Of a DNA stretch of 37,025 nucleotides, positions 1 to 37,025 are shown one piece after another. The stretch is taken from positions 1 to 37,025 of the forward strand of contig LCCS01000009.1 of the NCBI GenBank assembly GCA_000998045.1. Reading direction: 5' to 3'. The translations under genes were made by a program, and so were the position numbers. Position 1 is the stretch's first letter. The number at the start of each line of letters is the position of its first letter. Source of the stretch: Parcubacteria group bacterium GW2011_GWD2_42_14. GTDB lineage: Bacteria; Patescibacteriota; Minisyncoccia; Phycocordibacterales; UBA12088. Below the pieces are notes generated by a model. That model made no database searches. It saw only the letters and a list, made by a program, of their open reading frames with translations, and was not told the origin of the DNA.

Positions 1-38
1 TATTTAACAAACTGTTGTTCTAAACAACCACATACGCC

Positions 39-90
39 TTGCCTGCGATTAAGCAGGCAAACACAAAGCCACCGGACCTCAGTCCGGTGG
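39..90. terminator. Two adjacent hairpins, possible terminator of an upstream gene
   Basis: Two perfect hairpins follow each other. One has 8-bp arms at 39-46 and 53-60. The other has 9-bp arms (CCACCGGAC and its complement) at 69-77 and 82-90 with a 4-nt loop, followed by a weakly T-rich stretch. They may end a gene lying left of the window. No open frame could be tied to bases 1-190. Confidence 0.4.
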
Positions 91-125
91 TCGTTTACTA
101 CCCTATAAACTCCCACGTAGCGAGG

Positions 126-165
126 GTGTATACGTTTGAAGACGACGCCAACTAGTGTATACGTT
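126..165 (+). repeat. Pair of 11-bp direct repeats upstream of the first gene
   Basis: The 11-mer GTGTATACGTT occurs at 126-136 and again at 155-165, 29 bp apart start to start. Each copy contains the palindrome GTATAC. This spacing is close to three helical turns, so the pair could be a repressor or activator site for the gene at 277. That role is inference; only the repeat is seen. Confidence 0.4.
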
Positions 166-213
166 ATGTCTCAACAAAAACGTAAAGGTTAGGTGAACAA
201 TTCGCTTGCGTTC

Positions 214-244
214 TTGCCGTTTACTGATACGTTTCTAGTAGAAT
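214..244 (+). promoter_or_regulatory. Possible promoter of the gene at 277
   Basis: A TAGAAT -10 hexamer lies at 239-244, with a loose -35 candidate TTGCCG at 214-219 (19-bp spacer). Transcription would begin near 251, giving a leader of about 26 nt that holds the ribosome-binding site at 264-273. Confidence 0.35.
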
Positions 245-276
245 ATACAACTCACAATCACACAGGAGGTGATGCA

Positions 277-720
277 ATGACAAACTGGACTAAACATAAA
301 ATATTCTATTCAAAAACGTATTGTGACTACGTTGAGCAAATTTTCATAAAACTACTTTGTAATGAACCACGACTCTATATACACAGAGAAGTGATTGAAT
401 CTCCTTTGGGAGACGGTTTGCTCGTCGAGGCTGTCATGGTGAGCTACAAAAATCACGGCGCTGAAGACAGCACACTTGTCATGATGACAACAGCACCTCT
501 AAAATCTGACACGGTATACCTCGTTGTCCAAGAAAGCCAAGGTGTAATCAGAAAGTGGATTCCATGGAGCAATGACATGCTTGTAGAAATATCTAAACAT
601 GTTGTACATTTTCTTGCTGATTTTCAGCAAAAATCGTACTGGGGAACTGCTGTAAAAGGACTCCTGTTAGGATTATTTGTGGCGACATTGGTATCCTATT
701 TCAAATATGAAAGAAGTTGA
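277..720 (+). CDS. Hypothetical protein with a C-terminal membrane anchor
   Basis: This is a 147-residue protein that I do not recognise. The start at 277 is chosen because AGGAGGTGAT at 264-273, a full match to the 16S anti-Shine-Dalgarno sequence, precedes it; the frame is open further upstream but has no such signal there. The body is soluble and mixed alpha/beta in character. The last 25 residues hold one hydrophobic segment (GLLLGLFVATLV) followed by a short charged tail, as in a tail-anchored protein with its body in the cytoplasm. It stands alone, with a terminator just downstream. The very strong ribosome-binding site contrasts with the neighbouring core genes. Function unknown. Confidence 0.7.
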   Translation: MTNWTKHKIFYSKTYCDYVEQIFIKLLCNEPRLYIHREVIESPLGDGLLVEAVMVSYKNHGAEDSTLVMMTTAPLKSDTVYLVVQESQGVIRKWIPWSNDMLVEISKHVVHFLADFQQKSYWGTAVKGLLLGLFVATLVSYFKYERS

Positions 721-736
721 ACAAAGCTTGTAAAAA

Positions 737-775
737 ACAACTCCAAATGTCATTTGTTTGGAGTTGTATTTTTAT
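737..775 (+). terminator. Rho-independent terminator after the first gene
   Basis: Perfect 11-bp arms (ACAACTCCAAA and its complement) lie at 737-747 and 757-767, followed by ATTTTTATT. It sits 17 nt after the stop codon of the gene at 277-720. Confidence 0.8.
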
Positions 776-817
776 TGAATATATTAAGACTTAGCATGGA
801 AACAAACTCTACGGTAC

Positions 818-823
818 TATACT
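818..823 (+). promoter_or_regulatory. -10 element (TATACT) for the antiporter, leaderless start
   Basis: TATACT at 818-823 ends exactly 6 nt before the ATG at 830, so transcription should begin at or next to the start codon. No clear -35 box and no Shine-Dalgarno sequence are visible. Confidence 0.6.
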
Positions 824-829
824 GTGTAC

Positions 830-1801
830 ATGGGCTTATTTATCTGGATACTCATATTTTTCGTTGCCTTAATTGTAATGATTGTCGGAGCAAATGTGTT
901 TCTTAAAAGTGCTGAGCAACTAGGTCTTCGACTTGGACTATCGTCGTTTGTCATAGGAGTTATTATTGTTGGGTTTGGTACATCACTTCCTGAACTTGCT
1001 TCCGCTCTCCTTGCAGTACTCGAAGACGCGCCCAGCATGGTAGTCGCAAACGCCATGGGATCAAATATTGCTAACATACTACTTATAGGAGGCGCACTTG
1101 CGTTTTTAGGGAAAAAGTTAACGATTGATAAAGATTTACTTAGTACTGAGCTTCCATTCTTTGTTATTTCTACTGCACTTTTTGCAGTAATAGCTTTCGA
1201 TCGAAATGTAACATTGGTAGAATCAATACTTTTGGTTAGCACACTTGCTGTTTATTTCTATTACCTTTTTTCAGATAAATACTCAAGTGGATTAGTAGTA
1301 GACGCAGTTACTGAGCAAGTCCAGCACCAGCGTTTCCATTTCTTTAAACAATCATTACTTCAACCCAGTGTTTTGTTAACTATTGGTCTTATTGGTCTTC
1401 TCTTTGGCGCAAAGTATGTCGTTGAATCGGTTGTTGCTATTGCAACTACACTATCTGTACCACCTGGACTCCTAAGTATCACTGCCATCGCCCTTGGAAC
1501 ATCGCTCCCAGAACTTGTTGTATCTATCAAATCACTCCGCGCCAACAATCTTTCACTTGCTATCGGTAATATTTTTGGTTCAAATGCATTCAATATTCTT
1601 GTTGCTGTAGGAATCCCTGGATTATTTACAATACTGCCTATTGATAGTCCGACACACTCTGTTGGTTTACCTATGTTTCTCCTCTCTTCTGTTATTCTTA
1701 TTATTATCGGGCTTGCGCGCAAACTTTTTCGATGGGAGGGAATTGTGTTTTTCCTTCTTTATATATTTTTTATCATTGAACTTTTTACTTTTACTACCTA
1801 A
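830..1801 (+). CDS. yrbG: CaCA-family Na+/Ca2+ antiporter (YrbG-like)
   Basis: This is an inner-membrane cation/Ca2+ exchanger of the CaCA superfamily, expected to move Ca2+ or a similar ion against Na+ or H+. The 323-residue protein has about ten hydrophobic segments and the two inverted alpha-repeats typical of the family. The first carries GTSLPE near residues 50-55 and GSN at 77-79; the second carries GTSLPE near 223-228 and GSN at 250-252. The acidic residues of both GTSLPE motifs, which bind the ion in characterised homologues, are intact. The length is normal for YrbG. The start at 830 is chosen because a -10 box ends 6 nt upstream; a GTG at 824 is the alternative. truB follows 3 nt after the stop codon, so the two are probably cotranscribed. 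Confidence 0.9.
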   Translation: MGLFIWILIFFVALIVMIVGANVFLKSAEQLGLRLGLSSFVIGVIIVGFGTSLPELASALLAVLEDAPSMVVANAMGSNIANILLIGGALAFLGKKLTIDKDLLSTELPFFVISTALFAVIAFDRNVTLVESILLVSTLAVYFYYLFSDKYSSGLVVDAVTEQVQHQRFHFFKQSLLQPSVLLTIGLIGLLFGAKYVVESVVAIATTLSVPPGLLSITAIALGTSLPELVVSIKSLRANNLSLAIGNIFGSNAFNILVAVGIPGLFTILPIDSPTHSVGLPMFLLSSVILIIIGLARKLFRWEGIVFFLLYIFFIIELFTFTT

Positions 1802-1804
1802 TGT

Positions 1805-2467
1805 ATGCAAGAAATTCCACCCAGTATCATCCTTATAGATAAACCACTTGGAATCACTTCTTTTGACGTCATACGTGAACTTCGGAAAAAGCTTAAAGTG
1901 AAGAAAATTGGTCATGCAGGTACGCTCGATCCGCTTGCAAGTGGTTTAATGATAGTGGGAGTTGAGGCAGGAACAAAACTTCTTTATGAGTATCAAATGC
2001 TTCCAAAAATATATGAAGCTGAGATCTGCATCGGTGAACGAACAACGACGAGTGACAAGGAAGGAGGGGTACTTGAATCCTGTGTGGTAGATGAATTAGA
2101 CACTACGATTGTAGAAAAAGAATTACTTGGTATGCAAGGGGTTTTACGGCTCCCGGTGTCTATTTACTCAGCTATGAAGAAAGGAGGTGAGGAGTTCTAT
2201 AAAAAAGCTCGTCGAGGTGAGCATCCTGTACCGCCAGTCCGCGACATGGAAGTATTTGAAGCCAACCTCATAGAAGTATGTGAAAAAAGAGACGAGCGTA
2301 TGTACCTTAAGGTAACATTTTCTGTGGGCTCAGGTACCTACATACGTTCACTCGCAGAGGAACTAGGAAGACGATTAGGCTATCCTGCACGACTAGAGAA
2401 CTTGCGGAGGATGCAGGTGGGTGACTTTCGAGTGGAACAAGCACACGAGTTAAATGTTGAAAGTTAA
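1805..2467 (+). CDS. truB: tRNA pseudouridine(55) synthase TruB, short form
   Basis: TruB converts U55 in the T-loop of tRNAs to pseudouridine. The N-terminus shows the family motif KPLGITS (residues 13-19) and then GHAGTLDPLASG (36-47), in which Asp42 is the expected catalytic aspartate. At 220 residues it is much shorter than the roughly 300 residues of E. coli TruB. It ends soon after the catalytic fold and lacks the C-terminal PUA domain, as often seen in reduced genomes. It starts 3 nt after the antiporter stop codon with no Shine-Dalgarno sequence, so translation is probably coupled. Its last codons and stop lie inside the AAAGTT-rich inverted element at 2457-2562, so that element forms the gene's end. 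Confidence 0.93.
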   Translation: MQEIPPSIILIDKPLGITSFDVIRELRKKLKVKKIGHAGTLDPLASGLMIVGVEAGTKLLYEYQMLPKIYEAEICIGERTTTSDKEGGVLESCVVDELDTTIVEKELLGMQGVLRLPVSIYSAMKKGGEEFYKKARRGEHPVPPVRDMEVFEANLIEVCEKRDERMYLKVTFSVGSGTYIRSLAEELGRRLGYPARLENLRRMQVGDFRVEQAHELNVES

Positions 2468-2562
2468 AAGTTAAATGAAAAAAACCTAAGAAAGACCAAC
2501 GCACATCCCCGCATACGCGGGGATGTGAACTTTTAACTTTATGAACTTTTAACTTTTAACTC
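2457..2562. repeat. AAAGTT-type inverted element with strong hairpin (convergent terminator)
   Basis: The outer arms are AT-rich inverted repeats built on AAAGTTA units (2460-2475 and 2544-2561). Between them is a perfect hairpin with 11-bp arms (CACATCCCCGC and its complement) at 2502-2512 and 2517-2527. The element separates the convergent genes truB and the small gene at 2565, so it may terminate transcription from both sides. Related elements lie at 6459-6627, 13899-14075 and 31085-31197. Confidence 0.65.
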
Positions 2563-2564
2563 TC

Positions 2565-2834
2565 TCATTCTTGCATCCTTTTTTTAAGTTTTAGCATTGC
2601 ATCTGCGTACTCAATCGCTTTACTTTCGTACCATTCATCATCCACATCCTCTCCCTGCTCATTCTTATCTGGATACTCTCTTCGTAGACGAGTAAACTCG
2701 CTCGTGTAAAGTTCTTTCCAAAGAGCTTCTTCGTTATGATTTTCTCTTGTTTCTTTGTACTCACCCTTCTTCTTAAGCACTTCTACTTCCTTTGCAAAAA
2801 TATCATTATTATTTGATCGTCCTTCATATCCCAT
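2565..2834 (-). CDS. Small highly charged hypothetical protein
   Basis: This is an 89-residue protein rich in Glu, Lys, Arg and Asp, with one Trp-containing central segment, no membrane segment and no motif I recognise. It is probably helical and soluble. It starts 10 nt after the yqeY stop codon on the same strand and is most likely cotranscribed with it. The ATG at 2832-2834 is the only sensible start given the tight spacing. Its stop abuts the convergent hairpin element. The family is unknown. Confidence 0.65.
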   Translation of the reverse strand: MGYEGRSNNNDIFAKEVEVLKKKGEYKETRENHNEEALWKELYTSEFTRLRREYPDKNEQGEDVDDEWYESKAIEYADAMLKLKKRMQE

Positions 2835-2844
2835 ACTACAATTT

Positions 2845-3300
2845 TTAGTTTAACGCTTGTTCAATAACTTCTTTCACATCCTTACCGTCTGCTTTGCCTT
2901 TTAGCTCAAGCATCACTGCGCCCATAAGTCGTCCCATACCACTTTTGTCAACGACTTTCATTTCTTCCATTTTTGCCTTTACCATTTTGAGTATGTCTTC
3001 CTTACTCATCATAGCTGGGAGATATGCCTCTAATACTTTTGCCTCTGCTTCCTCGTTTTCAGCCAAATCCTCCCGCTTACCGCTTCGGAACTGGGTTGCA
3101 GCTTCTACACGTTGCTTGACTGATCGACGGATTAGACCAAGCACTTCTTCGTCGGTTAATGAATCCTGTGGGGTCCGCTTAGTTGCTGTGAGTTCATTGG
3201 TAAAAAGAGTAAGAAGGCTACGTAGTACACGCAAGCGAACTTCTTCTTTTGCCTTCATTGCCTCAACCATATCTGCACGAACTTTTTGTTGTAGAGTCAT
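2845..3300 (-). CDS. yqeY: GatB/YqeY domain-containing protein
   Basis: This is a 151-residue YqeY-family protein, a helical domain also found at the C-terminus of the GatB subunit of the tRNA amidotransferase, where it contacts tRNA. Free-standing YqeY is thought to act in tRNA-related metabolism, but its exact reaction is not settled. The N-terminal helix, the central RxxVKQRVEAATQFRSGKREDLAENEEAE-like region and the KSGMGRLMGAVM segment near residues 117-129 are characteristic. The start at 3300 is supported by a consensus TATAAT ending exactly 6 nt upstream, so the mRNA is predicted to be leaderless. It probably heads a two-gene operon with the small charged protein downstream. Confidence 0.9.
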   Translation of the reverse strand: MTLQQKVRADMVEAMKAKEEVRLRVLRSLLTLFTNELTATKRTPQDSLTDEEVLGLIRRSVKQRVEAATQFRSGKREDLAENEEAEAKVLEAYLPAMMSKEDILKMVKAKMEEMKVVDKSGMGRLMGAVMLELKGKADGKDVKEVIEQALN

Positions 3301-3306
3301 ACTGTA

Positions 3307-3312
3307 ATTATA
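3307..3312 (-). promoter_or_regulatory. Consensus -10 box of yqeY, 6 nt from the start codon
   Basis: On the minus strand TATAAT (3312 to 3307) is followed by 6 nt and then the ATG at 3300. This is the cleanest of the leaderless-type promoters in the window. Confidence 0.7.
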
Positions 3313-3354
3313 TTTTAGAATATTTTGATTATACCATGCTTCAAATCTTTACAA

Positions 3355-3401
3355 GTCCGTACACACAGAGTTTGGCGAAACCAAACTGTATGTGTGCGGA
3401 C
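3355..3401. repeat. Palindromic element H1: 21-bp-arm hairpin
   Basis: Arms at 3355-3375 and 3381-3401 match at 18 of 21 positions around a 5-nt loop (CGAAA). The stem is flanked by CAA on the left and AAG on the right, the border shared by the other elements of this family. It is the first of three consecutive palindromes between divergent yqeY and the P-type ATPase gene. Confidence 0.8.
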
Positions 3402-3403
3402 AA

Positions 3404-3475
3404 GCCCGAACACTCACGTTCACACTGCACACCGCGGTGTGCGTGTTGCAAAGCAACACAGTGTGAATGTAAGTG
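3404..3475. repeat. Palindromic element H2: three-way-junction structure
   Basis: Outer arms of 16 bp lie at 3411-3426 and 3460-3475 with 2 mismatches. They enclose a perfect 16-nt palindrome (3427-3442) and a hairpin GTGTTGC-AAA-GCAACAC (3443-3459), so either strand can fold into a Y shape. The left border CAAGCCCGAACACT (3402-3415) is identical to the left border of the hairpin at 17203-17250. Confidence 0.8.
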
Positions 3476-3483
3476 TGCAGCAA

Positions 3484-3545
3484 GCCCCGTTAGAGGCAAG
3501 TTGTGAAGCAACTACCGAAACTTTCTGTCCGGCCACTAACGGGGC
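3484..3545. repeat. Palindromic element H3: GTTAGAGGC-type structure
   Basis: Outer arms GCCCCGTTAG (3484-3493) and CTAACGGGGC (3536-3545) are perfect and are flanked by CAA and AAG. Inside is a small hairpin, AGTTG-5 nt-CAACT, at 3499-3513. The stretch CGTTAGAGGCAAGTTG is repeated in opposite orientation in the element at 10733-10806, so the two are diverged copies of one family. Confidence 0.78.
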
Positions 3546-3626
3546 AAGCTCTACGTACTGGAAAAATATCGCACCTGTTGAGGAAATCGTTTCGGTGAGG
3601 TTAGCATAATACGGTATACTTATAGC

Positions 3627-3742
3627 ACTTACACAAACGGATGCAGTTCGAGGCGCCCAAGCAAAATAAAACGAGTTGTATGAACAATACTACGAGAGAT
3701 ATTTTGCGCAGAGCAACGATGAAATGCGCCGTTTGTGTAAGT
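3627..3742. repeat. Terminal-inverted-repeat element, copy 1 (MITE-like)
   Basis: This is a 116-bp element with perfect 14-bp terminal inverted repeats (ACTTACACAAACGG at 3627-3640; complement at 3729-3742). Its core shares GATGCAGTTCGA and a stretch of about 50 bp containing AGTTGTATGAACAATACTAC with the copy at 13091-13270. It lies directly in front of the P-type ATPase start codon at 3750, so transcripts of that gene probably run through it or start in it. A promoter-like GGTATACT lies just upstream at 3613-3620. Confidence 0.75.
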
Positions 3743-3749
3743 CCTACAA

Positions 3750-6452
3750 ATGGATTTTTCACAGAAAGCATGGGAATGTATGTCGACAGACGAGATCAGA
3801 AGACTTCTCGCTGTTGACTTTGAGAACGGACTCACTCTCGAAGAGGTAGACAGACGATTGGCACTCTATGGGAAAAATGTCCTTGTAGGGTCAAAAGAAA
3901 CAGGTATTTTTGCCAAAGTACTATTACAATTCAAGAGTTCGTTAAGTTATATCCTCATCGGCGCAGGTGTGGTAACACTGTTACTTGAAGAATATATCGA
4001 CTCGCTGGTAATTTTTATTGCCGTAATCATTAACGTCATTATCGGAACCCTTCAAGAAGAACGTGCCAGTAAAGCATTTCAGAAACTGAACACCTCTCAA
4101 GAACGACATGCGTTGGTCTTTCGTGAAGGAAAAAAACTCAACATCCTTGCTGAGAACCTAGTACCAGGAGACATAGTCGCACTGCAGGGCGGATACCTTA
4201 TTCCTGCTGATATTCGGATAGTGGAGGAAAAGGATTTGAAAGTAAACGAAGCAGCCCTCACTGGTGAATGGCTTGCTGTCTCCAAGTCAAAAGATCAGAT
4301 AGTACAACACGCACCACTAGCAGAGCAGACCAACATGCTCTGGATGGGCACTCTTATAGAATCCGGCTATGGGAGAGGTGTCGTGGTAGCTACAGGAGAA
4401 AAAACAGAAATAGGAAAAATTGCACTGTCACTTCAAACTATTTCAGAACAAACGACGCCACTACAGAAAAACATCAAGAATGTAACTCGTTTTTTGACCT
4501 ATGTGGTCGTTATAGCTCTTGTTTGCATTTTATTTATCGGCTTCATACAACAACGCGATCTTCTGGATATGCTCCTTGTGGCTATTGCAACCGCCGTCGC
4601 CACGGTACCTTCTGGACTTCCTGCTGCGGTGACCGTCGTGCTTGCAGTGGGTATGGAATCTATTTTAAAGCGTGGCGGTTTGGTCCGAAACTTACTGGCT
4701 GCTGAGACGCTGGGTGCTACCACTGTTATCTTGACCGACAAAACGGGAACACTGACTGAGGCTCGCATGAAGCTCGCGTCTTTACACAGCTATTCGGGGA
4801 TACGAGATCACCGAGAAGGTCCCGACGACGATAATAAGTTTCTTCTGGAACAAGCAACGCTGATGAGTGACGCGTTTATTGAGGAAACTACGAACGCTTC
4901 TACACAGCTCGTTGTACATGGTAGACCAATAGAAAAAGCTGTCGTACTCTCAGCACTTGAAGCGGGTATTTCACAAGAGAAGGTGTTGGAAGTCTACCCC
5001 AGACTCGACTACTTGCAGTTCACTTCGACGCGTCGCTTTGGTGCATCACTCCACAAAAACCCAGCAAAGAAAACAAACCGTTTAATAATCAGTGGTGAAC
5101 CAGAAAAGCTTCTCGAAGCGTCACAGTATATCAGAGTGGACGGAAAACGAGTGAAGGTGACTCCCCATGAGCGAAAACGTCTTGCGGATGTACTTCAAGA
5201 ACGCACACAGGAAGGCAAGCGTCTTATTTGTCTTGCATATCGAGATGTCAGTATTGATACGCTTCCTGAAGAAACTACGGACGCACAAAGCCTCCTCGAT
5301 GGCATAGTGTTTGCAGGATTCATAGCTTTTGAAGATCCTATTCGTACTGATGTTGCCAAAGCAATAGCTGAAGTAAAAGAAGCAGGTGCACAGGTTATTA
5401 TGCTTACCGGTGACAATCCCGAGACTGCGCACTACATCGCACAACAAGTAGGTATCACTCAATCTGGAGATGAGCTTGTTATCAGAGGTGATGAGATTGA
5501 AGAATTGGACGATGCTGGTTTGTACACAAAACTACAAAGAGTCCGTGTCATCGCCCGCGCCACACCCGCGCACAAGCTAAGAATAGCTCAGGTATTGAAG
5601 AGTAGTGGAGAAGTAGTCGCCATGACTGGTGATGGCATCAATGATGCACCAGCGCTACGTGCCGCAAGTATAGGGGTAGCGGTAGGCTCTGGCACCGAAG
5701 TGGCAAAAGAGGCGAGTGACCTTGTATTAATAGACAATAGTTTTTCAATTATTGTTTCGGCAATTGAAGAAGGTCGGCGCATCATAGACAACCTCAAGAA
5801 AATTATTGCCTACCTTCTCTCGACGTCTTTCAGTGAAATTTTTGTAATCGGAGGTGCATTGGCAATAGGTGGACCTCTTCCTCTCGTACCGACACAAATA
5901 CTCTGGGCAAACATTGTCGAGGAAGGATTGATGAGTTTTTCTTTTGCCTTTGAGGGTAGGGACCCACATGCCATGAAGCGCAATCCTCGCAGTGCTGCTT
6001 CCAAAAATATTCTAACCAAGGAGCTTCGTAAACTTATCATTCTCGTCTCACTTACCACAGGACTCCTACTCGTCGGTTTGTACTATTGGCTGAACAGTAT
6101 CGGACTTCCTGAGGAAGAGCTACGTACCGTGATGTTTGTAGCACTCTCATTGGATGCTATCTTCTTTAGTTTTTCTCTGAAGTCACTCGACACTCCTGTG
6201 TGGAAGATTAATGTGTTTTCGAACAAGTATTTACTCTTTGCGCTTTTGACCAGCATATCTCTACTGTTGCTTGCACTTACATGGGAACCACTCATGACGC
6301 TTCTTTCTATCACCCCTTTGACTTCGTTTGAAAAACTACTCCTTGTTGGGGTAGGTATCACAAACCTCGCTACGATTGAGTTTATGAAATTCTTCTTGTT
6401 TGAGCGGGATTTCCAAAAAACAATTGTTGCTGAGAAACTCCCCACACACTAA
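3750..6452 (+). CDS. P-type cation-transporting ATPase (P2-like) with unusual motifs
   Basis: This 900-residue membrane pump is powered by ATP. Domain order is: N-terminal cation-ATPase segment, actuator domain (TGE at 171-173), M4 region (PSGLP at 287-291), phosphorylation site DKTGT with Asp330, nucleotide-binding domain, hinge TGDGIND (626-632), and C-terminal helices including LWANIVEEG (718-726). Architecture and length fit P2-type Ca2+ or Na+/K+-like pumps. Several signature positions differ from that group: PEGLP reads PSGLP, TGES reads TGEW, the KGA nucleotide motif reads SGE, and the M6 Asp is Glu. The transported ion therefore cannot be assigned with confidence. The gene stands alone between repeat elements and has no Shine-Dalgarno sequence. 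The ATG at 3750 fits the usual N-terminus. Confidence 0.9.
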   Translation: MDFSQKAWECMSTDEIRRLLAVDFENGLTLEEVDRRLALYGKNVLVGSKETGIFAKVLLQFKSSLSYILIGAGVVTLLLEEYIDSLVIFIAVIINVIIGTLQEERASKAFQKLNTSQERHALVFREGKKLNILAENLVPGDIVALQGGYLIPADIRIVEEKDLKVNEAALTGEWLAVSKSKDQIVQHAPLAEQTNMLWMGTLIESGYGRGVVVATGEKTEIGKIALSLQTISEQTTPLQKNIKNVTRFLTYVVVIALVCILFIGFIQQRDLLDMLLVAIATAVATVPSGLPAAVTVVLAVGMESILKRGGLVRNLLAAETLGATTVILTDKTGTLTEARMKLASLHSYSGIRDHREGPDDDNKFLLEQATLMSDAFIEETTNASTQLVVHGRPIEKAVVLSALEAGISQEKVLEVYPRLDYLQFTSTRRFGASLHKNPAKKTNRLIISGEPEKLLEASQYIRVDGKRVKVTPHERKRLADVLQERTQEGKRLICLAYRDVSIDTLPEETTDAQSLLDGIVFAGFIAFEDPIRTDVAKAIAEVKEAGAQVIMLTGDNPETAHYIAQQVGITQSGDELVIRGDEIEELDDAGLYTKLQRVRVIARATPAHKLRIAQVLKSSGEVVAMTGDGINDAPALRAASIGVAVGSGTEVAKEASDLVLIDNSFSIIVSAIEEGRRIIDNLKKIIAYLLSTSFSEIFVIGGALAIGGPLPLVPTQILWANIVEEGLMSFSFAFEGRDPHAMKRNPRSAASKNILTKELRKLIILVSLTTGLLLVGLYYWLNSIGLPEEELRTVMFVALSLDAIFFSFSLKSLDTPVWKINVFSNKYLLFALLTSISLLLLALTWEPLMTLLSITPLTSFEKLLLVGVGITNLATIEFMKFFLFERDFQKTIVAEKLPTH

Positions 6453-6458
6453 GGCTAG

Positions 6459-6627
6459 TTACCGAGTACCGAGTTATAAAGTTAAAAGTACAAAGTTCGT
6501 AAAGTTTTAAATCATTTTATTATTCAATAAAAATTGAAAATTTCAAATTAAAAATTTGCGATGAACTAGGAACTCGCCAACTCGCTACGCGCTTACTCGC
6601 ACATCCTTTACTCATTACTCAGAACTC
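6459..6627. repeat. AAAGTT-type AT-rich element between the ATPase and rmuC
   Basis: An AT-rich stretch opens with TTACCGAGTA and AAAGTT units (6459-6510), passes through alternating AATTG/AAATTT runs, and ends with TACTCATTACTC near 6609-6620. The same modules appear on the other strand at 13899-14075, in the order expected of an inverted copy. No coding potential is seen. The -10 box of rmuC lies just after it. Confidence 0.55.
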
Positions 6628-6629
6628 GC

Positions 6630-6635
6630 TACTAT
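6630..6635 (+). promoter_or_regulatory. -10 element (TACTAT) of rmuC, leaderless type
   Basis: TACTAT at 6630-6635 ends 6 nt before the ATG at 6642. No Shine-Dalgarno sequence lies between them. Confidence 0.5.
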
Positions 6636-6641
6636 ACGCAT

Positions 6642-7694
6642 ATGGAAGCATATTTTTTAATAGTAATAGTTCTTCTCATTCTTGGGAATAGTTTTATTCT
6701 ATGGTTCTTCTTAAAAAGACCTAAGGAAGAAGGTAGTTCAAGGGATACCCTCCTGCTCCAACAGCAAATACAAGATCTTACGAGAACAATGCGTGAGAGT
6801 TCACATACCCAGTTCCAAGAAAGTAGGGAACTTGTTCAGGGTATTAACAAGGAAGTAAATGAACAACTTCGAAATGTGGTGCGTCAAGTAACTGAGGTTT
6901 CAGAATCCTCGAAGCAGGTTTTTTCTATTGCCGAACAGCTTCAAAATCTAGAAAAAGTTCTGAAGCATCAGAAACAACGTGGCAATCTCGGTGAAGCTTC
7001 ATTACAGCTTATTATTGAAAACATGCTACCTCCTACTTCCTACAAGCTCCAGTACCAGTTTGTGGGTGGGGACACGGTAGATGCAGTCATACTTACGAAA
7101 GATGGCATGATACCCGTCGATGCCAAGTTTTCACTTGATAATTATCGACGACTTGTTGACGAGACAGATGAAGTACGACGTGTAGAACTAGAAAAGGAGT
7201 TTCAAAAGGATCTAAAGAAACGCATAGAAGAAACTGCCAAATATATTCGACCCAAGGACAACACTCTTCCATTTGCATTTATGTATATCCCAGCCGAGGC
7301 GATATACTACGACTTACTCGTTAACGAAGTGGGGGCTGTGAAAGTAAACACACGCTCACTTATAGACTACGCTTACAAGGACAAGAACGTCATAATCGTC
7401 TCTCCAACCACATTTGCAGCGTATCTCCAGACTGTCCTCTTCGGCTTCCGTGCCTTCAAGATAGAAGAATCAGCCAAAGAAATAGGGAAGAATGTAGAGG
7501 CGCTTACACGGCATCTCAAGGCATACGATGAGTACTTCGTAAAAGTAGGCAGTTCACTCGGCACTACGGTAAACCACTACAACGCCGCAAAAAAAGAACT
7601 CGGAAAGGTCAGTAAAGATATCCTCCGGGTAACAGGGACCTCGCCCGGATTCGACCAAATCCTTGTCGACAAACCCGAACCGGTGAATATGTAA
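6642..7694 (+). CDS. rmuC: RmuC-family protein
   Basis: RmuC proteins limit recombination at inverted repeats and carry a nuclease-like fold; the biochemical activity is poorly defined. This 350-residue copy has an N-terminal membrane anchor (about residues 4-24) and a coiled coil to about residue 110. The conserved core follows, with QRGNLGEASLQ near 112, VDAVI and PVDAKFSLDNYRRL in the middle, and the PKDNTLPFAFMYIPAEAIYYDL segment towards 200-230. It is somewhat shorter than the E. coli protein at the C-terminus. It is probably monocistronic with a leaderless start. Its downstream region is interrupted by an IS4-family element 27 nt after the stop codon. In a window full of palindromes, a protein linked to inverted-repeat stability is a notable neighbour. 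Confidence 0.9.
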   Translation: MEAYFLIVIVLLILGNSFILWFFLKRPKEEGSSRDTLLLQQQIQDLTRTMRESSHTQFQESRELVQGINKEVNEQLRNVVRQVTEVSESSKQVFSIAEQLQNLEKVLKHQKQRGNLGEASLQLIIENMLPPTSYKLQYQFVGGDTVDAVILTKDGMIPVDAKFSLDNYRRLVDETDEVRRVELEKEFQKDLKKRIEETAKYIRPKDNTLPFAFMYIPAEAIYYDLLVNEVGAVKVNTRSLIDYAYKDKNVIIVSPTTFAAYLQTVLFGFRAFKIEESAKEIGKNVEALTRHLKAYDEYFVKVGSSLGTTVNHYNAAKKELGKVSKDILRVTGTSPGFDQILVDKPEPVNM

Positions 7695-7720
7695 CTATGT
7701 AAAGGTATAAAGTTCAATTT

Positions 7721-7750
7721 ATTTAGGAGGTTTAGTCCACGCGTGTCCCA
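7721..7750 (+). repeat. Left terminal inverted repeat of the IS4 element
   Basis: It begins ATTTAGGAGG and ends CCACGCGTGTCCCA, and pairs with 9122-9151 with four mismatches clustered in the middle. CACGCGTG is itself a palindrome. Confidence 0.85.
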
Positions 7751-7769
7751 GAAAATCATTATTTGCTCT

Positions 7770-7807
7770 GAAAATATACCGCACTTGTGCGGTATATTTT
7801 CTTTTTT
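7770..7807 (+). terminator. Terminator-like hairpin inside the IS4 left end
   Basis: Perfect 15-bp arms (7770-7784 and 7787-7801) surround a 2-nt loop and are followed by a T run. It lies between the inverted repeat and the transposase gene, where it would stop transcription entering the element from rmuC. It may also serve as the rmuC terminator. Confidence 0.65.
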
Positions 7808-7838
7808 CCTTATACACGACTTGTTTTAAAAAAGAGCG

Positions 7839-7874
7839 ATACTGGTAAGGCTTTTACTAACCTTACGTCAGTAT
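7839..7874 (+). promoter_or_regulatory. Hairpin just before the IS4 transposase start
   Basis: Arms ATACTG plus GTAAGG (7839-7850) pair with CCTTAC and CAGTAT (7861-7866 and 7869-7874), and the ATG follows at 7878. Such a structure could hide the translation start on read-through transcripts. That role is inferred from position only. Confidence 0.45.
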
Positions 7875-7877
7875 TTT

Positions 7878-8107
7878 ATGTATCAAGGTTCATATGTTTT
7901 TGCTCAAGTTATGGAACTTCTACCACGCAGAGAACTCACTCGATTCATTACTCAGTATCAAGGTGATAGTCATGGCAATCGACTTCCGTGTCGAGACCAA
8001 TTTCTTGCAATGGCGTTTGGACAACTTTCTTACCGTGAGTCCTTGCGTGATGTAGCATCTTGTCTTACGTCGCATCAAGCAAAGTTATATCACTTTGGTA
8101 TCAATTA
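7878..8107 (+). pseudogene. IS4-family transposase, N-terminal fragment
   Basis: About 76 residues correspond to the DUF4372 N-terminal domain of IS4-family transposases: YVFAQVMELLPRRELTRFI, then FLAMAFGQLSYRESLRDV, then KLYHFGI. The frame runs into the IS200-type element and stops shortly after in unrelated sequence. The catalytic domain is absent, so this is a non-functional fragment. Its other part is at 8645-9121. Confidence 0.85.
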
Positions 8108-8643
8108 CCCCGCCGACGGGGTATGAACGGAGGCATGACTACGTGAGTAACCTGAGTTGCGGGTCTTCTTTCATCGTCTTTCCTTGGTTTGCAATATAAT
8201 TCTTAACAACATTCCAATTTCCACGCTCTCCTACGGTTGCAAAGTAAAAACCATCACTCCAGAACTCCCCTCCCCAGAGTTCTTTTCGCAATTCGGGAAA
8301 CCGTTTGAATAACTCTTTTGCAGTGATTGATTTGAATATACGTACGACATCGCTTCCTGCATATTTTGGAGCAAATGTAACTAAAAGATGGATGTGATTT
8401 ATATCACACCCTATTTGATCAAATTCGATGTCGTACCGAGAACTAATTTCGGTTGCAATATCCCGAATTGCTTTCGTTATGTGGTTATCTAGGAGAGCTT
8501 TACGATACTTAACCGGAAAGACGATGTGGTAGTGAGCATTATATGTTGCGTGGTTTCTTGACTGCGTCATGCCACCAGTATATCTGAAAACCGAGGGTTT
8601 TCAGACTATCCTACAAGGTTACCCGCGCGGCAGAGCCGCGGGG
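8108..8643 (-). mobile_element. IS200/IS605-group insertion (tnpA only)
   Basis: A single Y1 transposase gene lies between subterminal hairpins, as in IS200. On the downstream side of tnpA is CCCCG-CCGA-CGGGG (8108-8121). On the upstream side is a GC-rich imperfect hairpin (8622-8643) plus a perfect 8-bp hairpin TGAAAACC-GAG-GGTTTTCA (8585-8603). There are no terminal inverted repeats, as expected for this group. The exact ends are estimated, because these elements leave no target duplication. It interrupts the IS4 transposase. Confidence 0.8.
8139..8570 (-). CDS. tnpA: IS200/IS605-family transposase TnpA (Y1 HUH)
   Basis: This 143-residue single-strand DNA transposase cuts and rejoins element ends through a 5'-phosphotyrosine. 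The HUH metal site HIH is at residues 59-61 (NHIHLLVTF), and the likely catalytic Tyr is Tyr125 in NVVKNYIANQG. Both are intact and the length is normal for the family, so the protein could be active. The start at 8570 fits the family N-terminus (HATYNAHYHIVF follows). No TnpB partner is present, which makes it IS200-like. The GC-rich hairpins on either side are the probable recognition structures. Confidence 0.93.
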   Translation of the reverse strand: MTQSRNHATYNAHYHIVFPVKYRKALLDNHITKAIRDIATEISSRYDIEFDQIGCDINHIHLLVTFAPKYAGSDVVRIFKSITAKELFKRFPELRKELWGGEFWSDGFYFATVGERGNWNVVKNYIANQGKTMKEDPQLRLLT

Positions 8644-8644
8644 A

Positions 8645-9121
8645 ATTGAGTATTCAAACCCTGTCGATCGTTCGACTGGCGTCCTGTGTGATCAAGTTAT
8701 TTTTCTTGAAGGTGTGAAGACACGAGAGAAATACACCGACACACTCCGTGAGACAGGTAAGGTGTACAACTTTATTACGAACAATCATACCGTGAGTGCA
8801 ACATCAATCGCTCTCCTCTACAAACATCGTTGGCAAGTAGAATTGTTCTTTCGATGGATTAAGCAACACCTCAAGATTAAAGTATTCTGGGGACACTCGG
8901 AGAATGCAGTGAAGACACAAATCTGCATTGCATTGTGTACCTACTTCATAGTCGCCATACTCAAAAAACAACTGAAAATCAAACGCAATATTTACGAAAT
9001 CCTACAGGTATTGAGTGTGTCCTTATTTGATAAAGCAGGCTTGGTTGAGCTGTTTTCAAAACGCTTCGTACAAAAACATGTCAAGAGTTTTGAAAGGACG
9101 GCGCAGTTGTTTGATGATTAG
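8645..9121 (+). pseudogene. IS4-family transposase, C-terminal fragment
   Basis: The reading frame continues the IS4 transposase after the IS200-type insertion. It begins with EYSNPVDRSTGVLCDQ and VKTREKYTDTL, then FITNNHT. YKHRWQVELFFRWIKQHLKIK contains the third catalytic residue of the DDE triad (Glu in QVELFF). It ends at 9121, directly before the right inverted repeat. Part of the catalytic core is missing between this and the N-terminal fragment, so no intact protein can be made. A GTG at 8714 could start a short product, which is unlikely to matter. Confidence 0.85.
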
Positions 9122-9151
9122 TGGGACACGCGTGGGTTTAGCCTCCTAAAT
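9122..9151 (-). repeat. Right terminal inverted repeat of the IS4 element
   Basis: It is the reverse complement of 7721-7750 at 26 of 30 positions and begins immediately after the transposase stop codon. Confidence 0.85.
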
Positions 9152-9202
9152 AGCATGATGGAAGGGGTCTAGAAGGAGTGATGGTACTACTCGAGTAAAT
9201 GA

Positions 9203-9244
9203 TATAATCCCTCATGGTACGGTACTGTGTATCGTACCATGAGG
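9203..9244 (+). promoter_or_regulatory. Consensus -10 box and 12-bp hairpin before an IS110-like relic
   Basis: TGATATAAT (extended -10, hexamer 9203-9208) is followed at once by a perfect hairpin with 12-bp arms (9210-9221 and 9233-9244, 11-nt loop). A short frame starts at 9247. In IS110-group elements the noncoding end upstream of the recombinase gene encodes the bridge RNA, so this could be a remnant of that end. It could equally be an unrelated regulatory hairpin. Confidence 0.4.
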
Positions 9245-9246
9245 TT

Positions 9247-9369
9247 ATGAACACAAGAAAAAAAGTGTTTCTCATGGACCTCCACATGCAGACAAGTACA
9301 TTCTATGCGAAAACAAAAGATGGTGACATCGTTGCACAGCAAAACCGTTACCAATCCTGGAGAGACTAG
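9247..9369 (+). pseudogene. Short fragment resembling an IS110-type transposase N-terminus
   Basis: This 40-codon frame begins MNTRKKVFLMDLHMQ and continues with KTKDGDIVAQQN. The pattern hydrophobic-MDLH followed by a beta hairpin ending in DGDIVA resembles the first strands of IS110-family (DEDD, RuvC-like) transposases, where the Asp is catalytic. The frame ends at a stop overlapping the 3' end of the convergent gene at 9366, so only the very start of such a protein remains. The similarity is judged by eye and is weak; a genuine small peptide cannot be excluded. Confidence 0.35.
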
Positions 9370-9650
9370 ATTCTGGGTATTTTATATTCCTTGGGAACTA
9401 CGTTGTGCGTATCGTGCAGTTTGGCAAGATCACTTCTCATTTTTTGCAAAAGACGCTTAGAGTAGATGTCGTTAGTTTTTTGAGGGTACCCATTTTCAAT
9501 AATGTATCCTAACGCCGTAGAAAGCATACCGAGAAGATCATTATTCTTAAGATGAAAATCCAAATCATAAAATTCTTCACGTGGTCGATCATACAGAAAC
9601 TGAAACGTATTTCTAATTTGATAGGGAACTAGGTTGTACGTATGTATCAT
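9366..9650 (-). CDS. Hypothetical protein coupled to radC
   Basis: This 94-residue protein is of unknown family, probably soluble and helical, with conserved-looking segments YQIRNTFQFLYDRP and LGMLSTALGYIIENGY. The start at 9650 is preferred because its ATG overlaps the radC stop as ATGA, the classical arrangement for translational coupling; an ATG at 9656 is also in frame. It is the second gene of a radC operon. Co-translation suggests a link to RadC, but nothing in the sequence gives a function. Its 3' end abuts the IS110-like relic. Confidence 0.6.
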   Translation of the reverse strand: MIHTYNLVPYQIRNTFQFLYDRPREEFYDLDFHLKNNDLLGMLSTALGYIIENGYPQKTNDIYSKRLLQKMRSDLAKLHDTHNVVPKEYKIPRI

Positions 9651-10405
9651 ATGCATAAAGTTTCGTCGTATTGCACGGGGATACTTCTAAAACTATCTCG
9701 TGTGACAATAACGTGGTCTATTAAATCAATACCTAATAAATGACCGGCAGAAATCAATTGTTTTGTGATTTCAGTATCGGCTTTTGAAGGTTCAAGAACA
9801 CCAGATGGGTGGTTGTGCACCAGAATGACTGCGGTCGCGGCGTATTCAAGCGCAGGCTTAAATACCTCACGAGGATGAATCATATTAGCATCAACTGTAC
9901 CAATGGAGATATACTCATCGTGCACCAGTCTGTTGTGGGCATTGAGATAAAGACCTCGCAGGCATTCTTTCGGATGATCGTGGATATCTTTCACGTAATT
10001 ATACACATCGTGTGCTGTACGAATGGTCGGAGTACTTGCTTGATTGGTACGAAAAAAACGACGGCCCAGTTCTCCCAATGCGACAATTTGCGTAGCTTTT
10101 CCAAGTGGGATGTCTAAATCATGCGCGAGTAAGGCGGGGTTTCGAACATTCATTATGCTTTTGTCCCCATAATCTTTCATTATTCTACGTGACATGCTGA
10201 GTACATCTTCTCTCTTTGTTCCAGTTACAAGTACGACTGAAAGTAATTCCATACTGTTGAGTCCCTCGGGTCCGTGTTCAAGGAGTTTTTCTCTAGGTTT
10301 ATCTGTATCAGGAATATCATGAATTTTAGGAATATACTTTCGAAATTGCCCATCTAAAATGAGTTCTCCTCCAGAAATCGAATACATTTGCGTTGCTAAC
10401 TTCAT
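9647..10405 (-). CDS. radC: RadC-family JAMM-domain protein
   Basis: This 252-residue protein has an N-terminal helix-hairpin-helix-type region (DKPREKLLEHGPEGLNSMELLSVVL, about residues 35-60). A C-terminal JAMM metalloprotease-like domain carries HNHPSG at 197-202 and a downstream Asp at 210 (HxHPSGxxxPSxxD). The metal ligands are intact. The role of RadC is uncertain; despite its name it is not established as a repair enzyme, and related domains occur in mobile and defence contexts. About 20 extra residues precede the usual N-terminus. The start at 10405 is supported by a TATAAT box ending 7 nt upstream. The downstream small gene overlaps its stop codon. Confidence 0.93.
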   Translation of the reverse strand: MKLATQMYSISGGELILDGQFRKYIPKIHDIPDTDKPREKLLEHGPEGLNSMELLSVVLVTGTKREDVLSMSRRIMKDYGDKSIMNVRNPALLAHDLDIPLGKATQIVALGELGRRFFRTNQASTPTIRTAHDVYNYVKDIHDHPKECLRGLYLNAHNRLVHDEYISIGTVDANMIHPREVFKPALEYAATAVILVHNHPSGVLEPSKADTEITKQLISAGHLLGIDLIDHVIVTRDSFRSIPVQYDETLCI

Positions 10406-10412
10406 GTTTTTA

Positions 10413-10418
10413 ATTATA
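10413..10418 (-). promoter_or_regulatory. Consensus -10 box of radC, leaderless type
   Basis: On the minus strand TATAAT (10418 to 10413) is followed by 7 nt and the ATG at 10405. Confidence 0.65.
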
Positions 10419-10464
10419 TAGAGAAGAAAAAATACATTGCACCATGTAAATAGTAAATGTGTGG

Positions 10465-10675
10465 ATAACTAGTAATACCATCCTTAACTTACCTCTAGAA
10501 GTTGTTCATCTTTGCGACCCAGCACTTTCTAACGCAAAAGAAAGTGCTGGGGAAGCAAACCACGGCTGGATCGCTTCCTACCCGCCAGCAGGCAGGCGTT
10601 GCGACTCCCAGCTTTCACTTCGTTACTGCGGGACAAGCGCGATGACGCTCCTAATGGTTAATTAGTGATGGTGTA
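10465..10675. other. Structured intergenic block upstream of rplU
   Basis: No gene is supported here. The block holds a perfect hairpin with 12-bp arms (10518-10529 and 10540-10551) and then a compound GC-rich palindrome around 10570-10620 containing CCGCCAGCAGGCAGGCG. Read on the minus strand it runs GCGTCATCGCG ... GAGTCGCAACGCC ... GAAGCGATCCAG. That resembles the CGTCATTGCGA/GAAGCAATCC type of dispersed palindrome known from several bacterial genomes. Loosely matching outer arms with ACCATC lie near 10468 and 10668. Confidence 0.5.
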
Positions 10676-10732
10676 ATTATCTTTTTTCGTTATACGTGTC
10701 ATATTAATTCTTAAATTTAGAGAACACTGGGC

Positions 10733-10806
10733 TTGTCACGTTAGAGGCCCTAAAGCCCTAGGGCTTTAGGCAGTTGCTTCGCAACTTGCCTCTAACGGTG
10801 GACTTG
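10733..10806. repeat. Palindromic element H4: three-way-junction structure before rplU
   Basis: Outer arms CGTTAGAGGC (10739-10748) and its complement (10788-10797) enclose a perfect 22-nt palindrome (10749-10770) and a hairpin AGTTGC-TTC-GCAACT (10772-10786). On the minus strand the outer arm and TTGC arm match element H3 (3489-3513) at 24 of 25 positions. Borders read CAAGTCC and CAAGCCC on the minus strand. It ends about 25 nt before the possible rplU start at 10831. Confidence 0.8.
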
Positions 10807-10842
10807 CACTACATACTAGAATAGTGCATAATGCATCCGATT

Positions 10843-11157
10843 ATGGCATACGCAATCATAGAAACAGGAGGAAAACAATACAAAGTTGCTGAGGGCGACA
10901 TTTTTTCGATTGAAAAACTCAAGGACCACAAAGCTGGAGATACCGTCATCTTTGACAAGGTTTTGGTCGTTGACACTGGCTCAGCTACAACTGTTGGCAC
11001 CCCTTACATTGAGGGAGCTACCGTCGAGGTTAAGCTTACCGAGGAAGGTAAAGGCAAGAAAATTCACATAATGAAGTACAAGGCAAAGAGTAGGTACAAA
11101 CGTCGTTTAGGACACCGCCAGCCATTTGCGAAAGTTTCAGTTAATAAAATAAAGTAA
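10843..11157 (+). CDS. rplU: 50S ribosomal protein L21 (bL21)
   Basis: bL21 binds 23S rRNA in the large ribosomal subunit. The 104-residue protein begins MAYAIIETGGKQYKV, matching the family N-terminus, and contains the conserved KYKAKSRYKRRLGHRQPF-type basic motif near its C-terminus. The start at 10843 is chosen from that family match. An in-frame ATG at 10831 also exists; TAGAAT at 10817-10822 ends 8 nt before it, so the longer form is possible. rpmA (L27), often adjacent, is not here. A strong terminator follows directly, so this appears to be a single-gene transcript. Confidence 0.95.
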   Translation: MAYAIIETGGKQYKVAEGDIFSIEKLKDHKAGDTVIFDKVLVVDTGSATTVGTPYIEGATVEVKLTEEGKGKKIHIMKYKAKSRYKRRLGHRQPFAKVSVNKIK

Positions 11158-11186
11158 AAAACCGTCTTATTTTAAGACGGTTTTTT
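11156..11186 (+). terminator. Rho-independent terminator of rplU
   Basis: Arms ACCGTCTTA (11161-11169) and TAAGACGGT are preceded by A and followed by six T residues. It begins at the rplU stop codon. Confidence 0.9.
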
Positions 11187-11254
11187 ACTACACATAAAAA
11201 CTTCCAACAATCAAACCGAAAACCTGATACAGTAATAGATACAGGTAAAATATT

Positions 11255-13084
11255 ATGTGTGGAATAGTTGCATATACTGGAAATAAGCCTGCAAGTCCGA
11301 TTCTCCTAGATGGCTTGCGAGGACTCGAGTATCGGGGGTACGACTCCGTGGGAATGTATATTTCTGGTTATGGAGCATTTCGCACAGTTGGGACAGTTCA
11401 AAATCTTGCTGACTCGTTACCAAGCTCTCTCTTCGGTACGACGGGTATAGCACACACACGATGGGCAACGCATGGACCACCAGCACACAAAAACACTCAC
11501 CCACACACAGATCCAACAAAAAAAATCTGGCTAGTTCACAATGGAATGATAGAAAACTATCAAGAGTTACGTGACTTGTTAGAAAAAAAAGGAAATGTTT
11601 TTACATCCGACACTGACTCAGAAGTACTGGCACACTTAATAGCAAAAGAGTACGAGGTTGAGAAAAAACTATCTGACGCGGTATCATCCGCACTTACACA
11701 AGTTCGTGGGTCCTACGGTATAGCAGTCATAGCCACCGATGATCCTGAAACGGTCGTACTCGCGTCACTTGGTAGCCCCATGGCAATAGGAGTAAAAGAT
11801 GGGGAATACCTTATGGCTTCAGATATTACCCCGATGCGTCGACACACGAGCAATGTCGTCTATTTAAAGGACGGTGAGTATGCAGTCGTTAACAAAGCAG
11901 GCTACTCTATATACTCAACAGATCACAGGAAGATGACCCGCAAGCCTAAATTGCTCCAGAAAGAGCTTGAGGAGTTTCAAACAACCCCCAGTCACTCCCA
12001 CAGTATGATTAAGGAAATACTTGAAATACCCTCTGCGCTTGAAAACGCAGCACGTGGAAGAATTGTTCTAAATGAAGGGAATACTAAACTTAAAGGACTT
12101 GAAGACTATACACCTGAACTGCGAAACATTGACCATATAGTCATTGTTGGATGCGGTTCATCATACTATGCGGGGCTCATCGGGAAACTGCTTATTGAGG
12201 ATTACGCGGGTATACGAGCGGATGTGGCATACGGATCAGAGTTTTGTAACAGACCAATACTTAATGCACCAAGCAAGACAGCTTTCTTAGCAATTTCCCA
12301 ATCTGGAGAAACAGCTGACATTATTACAGCACTCAAGCAAGCTAAGCGAGTCGGTATGCTTACCATTGGTATTGTGAACGTCGTAGGTAGTACCATAGCA
12401 AAAGAAATCGATACTGGTGTATTTAATCACGCAGGTCCTGAAATAGGTATCACCTCGACAAAGGCGTTTGTGAGTCAACTGGAGATACTGACACTCATTG
12501 CTTTGTTTTTAGGTAGATTGCGAGGTATTTCGCAGGCACGAGGTGCGGAGTTAGTAATGGAAGTACAACGACTTCCAGACAAAGCCCGGTCTATTCTCGC
12601 AAAACGAGACAAAATTAAAGAGCTCGCAGAAAAGTACCTTGGCTACGATGACTTCCTTTTCATGGGACGTGAATACAACATAGCTACCGCATATGAGGGC
12701 GCACTCAAGCTCAAGAAAGTATCCTACGTGCATGCAGAAGGCTTTCCTGGCGGAGAAATTAAACATGGTCCTATAGCGATGATAAACGAGATATTTCCAA
12801 CCATTGCTATTATGCCGAGCGACTCGACGTATAGTGCCATGTACAAAGATGTAGAAGAGCTTAAAAAATTACACGGTGGTATTCTCGCTATCGCAACCGA
12901 AGGAAACTTGGATGTCAGAGTACTTGCCGACGATGTTTTTTACATTCCTGATACCAAGCATTGTTTGACTCCAATTCTCGCAAACATACCCTTACAACTT
13001 TTTGCGTACTACACAGGTATATTACGCGGTTTCAATGAAGAAAAAGTTCGTGATACTGTAAAAATATTTGCCACGAGTAGTTAG
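11255..13084 (+). CDS. glmS: Glutamine--fructose-6-phosphate aminotransferase (isomerizing)
   Basis: GlmS makes glucosamine-6-phosphate from fructose-6-phosphate and glutamine, the first step towards UDP-GlcNAc for peptidoglycan. The 609-residue protein has normal length. The N-terminal Ntn glutaminase domain begins MCGIVAY with the catalytic Cys2, and GLRGLEYRGYDS and HTRWATHG follow. Two SIS sugar-isomerase domains follow, with GCGSSYYAG near residue 296 and SQSGETADI near 348. The C-terminus has HGPIAMI and the conserved Lys-containing tail. A weak AGG at 11243-11245 may be the ribosome-binding site. No glmS ribozyme fits in the 68 nt between the rplU terminator and the start codon. The repeat copy at 13091 follows the stop. 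Confidence 0.97.
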   Translation: MCGIVAYTGNKPASPILLDGLRGLEYRGYDSVGMYISGYGAFRTVGTVQNLADSLPSSLFGTTGIAHTRWATHGPPAHKNTHPHTDPTKKIWLVHNGMIENYQELRDLLEKKGNVFTSDTDSEVLAHLIAKEYEVEKKLSDAVSSALTQVRGSYGIAVIATDDPETVVLASLGSPMAIGVKDGEYLMASDITPMRRHTSNVVYLKDGEYAVVNKAGYSIYSTDHRKMTRKPKLLQKELEEFQTTPSHSHSMIKEILEIPSALENAARGRIVLNEGNTKLKGLEDYTPELRNIDHIVIVGCGSSYYAGLIGKLLIEDYAGIRADVAYGSEFCNRPILNAPSKTAFLAISQSGETADIITALKQAKRVGMLTIGIVNVVGSTIAKEIDTGVFNHAGPEIGITSTKAFVSQLEILTLIALFLGRLRGISQARGAELVMEVQRLPDKARSILAKRDKIKELAEKYLGYDDFLFMGREYNIATAYEGALKLKKVSYVHAEGFPGGEIKHGPIAMINEIFPTIAIMPSDSTYSAMYKDVEELKKLHGGILAIATEGNLDVRVLADDVFYIPDTKHCLTPILANIPLQLFAYYTGILRGFNEEKVRDTVKIFATSS

Positions 13085-13090
13085 TACGGG

Positions 13091-13270
13091 GCTTGCACAA
13101 ACAGATGCAGTTCGACTTGTCCGCCATAGCTTTAGTGAAGGAGGAGGCGACCTAGCAAAATGGAACAAGTTGTATGAACAATACTACGAGAGACATTTTG
13201 TGACGCCCTGTACTAGAGCGAAGCTTCAGTACGGGGCGGGTAACGAAGAAATGTAGCGTTTGTGCAAGTC
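13091..13270. repeat. Terminal-inverted-repeat element, copy 2 (with extra hairpins)
   Basis: This 180-bp relative of the element at 3627-3742 has terminal inverted repeats CTTGCACAAAC (13092-13102) and its complement (13258-13268). It shares GATGCAGTTCGA, the block with AGTTGTATGAACAATACTAC, AACGANGAAATG and the end AAGTCCTA with copy 1. Two extra hairpin-like segments are present: one near 13115-13155 and one with arms CGCCCTGTACT/AGTACGGGGCG near 13204-13238. It lies between convergent glmS and recR and contains frames without a credible start or constraint. Confidence 0.75.
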
Positions 13271-13275
13271 CTATG

Positions 13276-13887
13276 TCAACTTCGACGTTTCAGTGCGTGC
13301 ACCATAGTATCCTTATCGACATATTCCAACTCTGTTCCTGTGGAGAGCCCACGGCCAAGTTTTGTGATAACAATACCTCGCGATTCAATAAAGGGTTTTA
13401 TTTTTTCTTCAATGTACGTGTACGTATCTTCACCCTCGGTAGTAGCCGAAAGAGCAATAATGATTTCTCGGATCGGCTCATTGGTATTTGCAAGCAGTGC
13501 AAGAAAACTCTCTATACGGACTTTTTTCTCAGGATGGGCATCAAGGGGACTAGTGGTACCACCAAGAACAAAGTATCGGCCTGTATACGTACCTGTACGC
13601 TCAATATTTTCTAAATCAACATCTTTTTCTACCAACATCACGGTCGTTGCGTCACGCGCTTCACTCGAACAAATAGCACACTGTTCGCGTGCGGAATTTT
13701 TGGGATGAAGTCGTTTGCACTTCGGACACACCGTAATCGTGCTTCGTGCTTCAAGCAATGTCTTTGAAAACGATTGTATAAATGCCACATCCTGTCTCAC
13801 AAACCAAAAGGCAAGTCGTCGTGACTGCCGTGGACCGATTCCAGGCAACTTTTTTAAAAGTTCAGTGAGTTGTGTAAGAGAATCCAT
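13276..13887 (-). CDS. recR: Recombination mediator RecR
   Basis: RecR acts with RecO (and RecF) to load RecA onto single-stranded DNA. The 203-residue protein shows the N-terminal helix-hairpin-helix (LLKKLPGIGPRQSRRLAFW), a Cys4 zinc finger (CPKC and CAIC near residues 54-73) and a TOPRIM domain with VEKDVDL and the ERTGTYTGRYFVLGGTTSPLD motif. All four Cys are present. Length is normal. No leaderless-type -10 box lies close to the start; a TATAAA is about 15 nt upstream inside an AAAGTT-type element. Neither recO nor dnaX is adjacent in this window. Confidence 0.96.
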   Translation of the reverse strand: MDSLTQLTELLKKLPGIGPRQSRRLAFWFVRQDVAFIQSFSKTLLEARSTITVCPKCKRLHPKNSAREQCAICSSEARDATTVMLVEKDVDLENIERTGTYTGRYFVLGGTTSPLDAHPEKKVRIESFLALLANTNEPIREIIIALSATTEGEDTYTYIEEKIKPFIESRGIVITKLGRGLSTGTELEYVDKDTMVHALKRRS

Positions 13888-13898
13888 GATACGAGTTG

Positions 13899-14075
13899 AA
13901 AGTTTATAAAGTTATAAAGTTCATAATGTTAAAGAAAAATGAATGAGCGAAGCGTTTCCTACATTTAGACTCATACATTAAAAATTTCGAATTTAAAAAA
14001 ATGCAACGCATTGCGACTTTAAAAACTTTATAACTTTACGAACTTTCAACTTTTTTACTCATTACTCGGTAACTC
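13899..14075. repeat. AAAGTT-type inverted element between recR and dnaB
   Basis: The left arm carries GTTGAAAGTTTATAAAGTTATAAAGTT (13899-13921, split by one extra T). The right arm reads ACTTTATAACTTTACGAACTTTCAAC (about 14025-14050, approximate). The right end, TACTCATTACTCGGTAACTC, matches on the opposite strand the start of the element at 6459. Between the arms are smaller palindromes (AAATTTCGAATTT; AATGCAACGCATT). No coding potential. Confidence 0.6.
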
Positions 14076-14081
14076 TCCTTT

Positions 14082-15473
14082 CTACCAATCTTCATCAGCT
14101 TCAACACCTACTTTGTCTTCCACTGATCCATAGTTAGACCTTTCTATTGAGAGGAAACTCGCTTTCTTTTCATCAAAATAAAGATCGACCTTCCCCACAG
14201 GGCCGTTTCTGTGTTTTTCAATCATAATTTCTGCAATATTTGGTCTGTCAGAAGTATCGTTCATCTTGTCCTCTCGATGGATAAACATAACGACGTCGGC
14301 ATCCTGCTCAATACTTCCTGAATCGCGAAGGTCAGATAGCCTTGGCTTACCTCGTCTTTGTTCCACTGCACGAGAGAGCTGTGAAAGCGCAAGAACAGGG
14401 ACCTCAAGCTCACGCGCGAGGGATTTTAACGATCGCGAAATTTCCGTAACCTGCTGTACCAAAGAATCCGCACTGTGTTTGCCAGTAGGAGCCATCATTT
14501 GGAGATAGTCCACAATAATAAGTCCGAGCCCATGCTCACGCTTGAGTCGTCTTGCTACGGAGCGCATACCGAGAATATTGTTCGCAGGTTTGTCATCAAT
14601 GTAAATAGGTGCGGACGAAAGTTTGTCGATAGCTTCGCGTATTTTGGCAAACTCATCATCAGTGGTCAACTTTCCTGTTCTAAGTTTCCATGCATCTACC
14701 CGTGCTTGCGAGGCGAGCATACGATCTACCAACTGTTGACTACTCATCTCTAAAGAGAAGATACCTACAGCGGTATTGTGATTAACCGCTGTCTGTCTGG
14801 CGATATCAAGTGCGAGAGCTGTTTTACCCATGGAAGGTCGTGCTGCAAGAATTATCAAATCTGATTTTTGAAGACCAGCAAGCAGGTTATCTAAATCTTT
14901 ATATCCAGTCGGAATACCCCTCATCTCATCAGTCGAGTTGTGGAGGTGGTCAATTCTCTCCCAAGCCTCTCCAAGTGACTCTTGCATAGAGACAAACTTG
15001 TGAAGGCCTGGAGCGTTGGTGATTTCATACATCCGCTTCTCGGCAGCATCAAGCACTTCCTCAAGATCGTTTCCTTCATCAAAACCAAGCTCGGCAATAT
15101 ACTCCGCAGCATCAATCAAAGATCGAAGTGTTGCAGCTCTTTGTACCAAATCTGCATAGTGATGCGCATTTGCCGTCGCAGGTACGGTATTCACAAGCTC
15201 TGTTAAGTAGCTCGCACCCCCGACGCGTTCAATAGCCTTGTTTGCTTTAAGACGCGCTGATACGGAAAGTACATCAATCGGTTCACTTTTACTAAACAAA
15301 TCTCGCATCGCCTTATAAATAAGGCGATGCTTATCAACGTAGAAGCTGTCAGCAGATACCACATCCGAAATATCGTACATGCACTCAGGTTTTATCATTA
15401 TCGCCCCGAGAAGTGCTTTCTCAGCCTCAAGAGATTGAGGTGGCACGCGTACATGTGTTGGTGATACTGCCAT
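14082..15473 (-). CDS. dnaB: Replicative DNA helicase DnaB
   Basis: DnaB is the hexameric helicase of the replication fork. From the ATG at 15473 the protein has 463 residues: an N-terminal DnaB domain starting PPQSLEAEKALLGAIM (11-26), a linker, and the RecA-like motor with Walker A ARPSMGKT (211-218). Walker B is in LGLIIVDYLQMM, and the family motifs RAVEQRRGKPRLSDLRDSGSIEQDADVVMF follow. No intein is present. The frame is open for 63 more codons upstream, but the family N-terminus and a TACAAT box 9 nt before 15473 favour this start. It is divergent from holB, with which it shares a 105-bp promoter region. Confidence 0.96.
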   Translation of the reverse strand: MAVSPTHVRVPPQSLEAEKALLGAIMIKPECMYDISDVVSADSFYVDKHRLIYKAMRDLFSKSEPIDVLSVSARLKANKAIERVGGASYLTELVNTVPATANAHHYADLVQRAATLRSLIDAAEYIAELGFDEGNDLEEVLDAAEKRMYEITNAPGLHKFVSMQESLGEAWERIDHLHNSTDEMRGIPTGYKDLDNLLAGLQKSDLIILAARPSMGKTALALDIARQTAVNHNTAVGIFSLEMSSQQLVDRMLASQARVDAWKLRTGKLTTDDEFAKIREAIDKLSSAPIYIDDKPANNILGMRSVARRLKREHGLGLIIVDYLQMMAPTGKHSADSLVQQVTEISRSLKSLARELEVPVLALSQLSRAVEQRRGKPRLSDLRDSGSIEQDADVVMFIHREDKMNDTSDRPNIAEIMIEKHRNGPVGKVDLYFDEKKASFLSIERSNYGSVEDKVGVEADEDW

Positions 15474-15482
15474 TGAGGCTAC

Positions 15483-15488
15483 ATTGTA
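15483..15488 (-). promoter_or_regulatory. Extended -10 box of dnaB
   Basis: On the minus strand TGG-TACAAT ends 9 nt before the dnaB ATG at 15473. It is an extended -10 (TGn), so little or no leader is expected. Confidence 0.55.
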
Positions 15489-15566
15489 CCACTCCCGTAA
15501 GTTGTGTGGAGTCTTGCTAAGTGGTGGAAAGCCTGTGTATACCACAGATTTATGTCTTTCATATGG

Positions 15567-15572
15567 TATAGT
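15567..15572 (+). promoter_or_regulatory. Extended -10 box of holB, leaderless type
   Basis: TGG-TATAGT (hexamer 15567-15572) ends exactly 6 nt before the ATG at 15579. It is divergent from the dnaB promoter. Confidence 0.6.
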
Positions 15573-15578
15573 TTTGCT

Positions 15579-16205
15579 ATGAATCACCATGCATCGTTGA
15601 TTGAAGCAGAGCGCGACACGGGGCTTATATGGGCGCATACCTACGTAGAAGAAGAGCTTCACCTTCCGCTACGTGGAAATCCTGATATAGAGACTATTGA
15701 GCGTGATCGATATACCATAGAAGACGCTCGCAACCTCACCGCACGGGCAAACCAATCACCGCTTGGAAACGCACAGGTGTTCATTATTGTATGTGAAAGT
15801 ATTTTACTTGAAGCTCAGAACGCACTTCTAAAGCTTTTTGAAGAACCCGCTCCCCATACGCACTTCGTTATAATACTCCCCACACGAAAAGGTTTGTTGC
15901 CCACCATACAGTCACGATTATCGTACCGTGGCCGACTTCTGAGTACCCCTACAGAAATACCCTTCGCAGAAAAATTTCTCCAAACTACCATTGCTGATAG
16001 GATAGCCATGCTTCAACCAATTCTGAAAGACAAAGATAGGGCACAGGCAAGAGCTTTCGTCGACGCGCTTGAGGTGACCATACATAAAAAGGGCGTAAAG
16101 GAGCACGAACAAGCACTCTCAGAGATTTGTTTGGTGAGAACCTACCTTCGAGACACCTCAAGCTCGCTTAAGATGTTACTTGAACATCTAGCTATAGTCA
16201 TATAA
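15579..16205 (+). CDS. holB: DNA polymerase III delta'-like subunit (reduced HolB)
   Basis: Delta' is part of the clamp loader that places the sliding clamp on DNA. This 208-residue protein keeps the conserved core NALLKLFEEPAPHTHFVIILPT (81-102) and the sensor-like IQSRLSYRG (110-118). It is about 100 residues shorter than typical HolB and has no zinc-binding Cys cluster and no Walker A motif (delta' is often inactive for ATP binding). The start at 15579 is chosen because a -10 box ends 6 nt upstream; the frame is open to 15504. Divergent from dnaB, consistent with a replication role. A DnaX-type fragment is possible but less likely. Confidence 0.82.
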   Translation: MNHHASLIEAERDTGLIWAHTYVEEELHLPLRGNPDIETIERDRYTIEDARNLTARANQSPLGNAQVFIIVCESILLEAQNALLKLFEEPAPHTHFVIILPTRKGLLPTIQSRLSYRGRLLSTPTEIPFAEKFLQTTIADRIAMLQPILKDKDRAQARAFVDALEVTIHKKGVKEHEQALSEICLVRTYLRDTSSSLKMLLEHLAIVI

Positions 16206-16230
16206 TTTACAGGCCTAAATATACGTATAC

Positions 16231-16273
16231 AGAAAAAAACAACACCACTTAGTAGTAGAACTACCAAGTGGTG
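16231..16273 (-). terminator. Terminator of the membrane gene at 16282
   Basis: Arms CACCACTT (16243-16250) and AAGTGGTG (16266-16273) continue into an inner GTAGT-AGA-ACTAC stem. On the minus strand the hairpin is followed by GTTGTTTTTTT. It lies 9 nt after the minus-strand gene and may also end holB transcripts. Confidence 0.8.
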
Positions 16274-16281
16274 GCAAACAA

Positions 16282-16635
16282 TTATTTATATTTCAATATT
16301 GTCCGAAAGGTGAGTACGAAAGCAATCGGCATCAGAAACAAGCAGAATAGAAAGGAAGTGAGTGCAGATACCCTAAAATCACAAACACCTACTGCCTTCC
16401 AGCGCATGTTGAAATCAATACGATCCAACAATGAAATACGATTCCGTGCGTAAGGGAACAAACTGAGTAATCCAATAAACACAAATTCTATTGCATCCCG
16501 AATTGACAGGGTGGCATCATCCTCCTTTAGAAGATACACAAAACGCGCTAGAAATGTGATGGTAGCAAGCGGTACCCACCACCACAAGCAAAACAATTTT
16601 CGATACGTAGAAAAAATCAGAGTAATGGTTTCCAT
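16282..16635 (-). CDS. Small integral membrane protein, hypothetical
   Basis: This 117-residue protein of unknown family has about three hydrophobic segments (residues 14-35, 48-61 and 90-112) separated by short charged loops. A GAGGAG Shine-Dalgarno sequence lies about 5-8 nt upstream of the ATG at 16635, so the start is well supported. It may be cotranscribed with the zinc-ribbon gene at 16745-17125, 109 nt upstream on the same strand. Function unknown. Confidence 0.65.
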   Translation of the reverse strand: METITLIFSTYRKLFCLWWWVPLATITFLARFVYLLKEDDATLSIRDAIEFVFIGLLSLFPYARNRISLLDRIDFNMRWKAVGVCDFRVSALTSFLFCLFLMPIAFVLTFRTILKYK

Positions 16636-16744
16636 TACAGCTCCTCAAGTTTGTGGATTAGAAAAACAGTATTCTGCATAGAGCAGAGCATATTATAGAT
16701 ACTAAAATAACAACCTTCTCAGGGGTCATTATTTTTTAAGAACA

Positions 16745-17125
16745 TTACTGAATTATATGCTCTCTTTGGGAATACAGATACATTTGAGCGTTCATACGCA
16801 ACAACTCGCACTGATTACCGGTAACCTTGAAAAAGGTTTCCGAATCATGTTCAGTGACGTAATCTGAAGCTTCTTGGGAAGTTAGAAATACAAGCGGTCT
16901 AGGTAGGTTGCTTTCACCGCAATTTATACAAGTTACGGTCTCATCGCTGATGTAGTATGCAGGCCTACTTTGAACCCCAGTATCATCCACGTAGTAGTAA
17001 CCTAATACGTACACATCATTACAAGTGGGACATAAACATCCTACAAACACATCACGGTCTTTTGAGACTGGCATAACTACCAAATTCTTTGACAACATTT
17101 TCTGTAACCTAAATGAAGAAACCAT
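16745..17125 (-). CDS. Hypothetical zinc-ribbon protein
   Basis: This 126-residue protein has two CxxC pairs, CPTC (32-35) and CINCGES (66-69), spaced as in a zinc ribbon, plus an extra Cys at 30. No further domain is recognised. A near-perfect Shine-Dalgarno sequence (AAGGAGGTGAGG) lies 1-2 nt further from the ATG at 17125 than usual and fixes the start. Upstream on the same strand a TTGACATATTAT stretch near 17193-17204 may be the promoter, giving a leader of about 60 nt. It shares the intergenic region with divergent frr. Nothing shows the function. Confidence 0.7.
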   Translation of the reverse strand: MVSSFRLQKMLSKNLVVMPVSKDRDVFVGCLCPTCNDVYVLGYYYVDDTGVQSRPAYYISDETVTCINCGESNLPRPLVFLTSQEASDYVTEHDSETFFKVTGNQCELLRMNAQMYLYSQREHIIQ

Positions 17126-17202
17126 ACCTCACCTCCTTGGCTTTTTTATTGATTTCTCAAGTATTCTCTTTCTCAAGAAAAACACCCTCTATATAATATG
17201 TC

Positions 17203-17250
17203 AAGCCCGAACACTTAAACTTATCGCTACGAGTTTAAGTGTTCGGGCAA
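17203..17250. repeat. Palindromic element H5: 17-bp perfect hairpin before frr
   Basis: Perfect arms lie at 17205-17221 and 17232-17248 with a 10-nt loop. Borders are CAA on the left and AAG on the right, as for H1 and H3. The first 14 nt (CAAGCCCGAACACT) equal the left border of H2. It sits between the divergent zinc-ribbon gene and frr; no T run follows, so it is not an ordinary terminator. Confidence 0.8.
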
Positions 17251-17275
17251 GTAGCTTTCCGCACCAGACGTCATC

Positions 17276-17284
17276 TGTTACAAT
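17276..17284 (+). promoter_or_regulatory. Extended -10 promoter of frr
   Basis: TGT-TACAAT (hexamer 17279-17284). Transcription should start near 17291, giving a leader of about 19 nt before the ATG at 17310. Confidence 0.5.
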
Positions 17285-17309
17285 TGAAATACTAAACAAA
17301 ACTTACATT

Positions 17310-17858
17310 ATGTACGACTTTAAAAAACTATCAAAAGAAATAGAAGTGACCACGGAACACTTTAAAAACGAGCTTGCAAGCATCCGCACTGGTCGAGCTG
17401 CACCAGCATTACTTGATGCTGTGCGGGTAGACTCGTACGGTACCAAAGTTCCACTGAATCAAGTGGGAAGTGTCACTATCGAAGATGCACGATCGCTCCG
17501 TGTAACACCGTGGGAAATAGATGCAGTGAATCAAATCCGCCAAGCTATCAGTGACGCAAATCTTGGTGTATCAGTAAGTTCAGACGGAAAAGGTGTGCGA
17601 GTAACATTTCCAGAACTCACCAGTGATAGACGAACTCAACTTATAAAACTCACTAACACTAAACTTGAAGAAGCTCGCATAGCGATACGAAAACATCGCG
17701 AAAATGTGTGGGATGATATTCAAAAAATTCAAAAGGCTGGTGATATGTCTGAGGATGATAAGTTCAGATCTAAAGATGAGATGGAGAAACTCATTAAGGC
17801 AGGGAACGATACACTTGAAAAACTAGCGGAAAAAAAGGAAGTTGAATTAAACGCCTAA
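17310..17858 (+). CDS. frr: Ribosome recycling factor
   Basis: RRF, together with EF-G, splits the post-termination ribosome. The 182-residue protein has normal length and the family signatures ELASIRTGRAAPALLD (near 22-37), SVTIEDARSLRVTPWE and the C-terminal coiled-coil helix with LTKLEEARIAIRKHRENVWDDIQK-like sequence. The start at 17310 (MYDFKKL) matches family N-termini; the open frame extends further upstream without support. rseP follows after 15 nt, so the two are likely cotranscribed. pyrH and tsf, common neighbours of frr, are not here. Confidence 0.96.
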   Translation: MYDFKKLSKEIEVTTEHFKNELASIRTGRAAPALLDAVRVDSYGTKVPLNQVGSVTIEDARSLRVTPWEIDAVNQIRQAISDANLGVSVSSDGKGVRVTFPELTSDRRTQLIKLTNTKLEEARIAIRKHRENVWDDIQKIQKAGDMSEDDKFRSKDEMEKLIKAGNDTLEKLAEKKEVELNA

Positions 17859-17873
17859 GCGTAAACCTTACTC

Positions 17874-18986
17874 ATGACAATACTTATATTTTTAGCAGTG
17901 CTGGTGATGCTCATTTTAGTCCATGAATTTGGCCATTTTTTTGTTGCAAAAAAATCAGGCATTCGTGTCGATGAGTTCGGTATTGGTTTTCCTCCTAAAA
18001 TCATAGGGAAAAAAATTGGCGAAACTGAATATACCATCAACTGGCTACCTCTTGGCGGATTTGTAAGTATTTGGGGAGAAAACCCTACTGACGAAAACTA
18101 TACGGACACGGAAGAGAACAGTAGGAGTTTTGTCCAACAACCCAAATATATTCAAGCAGCAGTGCTCGTCGCTGGCGTCACCATGAATATTTTGTTTGCA
18201 TTTGTCCTCTATGTCATCGCGTTCATGATAGGCATGCCGACGGCGATAGAAAGTCTTGAGGCAACAGGAAATGTACGTGATGTACGCCTCGTTGTCACAT
18301 CGGTGCTACCAGAGTCACCAGCTTTAGACCAATTACAACCAAACGATGAAATTGTTGCGCTCCATACTGATAGTGCGTCACTTACATCGAACGACCAGTT
18401 GACTTCACAGGAAGTTTCGGAATTTATTTCATCAAGTAATGGCGCTGAGGTAACATTTGAATTGATACGACAGAAAGAACCACGAACCCTTACTCTACAA
18501 CCAATCCAGGGTATCTTTAAGGATGACCCTACGCGCTACGGAGCAGGCTTTTCTATGTCGCTCGTGGGTATTCAAAGTCTACCCATTCACCTTGCTATAG
18601 TTGAAGGCGCGAAGCAAACGTATACCGCATTTATAGAAATCGCGATAGGTTTGTATGAATTTTTCACTGGCATAGTCACTGGTAGCTCTAATTTTTCTGA
18701 CGTAACCGGACCTGTAGGAATCGTAGGACTCGTTGGAGATGCGGCTGCTATGGGTATTGTATGGCTCATCAGCTTCAGCGCCTTTATTTCTCTCAACCTT
18801 GCTGTCATTAACCTCCTCCCATTTCCTGCACTCGACGGGGGTAGGCTTGTTTTAGTAGGTATAGAGGCAATAACTCGAAAACCGATTAACCCCATGATTG
18901 CCACACGGCTTAATCAGGTTGGTTTTATTGCATTACTTACCCTTATGGCAATTGTAACCTTTAACGATGTCGTAAAACTCTTTTAG
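17874..18986 (+). CDS. rseP: Site-2 membrane metalloprotease RseP
   Basis: RseP cuts membrane-embedded substrates such as anti-sigma factors and leftover signal peptides. The 370-residue protein has the zinc motif HEFGH at 17-21 in the first membrane helix. A single PDZ-like region follows (about 150-215: SPALDQLQPNDEIVALHTDSAS), and the second metal motif NLLPFPALDGG has its Asp near 321. The E. coli enzyme has two PDZ domains and about 450 residues, so this is the shorter one-PDZ form found in many bacteria. It follows frr by 15 nt. No rseA or sigma-E gene is visible nearby. Confidence 0.94.
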   Translation: MTILIFLAVLVMLILVHEFGHFFVAKKSGIRVDEFGIGFPPKIIGKKIGETEYTINWLPLGGFVSIWGENPTDENYTDTEENSRSFVQQPKYIQAAVLVAGVTMNILFAFVLYVIAFMIGMPTAIESLEATGNVRDVRLVVTSVLPESPALDQLQPNDEIVALHTDSASLTSNDQLTSQEVSEFISSSNGAEVTFELIRQKEPRTLTLQPIQGIFKDDPTRYGAGFSMSLVGIQSLPIHLAIVEGAKQTYTAFIEIAIGLYEFFTGIVTGSSNFSDVTGPVGIVGLVGDAAAMGIVWLISFSAFISLNLAVINLLPFPALDGGRLVLVGIEAITRKPINPMIATRLNQVGFIALLTLMAIVTFNDVVKLF

Positions 18987-19073
18987 TTTTGACCATTGCG
19001 CAATAATACAGTACGATTGCTCCATAGTATCACTCATCTTTATCAAGACTTGTTTTTACGTACACAACTCACC

Positions 19074-20360
19074 ATGAACACAACACACACTACCGCCACA
19101 ACTTTAGGGATGAGACAAACACAGCTATTCACAAAAACACGCAAACAAGCACCCTCTGATGAAATCTCAAAAAATGCTCAGTATTTAATTCGAGCGGGAT
19201 ACCTCCACAAAGAGATGGCTGGTGTCTATAGTTACCTTCCACTCGGTCTACGTGTTCTAGATAAGATTACTACTATTATTCGAGAAGAAATGAATAGTAT
19301 CGGTGGACAGGAGATTCGTCTCTCTACCTTACAGGATCAAGGTCCATGGTCTGCATCTGGAAGATGGAGCAGTGCTGACGTCGATGTGTGGTTCAAAACA
19401 GAACTACAGAATGGTACAGAACTCGGCCTAGGTTGGACCCACGAGGAGCCTGTTACCAATCTCATGCGAGACCACATAAGCTCATACCGAGATTTGCCTC
19501 AGTATGTCTATCAAATTCAAACAAAATTTAGAAACGAGGTACGAGCAAAAAGCGGTATCATGCGAACACGAGAGTTTTTAATGAAGGACCTTTACTCATT
19601 CAGTCGTGACCAAGAAGGACTTGATGCATTTTATGATGAAGCTGCACTTGCATATATGCGTGTCTTTACACGACTCAACTTGGGAGACGTTACATACAAA
19701 ACTTTCGCAAGCGGTGGCGCATTCTCGAAATACAGCCATGAATTTCAAACACTTTCTGATGCTGGTGAAGATATCATCTACGTAAGTAAGGAAAAAGGTA
19801 TCGCAATTAACAAAGAAGTGTACACCGATGAAGTGCTAAAAGATTTAGGTATCACCCGTGATTCGCTCGTAGAAGAAAAAGCTATAGAAGTTGGAAATAT
19901 TTTTAAATTGGGAACACGTTTTTCTGAATCAATAGGACTCACTTTTAAAGATGAAGATGGTAAGGATCAGTTCCCAATTATGGGTTGCTACGGTATAGGT
20001 CCAAACAGACTCATGGGTACTGTCGCTGAACTACATTCAGATGAGAAAGGTTTGGTCTGGCCAAAAAGCATTGCGCCTTTCAAGGCACATATCGTACGAA
20101 TCGGCGAGGTGGAAGAAGTTGTTGCTCATGCAGACGCTCTATACGAAACACTTACCGAACAAGGCATAGAAACCCTCTACGACGACAGAGATGTCCGAGC
20201 GGGAGAAAAGTTTGCAGATAGTGACCTTCTGGGCATTCCTGTCCGTATCGTCGTTAGTCAAAACACACTTACGGAAGGGCAACTTGAGGTTGTGGTGCGC
20301 GCCACAGGTGAAAAGAAAATGCAAACAGAAAACGAGCTTATTGAAGAACTTTCTGAGTAG
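19074..20360 (+). CDS. proS: Prolyl-tRNA synthetase, compact form without editing insert
   Basis: This class II synthetase charges tRNA-Pro. The conserved body starts MRQTQLF (ATG 19110), and the ATG at 19074 adds 12 residues; either start is possible. Motif 2 (FRNEVRAKSGIMRTREFLMKDLYSF), the FASGGAFSKYSHEFQ segment, motif 3 (GCYGIGPNRLMG) and the C-terminal anticodon-binding domain (ALYETLTEQGIETLYDDRDVRAGEKFADSDLLGIPVR) are all present. The roughly 180-residue INS editing domain between motifs 2 and 3 of E. coli ProRS is missing, so misacylated Ala-tRNA-Pro must be cleared in another way or tolerated. It is followed 7 nt later by mreB and probably shares a transcript with it. Confidence 0.94.
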   Translation: MNTTHTTATTLGMRQTQLFTKTRKQAPSDEISKNAQYLIRAGYLHKEMAGVYSYLPLGLRVLDKITTIIREEMNSIGGQEIRLSTLQDQGPWSASGRWSSADVDVWFKTELQNGTELGLGWTHEEPVTNLMRDHISSYRDLPQYVYQIQTKFRNEVRAKSGIMRTREFLMKDLYSFSRDQEGLDAFYDEAALAYMRVFTRLNLGDVTYKTFASGGAFSKYSHEFQTLSDAGEDIIYVSKEKGIAINKEVYTDEVLKDLGITRDSLVEEKAIEVGNIFKLGTRFSESIGLTFKDEDGKDQFPIMGCYGIGPNRLMGTVAELHSDEKGLVWPKSIAPFKAHIVRIGEVEEVVAHADALYETLTEQGIETLYDDRDVRAGEKFADSDLLGIPVRIVVSQNTLTEGQLEVVVRATGEKKMQTENELIEELSE

Positions 20361-20367
20361 TACACGT

Positions 20368-21429
20368 ATGTCACTTTTTTCGCATCTATTCTCTTCATTC
20401 TCAAACGATATCGGTATTGATTTAGGTACTGCTAGCTGTTTAGTGTACCTACGGGGAAAAGGCATAATTATCAACGAACCGTCCGTGGTAGCACTCAATC
20501 AAAAAACTGGGCAGGTAGTTGCTGTAGGTAAAAAAGCAAAAGAAATGTTGGGTAGAACACCCCAGCATATCAAGGCTATACGTCCTTTAGTGAATGGTGT
20601 TATTTCTGATTTTGAAGTGACTGAAGAAATGCTTGGCTACTTCCTTACCAAGGCTCAAAGTGGTACGCGTTCGCTTGTCGGTCCACGTGTCGTCATAGGA
20701 GTTCCTTCCGGTATTACCAATGTTGAATCTCGTGCTGTCCGAGATGCGGCACGAAATGCAGGAGCTCGTGAAGTGTACATCGTTGAAGAGGCGGTAGCAG
20801 CAGCAATAGGAATGCGACTCCCTATACATGAACCACGTGCAACTATGATAGTAGACATCGGAGGAGGGACTACTGACATAGCAGTACTGTCACTCAATGG
20901 TATTGTTCGTTCAAGAAACCTCCACGTGGCAGGCGACCGTCTTAATGCAGATATTATCGCTCACCTTCGTGACGAATTTAAAATTGTCATTGGTGAAGGA
21001 ACTGCTGAAGATTTGAAATTTGCAATTTGTTCACTCCTTGAGCAGGCAAAACCATTTGAGGCACCGGTCCGCGGACGTGACCTTGTAACTGGGCTACCGA
21101 AAGAAGTCAGCATCACTGATGAAGACATTCGAGAAGCAATCGCCACGAGTATTGATTCAATTATTGAGGGTATACGAAATGTGCTTGAAGAAAGCCCGCC
21201 AACGGTCGTAGCTGACATCATGCAACAAGGAATTAACCTCACCGGTGGGGGTGCACTCATTCACGGAATTCCAGAATTACTTACCTCCATGCTTGATTTA
21301 CAGGTTAACGTAGCAAATGACCCTCTCACTTCAGTAGTTCGTGGCACTGGCGCCATAGTTGAGAAACTAGAAGATTTCAGTGATATACTGATAGACGAAG
21401 ATGCGTTACCAACACTTGAAAACAGTTAG
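20368..21429 (+). CDS. mreB: Rod shape-determining protein MreB
   Basis: MreB is the actin-like filament that organises side-wall synthesis in rod-shaped cells. The 353-residue protein has the ATPase phosphate-binding loop DIGIDLGTASCLVYLRGKG near residues 12-30, a second nucleotide loop IVDIGGGTTDIAVLS and the adenosine loop LTGGGALIHGI near 292. The amphipathic N-terminus (MSLFSHLFSSF) fits membrane binding. The start at 20368, 7 nt after proS, is supported by family alignment although the frame is open upstream. mreC overlaps its 3' end by 29 nt. Confidence 0.96.
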   Translation: MSLFSHLFSSFSNDIGIDLGTASCLVYLRGKGIIINEPSVVALNQKTGQVVAVGKKAKEMLGRTPQHIKAIRPLVNGVISDFEVTEEMLGYFLTKAQSGTRSLVGPRVVIGVPSGITNVESRAVRDAARNAGAREVYIVEEAVAAAIGMRLPIHEPRATMIVDIGGGTTDIAVLSLNGIVRSRNLHVAGDRLNADIIAHLRDEFKIVIGEGTAEDLKFAICSLLEQAKPFEAPVRGRDLVTGLPKEVSITDEDIREAIATSIDSIIEGIRNVLEESPPTVVADIMQQGINLTGGGALIHGIPELLTSMLDLQVNVANDPLTSVVRGTGAIVEKLEDFSDILIDEDALPTLENS

Positions 21430-22282
21430 AAAAATACATGCATTTCTTGTACCTGTCGTACCGATTCTTATTGCAGTAGTGTTTATCCTCACAAAAGCTG
21501 AGGTGCCTTCATTTGTAACAAACGGTGCCCATGAACTAGCAACTCCTTTATGGTCTGCTCGTGATGCGGTATTTGATGCAATGACAAACACCACTTCACT
21601 GTTTGCAAGCAAAAAACATCTAGCTGAACAAAATGCGGCACTCAAACAAGAATTATTACAAAAGACACGAGAAACATATACAACCAGAGCACTCACCCTT
21701 GAGAATGAACACTTGCGTGAACTCCTCCACAGAGTTGATGCTCATCCAGAACTCCTTCCTGCTGCAGTGATTCATGGTGGTGCTTTTTCTCCGTACGACA
21801 CTTTTTTTATTGATATTGGGTCAAACGAAGGTGTGCGTGATGCCATGCTTGTACTTACGCCTGAGAATATTGCACTTGGTACCGTAACGAAGACACTTGA
21901 ACATACAGCTATTGTCACACAATTTTCTGCAGCAGGGCAGACGTTTGATGTACTTCTTGGAGCAACGTCTACAAGTGTGCATACCACAATTACAGGCTTC
22001 GGCGGAGGTACTATGCTCATAACTGTTCCACGTGATGTAGAAGTACATGAAGGAGATAGTGTGACACTACCTAGCTTTACAACATATACTCTTGGCCTTA
22101 TTGCTTCGATAGAAGTTGCACCTGAGGATGCCTATAAAACTCTCTACGTGCGCAGTCCTTCGAACAGCTATGGACTTCGGCATGTCTTGGTTGACACAAC
22201 GAGCATCTGGAGTGTTGAGAATCCTCAGGCAGAAGAGGTTGTTGAGGAGAATGCAGAAACACAGGGTACTGATACACCATGA
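21401..22282 (+). CDS. mreC: Cell shape-determining protein MreC
   Basis: MreC is a periplasm-facing scaffold of the elongasome that activates PBP2. The 293-residue protein has one N-terminal membrane helix (about 15-31), a coiled coil (about 68-108, KKHLAEQNAALKQELLQK then LTLENEHLRELL) and the beta-rich MreC core (AAVIHGGAFSPYDTFFIDIGSNEGVRD). It ends in an acidic tail. The start ATG lies 29 nt inside mreB and its stop overlaps mreD as ATGA, so the cluster is tightly coupled. Confidence 0.93.
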   Translation: MRYQHLKTVRKIHAFLVPVVPILIAVVFILTKAEVPSFVTNGAHELATPLWSARDAVFDAMTNTTSLFASKKHLAEQNAALKQELLQKTRETYTTRALTLENEHLRELLHRVDAHPELLPAAVIHGGAFSPYDTFFIDIGSNEGVRDAMLVLTPENIALGTVTKTLEHTAIVTQFSAAGQTFDVLLGATSTSVHTTITGFGGGTMLITVPRDVEVHEGDSVTLPSFTTYTLGLIASIEVAPEDAYKTLYVRSPSNSYGLRHVLVDTTSIWSVENPQAEEVVEENAETQGTDTP

Positions 22283-22587
22283 GTACACTTTTCAAACAAC
22301 ATGCTCCACATATCCCTTGGCTCGTTGTGAGGATATTTTTGTTTTGTTTCGTGATACTTCTCGCTATTACAGGGCCTTGGTGGCTCTCCTTCGGGTTAGC
22401 AACAATACTCCTGCTTTTTTTTAAGTACTACGAAGTTGTGCTCGGCGGGCTCGTACTCGATATACTGTTTGCGGGTGGGGAAAGTTTTTTGGATATCGGG
22501 GATTTTTTGTTTACCACAATACTTCTTTTTTTGGTAAGTTTTTCTTTACTATTTCTCCAGAGATTTCGTAGCATCAGTTCACTATGA
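22279..22587 (+). CDS. mreD: MreD-like membrane protein
   Basis: This 102-residue hydrophobic protein has three to four membrane segments and the acidic-glycine segment VLGGLVLDILFAG that recalls MreD. Position between mreC and the PBP2 gene is the usual place of mreD. It is shorter than the 150-170 residues of typical MreD, so the assignment rests largely on gene order. Its ATG overlaps the mreC stop (22279-22282), and its own stop overlaps the PBP2 start, consistent with translational coupling. Confidence 0.72.
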   Translation: MSTLFKQHAPHIPWLVVRIFLFCFVILLAITGPWWLSFGLATILLLFFKYYEVVLGGLVLDILFAGGESFLDIGDFLFTTILLFLVSFSLLFLQRFRSISSL

Positions 22588-24281
22588 TGTTTACAAGAAG
22601 AAAAAAGCAACATAAGGATACACTTATTTCTCCAGAAGAAATTCTTCTTGATGCGAGCAATCTGCCTTCTTTTGGACCAAATACCCTTGAAGGGAAACTT
22701 AACAAGCCTATTGGGCCCAAATCACTTCAGCCACTCATTTTGTTGATTTTACTTACCGGTATTGTACTTTTCGCTCGGACAGGACAGCTTATGGTACTCG
22801 GGAGCGAACAGTATAAAAGTCTTTCTGAAGATAACCGACTGGGACACTCTGTGCTCTTTGCTGAACGTGGAATTATTTACGACAGAAACGGTATTGAGCT
22901 TGCATGGAACATTCCGCACCTTATCGATGGAAAGTTTGAAGAGTACGATGAGCGTTCGTACGCAACAACAACAGGTCTTGGGCATATCCTTGGGTATGTT
23001 CGTATGCCTGCACGAGACTCAAGTGGAGTACTTTTTAGAGAAGGTATAGAGGGGGTGAGTGGTGCAGAACTTGTTTTTGATGAAATCCTTAGAGGGAAAA
23101 GCGGAACGAAAATAGTTGAAACCGATGCGCGTATGGACGTGGTAAGTGAAGGCCTTCTTGAAAAACCTGTTTCAGGTGAAGCGCTTCACCTGACGATTGA
23201 TTTACGGCTTCAAGAAGCGCTCAATAGATTTATTGGGGAGCTTGCTGAGCAGGTACCATTTCGAGGTGGTGCGGGGGTCATTATGGATATCGAGACAGGT
23301 GAAATACTGGCAATGACAAGTTACCCCGAGTACAGCTCAAGTGCACTTATCTCGGGCGATACTGAAAAAATAGCTTCGTACAACAGCGACCCACGAACAC
23401 CATACCTGAACCGTACACTCGCTGGACAATACACCCCAGGGTCTATTGTTAAACCGTACATGGCTTCTGCTGCACTCAACGAAGGTATCGTCAAGCCTGA
23501 GACAAGCTTTGTTTCTACAGGTTCACTGCGTCTAGCAAATCCATACACACCCGGACAATACGCTGTCTTTACTGACTGGAAGGCGCACGGGGTCGTAGAC
23601 CTCCGAAGAGCACTCGCGGTTTCTTCCAACGTTTACTTCTACTACATTGGAGGAGGTTTTGGTAAACAAGAAGGATTGGGAATTTCAAGAATTGAAAAGT
23701 ATATGCGAATGTTCGGTTTCGGCAGTCCGACTGGAATAGTACTTGAGGGGGAGCGATCAGGCACCATACCGTCACCCAAGTGGAAAGAGGAAACATTCCC
23801 CACAGACCCTACGTGGCGAATAGGAGATACCTACAACACCTCAATCGGTCAGTATGGATTTCAAGTCACCCCTATTCAAGCGGTACGAGCTATAGCTGCT
23901 GTAGCTAACGGTGGAAATTTACTTACCCCACGAATCGAAACTCAGTATACGCCATATACCTCAAAAAAAATTGATATCCCTGAGGAATACTTCCGTATAG
24001 TACGAGCAGGTATGCGAGACGGTGTACTTGAGGGTACCGCAAAAGGTTTGGACGTTTCCTACACAACTATTGCAGGAAAAACGGGTACGGCGGAAGTGGG
24101 AACAAGTAAAGACCATGTACACTCTTGGGTAACAGGGTTCTTTCCATACGAAAATCCAAAGTACGCCTTTACGGTACTCATGGAGTATGGGCCAAGAAAA
24201 AACGTTCTTGGTGGTGTGTATGTTATGCGTAACTTTTTAGATTGGCTTCATGTTAATGCGCCTGAATACCTTGAAAATTAA
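22584..24281 (+). CDS. mrdA: Penicillin-binding protein 2 (elongasome transpeptidase)
   Basis: PBP2 cross-links peptidoglycan during side-wall growth. The 565-residue protein has a cytoplasmic N-terminus, one membrane helix (49-66), a PBP dimerisation region (ERGIIYDRNG near 94, GHILGYVR, EGVSGAELVFDEILRGKSG) and the transpeptidase domain. That domain contains SxxK (SIVK, Ser287), SxN (SSN at 347-349) and KTG at 499-501, so all catalytic motifs are present. It starts within the stop codon of mreD. RodA, the usual glycosyltransferase partner, is not in the window. The division enzyme PBP3 is less likely because of the mre context. Confidence 0.93.
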   Translation: MMFTRRKKQHKDTLISPEEILLDASNLPSFGPNTLEGKLNKPIGPKSLQPLILLILLTGIVLFARTGQLMVLGSEQYKSLSEDNRLGHSVLFAERGIIYDRNGIELAWNIPHLIDGKFEEYDERSYATTTGLGHILGYVRMPARDSSGVLFREGIEGVSGAELVFDEILRGKSGTKIVETDARMDVVSEGLLEKPVSGEALHLTIDLRLQEALNRFIGELAEQVPFRGGAGVIMDIETGEILAMTSYPEYSSSALISGDTEKIASYNSDPRTPYLNRTLAGQYTPGSIVKPYMASAALNEGIVKPETSFVSTGSLRLANPYTPGQYAVFTDWKAHGVVDLRRALAVSSNVYFYYIGGGFGKQEGLGISRIEKYMRMFGFGSPTGIVLEGERSGTIPSPKWKEETFPTDPTWRIGDTYNTSIGQYGFQVTPIQAVRAIAAVANGGNLLTPRIETQYTPYTSKKIDIPEEYFRIVRAGMRDGVLEGTAKGLDVSYTTIAGKTGTAEVGTSKDHVHSWVTGFFPYENPKYAFTVLMEYGPRKNVLGGVYVMRNFLDWLHVNAPEYLEN

Positions 24282-24346
24282 TCTTTTTTGAGCCGTTTTT
24301 TAGAGGCATCTGTAAAAGGGTTGTATTTGTTGGACTTCACACATCA

Positions 24347-24355
24347 TGGTATACT
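24347..24355 (+). promoter_or_regulatory. Extended -10 promoter of greA
   Basis: TGG-TATACT (hexamer 24350-24355). Transcription would start near 24362, about 19 nt before the ATG at 24381. Confidence 0.5.
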
Positions 24356-24380
24356 CGCGTGACAAAAACACCATTGAAAT

Positions 24381-24848
24381 ATGAACGATGACACACAATA
24401 CCTTACCCAAGAGAAATTTGATGAGTTCAAAGAAGAGCTCCAGTTCTTAAGTACAACTCGTCGAAAGAAAATTGCTGAGAGCCTTGAGTACGCACGCTCA
24501 CTTGGTGATCTTTCTGAAAACGCAGAGTACGCAGAAGCTCGGGATCTTCAAGCGGCGACTGAAGAGAGAATAAACCACCTCGAAAGTATTCTCGCTTCAG
24601 CAAAAATTTTAAAGAAAAAAAAGAGTGATGAGGTCACCCTTGGCTCAAAGGTAGTTATTACCAAACAGGGAAGCACCGAACCACACGATTACATTATCGT
24701 GGGTTCGGAAGAGACAAACATGCTTGAAAGAAAACTTTCATACCTATCACCACTCGGAGAAGCACTTATGGGAAAGAAAAAGGGCAGTGAATTCACTTTT
24801 GAAACACCAAGCGGAAAACAAAAATACACCATTATATCGGTGGAGTAA
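24381..24848 (+). CDS. greA: Transcription elongation factor GreA
   Basis: GreA stimulates RNA cleavage by backtracked RNA polymerase. The 155-residue protein has the N-terminal antiparallel coiled coil with the acidic tip (LGDLSENAEYAEARD near 42-56, holding the Asp and Glu used for cleavage). The C-terminal FKBP-like domain contains VGSEETN and ISYLSPLGEALMGKKKGSEF-like sequence. Length is normal. A terminator follows 20 nt after the stop codon, so it is a single-gene unit. Confidence 0.96.
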   Translation: MNDDTQYLTQEKFDEFKEELQFLSTTRRKKIAESLEYARSLGDLSENAEYAEARDLQAATEERINHLESILASAKILKKKKSDEVTLGSKVVITKQGSTEPHDYIIVGSEETNMLERKLSYLSPLGEALMGKKKGSEFTFETPSGKQKYTIISVE

Positions 24849-24863
24849 TACTATAGTAATCAG

Positions 24864-24895
24864 AAAAGGGAGACGACAACGTCCCCCTTTTTTTG
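24864..24895 (+). terminator. Rho-independent terminator of greA
   Basis: Arms GGGAGACG and CGTCCCCC (one mismatch) surround a 3-4-nt loop, with A residues before and TTTTTTT after. Confidence 0.85.
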
Positions 24896-24913
24896 TTCAG
24901 TAATTTCACAACA

Positions 24914-25796
24914 TCACGCATTTAAGTTGTTCAGGTTTTTGCTGAGACTTCCCAGCCATGTAACACATTCGTCTATCCTTTCTTCCAACTCCTCCCTTTT
25001 AAGAGAAGGGATTGACTCAAGAATGCTGATGAGTTTGTCCTTATCCATAGCAGACAATTCCATAAGAAAATAGTAAAAGTTTTCGGTAGAAGAAATAATA
25101 TCCTCCACTTGCCACCTTCTATTTTCCCCAGTTTTGTTTTGTTTAGGTTCACGTCGTAACCTTTTTACATCATTTTGGATCAACTTCTTCCGAACTGACG
25201 GAGTAAGGTCTTTGGTGCTTTGATACCTTTTCACCTGATATTCAAGGTTAGTAATTTTTGCAAGTTCTAGCGCATCTTTAATAAGCAGGCAATCTTTTTT
25301 GGTATCATGTTCAAGGATAGCTTGAAGCTCCGGAGCAAGATTTCTGAGACTCAAGTAGGTGCGTACCCATCCTTCACTCTTACAAAAGACTCCAGCGATA
25401 TCTTTGATACTCCTTCCAGCGTCCACTTCTTTTACTATAGCGAAGAATGTCTCTCGTGGTGTAAGTTTGTGTCTTCCGGCGTTGTAGCTGAGCGATTCGA
25501 AATGCAGATCCTCGTCTCGTATTTCTTTCACTATAGCTTTGATGGTCAGTAGACCTTTTTTCTGACTTGCTCGTAACCGTCTTTCACCACTTACCAACTG
25601 ATACGTATCCTCTCCTATCGGCCGTACAACAATTGGTTCTTTTTGCCCGTTGAGTAACAATACCATTTCCAAGAAGTACAATCCCTTCTTCATCAAAATG
25701 TTTTCGAGGTTGCTCCGGATTAGGAATAATCTGAGAAATTAAAAGTGTTTCGAACTTTTCGTTTTGTTTTTTTTCAGTTTCAATTCTCTGATTCAT
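24914..25796 (-). pseudogene. parB: ParB-family DNA-binding protein, interrupted by a frameshift
   Basis: Two overlapping frames make one ParB/Spo0J-type protein of about 290 residues. The first (from 25796) reads ISQIIPNPEQPRKHFDEEG. The second takes over with NGQKEPIVVRP, LVSGERRLRAS (the CTP-binding motif GERRxRA) and the helix-turn-helix SIKDIAGVFCKSEGWVRTYLSLRNLAPEL. Aligned to the family, exactly one extra base near 25651-25655 explains the switch. The usual ENLQR motif is replaced by YNAGR. A GGAGGAAG Shine-Dalgarno sequence precedes the start. No parA is adjacent and the gene lies alone between greA and topA. It may be a recent pseudogene, a sequencing error or recoded; the last lacks a visible signal. 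Confidence 0.8.
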
Positions 25797-25891
25797 TTCT
25801 TCCTCCGCGTCTGAAGTTTGTGTGTGTGGTTCTCGTGAAATTTCTTAATTCTACGCACCAGCGTACCATAATTTGTTTTAGGGACAAAAGG

Positions 25892-25897
25892 AGTATA
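25892..25897 (-). promoter_or_regulatory. Possible -10 box of the parB-like gene
   Basis: TATACT on the minus strand (25897 to 25892), about 95 nt before the ATG at 25796, would give a long leader ending in the strong ribosome-binding site. It lies just after the topA stop codon. Confidence 0.3.
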
Positions 25898-25917
25898 GTC
25901 TTTACAAATGCAAAAAA

Positions 25918-28104
25918 TTACTTTTTTGCAAAACGACCCTTGCGTGTCTTTTTTTCTTCCGCAAGAATCTCAAGTGCCCGTTCCAAGGTAATGGTATACA
26001 CATCGTCTTTTTTGAGTGAACGGAAGTCCTTCTGATGTACGATGTACGGCCCAAAACGGCCCACAGACGCTGTAATTGGCTCATTTGTGACCGGATGTAC
26101 CCCCAACACGCGGGGAAGCGTCAGGTACGTTAATGCCTCTTCTAGCGTAACTTCACTTGGATCCTTATCCTTTGGTAAACTTGCACGTCGTGGTTTTTCT
26201 TTTTTACCCTTTTCTTTTGCTTTTTTCGGGTCACCAACTTGCACATATGGACCAAATCTTCCGTTTAGGACAAAAATTTCTTCACCTGTTTCGGGGTATA
26301 TACCTAATGGTTTGTCCGGCTCTACAATATCTCCAGAGTTGGTGCGGGCACCATCGCATTCAGGGTATTTGGTACAACTCATAAACTTGCCACCACGGCC
26401 TAACTTGTACTCCATAGGTGCCTGACACTTTGGACAGGTAAACTCTTTTGGTACTGGTCCAAGATTGGTAAGTTTTTCAATATTTTCTTTGCTTTTTACT
26501 TCCTCACTAAATGTCGTGTAGAAATTTTTTAGTGTTGCCACATACTCCCTCGTGCCATTCGCAATTTCATCAAGTTCATTCTCCATATCTGCAGTAAAGG
26601 AATTACTAATGTAATCCTTAAAATATTTCTCCAGAAAACTACTTACCACATCACCAGTATCTGTCGGAATGAGTGTCTTACCTTGTTTTTCTACGTACCC
26701 GCGGTCGGCAAGGTTTTTCATGATACTCGCATACGTTGAAGGACGTCCGATGCCACTCTTCTCAAGCTCCTTCACCAAACCCGCCTCAGTATATCTGTTG
26801 GGTGGTGTAGTGTACTTTCCTTCACTCTCAATCGAAGTCAATGTAAGCGAGTCACCCTTATGTACCTGTGGTAGCTCAACATCCTCACCGCGCGCCGCAG
26901 GATCAGCTTTAAGCCATCCATCATACACCACACGTGAACCTCGCACAGCAAAATCGGGAATAGTTTCACCTGCAATGTTTGCAAGAATTTTTGTCTTTGC
27001 GAGTTGGGCACTCTTCATTTGCGAAGCTACCGTCCTCATCCAAATCAAATTGTACAAACGCTTCTGTTCATCGGTACTGCCAGCACGAATCTTAACGGGG
27101 TTTGTGGGACGAATCGCTTCGTGAGCTTCCTGGGCATTCTTTGATTTTGTCTTGTACTTTGTGATTTCTATAAATGATTTTCCAAAATTCTTTTCAATAA
27201 CAGAAGACAGCATTCCAAGCGCAGCTTCAGAGAGCGTCAAACTGTCCGTACGCATGTAGGTAATGTGTCCTGCTTCATAGAGCTTCTGCGCTACCGCCAT
27301 GGTTTTTGATGGAGAAAAGCCGAGTCGGGTTGAAGCGGTTTGTTGCAATGTAGAGGTAGTAAATGGTGGTCGAGGAGCACGTTTTTGTTCAGTTTCTTTT
27401 ATGTCTTTTACAAACCATGACCCCTCTTTTGCCACAGCGACAATTCGATTCGCCTCTGCCTCTTCTTTTGGTTCTTCGGTGCAGGTGAGAGAAAAAGTGT
27501 AGTCGTGAGACACTACATTTGCAGTAAGCACCCAATACGCCTCAGGTATGAACGCTCGAATTTCCCGCTCGCGTTCCATAAGTATGCGTAGAGCAGGCGA
27601 CTGCACGCGCCCAGCTGAAAGGCCGTACCGTACTTTCTTCCAAATAAGTCCCGAGAGATCATACCCAACCAAACGATCGAGTACTCGTCGCGCTTCTTGT
27701 GCTTTACGTAGGTTTTGATCAATTTCTCGGGGATGCTTTATGGCTTCTTGTACAGCATCTTTGGTAATCTCGTTAAAAGCGATGCGTTTTGTTTTTTCTT
27801 TGGGCAACTTCAAGGCCTCTACGAGGTGCCAAGCGATAGCTTCACCTTCACGGTCGCGGTCAGTAGCAAGAAGAACTTTGTCAGACTTTTTTGCAAAAGA
27901 GGATAATTCTTTGATAATTTCCTGTTTCTTTTGAACAATTTCATAGTTCGGCACAAAACCCGCCTGTATATCGATGGCGTTTTTGTTCGACTTAGGTAAA
28001 TCACGTATGTGGCCAACAGATGCTTTAACTACATATCCCTTACCGAGATATTTCTCTATAGTCTTAGCTTTTGCAGGGGACTCAACAATTACAAGTGTTT
28101 GCAT
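25918..28104 (-). CDS. topA: DNA topoisomerase I
   Basis: This type IA topoisomerase relaxes negative supercoils. From the ATG at 28104 it has 728 residues. The TOPRIM domain has Glu8 (IVESPAKA) and the acidic DRDREGEA motif at 82-89. The active-site Tyr283 is in ITYMRTDS, and SGIGRPSTYA follows. The C-terminal part has one Cys4 zinc ribbon (CPKC ... CTKYPEC) and then two or three Cys-free repeats around GRFGPYV. The frame is open 16 codons further upstream, but the family N-terminus MQTLVIVESPAKA and a TACAAT box 6 nt upstream support 28104. Confidence 0.97.
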   Translation of the reverse strand: MQTLVIVESPAKAKTIEKYLGKGYVVKASVGHIRDLPKSNKNAIDIQAGFVPNYEIVQKKQEIIKELSSFAKKSDKVLLATDRDREGEAIAWHLVEALKLPKEKTKRIAFNEITKDAVQEAIKHPREIDQNLRKAQEARRVLDRLVGYDLSGLIWKKVRYGLSAGRVQSPALRILMEREREIRAFIPEAYWVLTANVVSHDYTFSLTCTEEPKEEAEANRIVAVAKEGSWFVKDIKETEQKRAPRPPFTTSTLQQTASTRLGFSPSKTMAVAQKLYEAGHITYMRTDSLTLSEAALGMLSSVIEKNFGKSFIEITKYKTKSKNAQEAHEAIRPTNPVKIRAGSTDEQKRLYNLIWMRTVASQMKSAQLAKTKILANIAGETIPDFAVRGSRVVYDGWLKADPAARGEDVELPQVHKGDSLTLTSIESEGKYTTPPNRYTEAGLVKELEKSGIGRPSTYASIMKNLADRGYVEKQGKTLIPTDTGDVVSSFLEKYFKDYISNSFTADMENELDEIANGTREYVATLKNFYTTFSEEVKSKENIEKLTNLGPVPKEFTCPKCQAPMEYKLGRGGKFMSCTKYPECDGARTNSGDIVEPDKPLGIYPETGEEIFVLNGRFGPYVQVGDPKKAKEKGKKEKPRRASLPKDKDPSEVTLEEALTYLTLPRVLGVHPVTNEPITASVGRFGPYIVHQKDFRSLKKDDVYTITLERALEILAEEKKTRKGRFAKK

Positions 28105-28110
28105 ATATAT

Positions 28111-28116
28111 ATTGTA
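28111..28116 (-). promoter_or_regulatory. -10 box of topA, leaderless type
   Basis: On the minus strand TACAAT (28116 to 28111) is followed by ATATAT and then the topA ATG at 28104: exactly 6 nt. Confidence 0.6.
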
Positions 28117-28172
28117 TTGGCTACAAATATCACACACTCTACCACAGTGCAAGTGATTGCCTAAATATGCGC

Positions 28173-29135
28173 TTATTTATCAAGTGAAACAGAGACGTCA
28201 CATTCACTCAATTTTGTTGTTCCGTCTCTTGCTAACTCGACAAAATTTTCCTCTACGGTATACGCCAAATCTTCTTGTATAGAAAGGTTTACAACGAGAC
28301 CACACTGGACTTTAGGATTAAAGTATTGATCAAACACAAAGTTTCCAAGAGAATAATATATCCATTTTTCTTGAAACTTTTCCTTGGTTTGAATCACATG
28401 AGGATGAGACCCAACGACGAAATCAGCCCCCGCGTCAATAAATTGGTGCGCAAGCTGTCGCTGACCACTGGTGGGAGCTACTTCATATTCGTTACCCCAG
28501 TGTGCATACACAACGACAAAAACATCTTCTGGTTCTCCTCTAATACGTTCCGTTAATCGCGCAACATCCCGAGAATACCAAGTGTCAAATGCATAGAGAA
28601 CAACTGTTGGGGAAGTGGAAGCATATGTCCATGGTACATATACTTCATCAGGCGCTCCAAAATATCCTAGATTATGTTGTGAGAGCCATGTCTTTGTTTG
28701 GGAAACACCTTCTTCACCAAAATTAAGAATATGGTTGTTTCCAAGGAATACAGCATCAAACCCTACCTGTGCAATAGTTTCGACGACAGTCGTTGCAAAG
28801 GTAAAACGGTAATGGTCTGGGCCCCCATCACGCCAGTTTGACACCGGAGCGAAGGTTGTTATTGGTCCTTCAAGGTTTCCGACAAGGACATCACTTTTGG
28901 CAAATAGCGGAAGAACTTCTGTAAAAATACTTGGGTAACCACGGCTTAGAGCGCGCTCTCGTATATACCGATCAAACATCATATCCCCAACAAAGGTGAC
29001 GGTAGTAATTTCAACGCTATCTTTAGAAACGTCAATTTCTGGCGCAAACACATCAGAGACAAAAACACCGAGGACGTACACAGGTATCACAATAAGTATT
29101 ATGAACGCTGTCCAATTTCTACTATTTTTCTTCAT
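28173..29135 (-). CDS. CapA family protein (PGA_cap calcineurin-like phosphoesterase)
   Basis: This 320-residue protein is membrane-anchored or exported, with one N-terminal hydrophobic helix (about 9-30). It carries the metallophosphatase-like CapA fold: FVGDMMFDR near 49, GNLEGP near 85, FLGNNHILNFGEEG near 130, VYAHWGNEY near 210, GSHPHVIQ near 240 and YSLGNFVFDQ near 257. CapA of Bacillus takes part in poly-gamma-glutamate export, but the family is broad and there are no capB/capC genes here. A role in envelope polymer or phosphoester turnover is the most that can be said. A leaderless-type -10 box ends 9 nt upstream. Confidence 0.9.
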   Translation of the reverse strand: MKKNSRNWTAFIILIVIPVYVLGVFVSDVFAPEIDVSKDSVEITTVTFVGDMMFDRYIRERALSRGYPSIFTEVLPLFAKSDVLVGNLEGPITTFAPVSNWRDGGPDHYRFTFATTVVETIAQVGFDAVFLGNNHILNFGEEGVSQTKTWLSQHNLGYFGAPDEVYVPWTYASTSPTVVLYAFDTWYSRDVARLTERIRGEPEDVFVVVYAHWGNEYEVAPTSGQRQLAHQFIDAGADFVVGSHPHVIQTKEKFQEKWIYYSLGNFVFDQYFNPKVQCGLVVNLSIQEDLAYTVEENFVELARDGTTKLSECDVSVSLDK

Positions 29136-29144
29136 GTAAATTAC

Positions 29145-29150
29145 ATACTA
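29145..29150 (-). promoter_or_regulatory. Extended -10 box of the capA-like gene
   Basis: On the minus strand TGC-TAGTAT ends 9 nt before the ATG at 29135. Confidence 0.45.
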
Positions 29151-29238
29151 GCATGTGAATATTCTGACACCAGAGCCATACAAACACTGATACACTCATC
29201 CTTTTACAGAGCGTGTACTAGCTTTTTTTTACAGGATG

Positions 29239-29247
29239 TGGCATAAT
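29239..29247 (+). promoter_or_regulatory. Extended -10 box of typA
   Basis: TGG-CATAAT (hexamer 29242-29247). It is 8 nt before an in-frame GTG (29256) and 32 nt before the ATG at 29280. Confidence 0.5.
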
Positions 29248-29279
29248 CATTTTTCGTGCTCAGAGAGTACCTATTCACT

Positions 29280-31079
29280 ATGGATCAAACAGCAAAAAAT
29301 ATCAGAAACGTGGCTATTATTGCACACGTTGACCACGGAAAAACAACACTTACCGATGCACTTCTACGACAAACAAATGCAGTCGGTGAGGGTGTTTCAA
29401 TGGACAGCAACACGCTTGAAAAGGAGCGGGGTATTACTATCTACTCTAAAAACGCCGCGTGCATCTACAAAGATACAAAAATAAACATTGTTGACACACC
29501 CGGCCACGCTGACTTCGGTTCTGAAGTAGAACGAGTACTTCGCTCTATTGACTCGGTACTTCTTATTGTCGACGCACAGGAGGGCCCAATGCCTCAAACG
29601 CGCTTTGTACTCAAAAAGTCTCTTGAACTGGGACATCGACCTATTGTGGTCATCAATAAAATAGACAAACCTGCAGCAAATATTGATCGGACACATGACC
29701 AGGTATTTGATCTTTTCTCTGAACTGGGTGCTACGAACGAGCAACTCGATTTCCCAACTATTCTCGCCATTGGAAGGGAAGGCATTGCGAAGAAAAATCT
29801 TGAAGATACATCAACCGACCTCACACCACTTCTCGACCTTATTCTTGAACACGTTCCTGCACCAAAGGGTGATGATGCCGCTATACTTCGAGCACAACCG
29901 TTTAATCTCGCATATGACAACTACCTCGGCAGACTCGGAATTGTGCGTGTGTACGATGGAACTATTTCTGAGGGTGACACCATATTCGCGATTCAAGAGG
30001 GAAAGACAACAAAGGGAAAAATTACAAAACTTTTTTCGTTTGAGGGACTTACTCGTGTAGAAACAAAAAAAGTTTGTGCTGGAGATATCGCTATTGTTGC
30101 AGGGCTACCAGACATTTTTATTGGAGAAACTCTTTCGACGTCGCCCGATACTGAGCCATTACCTATGATTGCTGTTGATGAACCAACTATTGAGCTAACT
30201 TTTCTTATCAACGATTCGCCATTTGCTGGAAGAGAGGGGAAGTTTGTCACTAGTCGACAACTTCGCTCACGACTTGAGAAAGAACTTGAGGTGAACGTAG
30301 GACTTAAGATTGATTTTGAATCAACAAGTGCCGATCGATTTATCGTTCGTGGACGCGGAGAACTGCATATAGCTATTCTCCTTGAATACATGAGACGTGA
30401 GGGATATGAAATGCAGGTAAGTCAACCTCAGGTAATCTTCAAAGAAGAAGATGGAAAGAAACTAGAACCATACGAAGAGGTAACTATTGATACACCTGAG
30501 ATATATCAAGGATCTGTTATAGAAAAACTCGGAGCACGAGGAACACGCATGCTCTCGATGGAACAAAAAGATGGACACGTACGCCTTATTTTTGACGGCC
30601 CTACTCGAGGTCTCTTTGGATACCGAAGTCAGTTTGTAATAGACACAAAAGGAGAAGGTATTATTTCTACACGAGTTATCGGTTTCCGACCTTACGCTGG
30701 AGAAATACGAAAACGACAAGAGGGGTCAATGATTTCTCAAGTCACGGGCAAAGTGCTTGCATACTCTCTCGATAATCTTCAAACACGCGGAACGCTCTAC
30801 ATCAAAGAAAACGTAGAGGTCTACGAGGGACAGGTTATCGGTAACACTTCTCGTGGTGAGGAAATGGTAGTGAACCCAACAAAGGGTAAGAACCTCACCA
30901 ACGTACGAAGTAGTGGTACCGACGAAGCAATTAAACTCATACATCCAAAACTTTTGACTATAGAAAACGGACTTGAACTAATGGCAGGGGATGAGTATCT
31001 CGAAATTACTCCAAAGTCAGTACGCCTCAGAAAACAACATCTTACGGAAATAGGACGTGCGAGGTCGAAGAGAAGCTAG
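29280..31079 (+). CDS. typA: Translational GTPase TypA/BipA
   Basis: TypA is a ribosome-binding GTPase important in stress and low-temperature ribosome assembly. The 599-residue protein has G1 AHVDHGKT (15-22), G2 near [10 protein letters not shown]3 DTPGHADF, G4 NKID, then EF-G-like domains and the BipA-specific C-terminal domain with [15 protein letters not shown] and [11 protein letters not shown]-like sequence. The ATG at 29280 gives the usual N-terminus [20 protein letters not shown]. An in-frame GTG at 29256 lies 8 nt after a -10 box, as in the leaderless genes, so a start there is possible. An AAAGTT-type element follows the stop codon. Confidence 0.96.
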
Positions 31080-31084
31080 GGCGA

Positions 31085-31197
31085 GTTGAAAGTTAAATGT
31101 TAAAAGTTGAATGTTCCCAACCCCGCTTGCACGGGCTTTGGTGTTCGCGGAAGGCGAAAGTACTTTGAACTTTGCACTTTTAACTTTTAACTTTCAC
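31085..31197. repeat. AAAGTT-type inverted element between typA and the helicase gene
   Basis: Left arm units GTTGAAAGTTAAATG and TTAAAAGTTGAA (31085-31111) are answered by ACTTTTAACTTTTAACTTTCAC (31176-31197). Between them are partial GC-rich palindromes (CCCCGCTTGCACGGG; TTCGCGGAAGGCGAA). It is the same family as 2457-2562, where the left arm has the same GTTGAAAGTTAAA start. Confidence 0.6.
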
Positions 31198-31227
31198 AAG
31201 ACTGCTCTTCGCGGTAAGCTATAGGGC

Positions 31228-32904
31228 ATGACGCAAGATGAAGCATTCAAGGTTCTCATGATGGGAAAGAACGTGTTTCTTACGGGTGCTGCAGGGAGTG
31301 GTAAGACATACATTCTCAACCGATACATTCAATGGCTTCGAGAACGGGGAATTGAGCCAGCAGTCACTGCCTCTACTGGTATAGCTGCTACACATATTGG
31401 AGGACAAACAATTCATGCCTGGTCAGGAATTGGTATTAAAGATGAACTCTCTCCCTACGACTTAGACAGAATAGAACAAAACGAAAAATTGGTAAAACGT
31501 TTTCAGCGCACACATGTGCTCATTATCGATGAAGTGTCCATGTTAAGTGCTAATACGCTTACCATGGTCAACCAGTCCATTCAGGCAGGCCTGCAGACAT
31601 ACGAACCCTTTGGAGGCATGCAGGTAATTTTGTGTGGTGATTTTTTTCAGCTTCCTCCAGTGACAAGGGGTAGAGAGGAGGTTCAGTATGCATTTCAGAG
31701 TAAAACGTGGAACGAGCTCTCCTTGCACACATGTTACCTTACGGACCAGTATCGACAAAATGACACCGATCTTTTGGCTCTCCTCAATGCGATACGTGAG
31801 GGAAACGTCACAAGACCTCTACGAGCACTTGTCGAAAAAAGGATCGGGCACACCGTTCCTCAAGATATTCCACATTTATATACTCACAACGTAAATGTTG
31901 ATGAACTCAATACAAAACGTCTTGAAGCACTCTCGACACCCTCGCGTATATTTTTAATGAAGGGAAAGGGTAGTAAGAAGCGTGTGGAGATACTAAAAAA
32001 AGGATTGCTGGTCCCGGAGAAGCTTACGCTCAAGGTAGGTGCAGTAGTTATGTTCGTCAAAAATCATCCCCAAGGCTTGTACGTCAACGGCACACTTGGA
32101 ACCGTCACAGGATTCACTCAAAACCCACTCGTCAAAACACACAGTGGAGAAACCATAGAAACCGAGCCAGCGAGTTGGCAGATTGAGGATGGCGAGAAAG
32201 TTCTCGCCGAAGTTACACAAATACCTCTGAGACTCGCGTGGGCTGTAACAGTCCACAAGAGTCAAGGTCTGACACTGGATGCCGCATACATTGACCTAAC
32301 AAAAACCTTTGTCGGAGGACAAGGGTATGTAGCGCTCTCAAGGGTAAAGACATTTACGGGACTTTACCTTGAAGGTATCAACGATTGGGCGTACGCACGT
32401 CATCCAGCTGTTGCAGAGGCAAACGAGCGTTTTCTTGCCCACTCCACACGTACACAGTTGAGACTTCAGAAAACTCCTGTGGAGAGGATTAGAGAGGTCT
32501 CAAAAGAATTTATTTTTCGTGTAGGCGGACATGATCCGGACCCCACAAAGCCGACAAAAAAGCTCACGGTAAAAGAAAACATATCTACCTACGAGAAAAC
32601 CAAGCGTTTGTTAATTGAGGGAGCATCACTTGATACGATTGCAAAAAAACGAGAATTTACTCCTGAAACTATACTCTCACATATTGAAAAAATGCTAGAG
32701 AAGGGAAGTATCACCAAAAGTCATTTAGAACATGTACGAGACTGTTCAAGACTCTCTGATGCAAAATTTGCATCGATTGCACGAGCGTTTGCTAAGGAGA
32801 AAACATGGAATCTAACACCTGTGCGTACAACACTAAAAAATAAATACTCTTTTGATGAACTTCGATTTGCACGTTTGTTCTTGCGTCCATGGGGTAAGGA
32901 ATAA
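31228..32904 (+). CDS. PIF1-like helicase with C-terminal helix-turn-helix domain
   Basis: This 558-residue SF1B helicase is of the PIF1/RecD2-like type, acting 5' to 3' in characterised relatives and often on structured DNA. It shows Walker A GAAGSGKT (20-27), motif Ia ASTGIAATHIGGQTIHAWSGIG, Walker B IIDEVSML (99-106), GDFFQLPPV, YLTDQYRQ, and C-terminal motifs AVTVHKSQGLTLD and GQGYVALSRVK. After about residue 440 a helix-turn-helix resembling HTH_40 follows (KENISTYEKTKRLLIEGASLDTIAKKREFTPETILSHIEKM). Such tails occur on RecQ and some PIF1 proteins. TAAGCT ends 7 nt before the ATG. In a genome rich in palindromes, a role in resolving DNA structures is plausible but is inference. Confidence 0.92.
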   Translation: MTQDEAFKVLMMGKNVFLTGAAGSGKTYILNRYIQWLRERGIEPAVTASTGIAATHIGGQTIHAWSGIGIKDELSPYDLDRIEQNEKLVKRFQRTHVLIIDEVSMLSANTLTMVNQSIQAGLQTYEPFGGMQVILCGDFFQLPPVTRGREEVQYAFQSKTWNELSLHTCYLTDQYRQNDTDLLALLNAIREGNVTRPLRALVEKRIGHTVPQDIPHLYTHNVNVDELNTKRLEALSTPSRIFLMKGKGSKKRVEILKKGLLVPEKLTLKVGAVVMFVKNHPQGLYVNGTLGTVTGFTQNPLVKTHSGETIETEPASWQIEDGEKVLAEVTQIPLRLAWAVTVHKSQGLTLDAAYIDLTKTFVGGQGYVALSRVKTFTGLYLEGINDWAYARHPAVAEANERFLAHSTRTQLRLQKTPVERIREVSKEFIFRVGGHDPDPTKPTKKLTVKENISTYEKTKRLLIEGASLDTIAKKREFTPETILSHIEKMLEKGSITKSHLEHVRDCSRLSDAKFASIARAFAKEKTWNLTPVRTTLKNKYSFDELRFARLFLRPWGKE

Positions 32905-32940
32905 ATAAACTACATAAACAACACGTTTCTTTGTTCTTTA

Positions 32941-32978
32941 ATAAAAAGAGTCACAGCCGTCATCAAAGACGGCTGTGA
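32941..32978 (-). terminator. Terminator of the secreted-protein gene at 32991
   Basis: Perfect 11-bp arms TCACAGCCGTC (32951-32961) and its complement (32968-32978). On the minus strand it is followed by CTCTTTTTATT. It also lies 46 nt after the helicase stop codon, so it may act on both strands. Confidence 0.8.
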
Positions 32979-32990
32979 GATTAAAGAACG

Positions 32991-33842
32991 CTAGTACTTG
33001 CTGTTCTCAAGGGAAATCACCACAACGAACCAATTTCCTGCTTGATCTACAGTGCTCCCAACGAAGACAGTGCTGAATTCACGATAAGGCTGTTTACCAA
33101 AAATCACAGTATTATGCGGTACTCCCGCTATAGCGCTGTTGATGGCCATACCAAGATCTTTTCCATGGACACCGTCTACCTTTGCATAACTCGGGATACA
33201 TTCCTCCCCTTGTGTATCATAAGGGTCAGTATGAATATGAAATTCAAACGCGCGAGAAATGTACTTCGACCAATCTGGCAACATGTAACTACCGTTAAGC
33301 AGTTGCTGTCTGGATGATAACGAAAATTGTTGTGCTGTTTGAACCAGAGGATTATTTTTAATCCTAAGTTGTAATCTCCCTCCGTATGGTATTGGCAACA
33401 GCTCAATACCTCTATCTGTTGTAATACCTATCCCTCCCCATTCCGTAGGTGCGACATATCGGTTCTTCACGTCCGCATAATCATACTCAACCATGCTTGC
33501 AATATGTTCGACAAAGGATTTGTCGTATAACAACTGCTTATGAAGTTGAAAAACCAACGCAAGCATTGCTTCTGTCATCTTTTCAACCCCAGCTTGACCA
33601 ACAAATGTTTGTGGACTACGATGCATCCTCTTAAAATCACATGTGTTGGATTCTCCTTGAATTTTCGCAAGTATCTTGCGGTATGAAACTACATCCTTCT
33701 GTGTGAAATCTGGAGCAAAACGCAACTCCAACTGGGGGACGTATGTAACCTTTTCAGTAGTAGAATTGCTGGTAGTTGAGCTGGTCGGTAAAGGGTATAC
33801 ACAAACCCACAACACCATTACACAAATAGCACAGAATCTCAT
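32991..33842 (-). CDS. Secreted hypothetical protein
   Basis: This 283-residue protein has a hydrophobic N-terminal signal-like segment (about 3-20) followed by a Ser/Thr-rich stretch, so export is likely. The mature part is of unknown family. A segment near 197-225, FEFHIHTDPYDTQGEECIPSYAKVDG, faintly recalls the HxH...S...D pattern of JAMM/MPN domains, but the spacing is longer and the final Asp is two residues further than in the classical motif. AGGGAG about 9 nt upstream supports the ATG at 33842. It is a single-gene unit with its own terminator. Confidence 0.68.
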   Translation of the reverse strand: MRFCAICVMVLWVCVYPLPTSSTTSNSTTEKVTYVPQLELRFAPDFTQKDVVSYRKILAKIQGESNTCDFKRMHRSPQTFVGQAGVEKMTEAMLALVFQLHKQLLYDKSFVEHIASMVEYDYADVKNRYVAPTEWGGIGITTDRGIELLPIPYGGRLQLRIKNNPLVQTAQQFSLSSRQQLLNGSYMLPDWSKYISRAFEFHIHTDPYDTQGEECIPSYAKVDGVHGKDLGMAINSAIAGVPHNTVIFGKQPYREFSTVFVGSTVDQAGNWFVVVISLENSKY

Positions 33843-34055
33843 TTCTATTCTCCCTTTCTATTATTTTATGAAAATACAATGAATTTTTTAGTTTTCATCA
33901 CCTCTCTACATGTAGTAATATCACAAGTTGAAACAAATGTATACATCTAGCTGCATGACTAAAAAAACCTTTTTTGTTGACAACCTTCATACTTTGTGCA
34001 ATTCTTCAAAGTAGAGGAATATAGTAAGTACAAACATTCAGAAGAGGGGGGTGTC

Positions 34056-34619
34056 ATGCAATTAGAAACAACAGAAGGAAAGAAGACAGATCTACTATCT
34101 GGGCTTTACAACAAGGTAATCGAAACGCCACGAATAACCTTGCAACCAATATCTCGGGAGTTCATCCCTGATATTCACACGGGATACACTCATGAAGTCG
34201 CAAAATTTTTATACGCACAACCGTGCAAGAAGTATGCTGATACGGTTAGGCGTATAGAATTTGCAATTAAAGAGATGCTTGCAGGACGTCAATCCAATTT
34301 CCAAATTCGTGACAATGCAACAGGTAATTTTGTCGGGTGTGCAAATTTACAACACTCGAACAACAGACCCAAACCAGTATTCTGGTTATTGCCAGGGTGG
34401 CAAGGCCAAGGGTACGGCACTGAAGTATTCAAGGCATTGAAAACCTATACGACTCGCTACCTCAACTATGAATTTATGGTGGCCGTGGTTGCAGAAGAAA
34501 ACCTCCCGGGGATAAAAATTCTGGAAAAAATTGGGGCAAAAAAACTGCTCCACATAACCCTCAAGAAAAATGAGTTGGGGGTGCAACACGCCCTCAGAAC
34601 ATACCGCATGTACAAATAA
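34056..34619 (+). CDS. GNAT-family N-acetyltransferase
   Basis: This 187-residue acetyltransferase is of the GNAT fold, RimJ/RimL-like. The acetyl-CoA loop is in LLPGWQGQGYGTEVFKAL (pattern Q/R-x-x-G-x-G) near residues 108-125, and the C-terminal NLPGIKILEKIGAKK segment is typical of the family. The substrate is unknown. The start at 34056 follows a purine-rich GAGGGGGGTG ribosome-binding site; the frame continues to a GTG at 33996 without such a signal. TTGACA at 33977-33982 may be a -35 box. It is convergent with the U32 gene, with a shared hairpin between them. Confidence 0.85.
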   Translation: MQLETTEGKKTDLLSGLYNKVIETPRITLQPISREFIPDIHTGYTHEVAKFLYAQPCKKYADTVRRIEFAIKEMLAGRQSNFQIRDNATGNFVGCANLQHSNNRPKPVFWLLPGWQGQGYGTEVFKALKTYTTRYLNYEFMVAVVAEENLPGIKILEKIGAKKLLHITLKKNELGVQHALRTYRMYK

Positions 34620-34630
34620 CCTCTACCTTT

Positions 34631-34660
34631 GCGCCCTGACTCACATCAGGGCGCTTCATC
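34631..34660. terminator. Bidirectional terminator between the GNAT and U32 genes
   Basis: Perfect 9-bp arms GCGCCCTGA (34631-34639) and TCAGGGCGC (34646-34654) with a 6-nt loop lie between convergent genes; the flanks are only moderately T-rich. Confidence 0.7.
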
Positions 34661-34663
34661 AAT

Positions 34664-35923
34664 TTACTGTAAGTTTTTCGGGTTAGCACACTCAATCGGA
34701 TCAATTCGATACACCTCATCTGTTTTTCGCACTTCTCCTTCCACTTGTATTGCTACCAGTTCTCCTTGAGAGGCACTGGTCACTTTTTTATGTTCTATCT
34801 CCATTGAAGTAATGGAGACACGCACGATTCCTGTTTTTTCACCCTGCACATAAATCTCATCGCCCACCTTCAACTGCTCGTTACTCTGTATATGTACCTC
34901 AGCAACTCCTATCTTTTTGTAAACGTTGACAATCTTACCAATAAAAACCTTCCGTTCAGTACCTGCGTTACCATATTTATTTGTCCATTCGTTGAGAGGT
35001 TTCCCCATAAAAAATCCACTTGAAAAACCCCGAGTAAAGACGCGTTCTAAGTTTTTCATGTGTTTCTCTTTTAGCTCAGCAAGCTCTTTTTTATACTTCG
35101 CGGTTTCAGTCCTGTCTTTATTGTCCCATACAAAATCAACTACTTCGCGATAGACAGAAGTAACCTGAGCAACATACTCAGCACTTTTATTTCTTCCTTC
35201 AATTTTAAAACAATCAATCCCTGCAAAAACGAGCTCTTCTATAAACGGCAAAGTACAGATATCTTTTGGACTCAACACATAGTTCGGGCCAACCTCAAAT
35301 TCATACTGACCTTCAACGTCTCGTATCATATAGTTCCTCCTACAGGGTTGACGACACTCTCCACGATTCGCTGAATGACACGTAGTGAACTGAGACATGA
35401 AGCATCGTCCAGAAATGGAAACACACATTGCCCCGTGTATAAACACTTCTATTTCAATATCAGCTTTTTCCTTTATCTTCTTAATCTGTTCAAGATCGCA
35501 CTCACGTGCAAGCACAATACGTGAAATACCAAGCTCTTTATAAAAAAGGGCAGCTTCAGCATTTGCGACACTTGCCTGTGTACTTAGGTGTATAGGAAGT
35601 CCAATACTCTTAGCAATTTGGACCACAGAAAGATCCCAACATATTACAGCATCAACACCAGCCTTCAGAGACGCCTCTAGGACCCCACGGACCTCTTCCA
35701 GCTCTTCTTGGTACACTATTGTGTTGAGTGCCAGGTACACCTTTACTCCTGCCGCATGTGCTTTTTCTGTAATGAGTGGTATATCAAGAACGGTAAAATT
35801 TTTAGCAGTGACACGCATATTAAAACCTATCACACCAAAAAAAACGGCATCCGCTCCTGCATCAATTGCAGCAGTAAGGGACGTAAAATCTTGTATAGGA
35901 GAAAGTATTTCTGGTTTTTTCAT
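34664..35923 (-). CDS. Peptidase U32 family protein, probable tRNA hydroxylation factor (TrhP/YegQ-like)
   Basis: Despite the family name, the best studied U32 proteins (TrhP/YegQ, RlhA) take part in prephenate-dependent hydroxylation of tRNA or rRNA. This 419-residue protein has the TIM-barrel start (KKPEILSPIQDFTSLTAAIDAGADAVFFG), the U32 signature around EVFIHGAMCVSISGRCFMS and the Cys-rich cluster C..C..C..C (CHSANRGECRQPC) that binds Fe-S in homologues. FKIEGRNKS and a C-terminal beta-barrel domain follow. TrhP is preferred from length. The start at 35923 fits a TATATT box 7 nt upstream; an ATG two codons earlier exists. Confidence 0.9.
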   Translation of the reverse strand: MKKPEILSPIQDFTSLTAAIDAGADAVFFGVIGFNMRVTAKNFTVLDIPLITEKAHAAGVKVYLALNTIVYQEELEEVRGVLEASLKAGVDAVICWDLSVVQIAKSIGLPIHLSTQASVANAEAALFYKELGISRIVLARECDLEQIKKIKEKADIEIEVFIHGAMCVSISGRCFMSQFTTCHSANRGECRQPCRRNYMIRDVEGQYEFEVGPNYVLSPKDICTLPFIEELVFAGIDCFKIEGRNKSAEYVAQVTSVYREVVDFVWDNKDRTETAKYKKELAELKEKHMKNLERVFTRGFSSGFFMGKPLNEWTNKYGNAGTERKVFIGKIVNVYKKIGVAEVHIQSNEQLKVGDEIYVQGEKTGIVRVSITSMEIEHKKVTSASQGELVAIQVEGEVRKTDEVYRIDPIECANPKNLQ

Positions 35924-35930
35924 ACACATG

Positions 35931-35936
35931 AATATA
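35931..35936 (-). promoter_or_regulatory. Extended -10 box of the U32 gene, leaderless type
   Basis: On the minus strand TGC-TATATT ends 7 nt before the ATG at 35923. Confidence 0.55.
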
Positions 35937-36228
35937 GCACATTGCGATACGCGAGTCTGCTTGATTTTGTTTTACGCTATAATTCAAAAAATTTGGCATA
36001 AAATATACCGCCACATGGAAGCGACGGTATATTAGTATACCTAAGAGATGAAGATTCATCTCTAAAGAACATTGTAATGAAATCCACCACAAGAAATATC
36101 GAACAACAGTTCGTCTTTTTCAGAAAATTTCTGAGGGGGAAATACTACTCTGTGTATAATTATACCAAACCGTGTATCTGTATACAATGCACTACCCTTG
36201 TGAAAAACCACTTGATCTAAACTCTCTG
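35937..36228. other. Intergenic region with two small hairpins
   Basis: No gene is supported. There is a hairpin with 9-bp arms AATATACCG (36002-36010) and CGGTATATT (36025-36033), and a second with arms AGAGATGA (36044-36051) and TCATCTCT (36056-36063). The remainder is AT-rich. One of the hairpins may belong to the 3' side of the small minus-strand gene at 36229, although no convincing T run follows. Confidence 0.4.
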
Positions 36229-36432
36229 CTACTCGAAAGGGAGCCAACCGCCAAGATCAAGATCACCAGCCCTGTTACGCCCTTTTTTCAGAGATTTTTG
36301 AAATATTTGCGGCATACTCTTTCGCAACCATCTTACAAACACGTAGGCAATGCTCAAGATATGCCCAATTACGATTAACCACTTCCTTTTGCATTTTGTA
36401 TTCGGACGCAAAACAACATCATTTTCGTTCAT
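36229..36432 (-). CDS. Small hypothetical membrane protein
   Basis: This 67-residue protein has a short charged N-terminus (MNENDVVLRPNTKCKRK), one hydrophobic helix (WLIVIGHILSIAYVFV, about 18-33) and a basic C-terminal half. The start at 36432 is fixed by AAAGGAG 7 nt upstream; the frame is open to 36510 but has no ribosome-binding site there. The family is unknown. The strong Shine-Dalgarno sequence places it with the other accessory genes. Confidence 0.6.
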   Translation of the reverse strand: MNENDVVLRPNTKCKRKWLIVIGHILSIAYVFVRWLRKSMPQIFQKSLKKGRNRAGDLDLGGWLPFE

Positions 36433-36545
36433 TGGAACTCCTTTGTTGAATTTGAAAAGGTAAATACTTCGCCTGCTGAAGACTTTATAATTCAAAGACA
36501 TATAAGTCAACTCATATATTTTTAGGTTCGCACTTTATTAACACA

Positions 36546-36583
36546 AAAACACCCGCTTAACTTAATAAGCGGGTGTTTTGTTT
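36546..36583 (-). terminator. Terminator of the cold-shock gene
   Basis: Perfect 14-bp arms (36546-36559 and 36566-36579) contain ACCCGC, with T-rich sequence on either strand outside the stem. It lies 9 nt after the csp stop codon. Confidence 0.88.
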
Positions 36584-36591
36584 CTAAAATA

Positions 36592-36795
36592 TTAGATGCG
36601 GCTAACATTTACCGCTTGTGGTCCTTTCTGTCCTTCTGCAACTTCAAACTCAAGCTTATCTCCCTCTTTGAGGTCGCTAAACTGTACGTTTTGAAGTTCA
36701 TTTGCATGGAAGAATAGGTCCTTTTCTCCACCTTCAATCTTGATAAAGCCGAAGCCTTTACCATCCATGAGGCGCAAAATTGTTCCTTGTTGCAT
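36592..36795 (-). CDS. csp: Cold-shock domain protein (CspA family)
   Basis: This 67-residue single-strand RNA/DNA-binding protein is a five-stranded OB fold with RNP1 KGFGFI (13-18) and RNP2 DLFFHA (26-31). Length is normal. CspA-type proteins act as RNA chaperones and are often needed at low temperature. The start codon has no Shine-Dalgarno sequence. A good promoter at 36889-36918 predicts a leader of about 87 nt, as typical for csp mRNAs whose leaders sense temperature. That the leader does so here is inference. A strong terminator follows. Confidence 0.96.
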   Translation of the reverse strand: MQQGTILRLMDGKGFGFIKIEGGEKDLFFHANELQNVQFSDLKEGDKLEFEVAEGQKGPQAVNVSRI

Positions 36796-36888
36796 GTACT
36801 ATGAACTTATTTCCGATAAAACTTCAAATAAACAACCTTTAAATTTAAACTCGACTTGGTTCTACTCTCCAGGAGCTATTTGATTACT

Positions 36889-36918
36889 AATATAGTAAGT
36901 AATATACGCTATTGTCAA
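36889..36918 (-). promoter_or_regulatory. Sigma-70-type promoter of csp
   Basis: On the minus strand TTGACA (36918 to 36913) is followed by an 18-bp spacer and TATATT (36894 to 36889). Transcription should start near 36882. It is the only promoter in the window with a perfect -35 box and a good -10 box at proper spacing. Confidence 0.7.
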
Positions 36919-36969
36919 TAGTGTCTGGTAATGTGCACACACATATGGCGGATTTAGTAGAGTAGCTAA

Positions 36970-37025
36970 ATGACCGTCAAAATGAACGAAACAATCCAAA
37001 TGGAGCGATATCAGTGGATACTGCC
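36970..37025 (+). CDS. Start of a gene running off the right edge
   Basis: An open frame from the ATG at 36970 to the window end reads MTVKMNETIQMERYQWIL. TAGAGT at 36958-36963 ends 6 nt before the ATG, matching the leaderless arrangement of the core genes here. Only 18 codons are visible, so the product cannot be named. Confidence 0.4.
   Translation, partial: MTVKMNETIQMERYQWIL

Follow-up and report, generated by a model that had tools for sequence, protein, structure and literature searches.

Dispersed Y-shaped palindromes of a Parcubacteria genome are mobile elements, probably driven by a GIY-YIG nuclease

We analyzed a stretch of 37,025 nt (the window), a contig of the 1.08-Mb genome (G000) of Parcubacteria group bacterium GW2011_GWD2_42_14. 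Its Y-shaped hairpins are almost certainly mobile palindromes that duplicate 4 bp of their target, and H1 to H4, the four described below, are probably non-autonomous copies of a palindromic transposon driven by a GIY-YIG nuclease. The Y shape, which an earlier note on this DNA had ascribed to selection on shape, belongs to a mobile element that has reached many copies through insertion, rather than to a conserved local structure.

Hairpins of the window and their spacer in related genomes

Three hairpins stand in a row in one spacer and a fourth lies elsewhere in the window. H1 (positions 3356–3400, unstranded) is a simple palindromic element running from TCCGTACACACAG to CTGTATGTGTGCGGA and folds as a plain hairpin. 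H2 (3405–3480, plus strand) has the shape that was originally described: an imperfect outer stem encloses a perfect 16-nt palindrome (GCACACCGCGGTGTGC) and a GTTGC arm (GTGTTGC-AAA-GCAACAC). The same plan, likewise confirmed, is found in H4 (10736–10802, plus strand), a GTTAGAGGC element whose 22-nt palindrome (CCTAAAGCCCTAGGGCTTTAGG) and arm AGTTGC-TTC-GCAACT are enclosed by CGTTAGAGGC/GCCTCTAACG. H3 (3485–3544, minus strand) is CCCCGTTAGAGGC-ended. The earlier note gave it the same outer stem and a TTGC arm in reverse order; the order is indeed reversed, and the stem equals the H4 stem read on the opposite strand, that of H2 being different in sequence. Both H2 and H4 fold as good three-way junctions, while H3 makes a poor one owing to its weak second arm. 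The proposed comparison with shuffled controls bore out the folding: as single-stranded DNA, all four hairpins fold far better than dinucleotide shuffles (z = −6.2 for H1, −4.5/−4.1 for the two strands of H2, −4.6/−4.4 for H3, and −7.0/−7.5 for H4), with 0 or 1 of 200 shuffles folding as well as the real sequence. No Rfam family matched anywhere in the window.

Each hairpin is bounded by 4-nt direct repeats, which are absent from the earlier note. The order in the spacer is CAAG-H1-CAAG-H2-CAAG-H3-CAAG, the repeats being seen in the sequence and in the comparison with a sister genome: 3352–3355 is the left target repeat of H1, 3401–3404 is common to H1 and H2, 3481–3484 is common to H2 and H3, and 3545–3548 is the right target repeat of H3. 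The arrangement CTTG-H4-CTTG, with repeats at 10732–10735 and 10803–10806, was read from the sequence. A simple hairpin at 17206–17247 (unstranded, CCCGAACACTTAAACT..AGTTTAAGTGTTCGGG) also has CAAG on both sides (17202–17205 and 17248–17251) and consists of an H2-type outer stem without inner arms. Loss of the inner arms from a retained outer stem is one of the two observations that, by the reasoning of the earlier note, speak against selection on the Y plan.

The spacer of H1–H3 separates a yqeY-like gene (minus strand) from a 900-aa ORF (plus strand; the earlier note's ATPase gene), so that the hairpins are terminators of neither. The sister genome Parcubacteria GW2011_GWA2_43_11 (G005), compared with G000 over about 40% of each genome, retains both flanking genes, the 5′ part of the 900-aa ORF being 90% identical in DNA. 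Its spacer reads TTTACAAG-[H2]-CAAGTTTCG, i.e., H2 directly preceded by TTTACAAG, without H1 or H3. The inner part of H2 is identical in the two sister genomes; its end is intact in G005 (GTGTGCGGG followed by CAAG) and decayed in the window (GTGTGCAG followed by CAAG). Three further genomes of the genus retain the gene order around the spacer and have no hairpin there. The comparison of orthologous spacers suggested in the earlier note, with H2 alone in the sister genome and nothing in the three others, thus turned out against a structure conserved at this place. H1 and H3 are best read, from the aligned sequences, as recent insertions that each duplicated CAAG and that flank an older H2. Loss of H1 or H3 in G005 through slippage between CAAG repeats is a possible alternative, which we rank below insertion because of the 4-bp repeat statistics of the family given below.

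The high-copy family and the GIY-YIG nuclease element

The outer stem of H3 and H4, CCCGTTAGAG, recurs as the end of a family with many copies, and searching G000 with the hairpin stretch also revealed H2-like and H3-like copies elsewhere in the genome. The CCCGTTAGAG end matched 46 times in G000, 47 times in G005 and 6 times in G001, with no match in the three other genus genomes searched. Copies with these ends are mostly 105–145 nt in size; some measure 43–67 nt, among them H3 and H4 of the window, and each genome has one copy of about 279 nt. An exact 4-bp repeat outside the frame TCCCG..CGGGA was found in 22 of 33 copies (non-redundant family members from two genomes), compared with 3.4 expected from re-paired flanks, and none of 2000 shuffles reached this count. 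Scanning every hairpin for 4-bp repeats gives too low a count, because outer stems extend into the repeats. With the small arm placed at the 3′ side, the target repeat is mostly TGAA, TGAG, TGGA or TGCG; the duplicated 4-mers beside copies vary and include these four, CAAG, CTTG and others. Neighboring tandem copies use one common repeat (L021:9540–9780, L104, L114). Two further sites differ between G000 and G005: the first is an insertion pair at CCA(T), and at the second a single copy in one genome corresponds to a tandem pair in its sister.

Alignment of 24 mid-size (~118-nt) copies showed four unrelated small-arm sequences at one common place, i.e., GGTCAC/GTGACC, CCCCGCC/GGCGGGG, a long GCCGAGCTGTATG.. 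arm and GGACAC/GTGTCC. One H2-type copy in G005 carries its inner arms in the opposite order inside an unchanged type of outer stem. In many 118-nt copies (L104, L107, L021, L098, L122 and others) there is a short ORF, ATG..(I/N)N(L/V)TDGHSVTCL-stop, which terminates inside the right palindrome and could have arisen as a side effect of the arm sequence. Yet another set of palindromes, distinguished by CCCCGTAGTAGAA-type ends and by repeats of TATG or TTGA, was noted at L019:17352–17482, L028 about 12508–12640, and L283:9188–9265; the L028 copy adjoins a CCCCGTTAGAG copy, with one TTGA in common.

The element of about 279 nt has one gene, for an 86-aa GIY-YIG protein, between palindromic ends like those of H3 and H4: the ends CCCGTTAGAGAC enclose the GIY-YIG ORF in G000, G005 and, decayed, in G001. 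The ORF extends into the right palindrome (..FLSLTG, where LTG corresponds to CTAACGGGA), and its TGA stop codon is supplied by the TGAA target. The protein scores 63 bits against PF01541 (cut-off 22.6) and has the conserved Tyr, Arg, His and Glu of the GIY-YIG superfamily. Among 25 proteins, Y3, Y5, Y16, R26 and H30 are invariant and E62 nearly so, and Y5, Y16, R26, H30 and E62 are candidate catalytic residues. Its predicted structure (mean pLDDT 87) matches UPF0213 proteins, SLX1, which cuts branched DNA, and the catalytic domain of I-TevI.

Identity of the nuclease element is 80–82% among G000, G005 and G001, and 78% for the G005–G001 pair. It spans exactly the element and the target repeat, while the flanks are unrelated and the loci differ among the three genomes, indicating that the element has moved. 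In G027, two copies at unrelated loci likewise show identity ending at their edges. A full-length copy occurs just once in each of the three related genomes; in G005 it stands in head-to-tail arrangement with a short copy, a single TGAA separating the two, so that ends, target and position all connect short copies with the nuclease element. When the interiors of the 118-nt copies were aligned with the nuclease gene, the match was no better than for shuffled sequence. Their origin as deletion products of the gene was rejected, since the interiors are not detectably derived from it, and the short copies thus appear from their sequences to be satellites sharing ends with the nuclease element. The assignment of H3 and H4 to the nuclease family is suggested by their common GTTAGAG ends; H1 and H2 are linked to it by plan, a CCC/TCC start and 4-bp repeats only, and ends of the H1 or H2 type were not found around any GIY-YIG gene.

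Breadth, covariation and proposed mechanism

When three of these proteins were used to scan GTDB contigs, 80 loci emerged, and in about 32 of them the ORF is framed by paired ends that exceed shuffled controls. These paired-end loci belong to Patescibacteria, Omnitrophota, KSB1, Bacteroidales, Desulfobacterales, Cloacimonadota, Ignavibacteria and others. A profile built from 25 proteins matched 108 of the 286 genomes of the window's class, and paired ends were seen at 28 of the 30 best loci of that class (counted from the listed rows, L317 and L320 excluded). The paired-end label is clustered on a tree of 128 proteins, where it requires 17 changes vs. 42.7 when shuffled. No relatives were found in viral contigs.

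Over 62 elements, pairing of the terminal arms was seen in 785 of 868 cells, against a mean of 557 and a maximum of 618 after shuffling, and in 234 cells both partners have changed (shuffled mean 78, maximum 114); the first CCC of the ends is nearly invariant and the remainder variable. Results showed that the nuclease gene and paired ends are associated across phyla and that pairing is kept while sequence changes. Selection on shape, as the earlier note had it, holds in modified form for these elements, but at the yqeY/ATPase spacer itself no structure is conserved. The stop codon ends 3 or 4 nt past the last GGG in 42/62 elements, indicating that the flank completes it. Among the 62, those with TCCCG..CGGGA ends show an exact 4-bp repeat in 14 of 18 cases; ACCCTG-ended elements are mostly without a clear repeat, as are some TCCCG ones. 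A structure-reading enzyme would account for covarying ends and exchangeable inner arms.

UPF0213 (YhbQ-type) and SLX1 nucleases, which gave the best sequence and fold matches, resemble the nuclease in having a single GIY-YIG domain; unlike the enzyme proposed here, they are not known to serve mobile elements. Paired ends are lacking in a related GIY-YIG clade whose proteins end in TGFGRxFLKxRI (L164, L188–L190, L192, L194, L200, L201, L219–L222, L226–L228, L233); this clade may represent a settled, non-mobile branch.

We consider it probable that the GIY-YIG nuclease moves the palindromes. The balance tips slightly toward a still broader model, in which a widespread DNA transposon of about 280 bp has as its sole gene an 84–88 aa GIY-YIG nuclease that recognizes branched paired ends, the Y-hairpins being its satellites. 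The autonomous form would be ~280 nt long, with two inverted ends that start with CCC and pair over 12–16 bases around one ORF; this ORF would encode the single-domain GIY-YIG protein of 84–88 aa, with its last codons in the right end and its stop usually from the flank. A hairpin or cruciform may form when the two ends pair within one strand. With its SLX1/UPF0213 fold, the nuclease could then cut the branch at the hairpin foot and/or stagger the target by 4 nt, and host repair would join and fill in, leaving the 4-bp repeat. Renewed use of the repeat beside an existing copy would give tandem rows such as H1-H2-H3. Short copies would be mobilized in trans because, in this proposal, the palindromic end and its shape alone are recognized. 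Several points count against the nuclease as mover: to our knowledge, GIY-YIG enzymes do not join DNA strands, the 118-nt interiors are not gene-derived, ACCCTG ends are mostly without a repeat, and full-length copies are single.

Other movers, known systems and minor repeats of the window

The alternative that survives best, although we hold it to be unlikely, is that the palindromes are ordinary MITEs moved in trans by a DDE transposase, with the GIY-YIG gene a passenger or captured between the ends. Inverted ends and 4-bp target repeats are typical of DDE elements and, together with short-copy interiors that do not match the GIY-YIG gene, favor this explanation. However, the 46 end matches in G000 include neither an IS-sized pair of these ends nor any larger element, bar one pair of lone ends 4.9 kb apart, and a passenger poorly explains why ends and nuclease are coupled across many phyla with differing end sequences. 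Like MITEs and the small mobile repeats of bacteria (Correia/NEMIS, RUP, ERIC, RPE; reviewed in PMC2229807), the hairpins are short, palindromic, dispersed and non-autonomous, with inverted repeats and target duplications of fixed length (4 bp, exact in 22/33). Unlike in MITEs, there are inner three-way arms, and the same-ended element of parental size encodes a GIY-YIG nuclease instead of a DDE transposase.

It is improbable that these are REP-like elements moved by a Y1 (HUH) enzyme, either a RAYT or the IS200-type TnpA at 8139–8570. The genome has three Y1_Tnp genes, imperfect palindromes are the usual Y1 substrates, and, as in REP/BIME systems with RAYT (TnpA_REP), the palindromes are imperfect, dispersed and in tandem, with RAYTs in the same genome. 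Yet the two RAYT-like genes (L008 and L009) lie each between its own perfect palindrome (ATGAAGAAGGTTCAACCTTCTTCAT and ATTAATGAGGTCGGACCTCATTAAT), G001 has family members and no Y1 gene, and the 4-mers beside copies are variable and duplicated, unlike one fixed tetranucleotide. No GTAG or CGTC tag stands beside the hairpins, and no RAYT gene or other Y1 enzyme was found between the same palindromes; Y1 transposases were rejected as movers, as the RAYT-like genes carry other palindromes. IS200/IS605 elements and their PATE derivatives share hairpin ends and small size with the elements described here, but IS200/IS605 insertion produces no target duplication and their full-length elements carry Y1 (HUH), whereas here duplications are present and the ORF is GIY-YIG. 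Another copy of the ATTAATGAGGTCGGACCTCATTAAT palindrome lies inside a CCCGTTAGAG element in L096. The IS200-type Y1 transposase gene of the window (8139–8570, minus strand) is located within an apparent second, broken transposase gene (about 7890–9121).

Even less credible is a homing endonuclease, possibly intron-borne, that invades a single allelic site. Homing endonucleases do include a GIY-YIG family, and a weak match, under the cut-off, to a group I intron endonuclease model was obtained. Homing usually concerns one allelic site in an intron, but the insertion loci differ among G000, G005 and G001, the short target repeats vary, and no intron model matched in 44 loci. For GIY-YIG insertions in CPR rRNA genes, homing was found not to fit (2024 study, PMC11270868). 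Those insertions resemble the nuclease element as small mobile GIY-YIG genes in Patescibacteria and differ from the elements here, which lie outside rRNA genes; the nuclease element could be a candidate explanation for them. Hardly tenable is a regulatory structure, formed in DNA or RNA, that is conserved in the yqeY/ATPase spacer, a view in line with the earlier note: strong folding and an H2 inner part unchanged between sister genomes are outweighed by the absence of H1 and H3 from G005, three other genus genomes without a hairpin, the same elements at many unrelated loci and the lack of an Rfam family.

The preferred reading, a transposon driven by a GIY-YIG nuclease, finds a likeness in double-hairpin elements of fungal and algal mitochondrial DNA, which are also mobile hairpins with more than one arm; those are organellar and, as far as we know, have no enzyme gene of their own. 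The prokaryotic DNA transposons known to us use DDE, HUH, serine, tyrosine or Cas1 enzymes. In open-access PMC text we found no published description of a GIY-YIG transposon of such kind. If the proposal is true, the element would be among the smallest autonomous mobile elements known, and its one-domain GIY-YIG mover would bring to transposition an enzyme fold that no DNA transposon is known to use, connecting mobility with structure-specific (SLX1-like) nucleases. It would also give an origin for dispersed palindromes of CPR genomes, and many genes annotated “GIY-YIG nuclease family” and regarded as repair genes would belong to mobile elements.

Two more kinds of repeats were observed in the window. 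Another dispersed element of 115–185 bp, with ends TAGGACTTACGCAAACGG/CCGTTTGCGTAAGTCCTA, occurs at 3627–3742 and 13089–13271, with copies elsewhere at L011:8915, L015:10107, L020:9459 and 11735, L022:8251, L023:12401, and L027:16744; the copy at 3627–3742 is missing from the sister genome G005. Clusters of AAGTTAAAAGTT/AACTTTTAACTT repeats in inverted arrangement are located at 2456–2564, 13894–14051 and 31084–31196 of the window and at L013:14124, L015:14863 and L025:1818.
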